This document shows, in pieces, positions 1 through 40,217 of a stretch of DNA of 40,217 nucleotides. Source of the DNA: a virus; IMG/VR virus record IMGVR_UViG_3300042691_020169, positions 1 through 40,217 of that record; one strand, 5' to 3'. Made by a program: the position numbers and the translations under genes. Within the stretch, counting starts at the first letter, position 1, and each line of letters opens with the position of its first letter. The notes beneath the pieces are model-generated. The model worked only from the letters and a program-made list of their open reading frames with translations, was not told the DNA's origin and searched no databases.

Positions 1-18
1 CCCCGGGATGATGTCGAT
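1..18. repeat. Terminal 18-bp direct repeat marking contig circularity
   Basis: Bases 1-18 are identical to bases 40200-40217. A gene starting at 40027 continues in frame through the join, so the two ends are the same genomic position sequenced twice. The unit genome is about 40,199 bp. Either a circular assembly overlap of a circularly permuted genome or a very short terminal redundancy would look like this. Because the repeat lies inside a gene, the permuted (headful) explanation is more likely than a true physical end. Confidence 0.85.
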
Positions 19-1237
19 TGCGCGCATCACGTCGCTGTCTGGCGGCGACTCAGTGACGCCGATCCGCATGGACACGGCGGATACTGCACTGCCCGCGCAA
101 GTGCTGGTTCGCATCGACCCGGACACTACGACCGTAACGGACATCTTTCGTCGCATCGCCGACGCGCCCGCCTACTCGCTGACGGTCGGAAACTCGCAGT
201 TTTCGTCCCGCACCTACGGCGGCTCGATGATGAGTCACCAGAAGTCGCACTTCGCCGACATCTTCCGTGGCGGCGAAAACGTGAATGTCGAGCCGATCAT
301 TTTGCGCGAAGGCCAAGGCGTCGGGCTGTTTCAAGACCAGTACGGCACGCAGCATTCAATGCAGACGGCGGCTGTAGTGACGAACACCGCGACCGGCGCG
401 ACCTACATCTGCCGTTCTACCGACCTATCGACTGACCGCAGGCTCGGAGAGGCGACGTTCGCCATCTTCAACGGCAGCGGCTCCGGCGTGGTTCTCGCGG
501 TGCGGTTGTGGGTGCTGCCGATGGACGGCGAGGCGGTGGTGACTCCCCCGCTTCGCCTCTGCCGCATCTCCGGTCTCGCGCTCGGTGGCGACGCGGTGAC
601 GCCGATTCGGCCCGACACCAGCAAGAGCGTTCCTTCTGCACTGCAAATCGTCGGCGGTTCGTTCCAGCCTGTCATCGCGGGCGAGTGGCAAGCCGACTAC
701 TACGAGACGCACGGTGCCGCCTTTTCCCCAGTGCAGACGTGGAACAAGGCGCAGATAGACGCAGGCACCTTTAGCCGCAGCACCCGCGCGCAGGACTTCC
801 GCGCCATCGGCGAGACATCCGGCATGCGTACCGGCACGATAGACGATGACCTGATGTTCTCTGCAAGGGCCGGTGAGGGAATCATCATCAAGCCCGGTAC
901 TGGCCTCGGCCTTGTTGCAGGGCGAGATGTCGCGTCAGGCGGCACTCAGGCCGTCGGCAACACCTCGACCTTCATCAACTTCGACATCGAGGCGGTGATC
1001 CTGCACTACCCGCCGCCTGCTGGAAGCGGCACATTCCCCCCGGTCGGCGACGTCGATCAGGGCGTGCTGTACGGCCCGAACGGCAACGATTTCACCGGCA
1101 CGCTTGAGCAGCCCATCGAGGCCGACGTCAAGCTCGGCATCCAGTACGGCGCAGGCGGCACGGAGTTCACCGGCACCTACGCAGGCGGCGGTGGCGGCGG
1201 CGGATACAGCAAGTCTCGCGTGGTGAACAAGGGATAG
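2..1237 (+). CDS. Two-repeat virion (tail/appendage) protein, 3' part of a gene crossing the contig join
   Basis: This is the downstream part of a 469-residue protein that starts with ATG at 40027, crosses the end of the window and stops at 1237. The whole protein contains two copies of one domain of roughly 190 residues. Each copy carries an FAIFN segment (about residues 22 and 211) followed by a GGD(S/A)VTPIR segment (about 72-80 and 251-259). The single-domain protein at 39332-39853 is related. The C-terminus has two degenerate repeats, LYGPNGNDFTGTL and IQYGAGGTEFTGTY, then a seven-glycine run and a basic tail. Position between portal and capsid genes implies a structural role such as a head or tail appendage. 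Exact function is not recognised. Confidence 0.75.
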   Translation, partial: PGMMSIARITSLSGGDSVTPIRMDTADTALPAQVLVRIDPDTTTVTDIFRRIADAPAYSLTVGNSQFSSRTYGGSMMSHQKSHFADIFRGGENVNVEPIILREGQGVGLFQDQYGTQHSMQTAAVVTNTATGATYICRSTDLSTDRRLGEATFAIFNGSGSGVVLAVRLWVLPMDGEAVVTPPLRLCRISGLALGGDAVTPIRPDTSKSVPSALQIVGGSFQPVIAGEWQADYYETHGAAFSPVQTWNKAQIDAGTFSRSTRAQDFRAIGETSGMRTGTIDDDLMFSARAGEGIIIKPGTGLGLVAGRDVASGGTQAVGNTSTFINFDIEAVILHYPPPAGSGTFPPVGDVDQGVLYGPNGNDFTGTLEQPIEADVKLGIQYGAGGTEFTGTYAGGGGGGGYSKSRVVNKG

Positions 1238-1240
1238 AAC

Positions 1241-1600
1241 ATGCTCAAGCAATCGACCACGCGAAATCTGATGGTCTTCCTCACGGACTCGGCCGACCAC
1301 GTCACTGGGCTGACGGGCGCGACTCTGACCATCTCTTTGTCGAAGAACGGCGCGGCGTTCGGGGCAATTACCCCGACTGTGACCGAGCGCGGGAACGGCT
1401 GGTACAGTCTCTCCCTGACTCCAGCGCACACCGACACGCTGGGCGACTTCGTGCTGCGGGCAACCGCAGCCGGGGCTGACCCCATCGACCTCCGTGAGCA
1501 GGTTGTCGAGGCCGTTGCTGGTGTGAATGTCGTGCAGATGAACAGTGCAACCGTTTACGGTGATGGCTCTTCCGGCAACCTCTGGCGCGGCACTCCGTGA
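1241..1600 (+). CDS. Small conserved phage structural-module protein (119 aa)
   Basis: The ATG lies 3 bases after the previous stop. The sequence reads like a single beta-sandwich: LTISLSKNGAAF, a central RGNGWYSLSLT motif and HTDTLGDFVLRATAAGADP. This GNGWY...HTDTLGD pattern recurs in small proteins encoded in tail or baseplate modules of many phages. Those proteins have no settled function that I know of. The gene is translationally coupled to its downstream neighbour through a GTGA overlap at 1597-1600. Assignment as structural or tail-associated rests on family memory and context. Confidence 0.75.
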   Translation: MLKQSTTRNLMVFLTDSADHVTGLTGATLTISLSKNGAAFGAITPTVTERGNGWYSLSLTPAHTDTLGDFVLRATAAGADPIDLREQVVEAVAGVNVVQMNSATVYGDGSSGNLWRGTP

Positions 1601-1941
1601 GTGCATTTTCTCCATCGGGGTTTTCAACAGCGGCGTTCAGTGTTGCCGCGTTTGCCTTCCCAGAGCCTGTAGTTGAAAGCAGGTCTTCGGGCGGTTGGTG
1701 GTGGTACAGGCAGGAAGAACCAAAGAAGAAAAAAGAACCAAAGCCCGCGATTTTTGGGATTGAGGCTCCCATATTTCGTGAAAAGTCAGAAAAACAAACT
1801 TTCGTACCTGCTGAACATTTTCGCACGGTTGGTCAGCCCAAACTTGAAGTCGTAAAGCCCGTGGTGGCCGCGCCGGTCACTCTTCCCGTTAAATCAACTA
1901 GGAGACTGCGGGAGAGCGATGAACTCCTGCTTTTCTTTTGA
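1597..1941 (+). CDS. Small hypothetical phage protein (114 aa)
   Basis: The gene starts with GTG overlapping the preceding TGA. The N-terminus carries phenylalanines at regular spacing (FSPSGFSTAAFSVAAFAF), a pattern I recall from many short phage proteins in structural modules. It is followed by a Trp-rich patch (GGWWWYRQ), a Lys/Glu/Pro stretch and a basic C-terminus ending LLLFF. No enzyme motif is visible. The stop overlaps the next ATG (TGATG), so these small genes form one tightly coupled run. Function unknown. Confidence 0.65.
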   Translation: MSAFSPSGFSTAAFSVAAFAFPEPVVESRSSGGWWWYRQEEPKKKKEPKPAIFGIEAPIFREKSEKQTFVPAEHFRTVGQPKLEVVKPVVAAPVTLPVKSTRRLRESDELLLFF

Positions 1942-2330
1942 TGCCTACCTATGATTATCGATGCAGCAAGTGCGGCGGCATGGAAGAAGTTATTCAATCG
2001 ATGCGAGAGTATGGGGCGAACCCCTCTATTCCCGAGTGTTGCGGCAATGGGATGGAGCGATACTTCTCCGGCCCTATGGGGCACGCCATGCACAGCGCAC
2101 AGTTCGGAGACCGACACTATGATGGACTCAAGGCGACCGACGGCACTCCCATCGACTCCAGGTCAAAACACCGAGAGTACATGAAGCGCCACGGGCTGAC
2201 TACCACTGACGACTACAGGGAAACCTGGAAACAAGCAGAGAACGAAAGAATTAAGTTCAGAAAAGCAGAGCACCAAGACCGTCAATTGCGCGAAACTATT
2301 GCGCGAGAATTTTACGCCAGACAGCGATAG
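1941..2330 (+). CDS. FmdB-like zinc-ribbon protein
   Basis: The N-terminus MPTYDYRCSKCGG, followed by PECCGNGMER about 25 residues later, is the pattern of the FmdB family of small zinc-ribbon proteins. CxxC and CC would bind the metal. Beyond residue 45 the protein is polar and probably helical with many charged residues, longer than the bare ribbon. I chose ATG 1941, which overlaps the previous stop as TGATG. A TTG three bases earlier would add one Met. Such proteins are often found beside phage capsid genes, but their role is unclear. It may bind nucleic acid or assist assembly. Confidence 0.7.
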   Translation: MPTYDYRCSKCGGMEEVIQSMREYGANPSIPECCGNGMERYFSGPMGHAMHSAQFGDRHYDGLKATDGTPIDSRSKHREYMKRHGLTTTDDYRETWKQAENERIKFRKAEHQDRQLRETIAREFYARQR

Positions 2331-2339
2331 GAGAAGAAA

Positions 2340-3494
2340 ATGCCCCCGTTGGATGAAGAAAGCAGCATGGCCGATGACCTGCGTGCAGCAATGCAGGAGG
2401 TCGAAACTGCTGCGCCTGAACCGGAGAGCACAAGTGCCGTTAACGAAGATACCAGCTTTTCTCAGGAGCAGTCCGACGCTCGAGCGCGTGACGACCAAGG
2501 ACGGTTTGCCCCCAGAACTCCCGCAAATCCTGAAGACAGGGTTTCTCCGGTTGCGGAGCCGAAACAAGTCGCGGAACAGCCTGCAGTCGAAAAACCGGTA
2601 GAGCAGGCGCAACCCGCTGAGCAGCCGCAGGGGGCAAGGCCTCCGGTGTCGTGGACGCCCGCAGCGCGAGAAGAGTGGGCCAAAGTTCCTCTGTTGGTGC
2701 AGCAAGAAGTCATGCGGCGGGAGCGAGAGATCACGCAGACGCTGGCGCAAACCGCCGAGGCGCGTAATTTCCACGGAGAATTTACCCGCACCGTGCAGCC
2801 GTACATGCACGACATTCAAGCAGAAAACTCCACACCGATGAAAGCCGTGGAGAGTTTGCTGAATACGGCGGGGTGGCTGCGCCGGGGGAATACTCAGCAA
2901 AAAGCGAACGTCGTCGCCAACATCATCAAGACTTACGGGGTTGACATCAATGCCCTGGACGACGTTCTGGCCTCGGGGCAAATGGACGGGACGGTCTACC
3001 CGCAGAACGCGCAGGGGCGACAGTCCAACTTCGATCCGGCCATACTCAGCGCGATCGAACAGAGGTTCGCCCCCACCATGCAATTCGTCCAGTCGCTGCA
3101 AGAGCGCATGCAACAGGGCGAACAAGCCAAGGTGCAAGAACTGACCACTGCCAGTGAACAGTTCTTGAACGATCCCGCAAATGAATTCGCGTGGGATGTC
3201 AAAGACGACATGGCCGACATCCTGGACCTTGCCGCCAAACGTGGACAGCAAATGAGCTTGCAAGAAGCGTACCGGCGTGCTACTATGCTGCATCCTGAGA
3301 TCTCCAAAGTCTTGGAGACTCGCAAGCCAGTACAGGAACCGCTTTCCGAAGCGGCCATCCGGGCGAAAAAGGCCGCATCGGTCAGCTCTGCCAATTCGGG
3401 GGCACCGGTCGGCGATGATGAAGACGACGAACAGTCGGGCGATTTGCGATCAGACCTTCGGTCATCCATTCGCAAGATGGCGTCACGCAGCTAA
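2340..3494 (+). CDS. Capsid scaffolding protein (probable)
   Basis: The 384-residue protein is encoded directly before the major capsid gene, the usual scaffold position. It is hydrophilic and largely disordered or helical. It has an acidic N-terminus, a Pro/Glu/Gln-rich linker (about residues 70-105), a helical centre with WTPAAREEWAKVP, and an acidic then basic C-terminus (GDDEDDEQ, then RSSIRKMASRS) that could bind coat subunits. GGAGAAGAAA precedes the ATG. No protease motif is visible, so I infer a scaffold rather than a scaffold-protease fusion. The call rests on position and composition. Confidence 0.75.
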   Translation: MPPLDEESSMADDLRAAMQEVETAAPEPESTSAVNEDTSFSQEQSDARARDDQGRFAPRTPANPEDRVSPVAEPKQVAEQPAVEKPVEQAQPAEQPQGARPPVSWTPAAREEWAKVPLLVQQEVMRREREITQTLAQTAEARNFHGEFTRTVQPYMHDIQAENSTPMKAVESLLNTAGWLRRGNTQQKANVVANIIKTYGVDINALDDVLASGQMDGTVYPQNAQGRQSNFDPAILSAIEQRFAPTMQFVQSLQERMQQGEQAKVQELTTASEQFLNDPANEFAWDVKDDMADILDLAAKRGQQMSLQEAYRRATMLHPEISKVLETRKPVQEPLSEAAIRAKKAASVSSANSGAPVGDDEDDEQSGDLRSDLRSSIRKMASRS

Positions 3495-3520
3495 CCTTCT
3501 GAAACTACCCGGAGGCCTAC

Positions 3521-4492
3521 ATGGCATTCGCAAACGCATCGGTCAGCGACATCATCGCGACCACGATCGAAAAACGATCGAAAAAGATCCAAGACAACGT
3601 CACCAAGAACAACGGGCTGCTGACCTACCTCAAAGGTCGCGGCGGCATCCGTGAGTTCTCGGGGGGTACGCAAATTTTCGAAGAACTCTCGTTCGCCGAA
3701 AACTCGAATGCAGGCTGGTATTCGGGTTACGACATGCTTCCGGTGGCTGCGCAGGACGTCATCTCGGCGGCTGCGTTCGACATCCGGCAGGCAGCGGTGC
3801 CCGTCATCATCTCCGGCCTGGATCAACTGCGCAACAGCGGCCCCGAGCAGATGATCGACCTGATGGAAAGCCGCATGAAGGTCGCCGAATCGTCGATGGC
3901 GAACCTCATCGCGCAATCCATCTACAGCGATGGCACGGGTGCGGGAGGCAAGCAACTGATCGGCCTCGACCTCGCAGTTCCGGTCACGCCCACCACCGGC
4001 ACCTACGGCGGCATCGATCGTGCGGCGTGGCCGTTCTGGCGCAGCCAGCGGTCCAACATCGCGTCGGTCACCACCACCACGGTGCAGCCCGCCATGAATG
4101 CCATGTGGGCGAGCACCCTGCGCGGCATGGATCGTCCGGACCTGATCGTCATGGACAGCCTCTGGTGGACGCAGTACATGGGGAGCCTTCAGCCCCAGCA
4201 GCGCTTCACGGAGCCGTCCAAGGCCAACCTCGGGTTCAAGGTCGTGCAGTTCATGGACGCCGACGTGGTGCTGGACGGTGGTATCGGCGGGTTTGCCGGT
4301 GCCCGCACCTGTTACTTCCTCAACACGAAGTATGTTCACTTCCGTCCGCACAGCAAGCGGAACATGGTTCCGCTGTCGCCGAACAAGCGGTACTCCATCA
4401 ACCAGGACGCGGAAGTGCAGATCCTCGCGTTCGCAGGCAACATGACGAGCAGCGGTGCCCAATTCCAGGGCCGTCTGTCCGCCACCGCCTGA
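3521..4492 (+). CDS. Major capsid protein (HK97-fold type)
   Basis: The 323-residue protein follows a strong GGAGG ribosome site. It has the organisation expected of a coat protein of this size class: an N-terminal helix (SDIIATTIEKRSKKIQD), a loop containing GGTQIFEEL, a central helix (EQMIDLMESRMKVAESSMANLIA) and a beta-rich P-domain with PDLIVMDSLWW. The C-terminal part includes NTKYVHFRPH. The scaffold gene lies immediately upstream and a decoration-like gene downstream. No N-terminal propeptide is evident. The fold is inferred from pattern and context rather than from a structure comparison. Confidence 0.85.
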   Translation: MAFANASVSDIIATTIEKRSKKIQDNVTKNNGLLTYLKGRGGIREFSGGTQIFEELSFAENSNAGWYSGYDMLPVAAQDVISAAAFDIRQAAVPVIISGLDQLRNSGPEQMIDLMESRMKVAESSMANLIAQSIYSDGTGAGGKQLIGLDLAVPVTPTTGTYGGIDRAAWPFWRSQRSNIASVTTTTVQPAMNAMWASTLRGMDRPDLIVMDSLWWTQYMGSLQPQQRFTEPSKANLGFKVVQFMDADVVLDGGIGGFAGARTCYFLNTKYVHFRPHSKRNMVPLSPNKRYSINQDAEVQILAFAGNMTSSGAQFQGRLSATA

Positions 4493-4507
4493 TCCAGGAG
4501 AAGAAGC

Positions 4508-5251
4508 ATGTCCTACGGCTCCCTCGAAACTGTCATCAGCATCGGCAACATCTCCGACGTTACCGCTGCTCCCACCAACTTGAAAGACCTGCCCTTCCTG
4601 CCGGGACTGATGGCGCGAGCCACGGACCCCGTCTGGGGGCCGGGCGACTTCATTTTCGCCCGTGCGGGCGGCGCGATTCGTCTGTTCGGACTGTGCGTGC
4701 TGACCCCGGTGTACGACGGCACCGGCTTCACGTTCACCCAGAACATGACCGAGGTGCCGAATACCGCCAACCTCGGCCGTTCGCTGTACGTGTATCAGGG
4801 TGACACGGCGCTGACCACCGGCCAGTACGGCTGGTTCATGCGTCGGGGCGTCACCCCGGTCAACTGCCAAGCCTCCGTTGCTGCCGACACCACGTTCGGC
4901 ATCGCGGCGGCGGGTCAGGGCGGTGCCAACTCGGCGGGCAAGCAGGTCCTCGGCGGGCGCATTGTCACGGCAGGTGCCCAGACCGTCGTCAAAGCGGGCA
5001 CGGGCGTATCCGGAGACAACGTCATCCAGATTCCGAACGGTACCGCCGGATACTTCCCCGGCGGCTTCCTTTCGGGCACGGGTGTCGGTGCCTCCGCAGT
5101 GATCCAGAAAGTGTTCCCGTTCTCGCTGCAAGTGTCTGTGGTCAACAGCGCCGCCATCTCGGGCAACGTGACGCAGACGGCGAACAACGGCACCATCTTC
5201 TACAACGTGGCGGCACTGAGCGATCCGATCGCACAGGGTGCCATCACCTGA
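4508..5251 (+). CDS. Head decoration-like structural protein
   Basis: The 247-residue protein lies 16 bases after the capsid stop, behind CCAGGAGAAGAAGC. It is rich in Gly, Ala, Thr and Val with very few Lys residues, and its beta-strand-like segments are typical of a virion surface protein. Near its N-terminus DPVWGPGDFIFARA resembles the motif of a phage protein that often follows the capsid gene. The gene ends just before two hairpins, which suggests that the scaffold-capsid-decoration set is expressed at high level and transcription is then reduced. Exact role (decoration or head stabilisation) is inferred from position. Confidence 0.6.
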   Translation: MSYGSLETVISIGNISDVTAAPTNLKDLPFLPGLMARATDPVWGPGDFIFARAGGAIRLFGLCVLTPVYDGTGFTFTQNMTEVPNTANLGRSLYVYQGDTALTTGQYGWFMRRGVTPVNCQASVAADTTFGIAAAGQGGANSAGKQVLGGRIVTAGAQTVVKAGTGVSGDNVIQIPNGTAGYFPGGFLSGTGVGASAVIQKVFPFSLQVSVVNSAAISGNVTQTANNGTIFYNVAALSDPIAQGAIT

Positions 5252-5268
5252 TCACGTGATCTGACGGC

Positions 5269-5294
5269 AGGAGGGGGTTTCGCGGCCCCCTCCT
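5269..5294 (+). terminator. GC-rich hairpin after the capsid/decoration genes
   Basis: A perfect 9-bp stem (AGGAGGGGG at 5269-5277 with CCCCCTCCT at 5286-5294) encloses an 8-base loop and is followed by a short TTTA. The palindrome GATCACGTGATC at 5250-5261 lies just before it and overlaps the stop codon region. The stem is strong but the T-run is weak. It probably reduces read-through or stabilises the upstream mRNA. Confidence 0.55.
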
Positions 5295-5298
5295 TTAC

Positions 5299-5325
5299 GA
5301 AAACTGCCCGACTGGCAGTTTTCTT
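5299..5325 (+). terminator. Rho-independent-type terminator hairpin
   Basis: A 10-bp perfect stem (GAAAACTGCC at 5299-5308, GGCAGTTTTC at 5314-5323) has a 5-base loop CGACT. It is preceded by A residues and followed by TT. The A and T tracts inside the stem make it terminator-like on either strand. With the neighbouring hairpin it separates the capsid genes from the tail genes. Confidence 0.65.
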
Positions 5326-5342
5326 AAAGGAGAAAATACGAA

Positions 5343-5927
5343 ATGGAAACGGCAGACTTCGACCTCAAAGACTTCAACCCACAGCACAGCGAAGCCGACA
5401 AGGCTCTGCTCGTGCGGTTCTTCGCGCAGCCGATGAAGAACGAAGAGAAGAGCGTGGAAGAAGGTCGTCCGATTTTCGACGACACGGAAATGGTCGAGAT
5501 CCGTGTGCGTGGGCAGAAAGACAATGTCGTGCTGCGTCCCGTGCGGCAAGACGACATGCAGCGGTTTCGCGACGCGTACCGCTTTTTCCGTGAAGGAAAG
5601 ACGCTGGCGGAGAGCGGTACCCCGCTGTCGGTGTGGCCCTCCATCACCGCTTCGCAGGTGGAAGAGTTCCGATACCTCGGCTTCAACACCATCGAAGACC
5701 TCGCCAGCGCCAGCGAAGCCGTGCTGGGGCGGGTGCCCGGCCTGCATGGTCTGAAAAATCGAGCCATTGCGTTCATCGAAGCGGCCAAAGGCAATGCTCC
5801 CCTCGAGAAAATGAACAAGGAGCTCGAAGACAAGCAAAACCAGATCACGTCGATGCAGAACCAGATGGCGGAGATGCAGAAGCAGATGGCTGCACTCACG
5901 GCACAGCTCGAAAAACCGAAGAAGTAA
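5343..5927 (+). CDS. Conserved phage protein with helix-hairpin-helix-like centre and C-terminal coiled coil
   Basis: The 194-residue protein follows AAAGGAGAAAATACGAA. Residues 1-85 are acidic and mixed. Residues about 100-145 contain SQVEEFRYLGFNTIEDLAS then LGRVPGLHGLKNRAIAFIE, which resembles paired helix-hairpin-helix motifs. Residues about 150-190 are a heptad-like coiled coil with repeated NQM/KQM. The gene lies between capsid and tail-adaptor genes, so a head-completion or assembly role is plausible. No enzymatic residues are seen. Function unknown. Confidence 0.6.
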   Translation: METADFDLKDFNPQHSEADKALLVRFFAQPMKNEEKSVEEGRPIFDDTEMVEIRVRGQKDNVVLRPVRQDDMQRFRDAYRFFREGKTLAESGTPLSVWPSITASQVEEFRYLGFNTIEDLASASEAVLGRVPGLHGLKNRAIAFIEAAKGNAPLEKMNKELEDKQNQITSMQNQMAEMQKQMAALTAQLEKPKK

Positions 5928-5930
5928 CGC

Positions 5931-6656
5931 ATGCCAAACTTCGCTCGCAAGATTACGGGACAGACTGCAGTCGCGGACACTCTCCGTATTTTGGGTCTTC
6001 CCGCGACAACCTCAGCTGCGAGCAGTCAAGACAGAACTGTTCAACAGTTGTGGCAACTTGCGAGTGAAGTAGGTCAGCAGCTTATCGACATGTTCGCTTG
6101 GCAGTTTCTGATGGCTGAGTTTTCCATCACTACTGTTCCAGGCACCACGAGGTACAGTTTTCCGGAAGACTTTGACTCTTTCGTCAATGATGCTTCCTGG
6201 AACAGAACACAGCGACTTCCTGCTATAGGCTCGCTCACTGAAGTTGAGTGGCAGACACTCAAGGCTCGCAACCTTGGGGGGACTACATTCGCAATGATGT
6301 ACATCATAGCGAACGAGGCTGTAGAGTTTTATGATGTGGGCAGCACCGCTCAGCTTGTCGTGCTGCCCTACAACAGTCGCGGGTGGGTGCGGTCTGCTAC
6401 GGGTGTTTACCGAGACACACTCCAAGCAGATGACGACGTAATCTTGTACGACCCCCAGCTTTTCAAGGTTGCACTGAAGCTGGCGTGGCAGACTGCCAAA
6501 GGGTTCGACACGACAGGCACCAATTTTGAAATGGCGCGAGTGTTGGCCGCAGCCAAGGACAAAGACGCGCCCAGCAGAACGTTGTCCCTGCGGCAAGGGG
6601 CCGACGGCATTTTGTTGAATCAAATCAACATCCCCGACACGAACTACGGCTCGTGA
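5931..6656 (+). CDS. Head-tail adaptor / tail tubular protein A-like
   Basis: The 241-residue protein begins 3 bases after the previous stop. It has a helical first half (QQLWQLASEVGQQLIDMFAWQFLMAEF), a TTVPGTTRYSFPEDF turn and NDASWNRTQ. The body is beta-containing and the final helix has LKLAWQTAKGF. This arrangement matches the adaptor proteins (T7 gp11 / P22 gp4 type) that dock under the portal in podoviruses. The next gene, starting GTGA at 6653, encodes the matching nozzle protein. The pair is a hallmark of a short non-contractile tail. Family placement is from memory. Confidence 0.75.
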   Translation: MPNFARKITGQTAVADTLRILGLPATTSAASSQDRTVQQLWQLASEVGQQLIDMFAWQFLMAEFSITTVPGTTRYSFPEDFDSFVNDASWNRTQRLPAIGSLTEVEWQTLKARNLGGTTFAMMYIIANEAVEFYDVGSTAQLVVLPYNSRGWVRSATGVYRDTLQADDDVILYDPQLFKVALKLAWQTAKGFDTTGTNFEMARVLAAAKDKDAPSRTLSLRQGADGILLNQINIPDTNYGS

Positions 6657-8275
6657 AACGCACCTACCAGACCAAGACAGTTCCGGCCCCCAACGGGGGT
6701 CTCAACACACGTGACGGCATTGCGAACATGCCCCCCACGGATGCTGTGGTGCTGACTAACTGGATCCCTGATACTTATGGTGTGCGCAGTCGCAAAGGAT
6801 ACCAAGAATGGGCTACTGGATTCCCAGGGGCGGCACCAGTAAAGTCCGTCTTGGCGTACTTCGCCTCGAACACCAACTTTCCCGCAGGGGCGTTTCTCAC
6901 AATACCGACAACCATGCCGGGGGCGATGTTCGCCGCAACGGACACGGCCATTTACACGGTGACTTCGCGTACGAACTCTCCCGCTTCGGCATTGGCTTTG
7001 AGCGGAAATGTGAATGCTGGCCTGTTCAACAGTGCGATGTTGGCAAACTCAGCGGGTGCGTTTCTTCTAGCATGTAGTGAGGCCGACGGTTACTTTACAT
7101 ATGATGGGACTACGTGGTTGCGCAGGGTTGCGGGTTCAGGGCCAGGAGAAGTTCACCACGTAAACCCGAATGATCTCGTACACGTCAGCGTGTGGAAGCG
7201 ACGTGCGTGGTTTGTCGAGCGAAACTCTACCTCGGCGTGGTATCTGCCCGCTGACGCCATATCTGGCAATGCTACAGAGTTTGACTTCGGCCCTCTGTTC
7301 AAGCGTGGTGGGCATCTGGCCTTCACGGCCAATTGGACTATCGACGCAGGAGACGGCATTGACGATTATTTCGTGGCAGTCAGTTCCAATGGAGAAGTGT
7401 TGGTGTACCGGGGCACAGACCCGTCTGTTGCCGCCAACTTCGCACTCGTTGGTGTCTGGTACGTGGGGCAGGTTCCTGTCGGTCGCAGAGGATACACACA
7501 GTACGGCGGAGACCTTTTGCTGCTTTCTACCGATGGCGTCGTTCCTCTCAGTCTTGTGACTCGAGGCGGCAGCACGCTGTTGACTGTTCAAAATAAAGAG
7601 TACAGCAGCAAGATTGCCCCTACGTTGGGTTCCGCCGTTCGCGAGAGTTTTACCGCGAACGGATGGCAGCTTGCCATTGCTCCGTACGAACGCATTCTTG
7701 TGGTGAATTCTCCGTACCCGAACACCACATTTCCCACGCAGTTTGTGATGTCGCTGACCGTCAATAACTGGTGTCTGTTCCACAATGTGCCAATTATCAG
7801 CATGGGCGTCTGTGGTGGGTACCTATTCGGCGGCACTGCTTCGGGAACTCTTCTGTTGTTGTTCGCCAATGATTTAGATGCCGTTACTTACGCGGGATCG
7901 GGTGGCACGCCCGTAATCGGAGAAATCAAGCCCGCGTACAATTACTTTGAGAATCCTACGAACCTCAAGCAGTTCAAGATGGTTCGTCCGTGGTTTCTTG
8001 CATCCGAGTCTCCCGGCGTTTTCATCGACGTGGCTGTAAATTTTCAGCCTACGCCCCCCACGGGCAGCCTAACCTTCCCCGCGTCTACGTTAAGTGTGTG
8101 GAACGCTGCTGTGTGGAACTCTGCGTTTTGGGGTGGAGGATTGGCGTCACAGGCTGAGTGGGCGAGCGCCACAGGGTTGGGATTTTCTGGTTCAGCGGCT
8201 ATGTTGAGCGCATGCCCTGCATCTACGACACTCACTGCGATTGATTACCTTTTTGAGTTTGGTGGCATACTTTAA
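6653..8275 (+). CDS. Tail nozzle / stabilization protein (P22 gp10 / T7 gp12-like)
   Basis: The 540-residue protein starts with GTG overlapping the upstream stop. Its N-terminus (PAPNGGLNTRDGIANMPPTDAVVLTNWIPD) is typical of podovirus nozzle proteins. The remainder is a long series of beta segments with YFTYDGTTW, WKRRAWFVE and YGGDLLLLSTDG, consistent with a beta-propeller or barrel. It would form the distal tail tube through which DNA passes. The previous gene encodes the adaptor. I see no frame break. Confidence 0.8.
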   Translation: MKRTYQTKTVPAPNGGLNTRDGIANMPPTDAVVLTNWIPDTYGVRSRKGYQEWATGFPGAAPVKSVLAYFASNTNFPAGAFLTIPTTMPGAMFAATDTAIYTVTSRTNSPASALALSGNVNAGLFNSAMLANSAGAFLLACSEADGYFTYDGTTWLRRVAGSGPGEVHHVNPNDLVHVSVWKRRAWFVERNSTSAWYLPADAISGNATEFDFGPLFKRGGHLAFTANWTIDAGDGIDDYFVAVSSNGEVLVYRGTDPSVAANFALVGVWYVGQVPVGRRGYTQYGGDLLLLSTDGVVPLSLVTRGGSTLLTVQNKEYSSKIAPTLGSAVRESFTANGWQLAIAPYERILVVNSPYPNTTFPTQFVMSLTVNNWCLFHNVPIISMGVCGGYLFGGTASGTLLLLFANDLDAVTYAGSGGTPVIGEIKPAYNYFENPTNLKQFKMVRPWFLASESPGVFIDVAVNFQPTPPTGSLTFPASTLSVWNAAVWNSAFWGGGLASQAEWASATGLGFSGSAAMLSACPASTTLTAIDYLFEFGGIL

Positions 8276-8284
8276 GGATTTACA

Positions 8285-8770
8285 ATGCCCGCGCACTGTG
8301 GTACAGTGTCCTCAAGAATTATCTTTGACGTTGATTGGGTGGGGCCGTGGGTGTGCGATAGGACAGGGGGCAGCTTCTCCAAGTCTGACTCTGCGGCCAT
8401 AGGGTTGACAAATCCTACAACGGACGACCTGATAGCGGGCGTCCTGTTTGATGGTTGGAATGGCAGGTCGATTTGTATGCACGTCGCCGCTGTGCCCGGA
8501 GCGCGGTGGATGACGAGAGAGTTTCTCTGGGTGTGCTTCGATTACCCATTCAACCAAATCAACGTAAGTAAGATCGTTGGTTTGGTTGACAGTACGAACG
8601 CCCCGGCCCGAAAATTTGATGAGCACCTTGGATTTATCCAAGAGGCAACCATCAAAGACGCTGGCAAGGTTGGCGACTTACTGATATATACCATGACACG
8701 GCAACAGTGCCGTTTCTTGGAAATGGGAGAGAAGTATGGGAGGAAAAGCCTCCGCACCGCCCCCGCCTGA
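8285..8770 (+). CDS. GNAT-type acetyltransferase-like protein
   Basis: The 161-residue protein has the layout of a GNAT domain. The central strand-helix is FVC-type (REFLWVCFDYPFNQ). It is followed by VSKIVGLVDSTNAPARKFDEHLGFIQEATIKDAG, which matches the final 'N..a..fye.lGF..eg' region of the family. The acetyl-CoA loop (usual Q/RxxGxG/A) is not clear, so activity is uncertain. Genes like this occur in tail modules of many podoviruses. The target is unknown and could be a virion protein. The end overlaps the start of the next gene by 35 bases. Confidence 0.6.
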   Translation: MPAHCGTVSSRIIFDVDWVGPWVCDRTGGSFSKSDSAAIGLTNPTTDDLIAGVLFDGWNGRSICMHVAAVPGARWMTREFLWVCFDYPFNQINVSKIVGLVDSTNAPARKFDEHLGFIQEATIKDAGKVGDLLIYTMTRQQCRFLEMGEKYGRKSLRTAPA

Positions 8771-9743
8771 CTACGCTGGTGCCGCACAGGCCACCGCAGC
8801 AGGCAATGCCGAAGCAGCGCGCATCGCTGCTCGGGCGAATCGTGTCGACCAAGTTTCTCCCTACGGCACCCGCTCATATGAGGACCTCGGTGGCGACCGT
8901 TGGCGGGAGACTGTCGCACTATCCCCCGAGCAGCAGAAACTGTTCGACCAAGACAATGCCATCAAGCAAGGGCTGTCTTCAGTTTCGTCCAAGGGTCTCG
9001 GCTATGTTCAGTCTGCTCTGGACAGCCCATTCGACCAAAGCAAGCTGCCGGGGCGCACTGTCAACGCTGGCGAGACGGGGCAGGCTGCGATCCTCCGGCG
9101 TATCCAGCCGCAACTCGACCGCGACCGAGAAGCCCTGCGCACGCAACTGCTCAACCAGGGATTGACGCAAAATAGCGAGGCCTACGACCGCGAGATGGAG
9201 CGTGCGGATCGCCAAGCTAACGATGCATACAGCCAAGCTGCGTTGTCCGGCATCACTGTGGGCCAGCAGGCCCGCCAGCAGGGATTGCAAGAAGAAAACT
9301 TCTTCCGCAACGAACCGCTGAACATGCTCAATGCCGTTCGCAGTGGGCAGCAAGTGGTCAATCCTACGTTCAGCAACGTGCCGACTCAAGCCACGACCCC
9401 AGGAGCAGACATGCTGTCTGCCGCGAACATGGGCTACGGTGCCCAGATGGGTGCCGTCAACGCGAAAAACGCGAACGCAGCCAATATGACGAGTGGACTG
9501 TTCAGCCTTGGAAGTGCTGCGGTTCCGTTCGCCTTTTCAGACGAGCGCCTGAAAACTGTCATTTACGAGCTCGGTCTTCTGGACAACGGCATCAACGTGT
9601 ACGTGTTCCGCTGGCGTGCTGGGCCGAAGGCCGGTCAACTTGACATTGGCGTACTGGCGCAGGAAGTGCAAAAGATCATGCCCGATGCTGTACGGGAGGT
9701 TGGCGGGTATCTCCAAGTCAATTATCAGATGGTGCTCGCATGA
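8736..9743 (+). CDS. Virion protein with C-terminal S74-type self-cleaving chaperone domain
   Basis: The 335-residue protein starts inside the end of the previous gene. The N-terminus (MGGKASAPPPPDYAGAAQAT) and Ala/Gln-rich helical body resemble internal or tail-associated virion proteins. At residues 268-273 the sequence SDERLK carries the Ser and Lys (S268, K273) of the peptidase S74 intramolecular chaperone catalytic dyad. It is followed by FRWR...DIGVLAQEVQKIMPDAV, the standard continuation. In S74 proteins this domain guides trimer folding and then cuts itself off. Here it would release about 68 residues. It probably acts in a trimeric tail or ejection component. Confidence 0.8.
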   Translation: MGGKASAPPPPDYAGAAQATAAGNAEAARIAARANRVDQVSPYGTRSYEDLGGDRWRETVALSPEQQKLFDQDNAIKQGLSSVSSKGLGYVQSALDSPFDQSKLPGRTVNAGETGQAAILRRIQPQLDRDREALRTQLLNQGLTQNSEAYDREMERADRQANDAYSQAALSGITVGQQARQQGLQEENFFRNEPLNMLNAVRSGQQVVNPTFSNVPTQATTPGADMLSAANMGYGAQMGAVNAKNANAANMTSGLFSLGSAAVPFAFSDERLKTVIYELGLLDNGINVYVFRWRAGPKAGQLDIGVLAQEVQKIMPDAVREVGGYLQVNYQMVLA

Positions 9744-10162
9744 ACGAAGTCATTACAGACGAAGAGCTTCGGCAATTGATCGAGGGGGGCACTGCCAATC
9801 AAGGGCTCCAACGACAATACGACCTCCAGCGAAAACAGGCGGAGATGATGCGCGGAATCGCTCCGCGTGGACAAATGGTCGACGGACACTTCGTCGCTCC
9901 GCACTTCATGCAGTATGCGGGGGAGATGGCAAAGAACCTTTCTTCCGAAAAACTCGGGCAGCGAGCGCAAGAAACGGGGGGCAGGCTAGACACGAGCATG
10001 GGTGCGCAGAATGCCACCATCCTGCGCGCGCTCCTGCGCAATCGAGACATGAACCGCCCCCAGACGCCGGCCATTAATCCTGTGGCCCCCACTACCTCCA
10101 TGCCCACAGCGACTGCCCCCATGTCGAAGCGCTATACTCCCTACGACGACGCAGGGTACTAA
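9740..10162 (+). CDS. Small hypothetical virion-module protein (140 aa)
   Basis: The ATG overlaps the previous TGA. The protein is polar, with an N-terminal acidic helix (NEVITDEELRQLIEGG), Gln/Arg-rich helices and a Pro/Thr/Met-rich C-terminal tail ending TPYDDAGY. No enzymatic motif or membrane segment is visible. Located between the S74 protein and two large ejection-like proteins, it is probably a minor virion or assembly protein. The next gene starts immediately at 10163. Confidence 0.6.
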   Translation: MNEVITDEELRQLIEGGTANQGLQRQYDLQRKQAEMMRGIAPRGQMVDGHFVAPHFMQYAGEMAKNLSSEKLGQRAQETGGRLDTSMGAQNATILRALLRNRDMNRPQTPAINPVAPTTSMPTATAPMSKRYTPYDDAGY

Positions 10163-11308
10163 ATGGATCTGCTAGAGCTTCTCTCCGCAGGAAGTGGCCC
10201 TTCGCAAGCCGACATCCTCCGCAATCAGCGACGGGGTGAGGAGTCGGCTGCACTGCGCATTGCGAATCAAAATGCTGGCCGCATGGACTTGCTGGCTGCG
10301 GCTTCGCAAATGGCTGCAAATCCTGGAGCTGCCGCCGCAGCCAAAATGTCGGCAGGTAGCCAGCGAGAGCAGTTCTCCCCGGTGCAAATGGGACAGCAGG
10401 GATTCATGCTCCCCAATGAAGGCCAGTTCGTCGAGTCGCCCATGTTCGCCGATGAGAAACGTGAGGCTCGCGCTAGTCGGTTGCAGGCTGCGGTCATTGC
10501 AGCGGATGAGCGCAAAGAACGAGATCAAGAACGTCGAGACTTGCAGCAGCAAATGCACCGCGATCGCATGAGCGCGGCTGAACGCGCTGCAGAAGACCGC
10601 AGAGAACGACACTTGGAGTCTATGGGTTTGCGGCGAGCTTTAGCGGCAGTGGCGGGCGGAAACGCTGCCGACCGTGCGCGAAGCCGTGAAGAAAAAGACA
10701 CAGACAATAGCGTGCGCAGGCTAGGGGAAACACTGGAAAAAGCGGGCATACCAGAACTGGAGCAAGCTCTCGGCAGCGTGCGTGGAGTGCTGACTGAATA
10801 CACCAGTATTCCGGGGTACGGACGTGTCATGTCTATGGCTCCAGACTTCGCACTTTCTGACGAAGCACAGCAAATTCGCAGCAATATGCAGATGGCTGCG
10901 AACATCATTCTGAAGTCTCGATCGGGTGCTGCGGTCACTACGCAAGAATCGCAGAGGTTCTTGCGAGAAGTTGCACTCGGCAAAGGGATGTCCGAGGCTG
11001 CACTGCGTAATGGTTGGAACAACGTGTTCGAGGCTATCGAAGGCAAAAAGCAGAACCTTTTGTCGACCGTTCCTGACAATATTCTCGAAGTGTACAATTC
11101 GCGCTCCCCTGTTCGGTTCGATCGCCGTACTCCTGCGGATGCGCGCCTTCCCACGGCGACGCCCAGTCCTGGTCGTACGCGCACAGTGCCGGAGTCCACG
11201 CGCCCCCGACCCGCCCCCGCAGCAGCAGCAGCAGGCAGCCCTCCGGCGGGCATACCCCCCGCCGTGTGGGCAGTAATGCCCGCAGAAGATAGGGCACTGT
11301 TCAAGTGA
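10163..11308 (+). CDS. Probable internal virion / DNA-ejection protein (381 aa)
   Basis: The protein is Ala/Arg/Gln-rich. A long charged helical stretch (about residues 95-180) contains DERKERDQERRDLQQQ and repeated RERH/RDRM patterns. A folded part (about 190-310) contains ALGSVRGVLTEYTSIPGYGRV, and a Pro/Ala-rich tail follows (PRPAPAAAAAG). Such composition, and its position between tail and fibre genes, matches podovirus ejection proteins that are packed in the head and leave with the DNA. The start directly follows the previous stop, and the end overlaps the next start (GTGA). Specific homology is not claimed. Confidence 0.6.
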   Translation: MDLLELLSAGSGPSQADILRNQRRGEESAALRIANQNAGRMDLLAAASQMAANPGAAAAAKMSAGSQREQFSPVQMGQQGFMLPNEGQFVESPMFADEKREARASRLQAAVIAADERKERDQERRDLQQQMHRDRMSAAERAAEDRRERHLESMGLRRALAAVAGGNAADRARSREEKDTDNSVRRLGETLEKAGIPELEQALGSVRGVLTEYTSIPGYGRVMSMAPDFALSDEAQQIRSNMQMAANIILKSRSGAAVTTQESQRFLREVALGKGMSEAALRNGWNNVFEAIEGKKQNLLSTVPDNILEVYNSRSPVRFDRRTPADARLPTATPSPGRTRTVPESTRPRPAPAAAAAGSPPAGIPPAVWAVMPAEDRALFK

Positions 11309-12981
11309 CCCCAGAACAGCAAAGCGCGATTGCACGGGCCGAGGCGCTGGCAAGGGCTCAGGCGCGTCTGGAGGCCACGCAAGCCACGGGGCAAGGGGGT
11401 AGCACCACCCAACCCGCTGCGGCGGCTCCCGCGCCTCTACAGGCCTCAGAGCGGGCGGGTGTATTGCAGCGGGGGCTGGGTGCTGCGGTGCCGGGGTCAG
11501 GGTCGGTCGTGTCTGGTCTGGGAGACTCGGCCATCAAGGCTGCGCTCGGCATCAAGAGCTTGTTCACCGACTTGTCTCCGGAAAACAAAGGCGTGCTCGA
11601 GCAGATACGGCAAGAGAGCGAACGCGAGTCTGGCATGGGCGCGTTCGGCCGTGGGGCCGGAGAAGTCGCAGGCAACATCGCAATGACTGCCGTCCCCGGT
11701 GCGAAGGCGGGTAGTGTGCTTGCGAAGGCCGCTGGTGCGGGCCGGGCGGCACGCACGCTGGCAACCGTAGGCTCTGCAGCGGGCGTCAGCGGGGCTACCG
11801 GCTTCGCGCTGACCCCTAGCGAGGCGGAAGGTGCAGAAGCACGCTTCGCAGAGAAGGGCAGACAGGCTGCGATCGATGCTGCGCTCGGCGCGGGCATGCA
11901 GGGCGTCGGCACGGTCCTGCGCAAGGCCACGACCAGGATGTTCACCCCCAGCCCTGACGCGGTGAAGCTTATGGAGGCTGGGATAACTCCTACACTATCT
12001 CAGGGAGCCGAAAGACGCATCGGCAAGTCGATTGGTTCGCTGGCTGCGGGGTCGCGGCGAGTTTTGCAGCGACAAAACGAAGAACTCGGTGAGTCTCTGT
12101 TCCGAAAGATCACCGAAGGCAACAGAGACATTCCCGGAGGCACTGGAAACGAACTACTCGAGTCCGCTCAAGACTACGTCAGCCGCGCATACGACGACGT
12201 GTTCCAGGGACAGAAGTTTCCCATCACACAGTCGTTGGTGGGGCGGGCCTCTGCGGCAGCCTCCCAAACCGGCAGGCTCGGCGGTGGGGCGAAGGCGGCG
12301 GGGGAAGCAGCAGCAATCATCGCAGACACCATAGACGCGACCAAGCTGTCTGCCCGTGGCACACGGATGACGCAAAAAGAAATTCAAAAAGAAATATTGA
12401 CGGAGCTCAAGCGCAAAGCGGCACGCACCAACGATCCAGGAGTAGTCGCCGCGATAGATCGTGCCCGCGACGTCTTCAAAAATCACGTGTATGGGCGCAT
12501 CACCCCCGAGCAACTTATGCGGGTCAAGGACATCGATCGCCTGAACTACGACCTCAGTCGCATGAAAACGGCGGCGAAGGACGCTGCCGGTGAGAATGTG
12601 GGCGTGGGAATAGATCGGTTGAAGACTGCGTATGGGCGTGCTGACCCGATGGCAGGTGTGAACACAGTAGACGAGTTGGTTGGCCCCGCCCAGCGAGTAC
12701 TCGGTCCCACGCATGCAGCAGCAGGACGTGGAGATGTCAACACCACCATGCGAATTTTGGCCCCGCTCGGAGTCGGGGGTATCGGTGTGGCGACAAGTAA
12801 TCCTATCATCGCCCCTATTCTCGCCGGACTATACGGAACATCTGCCATCGGTCAGACCGTCAGGGGTGCGCGTTTCCTCATGGGCCAAAACCAAAGTCAA
12901 AAAGACCTCGCTGAAGCCCTGCGCAGAGCAGGCCCTTATCTGTATGGGGCGGGCGCAGCAGCGTCTCCGGGAGAAGAATAA
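11305..12981 (+). CDS. Probable internal virion / DNA-transfer protein (558 aa)
   Basis: The gene starts with GTG overlapping the previous stop. The sequence has Ala/Gly-rich helical segments (GAFGRGAGEVAGNIAM, AGVSGATGFAL), a long amphipathic central region and a hydrophobic stretch near residues 490-520 (LAPLGVGGIGVATSNPIIAP) that could enter a membrane. This fits the podovirus ejection proteins that form a conduit across the envelope. No lytic transglycosylase or lysozyme motif is visible. It sits directly before the tail-fibre gene, overlapping its ATG by one base at 12981. Confidence 0.6.
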   Translation: MTPEQQSAIARAEALARAQARLEATQATGQGGSTTQPAAAAPAPLQASERAGVLQRGLGAAVPGSGSVVSGLGDSAIKAALGIKSLFTDLSPENKGVLEQIRQESERESGMGAFGRGAGEVAGNIAMTAVPGAKAGSVLAKAAGAGRAARTLATVGSAAGVSGATGFALTPSEAEGAEARFAEKGRQAAIDAALGAGMQGVGTVLRKATTRMFTPSPDAVKLMEAGITPTLSQGAERRIGKSIGSLAAGSRRVLQRQNEELGESLFRKITEGNRDIPGGTGNELLESAQDYVSRAYDDVFQGQKFPITQSLVGRASAAASQTGRLGGGAKAAGEAAAIIADTIDATKLSARGTRMTQKEIQKEILTELKRKAARTNDPGVVAAIDRARDVFKNHVYGRITPEQLMRVKDIDRLNYDLSRMKTAAKDAAGENVGVGIDRLKTAYGRADPMAGVNTVDELVGPAQRVLGPTHAAAGRGDVNTTMRILAPLGVGGIGVATSNPIIAPILAGLYGTSAIGQTVRGARFLMGQNQSQKDLAEALRRAGPYLYGAGAAASPGEE

Positions 12982-14411
12982 TGTCACGCGATATCAACGG
13001 AAACTACACACTGCCCCCGGTAGTCAACCCGGTGGTGGCAGCTACGACTATCACGGTTACGTGGGCAAATAGTACACTCACAGACGTCGCCGCTGCTTTA
13101 ACGGACAGCCTCAGCCGCAGCGGGGCCGGGGGCATGACTGCTCCCCTGCGACTAATCGATGGTACGGCAGTAGCCCCGGCGCTTTCATTTTCTGCTGAGT
13201 CTACCACTGGCCTGTATCGCATCGGTAGTAGCAGTGTCGGACTTTCTTTGTCAGGAATTACACAGTACAGGTTCAATGTCGGTGCAATGGACATTTGGAA
13301 TGGGTCTGCGTGGGAAGCTGTGGCAACGACCACGGCCTACGGGCAGACTCTTCTAGACGCAGTCGATGCGCCCGCTGCCCGCACTGTTCTCGGGGCCACT
13401 ATCGTCAACAAGAACCGTTTCGCCAACGGGGCGTTCCAGTTCGACCAGCGGAACAATGGCGCAGCAGTAAATACTAGTCCTGGCAGTGGTGTTCGTACGC
13501 ATGACTGCACTGATTGTTTTGCTGCCGCTGCTCCGGGTGCATTAACAATCTCGTCTGTTGCAACAGGCGGACCAGTAAACGGCAGACAAAACTTTGTGCG
13601 TATCCAAGCTACCACAGCAGATGGAACGCTTGCTCCGACTGATCAATACATCTACACAGCTCTTATTGAGGGACTAGATGTTGCAGATCTAGCGTTTGGT
13701 ACACCTGATGCTCAACCAATTTCTATTAGCTTTTGGTTTCGATCCTCTCTCGTAGGACCTCATTCCGGAGCAGTAAAGAATCCAGCCGCCAGTAGGGGAT
13801 ATCCATTTTCTTTTCAATACCTTGCTGCCAATGTTTGGCAATACGTAACAATTCCTAACATTCCTGGCGATACTACAGGAACATGGCCGCAGGACAATCA
13901 GCGTGGAATGCTAATTCATTTTAACTGTGGCGCTGGTAGCAATAGTCTAGCTGTTAGTGGGGCATGGGCTGCAGGAAATATTATTGGCGCCCTTGGTGGT
14001 ACTCAACTCATTAGTACGCTTAATGCCACAATAGACATAGCTCAACTTCAAGTTGAAAAAGGTACCGTTTGTACTCCTTTTGAGTGGGTGCCGTATCAAG
14101 CCGGTTTCGCGCGGGTGCGTCGTTATTTCCGCATATACCGAGCTGCTAACGCAGAAACAAATGCGTTCTCTTGGGCGGGTCAAGTCGGCCTCGGCAACGG
14201 TGTGTGGAATACAGTTCACTTTGATACTCCGATGCGCGCTTCTCCCACAGTTGACCTTGCTGGGGCGGTTTTTAACTTTAACAATCTTGGCACTCCCACT
14301 GTACAGTACACGACCCCTGTGAGTGCGACCCTACAGTTCGTGGGCACTTTTTCTGGTGGCGGCAGTGCCAATATCACCAGCGGTCAGGTCACCATGGCTG
14401 TGGAGCTATAA
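12981..14411 (+). CDS. Tail fibre / receptor-binding protein
   Basis: The 476-residue protein has a conserved phage-anchoring N-terminus (NGNYTLPPVVNPVV) leading to TDSLSRSGAGGMTAPL and STTGLYRIGSSSVGLSLSG, a pattern shared by many fibre proteins. A central region (about residues 145-370) resembles a carbohydrate-binding beta-sandwich (NRFANGAFQFDQRNNG). A C-terminal piece starts ARVRRYFRIYRA. The centre is visibly richer in A+T than flanking genes: 40%, 35% and 43% GC by hand count in lines 13681, 13801 and 13981, against 58% in line 12541. This is consistent with an exchanged receptor-binding segment. A probable fibre chaperone gene follows. Confidence 0.8.
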   Translation: MSRDINGNYTLPPVVNPVVAATTITVTWANSTLTDVAAALTDSLSRSGAGGMTAPLRLIDGTAVAPALSFSAESTTGLYRIGSSSVGLSLSGITQYRFNVGAMDIWNGSAWEAVATTTAYGQTLLDAVDAPAARTVLGATIVNKNRFANGAFQFDQRNNGAAVNTSPGSGVRTHDCTDCFAAAAPGALTISSVATGGPVNGRQNFVRIQATTADGTLAPTDQYIYTALIEGLDVADLAFGTPDAQPISISFWFRSSLVGPHSGAVKNPAASRGYPFSFQYLAANVWQYVTIPNIPGDTTGTWPQDNQRGMLIHFNCGAGSNSLAVSGAWAAGNIIGALGGTQLISTLNATIDIAQLQVEKGTVCTPFEWVPYQAGFARVRRYFRIYRAANAETNAFSWAGQVGLGNGVWNTVHFDTPMRASPTVDLAGAVFNFNNLGTPTVQYTTPVSATLQFVGTFSGGGSANITSGQVTMAVEL

Positions 14412-14413
14412 TC

Positions 14414-14800
14414 ATGTACCAACTGACTGCCTCCCCCGCTGCCGTTCGCAAGGGGCAAATGTTTATTCCAGCCGATCCACTAAATCGAGATTACGCCGAG
14501 TATCTCGATTGGCTGGCGGCAGGCAACACGCCCGACCCCTACACCCCGCCTCCGGCTCCAATCCCCCAGTCGGTCACCCGTTTTCAGGCCAAGGCTGCTT
14601 TGCATCAAGCAGGACTGTTGCCAACAATAGAGGCATACATGGCGGCGCAGACGACCCCGGTATTAGTTCGACTTGCTTGGGTAGATGCGCAAGAATTTCA
14701 ACGGGCTTCTGGTTTGCTTGTTGATGCAGCAAAAGCACTAGGACTGACGAATGCCGAGCTCGACCAACTGTTCGTCGCCGCATCGGAGATCCGAGCATGA
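14414..14800 (+). CDS. Probable tail-fibre assembly chaperone
   Basis: The 128-residue protein starts two bases after the fibre stop. Its N-terminal half has DPLNRDYAEYLDWLAAGNTPDPYTPPP, the typical 'Y..yl.Wla.Gn.P.p' signature of phage proteins encoded just after fibres. The C-terminal half is helical, with QAKAALHQAGLLPTIEAYM and LTNAELDQLFVAA, resembling the C-terminal region of tail-assembly chaperones. It would help the fibre fold or trimerise. The role is inferred from position and pattern. Confidence 0.65.
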   Translation: MYQLTASPAAVRKGQMFIPADPLNRDYAEYLDWLAAGNTPDPYTPPPAPIPQSVTRFQAKAALHQAGLLPTIEAYMAAQTTPVLVRLAWVDAQEFQRASGLLVDAAKALGLTNAELDQLFVAASEIRA

Positions 14801-14841
14801 TTGCTCGCACTGCCTGAGACATCCACCACAAGGACTGCACC

Positions 14842-15048
14842 GTGAGCGAATACAAGGGAGAAGAACGTCGCACGCACCTGCCACTGACTGACGAGATGAT
14901 GGACGCGATTGCGGAGCGCGCTGCCAAGCGCGTTCTCGACAACGTCTACCGAGAAGTCGGCAAGAGTCTGCTACATAAATTCATGTGGGCGCTCGGCGTT
15001 CTCGGCGTGGCAATCGCCATGTGGGTCTCGGGCAAGGCACCCTCTTAA
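14842..15048 (+). CDS. Single-span membrane protein of the lysis region (68 aa)
   Basis: The gene starts with GTG after ACAAGGACTGCACC. A charged N-terminus (SEYKGEERR) and amphipathic helix (MDAIAERAAKRVLDNVYREV) precede one hydrophobic segment at about residues 48-64 (WALGVLGVAIAMWVSG). Charged head plus one C-terminal span is seen in accessory holin or antiholin-type proteins. It lies next to the better holin candidate at 15068. Function is inferred from context. Confidence 0.6.
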   Translation: MSEYKGEERRTHLPLTDEMMDAIAERAAKRVLDNVYREVGKSLLHKFMWALGVLGVAIAMWVSGKAPS

Positions 15049-15067
15049 CTTTTTCAGGAGAACTTAC

Positions 15068-15250
15068 ATGGACGCAGCGATGCTCGCAGCCCTCGTACGC
15101 CACATACTGACTGCAATCGCGGGTGGGTTCGCGGTGCAGTATGGAATCGACGGGGCAGAGGTGGACATCATCATCGGGGGTGTTGCAGCGGCGGCGGGGG
15201 TCGGCTGGTCGTTGTGGGACAAACGACGCGCCAAGCGCGATTTTCTGTGA
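15068..15250 (+). CDS. Small holin-like protein (60 aa)
   Basis: The gene starts with ATG after CAGGAGAACTTAC. The protein has a hydrophobic N-terminal half (MLAALVRHILTAIAGGFAVQYG) and a second span (IIIGGVAAAAGVGWSLWDKR) ending in a basic tail. A pattern of about 60 residues with ALVRHILTAIGG, a short polar turn and GVGWSLWDKR is that of the Pam3-gp28-like putative holin family. It would permeabilise the inner membrane late in infection. Its stop overlaps the next gene's GTG. Confidence 0.75.
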   Translation: MDAAMLAALVRHILTAIAGGFAVQYGIDGAEVDIIIGGVAAAAGVGWSLWDKRRAKRDFL

Positions 15251-15501
15251 ACTACTTCTCTGAAGAAGAGCGTCAGGATATGCGGCAGCAGCTACAGGGC
15301 GGGGGCATGGTGCCGCAGCCCCTTCAGATGGCTGCTCCCATGCCTCAGGACGCTGCCGCCATGCCCCCCATGCAGGGGGGCATGCCCACCATGCCGCCCC
15401 CGGTGGCGGCGCTCCCACAGGGCTTGGGACAGGTGCCGCAGTCACCTACTCGGCTTCAGAAACTTGCAGCTGTTCTTCGCGGAGCTTCGCGGAGGCCGTA
15501 A
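15247..15501 (+). CDS. Met/Pro/Gln-rich small protein (84 aa)
   Basis: I chose GTG 15247 because it overlaps the holin stop as GTGA, the coupling used throughout this block. An upstream start at 15214 would add 11 residues. The protein begins NYFSEEERQDMRQQL and then becomes almost entirely Met, Pro, Gln, Ala and Gly (MPPMQGGMPTMPPP). It ends with a short basic helix (RLQKLAAVLRG). It is the last gene of the rightward block, and its 3' end overlaps the convergent gene at 15446. Function unknown. Confidence 0.55.
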   Translation: MNYFSEEERQDMRQQLQGGGMVPQPLQMAAPMPQDAAAMPPMQGGMPTMPPPVAALPQGLGQVPQSPTRLQKLAAVLRGASRRP

Positions 15502-15751
15502 TATCCCAATCGCGCATGACTAGTTCAAGATCACATGTGCGGGCTCTTCCATATAAAAAGTATATGGCTCCTCTCATATCTTGAACAACGTCTACTCGTT
15601 TGTCTCGCTTTAGGCGGTACATGGCGCAGTTGATTGAGTTGTCTCGTCGATCAGGTGTTCTGCCGCGAATGTGAAGTGTTAGCTGCGATGCAGTCAATCC
15701 TTCAGGGTGCGTGGTCAGCAGGGCGAGTATCGCCGCACTCAATCCAGTCAT
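15446..15751 (-). CDS. Small winged-helix-like protein (101 aa)
   Basis: The N-terminal 60 residues (MTGLSAAILALLTTHPEGLTASQLTLHI, then SINCAMYRLKRDKRVDVVQD) have the order helix, GLTASQL turn, helix, recognition-like helix and short beta hairpin (GAIYFLYGR) seen in winged-helix DNA-binding proteins. It may be a phage regulator. It is the final gene of the leftward operon. Its ATG overlaps the previous stop (ATGA at 15748-15751). Its 3' 56 bases run antisense over the last gene of the rightward operon. Confidence 0.6.
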   Translation of the reverse strand: MTGLSAAILALLTTHPEGLTASQLTLHIRGRTPDRRDNSINCAMYRLKRDKRVDVVQDMRGAIYFLYGRARTCDLELVMRDWDITASAKLREEQLQVSEAE

Positions 15752-16086
15752 TTCGGCTCCTTCAGGGCGTTGCAGAGGGCTGCCTCTGCCTTGTGCATGT
15801 CCGCGTAGGCTTTCTGCATACGCGCTTGATGCTCGCGGGTAGCGGGCCTGCTGATCCAGCTTCCGCCGCCAGCACCTTCAGACTGTTTGGCGATACGGAC
15901 AACTTCCATTGCGTCCAGCACGCCCAGCGCCGCCTCCCGCATCCGCTCAATCTCCCCCTTCGCGGCGGTGAGTTCGCGTTCTAGGGTGCGTGCGAAGTCG
16001 GCAGTTACGCACTCGCAGTTCTGTTCTGTCAGAGGATGCTCAAAAGAATCGAAGCATCCTGCATCCGTCCTCGGCGTATCGCTCAT
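15748..16086 (-). CDS. Hypothetical phage protein (112 aa)
   Basis: The protein begins MSDTPRTDAGCFDSFEHPL and continues VTADFARTLERELTAAKGEIERMR. This 'MSDTPRTDA ... FAR.LEREL.AA' signature recurs in phage and prophage proteins of unknown function. The centre is probably an alpha-helical coil, with a Gly-rich break (EGAGGGSW) and a second helix. The ATG overlaps the upstream gene's stop. It belongs to a chain of small genes linked by 4-base overlaps. Confidence 0.65.
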   Translation of the reverse strand: MSDTPRTDAGCFDSFEHPLTEQNCECVTADFARTLERELTAAKGEIERMREAALGVLDAMEVVRIAKQSEGAGGGSWISRPATREHQARMQKAYADMHKAEAALCNALKEPK

Positions 16087-16325
16087 TTCGTCTCCTTCAG
16101 TGCGGCGTCCACTTCGTGCGCGACCATGTGCGGCTGATGGCCGAGCGGCGTCTCGTTGCGGTAACGGGTAAGCAATGCCCGCAGCCTCTCGTTCTCGGCA
16201 TGCAACCGGCGCAGTTCGGCGGCGGCTTCACGGTTGATGTCAGGCACCGCTGTGAGGTGTGTGTAGTACAGCCCAAGCGCATCAGCCAGCCGCAGGGCTT
16301 CAGGTTGCTTGATCGGCTCGGTCAT
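16083..16325 (-). CDS. Hypothetical coiled-coil protein (80 aa)
   Basis: I placed the start at ATG 16325, which overlaps the previous gene's stop as ATGA. An ATG further upstream would extend the protein into that neighbour. The sequence begins MTEPIKQPEALRLADALG. It has a helical heptad segment (INREAAAELRRLHAENERLRALL), a common arrangement in short phage proteins that resembles leucine-zipper-like helices. The N-terminus is similar in style to the next gene upstream (both begin with M-T/S-EPIK). Function unknown. Confidence 0.6.
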   Translation of the reverse strand: MTEPIKQPEALRLADALGLYYTHLTAVPDINREAAAELRRLHAENERLRALLTRYRNETPLGHQPHMVAHEVDAALKETK

Positions 16326-16585
16326 TCGGGCAACTCCTGCAATTTCTGCAACAATTCCTTGGTAGTCATTTCCGACTGCTCCACTTGCTTCTTCCATGCC
16401 AGCACCCGCAGGCATTCTTCATCCAGTCGGCGGCGCACTGCCTCTATCGCGTGGTCCCAACCCTCGTCTGCGCCCGCCCATTTCATCGTGCCGAGTTCTT
16501 TCCAAAGCAGCACAAGGCGGCGGGTTTCGAGATGTGCAATAGCGGCTGCTGGGGGCGGTGCCTCGTCCTTGATCGGCTCACTCAT
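16322..16585 (-). CDS. Hypothetical phage protein (87 aa)
   Basis: The protein starts MSEPIKDEAPPPAAAI and is mostly helical and charged afterwards (HAIEAVRRRLDEECLRVLAWKKQVEQ), ending with KELLQKLQELPE. Stop and start overlap the neighbours on both sides, marking it as part of the small-gene chain. No motif for catalysis or metal binding is seen. Function unknown. Confidence 0.55.
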   Translation of the reverse strand: MSEPIKDEAPPPAAAIAHLETRRLVLLWKELGTMKWAGADEGWDHAIEAVRRRLDEECLRVLAWKKQVEQSEMTTKELLQKLQELPE

Positions 16586-16790
16586 CTCTCAACCTCCTGT
16601 CAAATTCAGCCCGTGCCGACAAAGCGCCCATGATGTCGCACGCACGCAGCGCATCCGAATAGCCCGTGCGATATGCGTTCATCGCGCGCCGCCGCAGCAG
16701 CGCGTTCTCGTCCCGCAACGCCTGCAACTCCGGACACAGCGCCTCGCGGATGCGGCCGCGCATCGTGATTAGGTAGGCTCGGAGGGTCAT
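16578..16790 (-). CDS. Hypothetical phage protein (70 aa)
   Basis: This is a short, Arg- and Leu-rich helical protein (RIREALCPELQALRDENALL, then RAEFDRRLRDE). The start ATG overlaps the preceding gene's TGA by 4 bases, and the end overlaps the following gene by 8. The high charge and lack of hydrophobic core suggest a coiled-coil or partner-binding peptide. Function unknown. Confidence 0.55.
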   Translation of the reverse strand: MTLRAYLITMRGRIREALCPELQALRDENALLRRRAMNAYRTGYSDALRACDIMGALSARAEFDRRLRDE

Positions 16791-17017
16791 TCGGCCTCCC
16801 GTGCCTTGAGCATGGCGTCAGCCATCTTGTATGCAGCCCGTGCGCCGAGTTCAAAATACTCATCGTCTGACTTCGTCCCAAAGCCAATGAACTGCGTCAT
16901 CGCCAGCCCCGCGAAGTGGTCGCGCAGGGTCATGCCCTTTTCTTCGTCCGCGTTCTTGTCGTCGGGGAAATACTGGATCGTGCCTGGAAACGCAGGCCCG
17001 CCATCTTTGATCGTCAT
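16787..17017 (-). CDS. Conserved phage protein of the 'GGPAFP...GMTLRDHFA' family (76 aa)
   Basis: The protein begins MTIKDGGPAFPGTIQYF and contains KGMTLRDHFAGLAMTQFIG and YELGARAAYKMADAML-like residues. This combination is one of the most frequent small-protein signatures in phages of Proteobacteria. Its function has not been established to my knowledge. The gene is coupled by ATGA to the next one and lies downstream of a 57-residue membrane peptide. Confidence 0.7.
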   Translation of the reverse strand: MTIKDGGPAFPGTIQYFPDDKNADEEKGMTLRDHFAGLAMTQFIGFGTKSDDEYFELGARAAYKMADAMLKAREAE

Positions 17018-17047
17018 TCGCTTCTCCCATTCACCCTGCGCGCCCGC

Positions 17048-17221
17048 TCACGACAGCACCCCCATCCAGATGAGTACAATGGTGCCTATCACGCAGCAGA
17101 TCCCCACGAAACGATCCCCCCAATTCACGCGGGGGGTTATCGGGTAATACACGCCGAATGCTTCTCTCGTGCTGCGGGCGAACCGGGTGCGCTCAGACGC
17201 TTTTATGTGCTGGTTGACCAT
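17048..17221 (-). CDS. Small single-span membrane protein (57 aa)
   Basis: I chose ATG 17221 because TAAGGAG lies at the right distance upstream. The N-terminal half is basic (VNQHIKASERTRFARSTRE). It is followed by a C-terminal hydrophobic segment (FVGICCVIGTIVLIWMGVL) reaching the end of the protein. It is the first gene after a promoter-like element at 17376-17403 and so would be the leading gene of a short leftward unit. It may act at the inner membrane in host takeover or exclusion. Function unknown. Confidence 0.6.
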   Translation of the reverse strand: MVNQHIKASERTRFARSTREAFGVYYPITPRVNWGDRFVGICCVIGTIVLIWMGVLS

Positions 17222-17375
17222 GAGATACTCCTTACGTTGTAGGGGGTGTGAGTGCCCGGGAGGAGAAAGGTGTCCCCGCATATCTCGGTAACCTGACCAA
17301 AACAGGGGCCGAGTTACGTCACTCACTGCGGCGGTTTATGTCCCCACTCACCGCTTACGGGGGTTGCATGCCACT

Positions 17376-17403
17376 ACTGTACCGCATTCCCAGTAGGGTG
17401 CAA
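17376..17403 (-). promoter_or_regulatory. Leftward early-promoter-like element (PL2)
   Basis: On the minus strand this reads TTGCAC, 16 bases, TACAGT. Compared with the element at 30115-30142 over 31 bases, 22 positions are identical, including the central CTGGGAA and the downstream AGTGGCATG. It faces the small-gene block beginning at 17221, leaving a leader of about 150 bases. The -10-like box matches TATAAT at 4 of 6 positions. It is proposed as a phage early promoter on the basis of repetition and position. Confidence 0.6.
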
Positions 17404-17404
17404 C

Positions 17405-17674
17405 CTATCCTTGATTCACGTAGCTGGGGCCAGCCTCTTCTGCGTCGTCACGCTCCTGTATCTCGATGTACTTGTCGAGAAAGTGCCGCGCCTTCTTCAA
17501 GTCGTCGAGACGCTTCTTAGGAGTGTCGTGTTTGTACTTCCAGCGGAACACGTACTTGGTGATTTGTCCCTGGAAATAGTCGAGATTGAACAAGTCGACC
17601 ACGTCCCAGTGTTGCACAGTGTGGTCAGTCTTGTAGTGGTCGCCCGCTACCTGATGATCATTCGCTTTGGGCAT
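17405..17674 (-). CDS. DUF3310 family protein (T7 gp1.7-related type)
   Basis: The 89-residue protein has the family pattern HYKT...VQHWDVVDLFNLDYFQGQITKYVFRWKYK followed by KKRLDDLKKARHFLDKYIE. DUF3310 includes the T7 gp1.7 nucleotide-kinase-like proteins and many uncharacterised phage relatives. No P-loop is present. It overlaps the end of the thymidylate-synthase homologue by 17 bases, so a link to nucleotide metabolism is plausible. The exact activity cannot be read from sequence. Confidence 0.8.
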   Translation of the reverse strand: MPKANDHQVAGDHYKTDHTVQHWDVVDLFNLDYFQGQITKYVFRWKYKHDTPKKRLDDLKKARHFLDKYIEIQERDDAEEAGPSYVNQG

Positions 17675-18665
17675 TGTCTCTCCTCTTGATCCAGTCGGTG
17701 AGTGCGTAGTACCAGTCGCAATTCGCCATGCTGGTCAGCGCATCGGCCACACCCTTGGTGTCCCCTGCCTTACGGGCGAGGTATGCATTCTTCATCGGCT
17801 CAGCGACCCGTTGCATGAATGGGCTCTTGCACTTCACGCCCTCCAGCAGCCGGAAACAGTCTTCCTTGAATTCCATGGGACGGTCTCCGTGCTCCACCAG
17901 CGGGAAAACGAAGGGGCTACTCCATTGGTCTTTGGCCGCTGCCGTGCGGTACCGGGGGGCGAAAATAGGGGGCATCACCCGGTAATCTTGCCACAGAGTC
18001 AAGTCTGTGTAGATGTGGAAGTTGTTGCTGAACTGAAGGTACACCCCCATCGGTGCTCGAAGAAACGCAGCCACATACTCCTGCAGCACACTGAAATGAA
18101 CTACGTTGGCTCCGTAGCATCCCCAGATCGCGTCATTGCTGCGACAACAGACGGTCATGTTGAGTTTGCCGCCCCTGAGGTCGAAGTAGATCGTGGTGTT
18201 GCAGGGCACGTCGTTCCACTCTAGCGCCCTGTCTTGTACGGGATCCCACATGTTGATGACGGCGCGGCGCGACGAGGCATCGTTGCGCAGTGTGTTCACC
18301 ACGTAGCTGATTTGGTCCACGTCATCGAAATGCGAGCGCCAGCGGTGCCCGTAGGCTCCGTTGATGATTCCATCATTGGCGTACCTGCCAATGTTAGAGT
18401 TGAACTGTTCCAGCCAGTCCACCCTGTTTTCTCCCGCCAACATCCAGATAGCTTCCATCAAGTGGAAAGTGGGGTTGGCGTCCCTGCGGGTGTCGAAGAG
18501 TACGCGCTCCCACGGGCACAGGTATTTGGAGACGACCGGCCCCGGTGCCACCAGCACGGGGCCGTTTCTGGACTGCTCGTGGCACTCAGGGCCGAGAGTG
18601 CGCATGAACCAGATGGCGTCGGTGAAAACATCATTCACATTTCTGCCGCTTACTTGCATCGTCAC
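17658..18665 (-). CDS. Thymidylate-synthase homologue, probable dUMP methylase or hydroxymethylase
   Basis: The 335-residue protein has the key thymidylate-synthase family features. YGHRWR lies at 105-110 and the dinucleotide-site arginines (SRRAV) at 131-135. Catalytic C155 is in DVPCNT, RSND is at 175-178, N187 is in GCYGANVVHFS and HIY at 217-219. Asn at 187 instead of Asp favours dUMP over dCMP as substrate. The loop GCYGAN is one residue longer than the usual GLPFN. I chose GTG 18665 because AAGGAG fits it and it overlaps the upstream stop. ATG 18659 is possible. Its place in a thymine-modification cluster suggests production of 5-hydroxymethyl-dUMP. Plain dTMP synthesis remains possible. 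Confidence 0.85.
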   Translation of the reverse strand: MTMQVSGRNVNDVFTDAIWFMRTLGPECHEQSRNGPVLVAPGPVVSKYLCPWERVLFDTRRDANPTFHLMEAIWMLAGENRVDWLEQFNSNIGRYANDGIINGAYGHRWRSHFDDVDQISYVVNTLRNDASSRRAVINMWDPVQDRALEWNDVPCNTTIYFDLRGGKLNMTVCCRSNDAIWGCYGANVVHFSVLQEYVAAFLRAPMGVYLQFSNNFHIYTDLTLWQDYRVMPPIFAPRYRTAAAKDQWSSPFVFPLVEHGDRPMEFKEDCFRLLEGVKCKSPFMQRVAEPMKNAYLARKAGDTKGVADALTSMANCDWYYALTDWIKRRDNAQSE

Positions 18666-18865
18666 TCTTTCTGCTCCTTTATGAGGAGGCTATGTTCACG
18701 GGCGTAGCCTTCCATTTGTTGTCGGGTGAGAAACTGAACCATGAACCACCCGTCCTGCATGTCACTGTACGGCACCACCGTGCAGTTGATCGCACACCCG
18801 TGGACTTCCTCGCCCACAATCAGGTCACCCTGGATGGTATGTATTCCTGACCCTTCGATCTCCAT
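18662..18865 (-). CDS. Small hypothetical protein inside the modification cluster (67 aa)
   Basis: The protein begins MEIEGSGIHTIQGDLIVGEE. It contains a probable beta-rich half with two cysteines (GCAINC) and ends with a charged helix (QMEGYAREHSLLIKEQKE). It starts 41 bases inside the end of the upstream modification gene, and its stop overlaps the GTG of the thymidylate-synthase homologue. Tight coupling suggests a linked role, but nothing in the sequence identifies it. Confidence 0.6.
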   Translation of the reverse strand: MEIEGSGIHTIQGDLIVGEEVHGCAINCTVVPYSDMQDGWFMVQFLTRQQMEGYAREHSLLIKEQKE

Positions 18866-19634
18866 ACTTGACCCTCATGTATTTGGAAAACTCACACAGG
18901 CAGTTCTGGAAATCTTGCATGTGTATGGGGGGAATGTCTTCGTTGATGAGGGGGGCGGTGGCCTCCCATGCCATGCTGATGGCGGCTTGAAACCCCTTGG
19001 GCGTAATGGGAACGCCGTAGAGCGCTGAAAGCCCCCGCAGGCTACCGGGGCCGGGGCTGCACCACGTGTGCCAGTCTGGAGCGCTCTGGAGCGGGTGGCC
19101 GGGGGTGTTTTTGCAGTCAGCCAGCACCTGCCCAGCCAAAAAGCTCCCAAACCCGTCAACGCACGTGATTTGCTTGTAGCACTCAGCGAGGCTGCTGTAG
19201 TCAGGCTCCCCGGCCTCCATGAATGCCTGCACGACCTCCATCACGTAATCGATCTTGTCCATCTTCTTGCCGCAGGTGGAGATCGTATATGCGCTGGTGA
19301 ACACCTTGTCGCCCCGCTCACGACGGGCCTTCAAGATACCCCCGATGGTGGATAGGTCGGGGTATGTCTTCGGCACCTGCGCACTCACCACTTCGTTGAG
19401 TGTGGGGATGTAATTGAGCATGCGCCCCAGGACGATCCACCACATGGGCATCTTCGCGCAGCGCCACTCGCGCGCCATCCACACGGTAACAGCATCATCC
19501 TCGCGGTGGACGTTGCACCAGCGCACCCCCGCCATGTTCGGGTCAGCGGTCCACGGGGGCACCTGCCCCGCAGTCTTTTTCTTCATGATGCTGTACCGCT
19601 CATTGATCCAGTACGCCAGTTCTTCTTTTTTCAC
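18825..19634 (-). CDS. Thymine-hypermodification protein, aGPT-Pplase / HMUDK helical-domain family
   Basis: The 269-residue protein matches the DNA-glycosylase-like helical family linked to alpha-glutamyl/putrescinyl-thymine pyrophosphorylase and the helical part of 5-hmdU DNA kinase. The N-terminus has INERYSIMKKKTAG, then PPWTADP (26-32) and RWCNVHREDD (38-47). The middle has a helix-hairpin-helix-like VDGFGSFLAGQVLADC, followed by CSPGPGSLRGLSALYG. In known clusters these proteins act on 5-hydroxymethyl-uracil in DNA. No Walker A loop is present, so the kinase half is absent. The GTG start at 19634 follows AAAGG and overlaps the glycosyltransferase gene by 35 bases. Confidence 0.75.
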   Translation of the reverse strand: MKKEELAYWINERYSIMKKKTAGQVPPWTADPNMAGVRWCNVHREDDAVTVWMAREWRCAKMPMWWIVLGRMLNYIPTLNEVVSAQVPKTYPDLSTIGGILKARRERGDKVFTSAYTISTCGKKMDKIDYVMEVVQAFMEAGEPDYSSLAECYKQITCVDGFGSFLAGQVLADCKNTPGHPLQSAPDWHTWCSPGPGSLRGLSALYGVPITPKGFQAAISMAWEATAPLINEDIPPIHMQDFQNCLCEFSKYMRVKYGDRRVRNTYHPG

Positions 19635-20412
19635 GACTAGCCTTTCCGGCCGCTGCGGCCTTTTTCCATGCTACTCGCACATCAAGCCGTGGTTGCCCGC
19701 CCCACGCCGTTTTCGTTTGCTTGTGTACCACAGTAACATATTCAGGGTACAGCGCGGCAAGTTGACGGGCAGCGTCCCCATGCATCTCGAGCGTGCGGTA
19801 GCTGGAGCACCCGCCTTTCGCCCCACTGCCGGAACGTTGGTTGGTGACCCACTTGTTCGCCACGACACAGGTGCCCCCAACCAGCATGATTTGTAGGGCA
19901 ACGTGGAAGTCTTCCATGAGTTCCATGGGGGCAAACGTGATTTTCCACGCGTTGAGATAGTCGCGCCGGTAGCCCAAGGCACGCATCATTCGTGTGTTGT
20001 ACAGGTACGGCTCCACATTGCGATTGCCGCCCTCCCTCGCCCCTATGCTGACGAATGGGCTGGTGGTCAGCAGCTCTTCAACTTCGTTGAGCATGCGCTT
20101 GATGTCTTCAGTCTCAGGGCTGCGGAATCGAGTTGGATCGTCTGTGCGGCGCACCGCAAAGTCGAGGTCATCGTCAAGCATGAGGATTGAGTCATCCGTT
20201 GCGTGCTTGAGGATGTAATCCCGTGTTGCGCTGATGGTCTGTATTTCCGGGGGCAGCACTTGCACACTCACGGACTCTAACACACTGTGCGCTAGATACT
20301 TCGATGCTTCTCGTTCTTGCACGACTAACGTCACCTTACGGCCCGTCGGGAGCAGGTTACTCAGCGTAGCCTGCTCCCCCGAGCGACCGTAGGTGGGGAT
20401 GAAGATTTGCAT
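19600..20412 (-). CDS. TAGT-like DNA-base glycosyltransferase
   Basis: The 270-residue protein has a GT-A fold pattern. It starts MQIFIPTYGRSGEQATLSNL, has strand-like KVTLVVQERE, then ISATRDYIL, and the metal-binding LMLDDDLDF (77-85). A later ELMEDFHVALQIML segment offers the acidic catalytic pair. This combination resembles the TET-associated glycosyltransferases (TAGT), which add sugars to oxidised bases in phage DNA. No TET/JBP dioxygenase is visible in the window. With a thymidylate-synthase homologue nearby, 5-hydroxymethyl-uracil is the likely acceptor. A surface-polysaccharide glycosyltransferase is the main alternative. Confidence 0.6.
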   Translation of the reverse strand: MQIFIPTYGRSGEQATLSNLLPTGRKVTLVVQEREASKYLAHSVLESVSVQVLPPEIQTISATRDYILKHATDDSILMLDDDLDFAVRRTDDPTRFRSPETEDIKRMLNEVEELLTTSPFVSIGAREGGNRNVEPYLYNTRMMRALGYRRDYLNAWKITFAPMELMEDFHVALQIMLVGGTCVVANKWVTNQRSGSGAKGGCSSYRTLEMHGDAARQLAALYPEYVTVVHKQTKTAWGGQPRLDVRVAWKKAAAAGKASREKRRTGVLDQ

Positions 20413-20415
20413 TGC

Positions 20416-21048
20416 CTACGCCCTTTCGTAGAAAGAGAGAGTTGCCCACGCCTTCGTGTGCAGGGTGGGGAACTTTAAGCACGCGAACCCTGACTCTAGA
20501 AATTTCTGGTGCATGGCAGAAGCCGCGCCGCGCTCATGTTTTCTGGTCAGGTTGTACTCGATAGCCACTGCCTTGACGGACTCTGGCAATTCCCCCGGCA
20601 CCACGAAACTATACTCTGCCCCCTCGCAGTCTACCTTCAACTTGGTTGGTGTATAGTCGTGCAGCAATTTGGCGAATTCGACAGCGGGCACGGTCACTAC
20701 ATCTCGCCCCCGCGTGGGAACGGTACTGTGCAGTCCCTTGTTTTTCCCCCGGTTTTCGTAGAGAAAAACATTCTGCGTCATGTTGTCACCGACAACCGCA
20801 GCATTGATGTTCAGGCTGCGGGGGGAGTTGATTTCCAGAAGAGCAAAGTTGTCTGGGGACGGCTCCACGGACACTACGCTATGGCAGATCCCGGCGGCGT
20901 ATTTCGCGAAACTGCCGATGTTGCCGCCTACATCAAGAACGATGTCGTGCGGGTACAGGGTCAGCATTCGGTAAGTTCTCAGCTCGTCAACCACGTAGCT
21001 GTCAAGCGTTCCTTCTCGTACGATGTATCCCTTGTACGTCGTAATCAT
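20416..21048 (-). CDS. FkbM-family SAM methyltransferase
   Basis: The 210-residue protein has class I methyltransferase motifs. IVLDVGGNIGSFAKYAA (about 36-52) binds S-adenosylmethionine, and SVVSVEPSPDNFALLEIN provides the acidic post-motif II residue. LKVDCEGAEYSFV (about 137-149) is the FkbM signature 'D.EG.E'. FkbM enzymes commonly O-methylate sugars or small metabolites. It lies 3 bases upstream of the TAGT-like gene. I infer that it could methylate the sugar placed on DNA. The start ATG follows TAAGGA with a 5-base spacing. Confidence 0.8.
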   Translation of the reverse strand: MITTYKGYIVREGTLDSYVVDELRTYRMLTLYPHDIVLDVGGNIGSFAKYAAGICHSVVSVEPSPDNFALLEINSPRSLNINAAVVGDNMTQNVFLYENRGKNKGLHSTVPTRGRDVVTVPAVEFAKLLHDYTPTKLKVDCEGAEYSFVVPGELPESVKAVAIEYNLTRKHERGAASAMHQKFLESGFACLKFPTLHTKAWATLSFYERA

Positions 21049-21076
21049 GGCATTCCTTACAGAGGGTGGAGTGTCC

Positions 21077-21104
21077 GCACGGCACCCGTAATCGAGTGCC
21101 GTGC
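21077..21104 (-). other. Intercistronic hairpin
   Basis: A perfect 9-bp stem (GCACGGCAC at 21077-21085, GTGCCGTGC at 21096-21104) has a 10-base loop and lies 8 bases after the stop of the gene ending at 21112. No T-run follows on the minus strand, so classical termination is doubtful. Four other gene junctions of the leftward block carry similar hairpins. Confidence 0.6.
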
Positions 21105-21111
21105 TGGGTGA

Positions 21112-21570
21112 TCAGGCCTCTTCTTCGGTCGCCGCCAGATCTGCGTCCACCTCGGCCTCGGCCTCTTTCACCGCCTTGGGCTTTTTCGCCTTCGGCTCCT
21201 TGGGGGCCTTCGGCTCGCGCACCTTGGGGGTGATGATCTGGCCGGGGGTGTACCCCTCGATGCTGATGAAGCCGTGGGCCGCGTCGTACACGAGCGCCGG
21301 GGTGGCGTCCTTGCCCGTAGCGTCCACGTACTGCGCCACGGTCATGCCGTTACTGTATTTCTCCCAGAGATCGAAGGCTTTGGAGCCGACGCGCTTCGGG
21401 TTTTTGTCGGCCAGCACGGTGATCACGGCGGTTTCCGGCACGCCACGGGGGCCACGGGTGCGCGCCACCGGCTCGGTGGGTGCCGGGTGCGAACCTGCGT
21501 CCAGTACAGTCTCTTCCGTGGTACCTTCGGCGACGGTTTCGGTTGCCGGGGCTGCTTTCTTCTTTGCCAT
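21112..21570 (-). CDS. Internal-start product: Lys/Ala/Pro-rich protein (152 aa)
   Basis: ATG 21570 lies in frame within the longer gene and is preceded by CAAGGAGAAGCAAAA, one of the best ribosome sites in the region. The product begins MAKKKAAPATETV. It has a central predicted winged-helix-like segment (VITVLADKNPKRVGSKAFD, SNGMTVAQYVDA) and ends with alternating Lys/Pro and Glu/Ala runs (EPKAPKEPKAKKPKAV). It may bind DNA. Independent expression is inferred from the ribosome site. A merged ancestral gene pair is the likely origin. Confidence 0.6.
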   Translation of the reverse strand: MAKKKAAPATETVAEGTTEETVLDAGSHPAPTEPVARTRGPRGVPETAVITVLADKNPKRVGSKAFDLWEKYSNGMTVAQYVDATGKDATPALVYDAAHGFISIEGYTPGQIITPKVREPKAPKEPKAKKPKAVKEAEAEVDADLAATEEEA

Positions 21571-22053
21571 TTTTGCTTCTCCTTGAATGAGAAAGTTTGG
21601 ACGTGCGCGGTTCGTCCAGTTCTGGTTGGCTACCTTCGCGCCGAGGTAGTAATTGCGGTATGCTAGCACAGTCTGGCCCGGAACCTTGTATTCATCGGGC
21701 ATGCACTGCGGAGGCATTGTCTGTCGCCGCACGCGCTCGTACATCTCGGGGGGCGCATAGCGCACCTTATCGATTACGTTCGCGCATGCGTGCCTTTTAC
21801 GAAATCGCGTGGTGTACTCCAGGCACAGGTATTCTCCGTGCCGCACCAACCAATCGTAGTGCTTGACGTGGTCGCCTGCCCACAGCACGCACGGATGGTT
21901 CTGATGCGTCGGCTTGTAGGGGGCATTGCGTCCGTAGCGGTGTTGAACTGCACAAAGTATTTGCGCAGTTTCCAGACACATTTTGACTACATGCTTGTCA
22001 TGTTGATACATGGCAGCAAGTGCAGGGTCGTGATCTAGGTAGAAGATGTTCAC
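21112..22053 (-). CDS. Conserved 'DKHVVKM' phage protein fused in frame to a Lys/Ala-rich protein (313 aa)
   Basis: Residues 1-160 match a conserved phage family by pattern: MNIFYLDHDPALAA, QHDKHVVKMCLETAQILCAVQ, NHPCVLWAGD and YRNYYLGAKVANQNWTNRARP. I know no assigned function for it. Residues 162-313 form a second unit with a Lys/Ala/Pro-rich start, a folded centre (NPKRVGSKAFDLWEKYSNGMTVAQYVDA) and a very charged tail. The two units are in one open frame. A strong ribosome site (CAAGGAGAAGC) precedes the internal ATG at 21570, so the second unit is probably also made separately. The GTG start at 22053 has a weak ribosome site. Confidence 0.65.
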   Translation of the reverse strand: MNIFYLDHDPALAAMYQHDKHVVKMCLETAQILCAVQHRYGRNAPYKPTHQNHPCVLWAGDHVKHYDWLVRHGEYLCLEYTTRFRKRHACANVIDKVRYAPPEMYERVRRQTMPPQCMPDEYKVPGQTVLAYRNYYLGAKVANQNWTNRARPNFLIQGEAKMAKKKAAPATETVAEGTTEETVLDAGSHPAPTEPVARTRGPRGVPETAVITVLADKNPKRVGSKAFDLWEKYSNGMTVAQYVDATGKDATPALVYDAAHGFISIEGYTPGQIITPKVREPKAPKEPKAKKPKAVKEAEAEVDADLAATEEEA

Positions 22054-22275
22054 TAGTGCTCTCGTTTCTTACGGTTGTCTGGTGCGTGGCCGGTGTGGAC
22101 ACATCAGGTTATCAGCCCTCCCGCCACTCCGTTTAGCAATACACACTTTCTGTACTTTGCAGATTGATGGTCTGCGTTTCCTTCTTGTGTGCTGCTCCCT
22201 CGTCCCACTAAGGTCTGCTCCTACCACGCAAAACAAGGTTAGCACGGATCAAACGGGCCTGCCAATAGTATTTTA
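22054..22275. other. 222-base intergenic region between SNF2 helicase and modification block
   Basis: No convincing gene is seen on either strand. At 22263-22281 an 8-bp perfect stem (CAATAGTA / TACTATTG) with a 3-base loop overlaps the helicase stop codon. I could not find a clear promoter of the repeated early type here. Leftward transcription may continue from the helicase operon or start from an unrecognised promoter. Confidence 0.5.
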
Positions 22276-23685
22276 CTATTGACGGCTGCGCTCCAATAGT
22301 GCCATAAAGTCCTCTTGCTTCGCATCTTTTCGTGCCAGGACTTGCAGCACACGTTCGTCTACGGTGTCGCGGGCCAGTATGCGGTGGACGATAACCGCCT
22401 TCGCCTTGCTGCCGCTGCGCCGCACTCGATCGATAACCTGTAGGTAGTCTTGCAGTCGCCACGTCAACCCGTACATGGCGATGTGACAACAGTTGTCTTG
22501 CAGGCCGTCAATGCCCAGCGCGATAGATTGTGGTTGGCCGACTACTGCGGGGAGCTCTCCTCGCGAGAAGCGCTGAATCATCATGTCATCGTTCTTGGCA
22601 TTGCCCGTGCTGATGCTGGGGATTTTCAACCCCTGCATGATCGCGGCAGCGTCGGGCACGAACTCATATGTGATGAGGCAGGGCTCCCCCTGTAGCTGTT
22701 CCAGAAGGTCGGCCAGTGCATCCAGCTTTGCCGCGTGGACGAAATGTGCGTCCCCGTGCTCGTCGAAGATGTTTCCGTTCGCCACCTGTCTGCACTTGCT
22801 GCTGGCGACAGCAGCATTCGCCGCCACCACATTCCCCGCAGCAACCTCGGCCATCATGCTGCTATCCATGCGGTCGTAGATCACGCGTGCAGCCGGGGGC
22901 AAGTCAACGAATATGTCGTCAAATAGTAGGGCGGGCAAGTCCAGGTTGCCTTTGGCGCTGACACGATAGACGAGTGGCGCTATTTTTTCGAAGATACGGT
23001 TTTCTGCGTCCGCCTGTGGCAGCCATTCGTAGCCGACGAAGCCGTGCGGGTAGAAGAACGCCGTGCGGTAGTGGGTGATAAACCGGCCCAGTGCTGCGCC
23101 CTCGTCAAGTATGTAGACCTGTCCAAACAGGTCTAGAAGGCCGTTGGGTGTGGGGGTGCCTGTAAGTATGTACCGGCGCTTGAAGTGCGGTACGAACGCT
23201 TTGAGCAGCTTGAAGCGGTTGCTCTGCGCGTCCTTAAACTTGGTGGATTCGTCAACCACCAGCACGTCAAACATAGACTTGATCCACTGCACCCTGCCGG
23301 GATCCAGCACCATCTTGTTCCCCACTTTCTTGGCTCCGAACAGCCACGCTAGCCCCTCGGGGTTGATCACGCAGATGTCGCTATCTTCGTGGAGTCTTTT
23401 CTCTTTGTCTTTGCCATGCAGCAAGCTCACTCGCAAATGCTTGAACTGCTCGAACCGATCTTTCTGGTGGGGCCAGACGCGGTACGCGGGGCGCAGGGGA
23501 CAGATGACCAGCGTGCGCTTGATCATTTTCTTTGAAAGTAAAATCAAAACTACGCTGTAAATCACTGACGTCTTGCCCAGTCCCGGGGCCATCAGCAGGC
23601 CAGCACACGCCTGACTGATGCACAGTTTGATCGCCTCGGCCTGATAGGCACGTGGAACGTATAAACTCGATTGCGTCTCTTGCAT
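22276..23685 (-). CDS. SNF2/DEAD-type superfamily 2 helicase
   Basis: The protein has 469 residues from ATG 23685, chosen because TAGGAG is correctly spaced. A TTG six bases earlier is possible. Motif I is APGLGKT (33-39). Motif II is VVDESTK (about 143-149) and motif III LTGTPTPNG (about 171-179). The C-terminal domain contains LITYEF and the motif VI-like DRVRRSGSKAKAV. Such helicases, paired with VRR-NUC nucleases, are common in phage replication or recombination modules. The VRR-NUC gene lies directly upstream and overlaps it by about 305 bases. It probably remodels recombination or replication intermediates. Confidence 0.85.
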   Translation of the reverse strand: MQETQSSLYVPRAYQAEAIKLCISQACAGLLMAPGLGKTSVIYSVVLILLSKKMIKRTLVICPLRPAYRVWPHQKDRFEQFKHLRVSLLHGKDKEKRLHEDSDICVINPEGLAWLFGAKKVGNKMVLDPGRVQWIKSMFDVLVVDESTKFKDAQSNRFKLLKAFVPHFKRRYILTGTPTPNGLLDLFGQVYILDEGAALGRFITHYRTAFFYPHGFVGYEWLPQADAENRIFEKIAPLVYRVSAKGNLDLPALLFDDIFVDLPPAARVIYDRMDSSMMAEVAAGNVVAANAAVASSKCRQVANGNIFDEHGDAHFVHAAKLDALADLLEQLQGEPCLITYEFVPDAAAIMQGLKIPSISTGNAKNDDMMIQRFSRGELPAVVGQPQSIALGIDGLQDNCCHIAMYGLTWRLQDYLQVIDRVRRSGSKAKAVIVHRILARDTVDERVLQVLARKDAKQEDFMALLERSRQ

Positions 23686-23935
23686 TGTCAAAGACTCCTA
23701 CGGGATATCCCCTGCGACGTAGCTCTTCAATGCGCGCGGGCTGGTTACGGTCTAGCTTGTCGCCCCTGCCCGGTTTCTTGAACTCTATGAAGCAGATGAA
23801 TGGGTAATAGAACAGCCAGAGACGGTCCGGCCAGCCGGTATTGCCTTGCAAGTTTAGCTTGAAAGCAAGGAGGCCGCAACCCTTAGACCAACTGATTACA
23901 GTCTCCTCTACATCCGATTCAAGCGTGTTTCTCAC
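23381..23935 (-). CDS. VRR-NUC domain nuclease with an overlapping C-terminal extension
   Basis: Residues 1 to about 93 form the nuclease: ESDVEETVISWSKGCG, then NTGWPDRLWLF (PD at 36-37), FIEFKKPG (E51 and K53 of the PD-ExK site) and VGVFDNARDAIEFI. Family members usually end near here, but this frame stays open to residue 184. The last ~90 codons lie in another frame of the SNF2 helicase gene. The extension is Arg/Pro-rich and looks like out-of-frame sequence, so the natural stop was probably lost. VRR-NUC proteins cut branched or structured DNA. Confidence 0.75.
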   Translation of the reverse strand: MRNTLESDVEETVISWSKGCGLLAFKLNLQGNTGWPDRLWLFYYPFICFIEFKKPGRGDKLDRNQPARIEELRRRGYPVGVFDNARDAIEFIRSTCLSGRGDQTVHQSGVCWPADGPGTGQDVSDLQRSFDFTFKENDQAHAGHLSPAPRVPRLAPPERSVRAVQAFASELAAWQRQREKTPRR

Positions 23936-24143
23936 GCTTCCATTTCCGGTAATTGCGGACGTACATGGCTGTGAGTGCGATGTTGAGGGGGAGGAATCCC
24001 CACGTTCCGCTGCCGATGACCCACAGGAACCACAGCGTCTGGTTCACCAGCGAGAGAATCCACCCCCGTATGTCCTTATTGCCGACGAGATACGACTGGT
24101 AAATGGTGATTGCGCTCAGTACCCACGGCAGGTAATCAATCAT
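23919..24143 (-). CDS. Small three-span membrane protein (74 aa)
   Basis: I chose ATG 24143, which overlaps the stop of a tiny upstream frame (ATGA). A TTG at 24197 would add 18 residues. The protein has hydrophobic segments near 5-20 (LPWVLSAITIYQSYLV), 28-45 (GWILSLVNQTLWFLWVIG) and 50-65 (FLPLNIALTAMYV), then a basic tail (NYRKWKREKHA). The Trp-rich pattern resembles small phage membrane proteins distantly like one end of nicotinamide-riboside transporters. That relation is uncertain. Its 3' end overlaps the VRR-NUC start by 17 bases. Confidence 0.6.
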   Translation of the reverse strand: MIDYLPWVLSAITIYQSYLVGNKDIRGWILSLVNQTLWFLWVIGSGTWGFLPLNIALTAMYVRNYRKWKREKHA

Positions 24144-24205
24144 CGCCGCAGGTGCCGGTATCGAAGCCAGTTGTACACCCGCTTGATCAGCGTCCAAACT
24201 CGCAT
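24140..24205 (-). CDS. Possible 21-residue basic micropeptide
   Basis: ATG 24205 is preceded by AAGGGGGGCC and opens a 21-codon frame (MRVWTLIKRVYNWLRYRHLR plus Arg). Its TGA overlaps the ATG of the membrane protein at 24143. It starts 19 bases inside the end of the Cas4-like gene. The product is an amphipathic, Arg-rich helix. The overlap geometry matches the rest of this operon. It could equally be a translational coupler whose product has no function. Confidence 0.4.
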   Translation of the reverse strand: MRVWTLIKRVYNWLRYRHLRR

Positions 24206-24936
24206 GGCCCCCCCTTCACCTTGGAGTAGTCGCACCAGCGGCAGTAAAACCCCGGACGCGGGGAGCCCATACTGTCGCCCCGCATTTGATCGATGCGCGC
24301 AGACCACTTGTCGATGAGTCGCCCCTCGGCTTCCGGGGTGGCTTTCAGCCGGGTTGGCTCTGCCGTGTTTTCGAGATAATACGTGGTGACGTACACCACC
24401 TTCGGATTCCAGTGTTTCAGACCGAACAAGGCGTACAAACTCCGCTGGTCGGGGTGCGTGTCTTTCGGTTGGCCGGTTTTCCATTCACCGATGTAGAGCT
24501 CTCCTGCATTGGTGAATCTGTACGCGTCCAGCACGCATATGGCCGACGCCATCGGGGATGTGGGCGGGTGCGGACTCCAGTCGACGTCCAACCCCAGCTT
24601 TTTCTCGGCCCCCACGTCGCCATTTTCGTGCTCACGGAATGTTTGGATCACCGGTAGGTACTTGCGATCAATGTCGGCGGGAAAATAGCCATCTGTTTTG
24701 TTTTTGTCTCCGATCAACAGCCTGTTGATGTCGGTGTCCACGCCCATGATGTAGTTGTCCACACGTTTGTGGCATTCCGTACCACGGGCAGCAGCCGGGC
24801 CGCTGGGCAGACCGGGCAGACGCATGCGGTACCGAAATTTCCACTTGGCTGGGCACTGGTGATACGTCTCCCACTGGCTGAACGACCAGCGGAAGGTAGG
24901 CACGGGATCCCCCAATGCATCGAGTACATCAGCCAT
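24187..24936 (-). CDS. Cas4/RecB-like PD-(D/E)XK nuclease with Fe-S cysteines
   Basis: The protein has 249 residues from ATG 24936, with GGAG seven bases upstream. Features in order are SFSQWETYHQCPAKWKFRYR, RGTECHKRVDNYI, a central Asp (VLDAYRF) and EWKTGQPK (the ExK of the nuclease site). The C-terminal cysteine set is YCRWCDYSKVKGGPCEF. One N-terminal Cys plus three C-terminal Cys match the iron-sulfur cluster of Cas4-type nucleases. It probably resects DNA ends for recombination or replication. It overlaps the polymerase stop by a few bases. Confidence 0.8.
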   Translation of the reverse strand: MADVLDALGDPVPTFRWSFSQWETYHQCPAKWKFRYRMRLPGLPSGPAAARGTECHKRVDNYIMGVDTDINRLLIGDKNKTDGYFPADIDRKYLPVIQTFREHENGDVGAEKKLGLDVDWSPHPPTSPMASAICVLDAYRFTNAGELYIGEWKTGQPKDTHPDQRSLYALFGLKHWNPKVVYVTTYYLENTAEPTRLKATPEAEGRLIDKWSARIDQMRGDSMGSPRPGFYCRWCDYSKVKGGPCEFGR

Positions 24937-26737
24937 AGTAGTTCTCCAGTTCTGCCCAATTCGGGCCGGTAAAGCCATCGCTGCGGAAGGGTACATTCAC
25001 CCTGTCTTTATTCATCGCTTCCTGTAGTGCCTGCATACCGAGGTTTACCTCGTCCTCTGGCACCGACAAGTTGATCTCGTCATGTACCGGGGCCAGCAGG
25101 TGATGGTCTAGGTAGCTATCCTCATGCCAGTCGATAATTGACTGTTTCGTTTGGTCTGCACCGCTGCCTTGAATGAGGTAATTCAGCAACTTGTAGGACA
25201 AGTCACGTGTGGGGTGCGGTTCCTTGTAATATTTCCGCCCGCCCCATGTCGTGATGGGAATGTTCTTGCGCCCCCGCCAACGTATCTCGTCGCTCAGCTC
25301 CTTGACCTCAGGCAGCGCGGCGAAGTACGTATCCCGTACTTCTTTGCCCTTCACCTCGTCGACGCTGAGTGCGGACGCGAGGTTGGCAATTCCCCGACCG
25401 TACATAATGCCGAAACCCGTGATCTTGACGTACTTGCGCGGCATGTCCACCTGCATCAACTCGTATATCATACGCCGTACTGCGTCGTGCGGGTCGGTGC
25501 TGGGGTCAGCAACGAATGCTTGGAACAGTCGCCCTTCGGTGAAGTATGCCAGCCAGCGCATCTCCTGCGCGCTGAAGTCACGTTTGACCCAGACGTGCCC
25601 CTCCTCGGGCAGCAGGTACGTCCTGAGGATCATGGGGCCAGCCATGTCCGGGGGCACTACGAGCGTCTCAAAGTCGTTGGGCACGTTCTGCAGGTTGGGA
25701 TTGTTGCAGGACATGCGCCCGGTGCGCGCACCATTCATGTCGCCGTTCTGGCCCCGGTCACTGCGCACTTGATTCCACTGCGGGTGTACGCGACCATCCT
25801 CGGCCGACGTAGCCAGCCACGGCTCGGCGAAAGTGCCCAAACATGTCGCCAGCACGCCCCGGTAAGACAAGTATGTCAGCAGGTCCGGATCTTTCAAGTT
25901 GCCGACTAAGTTCTTGCGTGCCGTGGATTTGCGCCCCGTGGGAGTCAGCACCCAATCGGCGACCATGTCCTTACGCTCGAGGGCGGCAGCGAGCTCACTG
26001 TCGCTGTCAATGTTGAACTCCCCGAGTCGCGAGAATACGTAGGCTTCGCACACTGCTTTCTCGTGCTTGTAGTGCTTGATGTCACGCTCAAGCCTTTTGC
26101 GATCGACCCTGACACCACGCCTGCTCGCCTCTGACATGATCGGCATGAGTTTTTGCTCGCGCCGGTATGCGCCCAGCATGCCCTCTTTCAGCACCTTGGG
26201 CATCAGCACTTCGTACAGCCTGAAGGTACGGTCAGTATCTCCCAGCGCGTACCGACCCACGAGCTCGGCGGGGGCCTTGCTGATGTACGCCCCCCAGTCG
26301 GATAGCTTGGCTCCCACGACGTGAGCCAGTATCCACTCGCGCAGGTCATCCTGCTCATCGGGGGGCATGCCCAGCACGCGTTCAGCGCTGGGCTTGAGGC
26401 TCAGACTGTACGCGTACGGATCGGTGAGGAAGAGGAGGTACTGCGTGTCGTGGACAAGCAGCGGGTCTTCCTCCACGTAGTCGAAGTACTCGCGAAGGAT
26501 TGCGCATTCGAAAGGCGCGTTGTGGGCGAGCCACCCGTCAGCCTTGCGGGCTGCAGTCAGCAGCTTGCGCAGCAGTGTCCGGGCTTTCTGGAACGTGGTG
26601 TTGTTGCCTGTGGGGTGGCCCCATGCGTGGTAGGTATTCACGCCGTCTGGGGTGCGTATGGCAACCCCGACCGGCAGCGGAGGGCGGTGTACCGGGTTGC
26701 CCACAATGCCCTCGGTCTCAAAGTCTATGGTCAGCAT
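24929..26737 (-). CDS. Family A DNA polymerase with 3'-5' exonuclease domain
   Basis: The 602-residue protein has exonuclease motif I DFETEG (5-10), a supporting HNAPFE segment, and polymerase motifs. These are TGRMSCNNPNLQNVP, motif A KRDFSAQEMRW (about 380-390, replacing the usual DYSQIELR), motif B RKYVKITGFGIMYG (about 430-444) and motif C APVHDEI (about 547-553). All the catalytic acids, and the Lys, Phe and Tyr of the O-helix, are kept. No 5'-3' nuclease domain is present. The ATG follows GGAGACAAG. It is the replicative polymerase of the phage. Confidence 0.92.
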   Translation of the reverse strand: MLTIDFETEGIVGNPVHRPPLPVGVAIRTPDGVNTYHAWGHPTGNNTTFQKARTLLRKLLTAARKADGWLAHNAPFECAILREYFDYVEEDPLLVHDTQYLLFLTDPYAYSLSLKPSAERVLGMPPDEQDDLREWILAHVVGAKLSDWGAYISKAPAELVGRYALGDTDRTFRLYEVLMPKVLKEGMLGAYRREQKLMPIMSEASRRGVRVDRKRLERDIKHYKHEKAVCEAYVFSRLGEFNIDSDSELAAALERKDMVADWVLTPTGRKSTARKNLVGNLKDPDLLTYLSYRGVLATCLGTFAEPWLATSAEDGRVHPQWNQVRSDRGQNGDMNGARTGRMSCNNPNLQNVPNDFETLVVPPDMAGPMILRTYLLPEEGHVWVKRDFSAQEMRWLAYFTEGRLFQAFVADPSTDPHDAVRRMIYELMQVDMPRKYVKITGFGIMYGRGIANLASALSVDEVKGKEVRDTYFAALPEVKELSDEIRWRGRKNIPITTWGGRKYYKEPHPTRDLSYKLLNYLIQGSGADQTKQSIIDWHEDSYLDHHLLAPVHDEINLSVPEDEVNLGMQALQEAMNKDRVNVPFRSDGFTGPNWAELENYYG

Positions 26738-26752
26738 CTTGTCTCCGTGAAC

Positions 26753-26780
26753 TAAGGGGCACCCCGCAGAGTGCCCCTTA
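26753..26780 (-). other. Intercistronic hairpin upstream of DNA polymerase
   Basis: A perfect 10-bp stem (TAAGGGGCAC at 26753-26762, GTGCCCCTTA at 26771-26780) with an 8-base loop lies between the gene ending at 26804 and the polymerase start at 26737. No T-run follows on the minus strand. It may protect the upstream mRNA end or reduce read-through into the polymerase gene. Confidence 0.6.
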
Positions 26781-26803
26781 CTATTGGAATGAACTACACT
26801 AGG

Positions 26804-27682
26804 TCAGTACTTCTTGTTCACTTCCCTCGGCGCGGCGGCGGGCTGGTTGGTCAGCGCCGTCTCGTCGTAGGGGAGCATGCCCACATCCACGGCCACTTTG
26901 TGCCGTGCCATGAGTGCCGTCAGCACTTCCTTGTCGTCAACCACCCGCACGGGGGAGAAGATGACCTTGAACTGCGTCTTGGCGTCGGGCCGCACTTCCA
27001 CCCGGATGACCACAGCCCAATACGGCAGGCCGCTCGCGGTGGCGAGTTGGTTGACGGTGTTGGACCAGTTCTTCACGCTGGTCACCGGCAGATCCATCAG
27101 GGCCAGCTCGCACCCCTTGACCGACTCGGGGTCAGTCAGGGCGCTGGCAGGCATCAGCACCAGCCGTCGCCCCTCCTTGCATGCCTTGCCCCGGCCACCG
27201 TTCGGGTCACTGCCCCACTCGTGGTTCGGGCAGGTGGCGCAGGACTCTGCCACCGGCTCGGCCACGTTTTCGTGCGGGGCCATGTCCTTGTCGGTCTGGG
27301 AAATGGCGAAGCAGTTGGGGTTCTGGATGTTGTTGGGGTCAAAGCGACCCACGTAGTACACGTTGCGGAACACGGTTGCCAGCACCAGCACGTCCATGCT
27401 GTTCCCGGCCACGGGCTGTCCGCCGTAGGACATGACCCCAGCGCGCAGGCTGATCTTGCTCAGGCTGGGGCGTTCCGTGGCGGCGACGGCTTTGGCGCTT
27501 TCTGCCAGCATGGCAAGCATGTCTGCAGGCATTGCGAGCGCTCCAGGGGCTGCGGCAGGCTGTACGGCCACCACCATACCACCGGGGGCTGCTTGCGCGC
27601 CGCCAGACATGTCTACGGGCCGCGCTGAGGCTTGTGCGGGGGCGGGGGTGGTGCGCTTTGCAGCAGGTTTGTTTTCAGCCAT
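26804..27682 (-). CDS. Cys-rich replication-associated protein (possible ssDNA-binding protein), 292 aa
   Basis: The first 75 residues are Ala/Pro-rich and disordered. The rest contains a globular region with SLSKISLRAGVMSYGGQPVAG and a cysteine cluster (NCFAISQ, ESCATCPNHEWGSDPNGGRG, KACKEGRRLV, KGCEL) that could bind zinc. The family is common just upstream of phage DNA polymerase genes. I recall it as conserved with no proven role. A single-strand-binding function is a guess from position. The start follows TAAGGTAAC. The C-terminus ends with a basic NKKY, not the acidic tail of SSB. Confidence 0.6.
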   Translation of the reverse strand: MAENKPAAKRTTPAPAQASARPVDMSGGAQAAPGGMVVAVQPAAAPGALAMPADMLAMLAESAKAVAATERPSLSKISLRAGVMSYGGQPVAGNSMDVLVLATVFRNVYYVGRFDPNNIQNPNCFAISQTDKDMAPHENVAEPVAESCATCPNHEWGSDPNGGRGKACKEGRRLVLMPASALTDPESVKGCELALMDLPVTSVKNWSNTVNQLATASGLPYWAVVIRVEVRPDAKTQFKVIFSPVRVVDDKEVLTALMARHKVAVDVGMLPYDETALTNQPAAAPREVNKKY

Positions 27683-27683
27683 G

Positions 27684-28091
27684 TTACCTTACTCCCTTGA
27701 TAGTCAACTTGTACACGGGAAACTTCTCAACGCCGGGGATGATCTCACCCGCTTCCCAGCGCTCCTTGCACGCCGCCTTGCCCGGCCGACGTTCAAACAT
27801 TTCAGGTGCGTTGTTCTCCTTCGCGTATTGCCAATAAGCCGACCAGTCAGTGACTGCCGGTACGTGGTCCGGGTCAACCGGAATGCTGACGGTGGCAACC
27901 TTGCCGCCGACCGAGGTGATCTCCTGCAAGCGCATCTGCTGTACCAGCATAGCATACATCGCTTGCTCGCGGGTAGCCAGCTCTTTCACTATCTTGTCCG
28001 CCGCCAGCCGCTCGTCTCTCACCTTCTTGTATTCGTCGGCATGTTCGCCGAGTTGCTTGGGGGACAGCTTGACTAGTTCAACGTCAGGCAT
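27684..28091 (-). CDS. Hypothetical phage protein (135 aa)
   Basis: ATG 28091 follows GGAGAAATCCAGAA and lies 19 bases inside the end of the previous gene. The N-terminal half is a charged helix (LSPKQLGEHADEYKKVRDER, ELATREQAMYAMLVQQM). The second half is beta-like and contains SIPVDPDHVPAVTDW and MFERRPGKAACKERWEAGE. It ends with FPVYKLTIKGVR just before the Cys-rich replication gene. It may be a partner of the replication proteins. I do not recognise the family with certainty. Confidence 0.6.
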   Translation of the reverse strand: MPDVELVKLSPKQLGEHADEYKKVRDERLAADKIVKELATREQAMYAMLVQQMRLQEITSVGGKVATVSIPVDPDHVPAVTDWSAYWQYAKENNAPEMFERRPGKAACKERWEAGEIIPGVEKFPVYKLTIKGVR

Positions 28092-28306
28092 TTCTGGATT
28101 TCTCCGTAGATGACGCTGAGGGTCGGCACGGGCGGATAACCCGGCACTACGAGCAGCGTAGCATTGAGCATCGGCGCAATGTCCACGCCGCACGGTTTGT
28201 TGTCTTGCAACAGGTGAATGCTGCTGACATACACAGCGTCGTTTTCTTCGGTGTAGCACACCCGCATGGGCACGTCGCCGTAGACGATGTCTTTTTCTTG
28301 TTGCAC
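28073..28306 (-). CDS. Hypothetical phage protein (77 aa)
   Basis: GTG 28306 was chosen because GGAGG lies five bases upstream. The product reads MQQEKDIVYGDVPMRVCY and later VYVSSIHLLQDNKPCGVDI, suggesting a small beta-rich domain. It ends in a helix (VIYGEIQKCLTLN). It follows the hairpin at 28324-28356 and overlaps the next gene by 19 bases. Function unknown. Confidence 0.6.
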   Translation of the reverse strand: MQQEKDIVYGDVPMRVCYTEENDAVYVSSIHLLQDNKPCGVDIAPMLNATLLVVPGYPPVPTLSVIYGEIQKCLTLN

Positions 28307-28323
28307 TTGAACCTCCGTGGGTT

Positions 28324-28356
28324 ACGGGCAGGTACAGTATGTACCAACCTGCCCGT
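28324..28356 (-). other. Intercistronic hairpin with an alternative inner stem
   Basis: A 10-bp stem (ACGGGCAGGT with ACCTGCCCGT) encloses 13 bases. GGTAC and GTACC inside the structure could form an alternative stem. A partial early-promoter match on the minus strand (TTGCAC at 28359-28364, then TACATA at 28338-28343, 15 bases apart) overlaps it. The element lies between the DUF932 gene and the next start. Confidence 0.55.
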
Positions 28357-28366
28357 CGGTGCAAGC

Positions 28367-29200
28367 CTATTCGGCCGTTGCCAGCTCGATGGCCTTGTCC
28401 CACAGCCCCATGTTGATCGCCGCGTTGGCCGACACACGCTCCACCGGGCGCACCATGCTGCGACGACCCATCAGCATGGAGCGCACTTCCCAGCCGCCGT
28501 CCATGATGTTTTCCTGGATGCGGTTGAGGACAGTCCACATGTTGTTGGCGGCATCGATCTCGCGGCGCACCCGCAGCAAATCTACGGCGGGCATGGGCGG
28601 CGCGGTCATCGCGTAGCGTAGGCCCAGCGCAGTGTTCGCCAGCTCCAGTTGTTGCTCCGGGCTGGTTTCGTACTCACGCAGGCGGTCAATCTGCCCGAGC
28701 ATCAGCGGCACCTTCTCCGTCAGCACACGTTCGCTGGCCCCCAGCACGGCTTCGCTGGTCGCCAGCGAAAGTGTGTGCTGCACGCGGATGTTGCCGAGCG
28801 TGCGCCCAGCCACCATTCCATTACTGCACACGAGGCGGAAATAGCCCGCACTGATCGAGTAGCTGGCCGTGCCGTCGTGCGCATTGATGAGGACGATCTC
28901 GGCAGTGCCGTCACGGCCGTGGATCACCGCGCCGTCGCCGCTCTTGCGCAGACGCAGCATGTGTTTCGTGTAGGGGTCTTTGCCGCTGTCACGGCTGCGC
29001 TGCTGGCGGGCTTCCCACACGTGCCAGCCATTGTCCAGAAGGGCGGTCAGGGGACGCTCGGTGGGGACGTAAGCGTACCTGTCGCTGCGGGACTCATGCG
29101 CACCGGCAGCGAACACTGCCGGTGCCACATTGCGGACTTCGTCCAGGGACAGGGGACGGTTCAGCCTCAGTACTCGCGGGGTATTGATCGTTTCACGCAT
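28367..29200 (-). CDS. DUF932 (phage/plasmid-like) family protein
   Basis: The protein has 277 residues from ATG 29200, which follows TAAGGAG. A longer upstream reading would run into unrelated sequence. Family-like features are RSDRYAYVPTERPLTALLDN, GWHVWEARQQRSR, YTKHMLRLR, EIVLINAHDGTASYSISAG and FRLVCSNGMV, which together match DUF932. Members occur in phages and plasmids without an established function. The C-terminal part is helical. As the fourth gene from the start of the leftward block, it is expected to be expressed early. Confidence 0.75.
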   Translation of the reverse strand: MRETINTPRVLRLNRPLSLDEVRNVAPAVFAAGAHESRSDRYAYVPTERPLTALLDNGWHVWEARQQRSRDSGKDPYTKHMLRLRKSGDGAVIHGRDGTAEIVLINAHDGTASYSISAGYFRLVCSNGMVAGRTLGNIRVQHTLSLATSEAVLGASERVLTEKVPLMLGQIDRLREYETSPEQQLELANTALGLRYAMTAPPMPAVDLLRVRREIDAANNMWTVLNRIQENIMDGGWEVRSMLMGRRSMVRPVERVSANAAINMGLWDKAIELATAE

Positions 29201-29220
29201 GCTGCTACTCCTTACGGTGT

Positions 29221-29242
29221 GGGGGCGACATGTGCCGCCCCC
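29221..29242 (-). other. Intercistronic GC-rich hairpin
   Basis: A 7-bp GC-only stem (GGGGGCG at 29221-29227, CGCCCCC at 29236-29242) with an 8-base loop starts 8 bases after the stop of the gene ending at 29250 and lies upstream of the TAAGGAG of the next gene. It has no T-run. It is one of five such hairpins in this block. Confidence 0.55.
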
Positions 29243-29249
29243 GTGGGGA

Positions 29250-29501
29250 TTACTCGGACTTGGCGGCCTGTTCAGCGGCGATGAGTGCGTCGCGCTCGGC
29301 CTCGGTGATCGGGTCGTTGACGATGGTGTGGCCCTTGAACTCATGCTTGCGGGCCAGCTCCTGGACGAGGTACGGCTTGTCGTTGATGTACGCGCTGACC
29401 ACCGGGGTGGCTCCGTTCAGCAGGGCCAACAGTCCTTCGATCTGCGCTGCCGGTGCGTTGACCATGTAGTCTTGCCAGCCGATGGAGATGATCATCTTCA
29501 T
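29250..29501 (-). CDS. Hypothetical small early protein (83 aa)
   Basis: ATG 29501 follows AAAGGACTAGTGAA. The product MKMIISIGWQDYMVNAPAAQ has a compact alpha/beta pattern (GLLALLNGATPVVSAYINDKPYL) and an acidic C-terminal helix (ITEAERDALIAAEQAAKSE). Hairpins flank the gene on both sides, so its message may be processed or stabilised individually. No known family is recognised. Confidence 0.6.
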   Translation of the reverse strand: MKMIISIGWQDYMVNAPAAQIEGLLALLNGATPVVSAYINDKPYLVQELARKHEFKGHTIVNDPITEAERDALIAAEQAAKSE

Positions 29502-29515
29502 TTCACTAGTCCTTT

Positions 29516-29546
29516 TGGTTGGGTGGAAGGGCGGGGTGCCCAACCA
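29516..29546 (-). other. Intercistronic hairpin
   Basis: An 8-bp stem (TGGTTGGG at 29516-29523, CCCAACCA at 29539-29546) with a 15-base loop lies between the gene ending at 29588 and the gene starting at 29501. No T-run follows on the minus strand. Confidence 0.5.
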
Positions 29547-29587
29547 CAGATGCAAGGTTACAGCGTTCGTGCGGGAACACAACCCCC

Positions 29588-29884
29588 CTACACTTTCTTT
29601 TTGCGTCGTGCTTTCGGCCGCTCGGCAAACTCAGGCAGCTTGCGGGAGAAATCCTGAGTGTACAGGTACGTCATGCCGAACTCAGTCAGGTGCAGGTACC
29701 CTTCCTCGCCCATGCCAAGCAACCCCTCTTTTCTCAACTGCCAGATCATATTCCACACAGAGTGGTACGGGAATGCTTCGTTACTCAGGGCGGTAGTGGT
29801 ACTCTTGATCGTGGCCCCTTCCGGGGCGGTGGCGACTTCTTCAAGTACCAGCACGCGATGCTCTGTAGCCTTGCTTTTGTTCAT
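29588..29884 (-). CDS. Winged-helix DNA-binding-like early protein (98 aa)
   Basis: ATG 29884 follows GGAG and overlaps the previous gene's stop. The order of elements is typical of a winged helix: VLVLEEVATAPEGATIKSTT (helix and turn), EAFPYHSVWNMIWQLRKEGLL (recognition helix) and GYLHLTEFGMTYL (wing). A strongly basic tail (RPKARRKKKV) follows. It is the second gene of the leftward early operon, a good place for a transcription regulator. The target is unknown. Palindromic sites at 34165-34223 are candidates. Confidence 0.65.
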   Translation of the reverse strand: MNKSKATEHRVLVLEEVATAPEGATIKSTTTALSNEAFPYHSVWNMIWQLRKEGLLGMGEEGYLHLTEFGMTYLYTQDFSRKLPEFAERPKARRKKKV

Positions 29885-30075
29885 GCGAGCTCCACGACGT
29901 CGTCGGTAATCCACGGGGTGGCGTCGGACGGGTACATTTCCAGATAAGTCATGTCTCGCTCGTCTTCGGCCAGCCATTTCATCAACAAGTCCAGCGCCCC
30001 CATGTGTGTCGGAGCAGTGATGATGAGGAAGGCGTAACCTTCGTCAAACTCCACGTAACACTTGAACTTCATCAT
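29881..30075 (-). CDS. Small early protein, paralogue of the protein at 32911-33129 (64 aa)
   Basis: The sequence MMKFKCYVEFDEGYAFLI aligns with MQFECIVEFDVGYQAYIV of the gene at 32911. Both have a following A-T--GA pattern and a later YLE/YLK...P.D stretch. It is the first gene of the leftward operon, starting at ATG 30075 (or 30072) after GAGGTGACAA. Its leader is also shared with the paralogue. The protein is probably a small ferredoxin-like alpha/beta fold. Function unknown. Confidence 0.65.
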   Translation of the reverse strand: MMKFKCYVEFDEGYAFLIITAPTHMGALDLLMKWLAEDERDMTYLEMYPSDATPWITDDVVELA

Positions 30076-30085
30076 TTGTCACCTC

Positions 30086-30107
30086 ACTAGTACGTGGCAC
30101 ATGCCAC
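30086..30107 (-). promoter_or_regulatory. Leader palindrome plus GTACTAGT block
   Basis: On the minus strand this reads GTGGCATGTGCCAC followed directly by GTACTAGT, and the ribosome site GAGG follows. The same two pieces, one base further apart, precede the paralogous gene at 32911 on the other strand. The arms GTGGCA/TGCCAC flank a 2-base centre, so a protein operator is more likely than an RNA stem-loop. Confidence 0.6.
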
Positions 30108-30114
30108 TGGAGGT

Positions 30115-30142
30115 ACTGTACGCCGTTCCCAGCTGAATGCAA
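30115..30142 (-). promoter_or_regulatory. Leftward early-promoter-like element (PL1)
   Basis: The minus strand reads TTGCAT, 16 bases containing CTGGGAA, then TACAGT. A transcript would start near 30108, exactly at the palindrome that leads the first leftward gene. It matches the element at 17376-17403 and, less closely, three rightward elements at 32549, 32843 and 33127. All five have a 16-base spacer. Confidence 0.6.
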
Positions 30143-30159
30143 ACCGTAAAGCTTGCCGG

Positions 30160-30188
30160 TTGTCTATACGGGTGGGCAGGCATACAAT
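30160..30188 (+). promoter_or_regulatory. Sigma70-like rightward promoter
   Basis: TTGTCT (30160-30165), a 17-base spacer and TACAAT (30183-30188) give a near-consensus host promoter facing the primase-helicase gene. A hairpin begins only seven bases after the -10 box, inside the initial transcript, which suggests early attenuation or a protected 5' end. Confidence 0.65.
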
Positions 30189-30194
30189 ATGTGC

Positions 30195-30230
30195 AAAGGC
30201 CCCGGGACGTTCGCGCGTCGCGGGGCCTTT
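30195..30230 (+). terminator. Strong hairpin between the rightward promoter and the primase-helicase gene
   Basis: A perfect 10-bp stem (AAAGGCCCCG at 30195-30204, CGGGGCCTTT at 30221-30230) is extended inside by GACG/CGTC around a short loop. The stem starts in A and ends in TTTAT, as in a rho-independent terminator. It could separate the divergent operons or attenuate the primase transcript. A second inverted repeat, TCGACACT/AGTGTCGA, follows at 30237-30258. Confidence 0.65.
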
Positions 30231-30328
30231 ATAGGATCGACACTTATGGGAGTGTCGAGTAAATCACTAGGAAATCAGATTATGGCTAGTATAGCATGCA
30301 CGCGCGCGTCCGTGCAAGGGGTTGGTCT

Positions 30329-32395
30329 ATGCTGACATTCATTCAGATAGAGACACAGCTCGGACCCGCAGCAGAAGATAGGCACGTTTCAGGTTTTGAG
30401 CTCGCCATCGAGTATCTCGAAAAGCGAGGCATCCCACCCGAACTCATGATCGAGCTGGGCATCAGAATTTGCCCCGCCAATGAACTCCTCGAGAGCGCGC
30501 TGCGCCGCAAGGTGTATGACGAGAGATTGGCGGTGGTGTTTCCCCACCTTGATATACAGGGGAACTATTACGACTGGTGGAGTTGTCGCCTAGTAGGCAA
30601 CGGAGTCCGCGCAGGGTGGCAGGGGGCCGTAGTGGACAGGCGGGGCAAGATGTTCTGCCCACCGGGCGAGCCGACAGTAGCCTACCTGCCCCCTACGCTA
30701 GACTGGACTAAGCTGGAGCGCGGGGACAGAGTATACATCCACGAGTCGGCACTCAAAGCAGCGAATGGCGCACGCCTCGGGCGCTGGTCAGTTGGCCTGA
30801 ATGGGGTGCGCGGGTGGTCGTCCCGCAAGCATGGGCACGCACTGATTAGCGGCCTGAAAGACATACCGTGGAAAACGATGGAGTTGCAGCCTGTCATCGT
30901 TTTCGACAGTAATACGGAGGATAACCCCGATGTTCTCGATGCGCGGGTGCGCCTTGCTGCGAAATTGTTTGAGCTCTACGGTCGCCGGGCGGTGGCTCTG
31001 GAGTTGCCCCGTGCTGAAGATGGTACGCATCAGGGCTTTGACGACTATGCAGTGGCAGCGGGAGACACACAGGCACTAGCCTTTCTCGATGGCGATGGTG
31101 TGGAAGTAGAGCTTGGCGAGTACGAGCTCGAGTTGCGAGCGATGAACAATCGAGTGGTACTGGTCGAAAATCTGAGTCGTATTGTGGAGATTGACTCGGG
31201 CACGATGATGAAACGTGGCGACTTTACCGACGTCAACTACGCACACATTACCGTCGAGATAGGTGACGAGGGCAAGCGCGCCAATTTCCCCCGCCTGTGG
31301 CTGACCGACGAGCGTCGGCGCACGGTACGTGAGCTCAAGTATGCCCCCGGCGAGGACAAGGTGACCCTCGATTTCCTCAACTTGTGGAAGGGCATGGGCG
31401 TGGAGCCTGAGCGGGGCGACGTGGGGCCGTGGCTGCGTCTGCTCGAGCATAACGTCCCTGACCCGTCGCTGCGGCGATGGATGATACAGTGGTTCGCATA
31501 TCCCCTGCAGAACCTCGGATGCAAGATGACGTCGTTCATCCACCTGTATGGTCCCCCCGGCACGGGCAAGAACGCCCTGCTGGTGCCCCTGCTGGACATT
31601 TATGGCGACAATGCCGCCACCCTGAGCAAGGAGAGGATAGCGTCTGATTTCAACGAGGTCTACTCTCTCCGTCAGTTCGTCAATATCGACGAGTTGCATG
31701 GTGGCAACGAGGCCGGTGCCGTCGCCATCACCAACAAAATCAAGATGCTCGTCACGTCACCCAAGCTCACAGTCAATGGCAAGGGCAAGCCGGAGTATGT
31801 GGTGGACAATCACATCAATCTGGTAACGACGTCGAACTACTCGGACAGCATCAAGCTCGACGAGGGGGACAGGCGCGCATGTGTGGTGCAGTTCGGTAGC
31901 CGCGACACCAAGATTACTGACCGTTCTGAGTGGGATGCCTACTACGAATGGTCTGAGACTGATGGTGGGGAGGCCCTTTACGACTACCTGCTGGGGGTGG
32001 ATTTGACTGGCTTCAACCCCAATGGGGACGCATACGTCACTCAGTGGAAAGAGATGGTCACTGACGCCACACGGGGCGCGATGGAGAAGTTTGTGCGCGA
32101 CCTGTGGGACGACCCCGACAGCGTGCTGCCTGTGTGGATGCAGGGGGCCGCAATCCTCACCCCGGATCAACTGGCCGTGGCCTACATGCCGGAAGAGACA
32201 TTCAAGATTACCCCCGGCCTGAAGAATGCTCTCGGTCAACGCATGCAAGACCTCGGCTTCGAGCGCATGGAGTTCAAGGCTGACGGGACGAAGAAGCGTG
32301 CGTGGATAATCGTTGACCGAAAGGGTGACTGGCCCACGGCACGCCTGCGTGAGGAATACGCGAAGGCGATTAACATGACGAAAGGAAAGTTCTAG
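30329..32395 (+). CDS. Primase-helicase (DUF3854-like N-terminus, D5/DUF5906-type SF3 helicase C-terminus)
   Basis: The protein has 688 residues from ATG 30329, with AAGGGG upstream. The N-terminal third has a TOPRIM-like layout: VYDERLAVVFPHLDIQGNYYDWWSCR, VYIHESALKAANGARLG, VIVFDSN. The helicase part has Walker A GPPGTGKN (about 408-415), Walker B VNIDELHGG (about 450-458) and the sensor VTTSNY (about 498-503). Such fusions prime and unwind DNA at the fork in phages lacking a DnaB-type helicase. It opens the rightward early block. The polymerase lies in the divergent operon. Confidence 0.85.
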   Translation: MLTFIQIETQLGPAAEDRHVSGFELAIEYLEKRGIPPELMIELGIRICPANELLESALRRKVYDERLAVVFPHLDIQGNYYDWWSCRLVGNGVRAGWQGAVVDRRGKMFCPPGEPTVAYLPPTLDWTKLERGDRVYIHESALKAANGARLGRWSVGLNGVRGWSSRKHGHALISGLKDIPWKTMELQPVIVFDSNTEDNPDVLDARVRLAAKLFELYGRRAVALELPRAEDGTHQGFDDYAVAAGDTQALAFLDGDGVEVELGEYELELRAMNNRVVLVENLSRIVEIDSGTMMKRGDFTDVNYAHITVEIGDEGKRANFPRLWLTDERRRTVRELKYAPGEDKVTLDFLNLWKGMGVEPERGDVGPWLRLLEHNVPDPSLRRWMIQWFAYPLQNLGCKMTSFIHLYGPPGTGKNALLVPLLDIYGDNAATLSKERIASDFNEVYSLRQFVNIDELHGGNEAGAVAITNKIKMLVTSPKLTVNGKGKPEYVVDNHINLVTTSNYSDSIKLDEGDRRACVVQFGSRDTKITDRSEWDAYYEWSETDGGEALYDYLLGVDLTGFNPNGDAYVTQWKEMVTDATRGAMEKFVRDLWDDPDSVLPVWMQGAAILTPDQLAVAYMPEETFKITPGLKNALGQRMQDLGFERMEFKADGTKKRAWIIVDRKGDWPTARLREEYAKAINMTKGKF

Positions 32396-32414
32396 TTGTC
32401 GTTTCGATGTCTAT

Positions 32415-32488
32415 AGCTCCAAATTCGCAGGCGACTGTCGATGGCGAACATGAGTGTGAGCTCGACTGGGGGAGCGTGAGCTCGACTG
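32415..32488 (+). repeat. Outlying copies of the origin-region repeat and a 13-bp direct repeat
   Basis: AGCTCCAAATTCG at 32415-32427 matches the motif clustered at 33816-34044. GTGAGCTCGACTG occurs twice, at 32456-32468 and 32476-32488. They lie in the 219-base gap after the primase-helicase gene, where I see no convincing gene. The resemblance suggests the same binding factor or a shared repeat origin. Confidence 0.5.
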
Positions 32489-32548
32489 AAGCGAGAATGC
32501 CCCGAGGCAAGGGGGCGCGACTCATCGATGTCGGAGTTACATTCGTGC

Positions 32549-32596
32549 TAGCATTCCCTAGGGACTGTGGCACCATATGTGTGTGCCATGTGGCAC
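32549..32596 (+). promoter_or_regulatory. Rightward early-promoter-like element with leader palindrome (copy A)
   Basis: TAGCAT (32549-32554), 16 bases containing CCCTAGGGA and TGTGG, then CACCAT (32571-32576). The palindrome GTGCCATGTGGCAC follows at 32583-32596, just before the ribosome site TAAGGAG of the gene at 32615. It has the same architecture as the copies at 32843 and 33127. The -35/-10 boxes are poor sigma70 matches, so an activator or altered polymerase may be needed. Confidence 0.5.
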
Positions 32597-32614
32597 GCAC
32601 GTAAGGAGTGTCTG

Positions 32615-32845
32615 ATGGAATATAAGGGGCTGCAATTCGACACCAGCAAGTTCGAGCAGGAACATGCTGTAATCCGACAGGTAATCGACGCACTCGAAGA
32701 GTTGCTGGGGGCTGTTCCGACACAGCAACAGGTGCATAAAATCGGACTGGCAATGCTGCCCATGCCCACGTCCGACGACCAGCCGGCTTCCGAGCAGGGC
32801 ATGGCGCTGTTCGACGCGGCGTACAACATGGCTAGCCAAGGCTAG
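32615..32845 (+). CDS. Small hypothetical early protein (76 aa)
   Basis: ATG 32615 follows TAAGGAGTGTCTG. The product MEYKGLQFDTSKFEQEHAVI is mostly helical (QVIDALEELLGAVPTQQQVH) with a Met-rich middle (GLAMLPMPTSDD) and ends QGMALFDAAYNMASQG. It has its own promoter-like element and is followed at once by the next one. The three small genes in this region therefore look like separately controlled units. Function unknown. Confidence 0.6.
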   Translation: MEYKGLQFDTSKFEQEHAVIRQVIDALEELLGAVPTQQQVHKIGLAMLPMPTSDDQPASEQGMALFDAAYNMASQG

Positions 32846-32899
32846 CATTCCTGGGGGAACGTGGCACACTGCCTGTGTGGCATGTGCCACGGTACTAGT
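32843..32899 (+). promoter_or_regulatory. Rightward early-promoter-like element with leader palindrome (copy B)
   Basis: TAGCAT (32843-32848), 16 bases with GGGGAACGTGG, then CACACT (32865-32870). GTGGCATGTGCCAC follows at 32877-32890 and GTACTAGT at 32892-32899. The palindrome and GTACTAGT are identical to those preceding the paralogous gene at 30075 on the opposite strand. Confidence 0.55.
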
Positions 32900-32910
32900 C
32901 GGAGGGTCTG

Positions 32911-33129
32911 ATGCAATTCGAGTGCATTGTGGAGTTCGACGTGGGTTACCAAGCCTACATTGTCGAGGCCGAAACGGCGCGCGGGGCCATTGCAATGGTG
33001 AATGCAGTGCAGCCGGAACAGTACGTGTACCTGAAAATCGAGCCGTTCGATGGTACTTCGGACTTTAACAGTCCCGACGAGGAATACATACTGCTGGGCC
33101 TTACGGCCGAACAGGTGCAGTGGGGGTAG
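32911..33129 (+). CDS. Small early protein, paralogue of the protein at 29881-30075 (72 aa)
   Basis: ATG 32911 follows CGGAGGGTCTG. MQFECIVEFDVGYQAYIVEA aligns with the 64-residue protein encoded at 29881-30075, including the FEC/FKC, VEFD.GY and GA residues. A specific C-terminal extension (SPDEEYILLGLTAEQVQWG) is present only here. Gene and leader were probably duplicated together and ended up in opposite orientations. Function unknown. Confidence 0.65.
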   Translation: MQFECIVEFDVGYQAYIVEAETARGAIAMVNAVQPEQYVYLKIEPFDGTSDFNSPDEEYILLGLTAEQVQWG

Positions 33130-33178
33130 CATTCCTTAGGGAATGTGGCAGCATAGGGGCGTGGCACTACGCCACGCC
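33127..33178 (+). promoter_or_regulatory. Rightward early-promoter-like element with leader hairpin (copy C)
   Basis: TAGCAT (33127-33132), 16 bases with TTAGGGAATGTGG, then CAGCAT (33149-33154). A 9-bp stem, GGGCGTGGC with GCCACGCCC and a 5-base loop, follows at about 33157-33179. Here the leader structure can form in RNA, unlike the 2-base-centre palindromes of copies A and B. It precedes the gene at 33205. Confidence 0.5.
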
Positions 33179-33204
33179 CAACAACCAATCTGGAGTGCTC
33201 AGAA

Positions 33205-33540
33205 ATGGCAATGTTTAAGTCGACAAAGGCGGCACCAGTCGTGGGGGGCCTTATTCGTTCCGGCATTGGCACGAAAATTCACTTGGTCATCGAAGTGCTG
33301 CCCTATCACGACCATTGGGTTGTGGCCTGTCAGCCCGTGGGGCGCATGGTGCGTGGTGAATGGCGCGCAACGCAGCCCAGTCGTCTGAATGGCAATGGTG
33401 GCTACATAAACGGCTACGAATTCAAGGAAGTGTACACCAGCGGCTACAACGGATTCCATGCCGTAACCGCAGGGGCGGACTGTCCTGAAGAATGCTTGGC
33501 TGCGGTGGCGCAGCTTACGGAATGGTGCATTCGCAAGTAG
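33205..33540 (+). CDS. Hypothetical early protein (111 aa)
   Basis: ATG 33205 follows TGGAGTGCTCAGAA. The product has a basic start (MAMFKSTKAAPVVGGLI), a beta-rich centre (IHLVIEVLPYHDHWVVACQPVG, GGYINGYEFKEVYTSGYNGF) and a short C-terminal helix with three cysteines nearby (ADCPEECLAAV and WCIRK). It is the last gene before the structured non-coding region. A hairpin begins ten bases after the stop. Function unknown. Confidence 0.6.
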   Translation: MAMFKSTKAAPVVGGLIRSGIGTKIHLVIEVLPYHDHWVVACQPVGRMVRGEWRATQPSRLNGNGGYINGYEFKEVYTSGYNGFHAVTAGADCPEECLAAVAQLTEWCIRK

Positions 33541-33549
33541 TCCCAGGGT

Positions 33550-33576
33550 GGCAGGGGGTTTGGCCTGCCCCCTGCC
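33550..33576 (+). terminator. Hairpin ending the rightward small-gene block
   Basis: A perfect 9-bp stem (GGCAGGGGG at 33550-33558, CCCCCTGCC at 33568-33576) with a 9-base loop starts ten bases after the stop at 33540. There is no clear T-run, but position and strength suggest it limits transcription into the origin-like region. Confidence 0.55.
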
Positions 33577-33634
33577 TGCCCCGTGGCTTGCCACTTTGTT
33601 CTAAGTGCTTGTTTTATATGGCTTTGTACTCAGA

Positions 33635-33763
33635 AAGGTGGCAGGGTGGCAGGGTGTTGTGTGTTTTTAGAATTTATAAGGGGGTATATATCGAATATTC
33701 TAAGGCGCTTGACGCATATGCGCCCCTTAAACGGGCCAAAACCCCCCTGCCACCTGCCACCTT
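33635..33763. repeat. Long-range inverted repeat around an A+T-rich core
   Basis: AAGGTGGCAGG-GTGGCAGGG at 33635-33654 pairs with CCCTGCCACC-TGCCACCTT at 33745-33763, leaving one bulged base. Between them lie GTTTTTAGAATTTATAAGG, a TATATATCGAATATTC segment and a small GGCGC/GCGCC stem. The core is about 28% GC in a high-GC genome. AGAATATTCGATAT on the minus strand here matches the late repeats at 35022-35047. Confidence 0.6.
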
Positions 33764-33815
33764 GCCCCCTACAGGCGCGCAAGGTAGGCATTCTGAGCGT
33801 CAATTTGACTCTTCG

Positions 33816-34044
33816 AGCTCCGTATTCGATGCTCAGAGCTCCAAATCGGAGCTCGAACGCGAGTTCGAACCGCAAAGTTCCAAAGTCGCGCGTCAATTCG
33901 ACCCCTGAAGCTCCGAAGTCGACGGTGAGTTCGATTCGGGAAGCTCCGAAGTCGTGCTCGACCTCGAGATGGTTGGTTCTTCGGATCTGAGGTCGAGCTC
34001 GACGACATCGAGTTCGACCTCGATTCGTCGATGCTCCAAATTCG
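33816..34044 (+). repeat. Cluster of six AGCTCCRAAKTCG-like repeats
   Basis: Copies read AGCTCCGTATTCG (33816), AGCTCCAAATCG (33837), AGTTCCAAAGTCG (33876), AGCTCCGAAGTCG (33909 and again at 33942) and TGCTCCAAATTCG (34032). Further TCGAGCTCGA/GAGTTCGA pieces lie between them. Spacing is irregular. One more copy lies at 32415. They may be binding sites for an initiator or regulator. Confidence 0.55.
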
Positions 34045-34121
34045 GACAGTCGAGTCGCGTGCGCCGCGCGCTTGGTTGGTAAGCGCCCACTAACGTAAGT
34101 TAGCGCACACTAACCCTGTGC

Positions 34122-34149
34122 TGCACCGCAGCGCCTATGTTGCGGTGCA
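34122..34149. repeat. 9-bp perfect inverted repeat
   Basis: TGCACCGCA at 34122-34130 pairs with TGCGGTGCA at 34141-34149 around a 10-base loop. A smaller stem, CTAAC-GTAA-GTTAG, lies at 34090-34103 just before it. Both are next to the triple palindrome. Confidence 0.6.
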
Positions 34150-34164
34150 AGGCGGCAAGGTGGG

Positions 34165-34223
34165 GCGGCAATAGTTGCCGCCTAAGCGGCAACTACTGCC
34201 GCCTAAGCGGCAATAGTTGCCGC
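34165..34223. repeat. Three tandem 17-bp palindromes at exact 21-bp spacing
   Basis: GCGGCAATAGTTGCCGC occurs at 34165-34181 and 34207-34223. A variant, GCGGCAACTACTGCCGC, lies at 34186-34202. Each is separated by CTAA. A 21-bp period is two DNA turns, so three dimeric proteins would sit on one face. They lie 158-216 bases upstream of the gene at 34380 and look like operators or iterons. Confidence 0.7.
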
Positions 34224-34279
34224 ACTGCCACGGGCACCCACTTGGGCGGTTTGGCGTAAGGGCCTGTATTTAAAGGCTT

Positions 34280-34310
34280 TTGCCAAGCTGGCACGCTACC
34301 TGCTTATAGT
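34280..34310 (+). promoter_or_regulatory. Possible promoter for the 116-residue protein
   Basis: TTGCCA (34280-34285) and TATAGT (34305-34310) lie 19 bases apart, a long spacing for sigma70, so this is a weak call. A leader stem (GTGGCAC at 34320-34326, GTGCCAC at 34337-34343) and GTACTAGT (34356-34363) follow, as in other early leaders. The ribosome site AAAGGA precedes the start at 34380. Confidence 0.4.
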
Positions 34311-34379
34311 AGGGTGCCGGTGGCACATTGCTGCCGGTGCCACGGCGGCCAGCCGGTACTAGTGTAAAGGACAACAACC

Positions 34380-34730
34380 ATGCAAGCCAAACCCAAAGCA
34401 GCAGCCAAAGCAGCCAAACCCGCAGCAGCGCACCCACTTGTGCCCACCGTTGCAACCCCGGCACCCGCCACCCCGGCAGCCCCCGCACCCGTGGTGGCGC
34501 TACGTGGCGGCCCTGCTGTGCAGGCCGTTACGCTGGGGGCCAAAGCCTACCGCGTAACCGCGCCACATAACGTGGCGTGGTGGCAGGCCATTACTGCCAC
34601 ACTGCAAGCTAACGGTGGCATTGCTACGGTGCAGCAGGTAACGGCGGCGGCCGGGTGCCCGCTTACCCTACTGGGCTACCTGCTGCGGCGTGGGCACCTT
34701 GCGGCAGCCACCGTACCCGCTGCGCAGTAG
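34380..34730 (+). CDS. Basic-tailed, winged-helix-like protein next to the palindrome array (116 aa)
   Basis: The N-terminus is histone-like (AKPKAAAKAAKPAAA) and leads through an Ala/Pro linker (VATPAPATPAAPAPVVA). A small C-terminal domain carries AWWQAITATLQANGGIATVQQ then VTAAAGCPLTLLGYLLRRG. Those helices and the turn resemble a winged helix. It is a single-gene unit with its own leader structure and a very strong terminator, so it is probably abundant. It may bind the upstream palindromes or coat DNA. Both are inferences. Confidence 0.6.
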   Translation: MQAKPKAAAKAAKPAAAHPLVPTVATPAPATPAAPAPVVALRGGPAVQAVTLGAKAYRVTAPHNVAWWQAITATLQANGGIATVQQVTAAAGCPLTLLGYLLRRGHLAAATVPAAQ

Positions 34731-34736
34731 TAACCC

Positions 34737-34770
34737 GCAAAACCCCCAGCCTGCGGGCTGGGGGTTTTGC
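34737..34770 (+). terminator. Strong rho-independent terminator
   Basis: A perfect 15-bp stem (GCAAAACCCCCAGCC at 34737-34751, GGCTGGGGGTTTTGC at 34756-34770) has a TGCG tetraloop and lies right after the stop at 34730. The A/T tracts make it able to act on either strand. It is the strongest terminator in the window and insulates the early block from the late promoter region. Confidence 0.8.
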
Positions 34771-34809
34771 TGCGGTGCAGCGGAGACGAGCCGAAGGCGA
34801 GACGAGAGA

Positions 34810-34829
34810 CGGGCCACGCATGCGTGGCC
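34810..34829. repeat. 20-bp perfect palindrome
   Basis: GGGCCACGCATGCGTGGCCC reads the same on both strands and contains GCATGC at its centre. It lies 40 bases after the strong terminator. A dimeric DNA-binding protein site is the simplest reading. Confidence 0.65.
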
Positions 34830-34935
34830 CGTGCCGTTACGTACTACTGGTGCGCAGCACCTGTTAAGCACTTGAATTTAGGCCGGGGGTACTGCAACCC
34901 CAACGCGGACAAAAACACCTACAGGACGCGTCGAC

Positions 34936-35047
34936 GCATTGTCGAGGATATTCAACATCCCTAGTAGGTGAGGGGCCGCATCCACGCATTGTCGAGAATA
35001 TTCAATATCCCCAGGAACGGGGCATTGTCGAGAATATTCGATATCCC
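34936..35047 (+). repeat. Three 26-bp direct repeats (late-control iterons)
   Basis: Copies at 34936-34961, 34986-35011 and 35022-35047 share GCATTGTCGAG, then (G/A)ATATTC, then (A/G)A(C/T)ATCCC. The first and third continue to CCTA(G/A)TAG. Each carries the AT-rich inverted core GAATATTC or a near match. In copies one and three, TTGTCG is followed 17 bases later by TAGTAG or TAATAG, so they may be tandem promoters. They lie 64 bases before the first late gene. Confidence 0.7.
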
Positions 35048-35110
35048 TAATAGTAAGAAGTAAGCTCCAGGGCTTGCATTCTAACCAGTTCTGTGGTAGG
35101 GTTCTGCACC

Positions 35111-35419
35111 ATGGAACCGAACCCTGCTCCCCCCTTCCCTGTCGTCTTAGACTCGCTGGCTGAGGGCAAGACGAAGATCCCTGCGCTGACTCGCAACAAA
35201 GACGGGTTCAGCCGTAGCGATGTCGCCAACGCATTTCAGAATGCCTTCGTGATGATCGGGGGCGTGTCTCGGCTTGCCCTGTGGGCGAACAAGAACCCAG
35301 ACAAGTTCTACCCCCTGTACAGTCGTCTCATGCCGAGCACGAGCATCAACTTCGGCGACAACACGCAAATCACCATCGAACACGCCATTCCCCCCGGCAA
35401 CCTGGACAATCACGAGTGA
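35111..35419 (+). CDS. Terminase small-subunit candidate (102 aa)
   Basis: ATG 35111 follows a weak GTAGGG. The product contains a helix-turn-helix-like segment (SDVANAFQNAFVMIGGVSRLALWANKNPD) followed by KFYPLYSRLMPSTSINFG and ITIEHAIPPGNLDNHE. Proteins of this layout are encoded just before the large terminase in many podovirus-like phages and probably recognise packaging DNA. The family call is from position and pattern. An alternative is a transcription regulator of the late genes. Confidence 0.6.
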   Translation: MEPNPAPPFPVVLDSLAEGKTKIPALTRNKDGFSRSDVANAFQNAFVMIGGVSRLALWANKNPDKFYPLYSRLMPSTSINFGDNTQITIEHAIPPGNLDNHE

Positions 35420-35484
35420 TGGCCTTTCTCTGGTTCGTGATTTTGCTCGTCGCCCTGTACGTCATTCTGGTAATGACCGAATGA
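35419..35484 (+). CDS. 21-residue transmembrane micropeptide
   Basis: ATG overlaps the previous TGA (35417-35421), and its TGA overlaps the ATG of the terminase gene (ATGA, 35481-35484). The product is MAFLWFVILLVALYVILVMT plus Glu, a single membrane helix. The perfect double overlap argues that it is translated. It could be a membrane-active peptide or only a coupling device. Confidence 0.5.
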   Translation: MAFLWFVILLVALYVILVMTE

Positions 35485-36836
35485 TAATCCGGTCGCTGTA
35501 CCGCCCCCGAGGGTATTTCCGGGATTTTCACCTGCGGAAACACCGCTGGGCCGTGCTTGTCGCCCATCGGCGCGCGGGGAAGACGGTTTCTGTGGTCAAC
35601 GACATCATCGAGAAAGCCAGCTACAACACGAGAGAGAATCCGAGGTATGCGTATGTGGCCCCCCTGCTCAGACAAGCAAAAGACATTGCTTGGCAGTACG
35701 TCAAAGATTACGCCGCCCCCTTTTCCCCTAAAGTCAACGAGTCCGGACTGTACGTCGAGCTCAGTTCTCTCCCGAATAAACCACGAATTACTCTGTACGG
35801 AGCAGATAACCCTGACTCCTTCCGGGGCATGTACTTCGACGGTGTCGCCCTCGATGAGTTCGGGAATATGCGCGGCAGCGTCTTCCAAGAGATCCTGCTT
35901 CCTGCCCTGATCGACAGGCGGGGGTGGGCCGTGTTCATGGGCACGCCCAACGGCCCCAACCATTTCAGGGACATGTACTACGACTCCCTGAAAGACGACA
36001 ACTGGTTCGTCAACTTCCTGCCATACACCAAGACCAATATCCTGAGCGAAGAGGATATTGCGATGATGCGCAAGATGATGGACGAAGAGCAGTTCGCGCA
36101 AGAGATGGAGTGCTCCTTCGAGGCCAGCGTGCGGGGTGCCATCTACGCACGGCAAATGGAAAATGCAGAGAAAGAAGAGCGCATCGGAGACTATCCGCTT
36201 TCGACGGCGCAGCCTGTACATCTCGCCATGGACCTCGGGCATAGCGACGACACTACGATGGGGTTTTTCCAGACGCGTTTCGACGGCAATCTCATGGGGC
36301 ACGCGCACCATGACAATATGAAGCCGATTGCCCATTACATCAAGTATCTGAAAGAGTTTTGCGGCGACAACAACCTCAAACTGGGCACGGTCTGGCTTCC
36401 ACACGACGCCAAGGCGAAAACCCTGCAGACTGGGCGTGCCATCATCGACCATTTCCGGGACGCTAACATTCGCCCGAAGTTGGTCCCCCGGCTGGACGTA
36501 ATTGACGGCATCGCAGCCACACGAACAGGGTTCCCGAGCTGGTATTTTCACAGGTCAGAAACTGAGAAATTGGTGCTGGCATTGAAGAGCTATCACCGGA
36601 AATACGACGAAGAGAAGAAAATATTCACAGACGAGCCGGTGCATGACTGGTCGAGCCATTACGCGGACATGTTCCGTTACGCCAACATTGTCACGGGGCC
36701 GAAACAAGTCCCTGACGTCACAAGGCCCGCGCAGCAAGGGATTGTAAAGTCCGCTGCGCGCGTGGTAAACTACGGCTTCTCGCTGGACGATCTCTGGTCG
36801 ACAGCCCCGTCGGGATCGCGGAGAACATATGGCTGA
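35481..36836 (+). CDS. Terminase large subunit
   Basis: The protein has 451 residues from ATG 35481. Upstream extension would run through the two preceding genes. The ATPase has Walker A AHRRAGKT (about 28-35), an arginine-rich MYVAPLLRQAK-like segment (YVAPLLRQAKDIAW), Walker B VALDEFG (about 122-128) and the coupling motif MGTPNG. The nuclease part has LAMDLGHSDDTT (D near 251) and a later DWSSHYADMFRY with the second acidic set. It drives DNA packaging into the prohead. The end overlaps the portal start by 8 bases. Confidence 0.92.
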   Translation: MIIRSLYRPRGYFRDFHLRKHRWAVLVAHRRAGKTVSVVNDIIEKASYNTRENPRYAYVAPLLRQAKDIAWQYVKDYAAPFSPKVNESGLYVELSSLPNKPRITLYGADNPDSFRGMYFDGVALDEFGNMRGSVFQEILLPALIDRRGWAVFMGTPNGPNHFRDMYYDSLKDDNWFVNFLPYTKTNILSEEDIAMMRKMMDEEQFAQEMECSFEASVRGAIYARQMENAEKEERIGDYPLSTAQPVHLAMDLGHSDDTTMGFFQTRFDGNLMGHAHHDNMKPIAHYIKYLKEFCGDNNLKLGTVWLPHDAKAKTLQTGRAIIDHFRDANIRPKLVPRLDVIDGIAATRTGFPSWYFHRSETEKLVLALKSYHRKYDEEKKIFTDEPVHDWSSHYADMFRYANIVTGPKQVPDVTRPAQQGIVKSAARVVNYGFSLDDLWSTAPSGSRRTYG

Positions 36837-39021
36837 CGAAGACAACGAAAAGGATACCCCCGAGTACGGTCAGCTCTGGTGGAAAAAGCAGATCGAGGAC
36901 ACGGAGAAGATTCTCGAGAAAAAGTGGTGGAATGCCGCTGAAAACATCATCTCCCGCTACCTTGACGACCGCGAAAACGAAGAGGGTGACGGCACTTCTC
37001 GCCGTAAATACAACATTTTCTGGGCCAACGTACAGATCATGATGGCGGCGCTCTACGCGACGCCTCCGGCTCCTTCGGTCAAACGACAGAACAGCGACCC
37101 GAAAGATGACGTCGGTCGCGTGGCTGCGCTCATCATTGAGCGTGCCAGTCAAATCGAACTGACGAAAGACGGCACCAGCATGCACACGGCACTACAGAAT
37201 GGTGTCGAAGATCGGTTGGTGCCTGGAATGGGTCAGGTGTGGTGCCGCTATGACTCAGTATTTGACTCCGACGGAGTCACGCTGCTCAAGGAAACTGCCC
37301 CTGTCGACTACGTTCATTACCGCGACTTCTTGTGGTCTCCGAGCAGGACATGGGACGAAGTCTGGTGGATCGGTCGCCGTTGCTGGATGAAGAAAAAGTC
37401 GTTCATCGCAGCCTATGGCGAAGACAAATATAAAGAGATCGCAGCGGCATTCAAGGAAAACTCCACGACCTACAAGGACAAGGGGCTGCCGGAGGGCTTC
37501 AAGAAAGGGCGCGTGGAGGTGTTCGAACTGTGGTGTGAAGACACGAACAAGGTGTACTTCGTTAACCGGCACGCTGACGAGCTTTTGAAAGTCGTCGATG
37601 ATCCACTGAAGCTCGACAACTTCTACCCGTGCCCGCGTCCGTTGCTGGCTACGGTGTCCACGCGCAGTCTGATTCCGCGACCAGATTTTACGATGGTCAG
37701 AGATCAGTATCAAGAGCTTGACGAGCTCAACGATCGCATTGCTGTGCTCGTCAAGGCTCTGCGGGTTGTCGGCATGTACGACAAAACGAACACTGAACTG
37801 AAAAACCTGCTCAGCGGCCCTGAGTTCAGCATGATTGCTGTCGAAGACTGGGGCAGCTTTTCAGAGGCCGGGGGCATCAAGAGCATCGTCGACTGGTTTC
37901 CAGTCGAAGTTATCGCGGATGTGCTCACCAAACTCGTCGAACAACGAACATTGCTCGTTGGACAGATCTACGAACTCACCAGCATCAGTGACATCATGCG
38001 TGGAGCTTCTAGCCCGCGTGAAACTGCCAAAGCGCAGACACTCAAGGCGCAGTACAGCAGTGTTCGTCTGCAATTAACGCAGAAGGCAGTCACCAAATGG
38101 GTCGCTGAAACTATTCGCATACGTGCGGAGATTATGTGTCGGCATTTCAGCCCGCAAACGCTGAAAGAAGTTAGTCAGATCGAGTATACGGAGTCGGCAC
38201 CGTTCGCAGACGCGGCTATCGAATTGTTGAAAAACTTCCGTAGCGCAGAATACCGCATCGAAATTGGCGAAGAGACGCTCAGTCTCGCAGATTACAATGC
38301 GGAACGCGAGCTGCGCACCGAGTACTTGACTGCGGTCGGCCAATTCATCAGCCAAGCAGGTATGATTCTCGAGGCGCGTCCTGACGCAATGCCGTTCCTG
38401 CTCAAGATGGTGGCATGGGTCACCGCCAGCTTCAGGGGTGGCAGCGACATGGAGACTGTACTCGACCAAGCGATCCAAGTCGCCAGCCAACCACTGCCGC
38501 CGAAAGATGACGGCAGTGCAGCCGAGGCGCAAGTCGACCTTCAGAAGACGCAGATGTCTGAAGAGACGAAGCGCAACTCTGACAACATCCGCATGCAGAT
38601 TGCGCAACTGCAGACCGAGTCAGCCGAGCGCATTGCGCAGACGAACAACGAAACCAAAGTTATGTTGGAAGTCATGCAGGCACAGCTTGAAGCCAAACTG
38701 GCCGACGCTGCGGGAGAACAGCAGCAGCGTAGCCAAGAATTCGAGATGATTCTCGAGAAAATGCGCCTCGCTCAAGAGGCTACAGCCAAACTTCTGGACA
38801 TAGAAGACTCCAGCGCAGACCGCGAAGCGGCGGCAGCGACAGCGGCAGCCGAAGCAGAGGAGCCGGAGGAGACGAAGGAACCGGAAGAGGAAAAGCCGGA
38901 CACACAGGCTATGCTGGTCGAAGTTCTCGGAAAGTTGGCAGAAGCCATCAACAAACCCAAGCGACGTCGCGTAACTTCGCGTGACCGAGACGGAAACATC
39001 GCAGAAATCGAGGAGTCTTAA
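36829..39021 (+). CDS. Portal protein
   Basis: The 730-residue protein follows the large terminase. The N-terminal half has RYLDDRENEEGDGTSRRKYNIF-type sequence, NVQIMMAALYATPP, and a beta-rich wing with YVHYRDFLWSPSRTWDEVWW. A long crown or barrel helix region follows. Residues about 565-690 form a heptad-like coiled coil (QLQTESAERIAQTNNETKVM, AEEPEETKEPEEEKPD). The size and C-terminal barrel are closest to P22-type portals. GGAG precedes the ATG. It forms the dodecameric ring at the head vertex. Confidence 0.88.
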   Translation: MADEDNEKDTPEYGQLWWKKQIEDTEKILEKKWWNAAENIISRYLDDRENEEGDGTSRRKYNIFWANVQIMMAALYATPPAPSVKRQNSDPKDDVGRVAALIIERASQIELTKDGTSMHTALQNGVEDRLVPGMGQVWCRYDSVFDSDGVTLLKETAPVDYVHYRDFLWSPSRTWDEVWWIGRRCWMKKKSFIAAYGEDKYKEIAAAFKENSTTYKDKGLPEGFKKGRVEVFELWCEDTNKVYFVNRHADELLKVVDDPLKLDNFYPCPRPLLATVSTRSLIPRPDFTMVRDQYQELDELNDRIAVLVKALRVVGMYDKTNTELKNLLSGPEFSMIAVEDWGSFSEAGGIKSIVDWFPVEVIADVLTKLVEQRTLLVGQIYELTSISDIMRGASSPRETAKAQTLKAQYSSVRLQLTQKAVTKWVAETIRIRAEIMCRHFSPQTLKEVSQIEYTESAPFADAAIELLKNFRSAEYRIEIGEETLSLADYNAERELRTEYLTAVGQFISQAGMILEARPDAMPFLLKMVAWVTASFRGGSDMETVLDQAIQVASQPLPPKDDGSAAEAQVDLQKTQMSEETKRNSDNIRMQIAQLQTESAERIAQTNNETKVMLEVMQAQLEAKLADAAGEQQQRSQEFEMILEKMRLAQEATAKLLDIEDSSADREAAAATAAAEAEEPEETKEPEEEKPDTQAMLVEVLGKLAEAINKPKRRRVTSRDRDGNIAEIEES

Positions 39022-39022
39022 T

Positions 39023-39328
39023 ATGCTCGCAAAGCAGCCTGCAATGGAATGGCGACCAACGTGTGGGTCATGGTTCCTGCGCGCCGAGTCTCCGCTGCCC
39101 GGATGGGCGGTGAAGCGTTGCGCCGAGTTCATGCTCAAGGTGCAAGCCGGCCGTCGAATCGGTCTGATGCCCGGCGACACACGCGACGATCTGGACGCGA
39201 GCGTGAAGGCACTTCACGAAGGCCGCATCGAGCAGTGGGCTGCGGGGCCGCAGATGGACGGCAGTGGCGAAATCGAGGTGTTCCGCGCGACACAGGGCAC
39301 CGGCAAGATCATCTCTCTGGGAGCATAA
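39023..39328 (+). CDS. Hypothetical structural-module protein (101 aa)
   Basis: ATG 39023 directly follows the portal stop, with AGGAG seven bases upstream inside the portal gene end. The product MLAKQPAMEWRPTCGSWFLRA has a helix with EFMLKVQAGRRIGLMPGDTRDDL and a C-terminal beta-like end (GEIEVFRATQGTGKIISLGA). No family is recognised. Its position between portal and an appendage protein suggests a minor virion or assembly factor. Confidence 0.6.
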   Translation: MLAKQPAMEWRPTCGSWFLRAESPLPGWAVKRCAEFMLKVQAGRRIGLMPGDTRDDLDASVKALHEGRIEQWAAGPQMDGSGEIEVFRATQGTGKIISLGA

Positions 39329-39331
39329 GAC

Positions 39332-39853
39332 ATGGCTGCGACATGGCGGGCAACGGGCGGTGCAATTGCGTACGGGTCTGGCAAGGACATGCTGGATGTA
39401 TTCAACGCCACCGGCACGGCGCGGGTCATCCGCGCTTATCGCATGTACTGGTTCAACAACGGCACGGCGGCGGTCACGGGCGTCATCACGACCGGACAGG
39501 TGCGCCGCATCACGGCGGCGTCAGCAGGCACGGCTGTTACGCCGGTCAAGCATGACACGAGCAGCGGCGCACTGGACGCGAACACGACCTGCGGCACGAA
39601 CCGCACCGTGACGGGATCGGACATCTTCCGCCGGTTCCTGTTCGTGAACGAAGAGCCTGTGGTCGCCGGTACGACGCAAGCCAACTGGCTCACGCTGGTG
39701 CCGTTCGCCGAAATCTGGAACGCGGGATACGGCGACACGAACGTCGAGCCTGTGACCTGCCGAGCGGCCGAGGGCGTGCAGTTGTTCCACTCCGGCACGT
39801 CGGCTGTCGGCACGGCTGATCTGGAAATCGAGTTCACCGACTCAGCGACCTAA
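39332..39853 (+). CDS. Single-copy form of the duplicated virion domain (173 aa)
   Basis: ATG 39332 lies 3 bases after the previous stop. The product starts MAATWRATGGAIAYGSGKDM. It contains ITAASAGTAVTPVKHDTSSG, which aligns with ITSLSGGDSVTPIRMDTADT of the 469-residue protein, and later SDIFRRFLFV and DTNVEPVTCRAAEGVQLF, aligning with TDIFRRI and NVNVEPIILREGQGVGLF. It is thus the third paralogous domain in this region. It is probably a beta-sandwich exposed on the virion. Confidence 0.7.
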   Translation: MAATWRATGGAIAYGSGKDMLDVFNATGTARVIRAYRMYWFNNGTAAVTGVITTGQVRRITAASAGTAVTPVKHDTSSGALDANTTCGTNRTVTGSDIFRRFLFVNEEPVVAGTTQANWLTLVPFAEIWNAGYGDTNVEPVTCRAAEGVQLFHSGTSAVGTADLEIEFTDSAT

Positions 39854-39854
39854 C

Positions 39855-40034
39855 ATGCCGACGCTCAAGCACGGGCTGTGCGGGCATGAGTTTGAAGCCG
39901 CACAGGCGCTGGCCGACCGGGTTCGCCAAGATGTCAACGGCGGCACGGGCGGCGTTGCGCCGCCTATCCGCTGCCCCGGCTGCGGCGTGCAGGATCGATA
40001 CTCGGCGTTCGCAGAGGTGATCCCCGATGACTGA
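39855..40034 (+). CDS. Small zinc-binding-like protein (59 aa)
   Basis: ATG 39855 follows the previous stop by one base. The product MPTLKHGLCGHEFEAAQALA has a first Cys/His set (LCGH) and a later RCPGCG, together able to bind one zinc ion. It ends FAEVIPDD. Its last 8 bases overlap the start of the two-repeat virion gene. It is too short for anything but a small ribbon. Function unknown. Confidence 0.6.
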   Translation: MPTLKHGLCGHEFEAAQALADRVRQDVNGGTGGVAPPIRCPGCGVQDRYSAFAEVIPDD

Positions 40035-40217
40035 GACGCTCTACATCAAGCTGGATGCCGTGGATGTCCGCCCGCTGGAGGATGGGCTGTTTGCCATCTT
40101 CAACAACGAGACTGCGGACGACCGACGCTATTTCGAGCTGGTGTCGCTGCGCGTCTCGCCGACAGCGCCGCTGTCGAACAACACGGTAGGCGTCGGCCGC
40201 CCCGGGATGATGTCGAT
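40027..40217 (+). CDS. Two-repeat virion protein, 5' part (continues at base 2)
   Basis: ATG 40027 opens the frame that runs to the window end and continues without a break at base 2 after merging the 18-base overlap. This part encodes residues 1 to about 63 (MTETLYIKLDAVDVRPLEDG, then LFAIFNNETADDRRYFELVS). FAIFN here begins the first of two repeated domains, the second starting near residue 211. It overlaps the zinc-binding-like gene by 8 bases. See the entry at 2-1237. Confidence 0.75.
   Translation, partial: MTETLYIKLDAVDVRPLEDGLFAIFNNETADDRRYFELVSLRVSPTAPLSNNTVGVGRPGMMS

Follow-up and report, generated by a model that had tools for sequence, protein, structure and literature searches.

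Which base modification would be made by a virus in which a thymidylate synthase homologue, the helical protein of 5-hmdU kinases, a TAGT-family glycosyltransferase and an FkbM-type methyltransferase are encoded side by side, while neither a 5-hmdU kinase nor a TET oxygenase is found? This question is raised by the virus record IMGVR_UViG_3300042691_020169, whose 40,217 nucleotides, analysed as a whole, are called the window here. The cassette and its immediate neighbours are arranged as follows.

21112..22053, minus strand: neighbour upstream of the cassette, with a pyrimidine-dimer-glycosylase-like N-terminus and a lysine-rich C-terminal domain (PF03013, E=2.7e-07)
20416..21048, minus strand: FkbM-type methyltransferase (FkbM), 210 aa (PF05050, E=4.3e-11)
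19600..20412, minus strand: TAGT-family GT-A glycosyltransferase (TAGT), 270 aa (PF20691, E=9.6e-20)
18825..19634, minus strand: stand-alone HMUDK helical protein, aGPT-PPlase1 (HEL), 269 aa (PF18723 HMUDK_hel, E=4.1e-34)
18662..18865, minus strand: ORF67, small conserved protein between HEL and TS (no Pfam match)
17658..18665, minus strand: thymidylate synthase family protein, predicted dUMP-type hydroxymethylase (TS), 335 aa (PF00303, E=2.6e-21; phrog_5131, E=1e-94)
17405-17674: DUF3310 protein downstream of TS (DUF3310 score below the cut-off)

The four families that the original prediction had assigned from motifs were all recovered by profile searches (PF00303, PF18723, PF20691 and PF05050) with concordant PHROG matches; the quoted motifs lie at the places given for them in the translations, and TAGT and HEL fall squarely within the families named, not among unrelated polysaccharide glycosyltransferases or outside the HMUDK/aGPT families, either of which would have counted against the original prediction. 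The reported lack of a P-loop kinase and of a TET enzyme was likewise borne out, as profiles for TET_JBP, the 5-hmdU kinase (PF18748) and ADDT (PF18724) found no match in the 40,217-base record while the positive controls matched as expected. The TET/JBP profile (PF12851), which was detected in the TAGT record G009 used as positive control, matched neither the window, a possibly incomplete record, nor the other cassette records, nor any of 30 further records. Close DNA relatives of the window were not found among phage records.

We consider it probable that the end product of the cassette is a 5-hydroxymethyluracil in phage DNA that carries a sugar, and in the phage of the window probably an O-methylated one; the original proposal, a sugar-bearing 5-hmU in DNA, is supported as the most likely predicted product. 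According to what is known of the families, TS, which shows the residue signature described below, would convert dUMP to 5-hmdUMP; this would become 5-hmdUTP and be built into the DNA, replacing thymidine partly or entirely. HEL would then bind the replicated DNA, recognise 5-hmdU and probably flip it out, as it may also do for the P-loop 5-hmdU kinase in M6/SP10-type phages, judging from fusion, synteny and swapping. TAGT, in the slot held elsewhere by the kinase, would move a hexose from a UDP- or TDP-sugar to the 5-hydroxymethyl group, and FkbM, as an accessory enzyme, would O-methylate the added sugar. The presumed benefit of such DNA is that host nucleases are kept off. We know of no base analysis for any phage carrying the TAGT-HEL-TS cassette.

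How widespread is this arrangement? TAGT, HEL and TS were present together at 123 of 133 surveyed TAGT loci, corresponding to about 120 viral contigs, many of the surveyed loci being near-duplicate contigs. The combination, which the original prediction did not know from described phages, is therefore a common one, and it occurs with two TAGTs in the cultured Brevibacterium phage LuckyBarnes (NC_047851), whose host is Brevibacterium iodinum ATCC 15728. At 110 of 125 loci TAGT and HEL are adjacent (<250 bp); both gene orders occur, and the phages are divergent. TAGT and the P-loop 5-hmdU kinase were never seen together beside HEL at 151 loci (125 with TAGT, 9 with kinase), a count that depends on profiles which score divergent kinases low; the kinase was found in none of 21 further TAGT records and was detected in 6/6 kinase records. 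Among 80 loci picked by HEL similarity, 57 had TAGT, 6 the kinase, 17 neither and none both (hypergeometric P=3e-4 for exclusion, uncorrected for kinship). Both types share the neighbourhood PolA-SNF2-X-HEL-TS-HD, where X is either TAGT or the kinase. On the HEL tree the kinase label requires 5 changes, at least 4 of which are forced by well-supported branches; the kinase locus L141 is sister to the TAGT locus L037, and the GT4 locus L165 is sister to the TAGT locus L035. The partner of HEL has thus switched several times on this tree.

In the Bacillus phage Goe26, a single 636-aa protein comprises a kinase domain (35-193) and HEL (312-597). Together with the swapping of partners, this fusion suggests an answer to the role of HEL: in the best reading, it locates 5-hmdU in DNA on behalf of the decorating enzyme at hand, which in the window is a GT-A glycosyltransferase, so that HEL is the predicted 5-hmdU-DNA recognition and base-flipping partner of TAGT. 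What looked like an 855-aa HEL fusion in L144 was discarded, as its open frame runs off the contig end, its N-terminus is not protein-like and no second family matches. HEL of the window scores 118.7 bits against PF18723 (curated cut-off 25), covering profile positions 7-276 of 281, and all 91 of the 91 aligned relatives match this profile. Its structure model (pLDDT 95.1) matches the SP10 5-hmdU DNA kinase and ADDT proteins. Chains of OGG-type HhH DNA glycosylases, which are base-flipping enzymes, are among its best PDB matches at sub-threshold level (best E=0.21, TM 0.36), Endonuclease III of HGTV-1 was found in BFVD with a probability of 0.38, and alignment with the HhH-GPD profile (hhalign) gave a sub-threshold probability of 1.4% with the GxG and Asp in the expected register. 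By sequence, HEL showed no match to DNA glycosylases, and neither HEL nor TAGT matched solved structures; OGG_N proteins, sought for a better HhH profile, were absent from 299 genomes of the same phylum. Five TAGT-TS loci, including ctUhy936, showed no HEL, and HEL may therefore not be essential.

Residues R13, N41, R44, D47, R71, Y116, F165, D173, D187, G195, G197, G201, C247, E248 and K251 of HEL are invariant, and the Asp, Glu, Lys and Arg among them would equally suit an enzyme. HEL might accordingly activate 5-hmdU in DNA by itself, in the manner of a pyrophosphorylase or phosphotransferase, with TAGT placing the sugar on the activated intermediate in an SP-15-style phospho-linkage instead of a simple O-glycoside. 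Such a role would fit the many invariant charged residues, the original naming of the family as a pyrophosphorylase and the phosphodiester-linked glucuronolactone that SP-15 carries besides glucose on a modified uracil (PMC5977210). We nevertheless regard it as unlikely, since the phosphotransfer domain of Goe26 is a separate P-loop domain, this domain is missing from TAGT cassettes, and the fold of HEL bears no resemblance to a kinase.

The assignment of 5-hmdU as the base to be decorated is supported by residues in TS, which is predicted to make 5-hmdUMP from dUMP. The catalytic Cys is present and, in agreement with the original claim of a dUMP-type synthase, Asn187 aligns with Asn177 of E. 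coli ThyA, where the T4 dCMP hydroxymethylase has an Asp, one column off in the alignment. The thymidylate-synthase-specific His147 and Cys168 are replaced by Asn, as in M6 gp58 and in SPO1 gp29, a dUMP hydroxymethylase. This signature is found in 151/151 TS homologues, and a cytosine-type hydroxymethylase was therefore rejected for TS. A cytosine system, in which TS would yield 5-hmdCMP and TAGT would glucosylate 5-hmC as in T2/T6, could draw on the T6 ggt protein, a TAGT by profile (PF20691, E=1e-8) that acts on glucosyl-hmC (PMC13216743), and on the dCMP hydroxymethylase predicted by the authors of the LuckyBarnes genome, published as a dCMP system (PMC6588365). Given that the pyrimidine-reading position is Asn, not Asp, throughout, and that HEL belongs to 5-hmdU pathways, we judge it very improbable. 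In LuckyBarnes itself, the TS residue that corresponds to position 177 is Asn, TAGT and HEL are present, and neither kinase nor TET is; the dCMP annotation of this phage is probably wrong. It differs from the window in two tandem TAGTs, another gene order and the lack of a detected FkbM. To our knowledge, no base analysis of LuckyBarnes is found in the literature.

TAGT scores 71.8 bits against PF20691 (curated cut-off 27.5) and covers profile positions 1-204 of 205. Its DDD metal/nucleotide-binding motif (D80-D82) as well as D168, R206, R242 and W249 are invariant among 68 relatives. In the structure model (pLDDT 95.9), TAGT is a GT-A enzyme with a UDP-sugar-type fold; Foldseek retrieved the UDP-/TDP-sugar GT-A enzymes TarP, TarS and RmlT at E ~1e-7 to 1e-6. 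From its sequence and context, TAGT is predicted to glycosylate 5-hmdU in DNA, and T4 beta-GT is able to glucosylate 5hmU in DNA (PMC4111573). The original prediction noted that TAGT enzymes were described beside TET oxygenases. TAGT does adjoin TET in L015, but the family is not bound to TET: in T2/T6, where hmC is already glucosylated, TAGT attaches a further glucose (PMC13216743). Addition of the sugar to the free nucleotide before polymerisation, with another purpose for HEL, would have a parallel in the dihydroxypentyl-uracil of SP-15, which is formed ahead of DNA synthesis (PMC5977210); it appears a shade more improbable than a cytosine system, as T-even glucosylation (PMC13216743) and the M6 kinase, whose substrate is 5hmdU in DNA with a preference for TG/TC (PMC6449724), act on DNA and the TAGT-HEL pair mirrors the kinase-HEL pair. 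That surface glycans of the host or the virion are the targets of TAGT and FkbM, with their place near DNA-modification genes a mere coincidence, is hardly credible, although FkbM and GT2-like enzymes are generally common in surface polysaccharide loci and TarP-like folds are the best structural matches of TAGT, in view of the TAGT-HEL adjacency in divergent phages and the TET gene beside TAGT in L015.

Returning to glycosylated 5-hydroxymethyluracil as the preferred product, FkbM (43.7 bits, PF05050 cut-off 22.7; motifs LDVGGNIG and VDCEGAE) probably O-methylates the transferred sugar, as an accessory step at three loci only. Homologues accompany TAGT-HEL-TS in L041 and, in L164, HEL-TS with a GT4-like glycosyltransferase, both loci having been fetched for TAGT and HEL. 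FkbM is the sole PF05050 match in each of these three phage records, PF05050 is absent from 28 other sampled records, and a pattern scan of viral contigs found no relatives. ORF67 is a fifth gene that the original prediction did not include. Its family, with 30 members after iterated search, gave 36 matches among all ORFs of 175 sequences. In all of the approximately 32 distinct loci, of both TAGT and kinase type, ORF67 lies between HEL and TS; speculatively, it could belong to the HEL complex as a small accessory subunit.

Among known systems, the window resembles the thymidine hypermodification loci of M6, SP10 and Pam3, which likewise have a dUMP-type hydroxymethylase, HEL and a similar neighbourhood (PolA, HD hydrolase); members of the ORF67 family also occur in some kinase-type loci. 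In contrast to them, it has TAGT in the slot of the P-loop kinase and no ADDT; the kinase was detected in M6, Pam3, RHph_TM26 and Goe26, and ADDT in M6, Pam3 and RHph_TM26. TET-TAGT cytosine hypermodification in phages shares the TAGT family, whereas the window lacks TET and a uracil-type hydroxymethylase would install the hydroxymethyl group on the nucleotide. The gentiobiosyl-hmC pathway of T2/T6 (agt and TAGT/ggt; PMC13216743, PMC13390438) also combines a hydroxymethylase with TAGT and places sugar on a hydroxymethyl-pyrimidine, yet the hydroxymethylase is of cytosine type, TAGT gives the second sugar after agt, and no HEL was seen beside TAGT. SP-15 and YerA41 also carry sugar on a thymine-derived base in DNA, in SP-15 as glucose and phosphoglucuronolactone on dihydroxypentyl-uracil (PMC5977210) and in YerA41 as a modification of ~1 kDa, apparently an oligosaccharide (PMC9023294). 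Glucosyl-hydroxymethyl-uracil would be the same chemistry as base J of kinetoplastids. There, thymidine is oxidised in DNA (JBP1/2) and then modified by a different glucosyltransferase.

If our reading is true, there would be genes to account for sugar-decorated thymine that arises independently of TET oxidation in the DNA of a large set of viruses, most of them uncultured. The task of the helical portion of 5-hmdU kinases would also become understandable, as this portion would be seen to work with other enzymes. The reading is directly testable in the cultured phage LuckyBarnes, and such enzymes could serve to tag or shield DNA where it contains hydroxymethyluracil. More tentatively, HEL-TS may be a general module to make and find 5-hmdU, with one base-flipping adaptor and interchangeable decorators, from which a large number of as yet unrecognised glycosylated thymine bases would result in environmental phages, a generalisation that we hold to be possible without calling it probable. 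The decorators would then comprise kinase plus ADDT, TAGT, a GT4-like glycosyltransferase, a further unclassified family, radical SAM and FkbM.

Of the neighbouring genes, the DUF3310 protein was compared, as a candidate 5-hmdUMP kinase, with T7 gp1.7, in which DUF3310 is confined to the C-terminus. The product of 21112..22053 is part of the neighbourhood and, by sequence, a candidate at most for a role in the pathway; its homologues lie upstream of TAGT in many loci, and its counterpart in L008 is split into two separate genes.

The chemistry put forward in the original prediction, i.e. attachment of a sugar to 5-hydroxymethyl-uracil in DNA, is the best explanation for the gene cluster analysed here. 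If true, the phage would glycosylate a thymine-derived base via a variant of thymidine hypermodification that is recurrent across viral contigs. Within the 40,217-base IMG/VR virus record, profile searches place the four proteins named originally in the families proposed for them, and the motifs quoted for them are found; the gene list itself had overlooked ORF67. Transcription proceeds from FkbM through TAGT, HEL and ORF67 to TS, with neighbouring genes overlapping or lying a few bases apart.

Cassette and flanking genes of the window
20416-21048, minus strand, FkbM methyltransferase (PF05050, above cut-off)
19600-20412, minus strand, TAGT glycosyltransferase (PF20691, above cut-off)
18825-19634, minus strand, HMUDK helical protein, HEL (PF18723, above cut-off)
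18662-18865, minus strand, ORF67, between HEL and TS
17658-18665, minus strand, thymidylate-synthase homologue, TS (PF00303, above cut-off)
17405-17674, just downstream of TS, DUF3310 protein (below cut-off)
21112-22053, one protein with a pyrimidine-dimer-glycosylase-like N-terminus and a lysine-rich C-terminal domain

PHROGs assignments are concordant with Pfam, the glycosyltransferase family being named for the T-even beta-glucosyl-HMC-alpha-glucosyltransferase. TAGTs of T2/T6 act on modified cytosine (PMC13216743). To address the identity of the base, we aligned the window TS with E. coli ThyA, the dCMP hydroxymethylases gp42 of T4 and T6, SPO1 gp29 (a dUMP hydroxymethylase by annotation) and M6 gp58. 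The window TS retains the catalytic Cys and, as originally proposed for a dUMP-type synthase, shows Asn at the Asn177 position, where T4 gp42 has Asp, offset by one alignment column (FRNDYAW vs YGANVVHF). The TS-specific His147 and Cys168 are both replaced by Asn, as in the SPO1 and M6 proteins. With identical signature residues in 151/151 homologues from related loci, the sequences make it very probable that the substrate is dUMP and the modified base thymine-derived. Since the C-terminus of the T7 nucleotide kinase gp1.7 contains a DUF3310 domain, the DUF3310 protein might aid 5-hmdUMP phosphorylation.

Neither a TET enzyme nor a P-loop kinase had been visible originally, and whole-record searches of the window for TET_JBP and PF18748 were indeed empty, with positive controls. 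TET_JBP was likewise absent from whole records of the cassette relatives and from 30 more records; its sole match, serving as positive control, is a TAGT phage (G009/L015) in whose fetched locus HEL and TS were both not found. The 5-hmdU DNA kinase (PF18748) and ADDT (PF18724) were found in neither the window nor its TAGT relatives and were detected in M6, Pam3 and RHph_TM26. In a further search the kinase was detected in 0/21 additional TAGT records and 6/6 kinase-type records.

Viral-contig scans yielded 226 TAGT and >560 HEL relatives. From either set the 80 best were taken, and all ORFs of the gathered loci were scored with iterated profiles. TAGT, HEL and TS are all present in 123/133 TAGT-bearing loci, and TAGT adjoins HEL in 110/125, in both gene orders; these figures count contigs rather than independent events, because many loci are near-duplicates. 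In the cultured phage LuckyBarnes (NC_047851; L003, 9601-13616), HEL and two TAGTs in tandem accompany a TS of the uracil type. Its authors predicted a dCMP hydroxymethylase plus two glycosyltransferases (PMC6588365); in our alignment its TS carries uracil-type residues. Thus, the combination, which the original prediction did not know from described phages, recurs as a variant of thymidine hypermodification and is not unique to the window phage. Glycosylated thymine derivatives occur in the DNA of phages SP-15 and YerA41 (PMC5977210, PMC9023294). One TAGT relative from a bacterial genome collection, on Methylobacter MAG contig JANYKK010000146, lies in a TAGT-HEL-TS cassette, possibly a prophage or co-binned phage, and hints at a host.

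The common neighbourhood comprises PolA, SNF2 helicase, PyrEx, TAGT, HEL and TS; an HD hydrolase often comes next. Homologues of the 21112-22053 protein lie upstream of most cassettes, its two parts being separate genes in one locus (L008). At 22276-23935, the VRR-NUC and SNF2 helicase open frames overlap by ~310 bases in different frames, which may reflect start choice or a frameshift.

Bacillus phage Goe26 encodes kinase and HEL as two domains within a single protein of 636 residues, and in a structure search the HEL model matches an SP10 protein named 5-hmdU DNA kinase. HEL is thus physically associated with an enzyme that works on 5-hmdU in DNA. The M6 kinase is reported to act on DNA, preferring TG/TC contexts (PMC6449724). 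That HEL also occurs without kinase, alongside a glycosyltransferase, points to a module for recognition. The HEL model is all-helical (pLDDT 95.1), and its best PDB matches include, at poor significance (best E=0.21, probability 0.91), 8-oxoguanine DNA glycosylases, which flip bases. Its matches in BFVD include ADDT proteins and, at a weak level, an endonuclease III. Comparison of profiles with HhH-GPD proteins, below significance (probability 1.4%), sets G161-F-G163 opposite the hairpin GVG and the invariant D187 opposite the catalytic Asp region. We hypothesize that HEL flips bases.

The TAGT model (pLDDT 95.9) adopts a GT-A fold, with D80-D82 invariant; its nearest structures are TarP, TarS and RmlT, enzymes that use UDP-GlcNAc or TDP-rhamnose. 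FkbM is rare, occurring in 3/31 sampled records, each time as the only such protein of the record and adjoining the glycosyltransferase of a HEL-TS cassette, which supports its predicted O-methylation of the sugar. ORF67 is a member of a family of small proteins that has no name; its ~32 loci place it only between HEL and TS, in TAGT-type and kinase-type cassettes alike.

The HEL-TS pair is constant, and the decorating enzymes beside it are swapped. The kinase adjoins HEL in six viral contigs, five of which (L118, L122, L129, L141, L152) have the common neighbourhood given above, and TAGT and kinase co-occur in 0/151 HEL loci (125 TAGT, 9 kinase). Among 80 loci chosen by HEL similarity alone, 57 carry TAGT, 6 the kinase and 0 both (P=3e-4, uncorrected for kinship). 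In a quick HEL tree with several long branches, the kinase label requires five changes, at least four of them forced by well-supported branches; sister pairs with unlike partners are L141 (kinase) with L037 (TAGT) and L165 (GT4) with L035 (TAGT). A GT4-like glycosyltransferase takes the slot in L143, L164, L165 and L173. Two further families are found in the slot, at the loci below.

Additional families, by locus
Radical-SAM/SPASM proteins: L045 9042-10004; L047 10761-11768; L059 11615-12598; L135 8943-10001; L151 7542-8540; L173 9063-9986
Unclassified family of ~300-380 residues, without Pfam match: L111 4594-5502; L151 8832-9971; L155 104-1057; L156 11609-12541; L167 4281-5429

The radical-SAM/SPASM proteins sit within HEL-TS cassettes that carry TAGT or a glycosyltransferase, or next to them, and hint at additional chemistry on base or sugar. 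The unclassified family takes the TAGT/kinase slot beside HEL-TS (downstream of HEL in L156) and is possibly another decorating enzyme. Between HEL and TS of L156 (10825-11607) lies a weakly sulfotransferase-like protein, which makes a sulfated sugar or base possible.

Follow-up and report, generated by a model that had tools for sequence, protein, structure and literature searches.

Candidate early promoters with a 16-bp spacer and a putative 5'-terminal RNA hairpin in a family of metagenomic phages

The window, i.e., the whole stretch of 40,217 nucleotides that was analyzed (positions 1 to 40,217 of IMG/VR virus record IMGVR_UViG_3300042691_020169), contains five promoter-like elements, all located between genes or at gene starts. 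On the minus strand, a candidate early promoter at positions 30115 to 30142 (TTGCAT-N16-TACAGT, spacer GGGAAC with GA at -20/-19) would drive a leftward early block, and a probable promoter at 17376 to 17403 (TTGCAC-N16-TACAGT, spacer GGGAAT) is situated in the gap after ORF 17405-17674. Three candidate early promoters were present on the plus strand, at 32549 to 32576 (TAGCAT-N16-CACCAT, spacer GGGACT), 32843 to 32870 (TAGCAT-N16-CACACT, spacer GGGAAC), and 33127 to 33154 (TAGCAT-N16-CAGCAT, spacer GGGAAT). Small ORFs of 76 amino acids (32615 to 32845, plus strand; no family match) and 111 amino acids (33205 to 33540, plus strand) are found behind the 32549 and 33127 elements, respectively. 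The sequences and coordinates given in the initial annotation proved exact for all five elements when re-read from the window, as did the 16-base spacer with GGGA(A/C) in each of them and the identity of the two leftward copies at 22 of 31 positions (hand count).

In a genome-wide search with a matrix built from the five elements plus two copies from one relative, the five were the top matches to their own motif, with scores of 33 to 38, and the next site in the window scored 17.6. Each element was then dropped from the model in turn and compared with the best of 30 simulated genomes. Every left-out element ranked immediately after the remaining four, and four of the five exceeded the simulated best. 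The element at 17403, the weakest among them, scored 17.9, below the simulated maximum of 20.6 (simulated mean, 13.3). The element at 30115 to 30142 was also the top match of a model trained solely on other genomes. That the five-element motif exceeds chance was thus confirmed. The 17.6-scoring site, at 8280 (plus strand), overlaps a late gene start; it was discarded as a promoter in this register and forms the hairpin part of another, weak site at 8259 (plus strand), whose score came close to the simulated maximum.

At four of the five elements, the sequence of an RNA hairpin missing from the initial annotation begins exactly at the predicted +1/+2; the element at 17376 to 17403 lacks it. The hairpins have a 5-bp stem of the GTGGC type and a loop of 4 to 5 nt, and are followed by a Shine-Dalgarno sequence and ATG. 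The hairpin of the 30142 element (30094 to 30107, minus strand; GTGGC-ATGT-GCCAC; -8.7 kcal/mol) starts at the predicted +2, while those of the 32549 (32583 to 32596; GTGCC-ATGT-GGCAC), 32843 (32877 to 32890; GTGGC-ATGT-GCCAC), and 33127 (33161 to 33175; GTGGC-ACTAC-GCCAC) elements, all on the plus strand, start at the predicted +1. Relative to the hairpin at 32877, the one at 32583 has one pair swapped from G-C to C-G and an identical loop. Rfam covariance models gave no match in the window, and a tRNA scan found nothing.

Comparison with related phages showed the same layout, built from different sequences, in metagenomic relatives with primase identities as low as about 46 to 57%: a TTG-type -35, a 16-bp spacer, a YANANT -10, and a hairpin at +1/+2. 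In a relative at 70% primase identity, two nearly identical elements lie ahead of small ORFs located behind its primase. When the exact promoter pattern was searched in IMG/VR, the sole match was L004, an already known relative; both of its copies carry the hairpin at +1/+2. Across the family, 38 stems at +1/+2 were counted at sigma70-like sites before ORFs bearing a Shine-Dalgarno sequence, versus 6.9 ± 2.5 in shuffled sequences (21 versus 2.3 ± 1.5 with a stricter cutoff). This enrichment peaked 6 to 7 nt after the -10, so that the stems begin within ~2 nt of the 5' end relative to the predicted +1. Models trained on other genomes returned the promoters as top matches in G000, G001, G003, G006, and G007; in the more divergent G008, G010, G012, and G015, no clear cross-predicted promoter was found. 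Stem sequences vary among the promoters of one genome, and therefore it is the structure, not the sequence, that is conserved. Hairpins at +1 also occur in ctUtU524 (three similar copies) and AXL3, which were among the cultured or otherwise annotated control phages, and thus are not exclusive to this family. Searches of bacterial genomes for the host yielded no relative of the primase and only distant terminases, in Sphingosinicella terrae and a Chthoniobacter MAG.

Among the promoters, at least two are part of duplicated promoter-gene cassettes, which the initial annotation had missed. The predicted early ORF of 63 to 64 amino acids at 29881 to 30075 (minus strand) is a paralogue of the 72-amino-acid ORF at 32911 to 33129 (plus strand; BLASTP, 2.7e-9), which is in turn paralogous to the ORF at 4135 (plus strand) of L004; such cassettes are nonindependent observations. 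This paralogy would fit a reading in which the resemblance reflects common descent only, with recently duplicated cassettes and an unselected spacer and hairpin. That reading is very unlikely and already disfavored: the same promoter precedes ORFs 32615 and 33205, although neither is significantly similar to the others, and the 16 bp, the GA, and the +1 hairpin persist in distant phages whose promoter sequence is unrelated.

Alternatively, the +1 palindromes, together with a partial dyad in the spacer (CATTCC-N4-GGAATG), might serve as DNA operators, bound by a phage repressor or activator to time the early genes, with the hairpin being incidental. In three of the six copies from the window and L004, pairing extends 4 to 5 bp upstream of the predicted +1 (hand count), which counts against an RNA hairpin, because such pairs would be of no use to a transcript that begins at +1. 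The GTGGC half-sites also recur in the window and L004, and the spacer is conserved among the paralogues and L004. However, half-sites in the relatives differ among promoters of one genome and are spaced 3 to 7 nt apart, the register is locked to +1/+2 across phages, and no dedicated repressor was found in the scanned part of the proteome. We therefore regard operators as unlikely.

The -35 box resembles that of sigma70-type promoters. Among 17 aligned members, partly chosen on TTG, the first three -35 positions were T in 17, T in 13, and G in 17; the hexamer is TTGACA-like, with positions 4 to 6 departing from ACA. Enrichment of TTG was also obtained without using the -35 for selection: at sites picked by -10 and hairpin alone, it was confined to a distance of 16 bp (16/60 versus 48/918; p = 3e-7). 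In the -10, A at -11 and T at -7 were invariant, although part of the selection, and the first base was T or C about equally often; the three plus-strand copies have CANNNT. The spacer, at exactly 16 bp, lies within the 16 to 18 bp of sigma70 promoters. CACCAT, CACACT, and CAGCAT are poor -10 boxes for E. coli sigma70, which counts against this assignment. A strict scan for consensus sigma70 promoters with a hairpin, restricted to the window, gave no excess over shuffles because the boxes there are nonconsensus. The initial annotation had proposed reading by host polymerase, possibly with a phage or host factor. Its first part is supported by the position before gene starts, by the cross-genome TTG, 16-bp, and YANANT pattern, and by a search that detected no T7-type RNA polymerase, which is weak evidence, as control genomes gave no signal either; conservation of the spacer and its GA is compatible with the factor. 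Two other assignments were rejected. For sigma54, suggested by TGGCAC next to the -10, the -24/-12 pattern GG-N10-GC was not found in a conserved register, its spacing fitting 33127 only and not 32549, 32843, or 30142 (by eye). For an ECF sigma factor reading GGAAC, relatives conserve only GA, not GGGAA.

Conservation of the spacer equals that of the -10 (63%, versus 27% for the upstream flank). GA at -20/-19 was present in 12 of 15 sites with a hairpin and TTG/TAG at 16 bp, and in 7 of 38 without a hairpin. GGGA(A/C) in the window is the local form of this GA, which is conserved across the family and may reflect the binding of a factor or a contact with RNA polymerase. It is conceivable, if rather doubtful, that GA, the required 16-bp distance, and the hairpin work together as a single unit for recognition and initiation. 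Host or phage-modified RNA polymerase would then read a sequence-specific element in the spacer, and the hairpin would additionally aid promoter escape or early RNA displacement.

A degenerate sixth element at 29555 to 29582 (minus strand; TTGTGT-N16-TAACCT, spacer CGAACG with GA at -20/-19) precedes ORF 29250-29501, and L004 has a degenerate counterpart at 1263 (minus strand) ahead of the same gene. Two sites previously listed as weaker relatives do not belong to the motif. At 28364 (minus strand), the 16-bp register reads ACATAC, and the site carries an inverted repeat of another kind and no +1 hairpin. The site at 35074 to 35102 (plus strand; TTGCAT-N17-TAGGGT) represents a separate class, a putative promoter of the terminase operon with a 17-bp spacer and the start codon at ~+3, apparently leaderless; equivalent sites precede the small gene before terL in L004, L007, L012, L013, and L014.

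Taken together, we consider it probable that the elements are early promoters of the host sigma70 type, partly spread by cassette duplication, whose transcripts carry a stabilizing hairpin at the 5' terminus. Throughout this family of metagenomic tailed phages, each promoter would combine a TTG(C/T)-type -35 with a YANANT -10 and, between them, a spacer of exactly 16 bp that carries GA at -20/-19; it would be read by the host RNA polymerase carrying a sigma factor of the primary type. DNA at +1/+2 would encode a short stable hairpin, so that the mRNA starts double-stranded, and a ribosome-binding site and, in most cases, a small early gene would come next; promoter, hairpin, and gene would have spread in part as a unit. 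It is established that 5'-terminal stem-loops stabilize bacterial mRNA and that RppH and RNase E prefer single-stranded 5' ends (PMC3997798). Assuming that the host has both enzymes, the hairpin most likely denies RNA pyrophosphohydrolase and RNase E access to the new 5' end, which would stabilize the short early messages. If this is true, a whole phage family assembles its early genes from interchangeable cassettes of promoter, capping hairpin, and small gene. Its early genes for host takeover could then be located in a simple way in metagenomic data, and the family would supply naturally occurring compact promoters that protect their own messages. Conserved sequences inside promoter spacers are rare; the fixed GA would be one of them and would allow the disputed sequence specificity of polymerase-spacer contacts to be tested.

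This would be a refined version of known phage gene control in a little-known family, not a revolutionary one; within open-license PubMed Central papers, searched in part with narrow terms, no description of the combination was found. In position, the GA overlaps the Z-element of the spacer (-24 to -18, or -17/-18), with which the beta' zipper of RNA polymerase makes contact (PMC4496709, PMC5101437), although a contact or sequence preference here is only putative. In HK022, early phage transcripts likewise begin with a structured RNA, put RNA (PMC9378689), and the hairpins described here would be the first RNA made from the early promoters, as putL lies just downstream of PL. They might thus act on polymerase as an antitermination, anti-pausing, or promoter-escape signal. 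We consider this very unlikely, since put RNA, with demonstrated antitermination, comprises ~70 nt and two stem-loops, whereas these are single hairpins of 14 to 20 nt with a putative role, and behind many of them there is one small gene instead of a long operon in need of protection. The start-associated and extended start-associated sequences of Cluster K mycobacteriophages are also repeated and have inverted repeats immediately ahead of the start codons of small nonstructural genes, but these inverted repeats were judged unlikely to form mRNA hairpins (PMC3203893); here, structure is kept while sequence varies. T4 early promoters are similarly multicopy, with conserved positions beyond the -35 and -10, and are read by host polymerase without phage proteins, as we infer here; they match the consensus very well, in contrast to the nonconsensus boxes, 16-bp spacer, and fixed spacer GA of the present elements (PMC2988021). 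In the ompA and papA leaders, stabilizers of the E. coli type, a hairpin likewise lies no more than 1 to 2 nt from the 5' end, upstream of the ribosome-binding site (Emory, Bouvet and Belasco 1992, as cited in PMC3997798). Unlike in those leaders, the putatively stabilizing hairpin is joined here to a distinct phage early-promoter design and precedes many different small genes of a phage family.

The ends of the 40,217-bp virus record overlap by 18 bp, which makes it likely that the record is a complete phage genome in circularly closed form. Rightward genes encode the primase/helicase (30296-32395, +), the large terminase (ending at 36836, +) and the portal protein (+); a leftward block encodes a DUF932 protein, DNA polymerase A, a helicase and DNA-modification genes. 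Among the latter, the region 18825-20412 (-) encodes 5-hydroxymethyl-dU DNA kinase and TET-associated glycosyltransferase families, which suggests that thymidine in the phage DNA is hypermodified. Boxed promoter-like elements occupy the gaps flanking the primase gene, and one further element lies at 17.4 kb.

Re-checking showed that the sequences of all five elements, at 30142 (-), 17403 (-), 32549 (+), 32843 (+) and 33127 (+), had been given exactly in the initial annotation. A genome-wide search, as proposed there, with a matrix built from these five and two copies from one relative set them well apart (scores of 33-38 versus 17.6 for the next site). In leave-one-out searches each element ranked directly after the other four, and 4 of the 5 exceeded the best of 30 simulated genomes; 17403 (-) scored 17.9 and did not stand out from the simulated scores, which averaged 13.3 and reached 20.6. 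Pairwise identity was 79% in the -35 box, 63% in the spacer and 63% in the -10 box, so that the spacer is conserved as much as the -10 box; it was 27% over the 30 bp ahead of the elements and 35% over the 30 bases transcribed first.

The boxes and the spacer had thus been described correctly, but a hairpin at +1/+2 had been overlooked. Folding of the predicted transcripts revealed hairpins starting at +1 or +2 in 30142 (-) and 32843 (+) (both GTGGC-ATGT-GCCAC), 32549 (+) (GTGCC-ATGT-GGCAC) and 33127 (+) (GTGGC-ACTAC-GCCAC), each followed by a Shine-Dalgarno sequence and an ATG; no such hairpin was found in the fold of 17403 (-). The stem of 32549 (+) differs from those of 30142 (-) and 32843 (+) by one pair swapped from G-C to C-G, with the loop unchanged. 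L004, a 9.7-kb metagenomic contig whose primase is 70% identical, carries two near-identical copies (TTGTAT-TCCCCCCGGAACGTAG-TACAGT); behind each come GTGGC-N4-GCCAC and, at the corresponding place, a small ORF. The palindromes might instead be DNA operators, a reading that gains some weight from pairing that runs on upstream of +1 in 3 of the 6 window and L004 copies; stem sequence and loop length, however, vary among promoters within one genome.

The ORFs behind 30142 (-), 32843 (+) and the first L004 copy are paralogues, so that part of the similarity stems from duplication of promoter and gene together. ORFs 32615 and 33205 showed no significant similarity to these paralogues; the promoter thus also precedes other genes. 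Terminase and primase searches identified further relatives (primase identity to the window, 46-70% for six aligned primases), and their leftward promoters kept the plan with differing sequence; examples are TTGCAT-N16-TACAAT in L007, TTGTGT-N16-TATACT in L056 and TTGCGT-N16-CATAAT in L057, all three with a +1/+2 hairpin. The comparison with related phages called for initially showed the 16-bp plan recurring in relatives that include L004, L007, L056 and L057.

Family-wide, we considered ORFs that span 40 codons or more and have a Shine-Dalgarno sequence, and chose the best sigma70-like upstream site blind to hairpins, scoring with E. coli weights. Stems of at least 5 bp starting at +1/+2 were present in 38 of 417 ORFs versus 6.9 ± 2.5 in shuffled leaders, in a set where some contigs are fragments and paralogues are not independent observations; a stricter promoter score gave 21/141 versus 2.3 ± 1.5. 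The stem-offset profile peaked 6-7 nt past the -10 box. Twelve pooled control phages gave 8/75 versus 1.3 ± 1.2, chiefly from ctUtU524 and AXL3, so the hairpin is not exclusive to this family. The distantly related ctUtU524 (L101) has three similar cassettes at 31390, 30155 and 20607 (-), with TTTAC(A/G/T)-N17-TATGAT or TAAGAT and, at +2, a hairpin unlike that of the window (CGGTC...GA(C/T)CG). At family sites picked by -10 box and hairpin only, TTG-type -35 boxes were compared across spacings of 13-21 bp and were enriched solely at 16 bp (16/60 versus 48/918; p = 3e-7), which supports the 16-base spacer as a family-wide feature.

The spacer motif GGGA(A/C) reported initially is real in the window, but it is a local form, of which GA is the family-wide part. 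Among 17 aligned members, for which the spacer was not a selection criterion, G occupied -20 in 14 and A occupied -19 in 15. Where a hairpin was combined with TTG/TAG at 16 bp, 12 of 15 sites had GA, versus 7 of 38 sites lacking a strict hairpin (p = 5e-5); by a hand tally of one element per genome, it was present in 8 of 10 genomes. The strong p-values depend on the additional presence of TTG at 16 bp; when all 544 dinucleotide positions were scanned in an unsupervised way, the GA offset gave p = 1e-4, modest after correction. A matrix trained on other genomes alone ranked these promoters top in genomes G000, G001, G003, G006 and G007 and found additional promoters with GA and a +1/+2 hairpin in G007 and G005; the more divergent G008, G010, G012 and G015 yielded no convincing match.

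Neither of two proposed weaker relatives belongs to this class. The site at 28364 (-) does not fit the motif; an inverted repeat at this site (28320-28362; CGGGCAGGT...ACCTGCCCG), which separates the DUF932 gene from the next leftward ORF, is possibly an operator or terminator. The terminase-operon promoter at 35074-35102 (+) has a 17-bp spacer, TAGGGT and an ATG almost at the predicted start, and similar, apparently leaderless sites are readable before the small gene preceding the terminase in L004 and the relatives L007, L012, L013 and L014. A degenerate sixth member lies at 29582 (-), and the same gene in L004 is also preceded by a degenerate element. Directly ahead of the terminase promoter, three imperfect repeats (GCATTGTCGAG-ATATTC-ATATCCC; 34930-35050) are possible packaging, operator or origin sites; relatives have AT-rich repeats of other sequence there. 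A non-coding region (33800-34060) contains clustered AGCTCC(A/G)AA(G/T)TC / TCGA-rich repeats, which resemble repeats at 3850-5040 in L004 and are possible origin-like iterons. A sigma54-type site (CTGGCACG-N4-CTGCT; 34288-34304, +) upstream of a small Lys/Ala-rich protein (34380-34730) has counterparts in the same position in L004, L007 and L056, and no match was found there in L012 and L013.

Most likely, host polymerase would transcribe from these predicted promoters the genes that we label early by their position. Given the predicted thymidine-modification genes of the phage, it is conceivable that modified promoter DNA favors the unusual boxes. A put-like role for the +1/+2 hairpin is possible, but the hairpin is much smaller than the put structure. 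Pairing at the start of a transcript is known to slow both RppH and RNase E (PMC3997798), and stabilization of the message would be the likeliest role of the hairpin.
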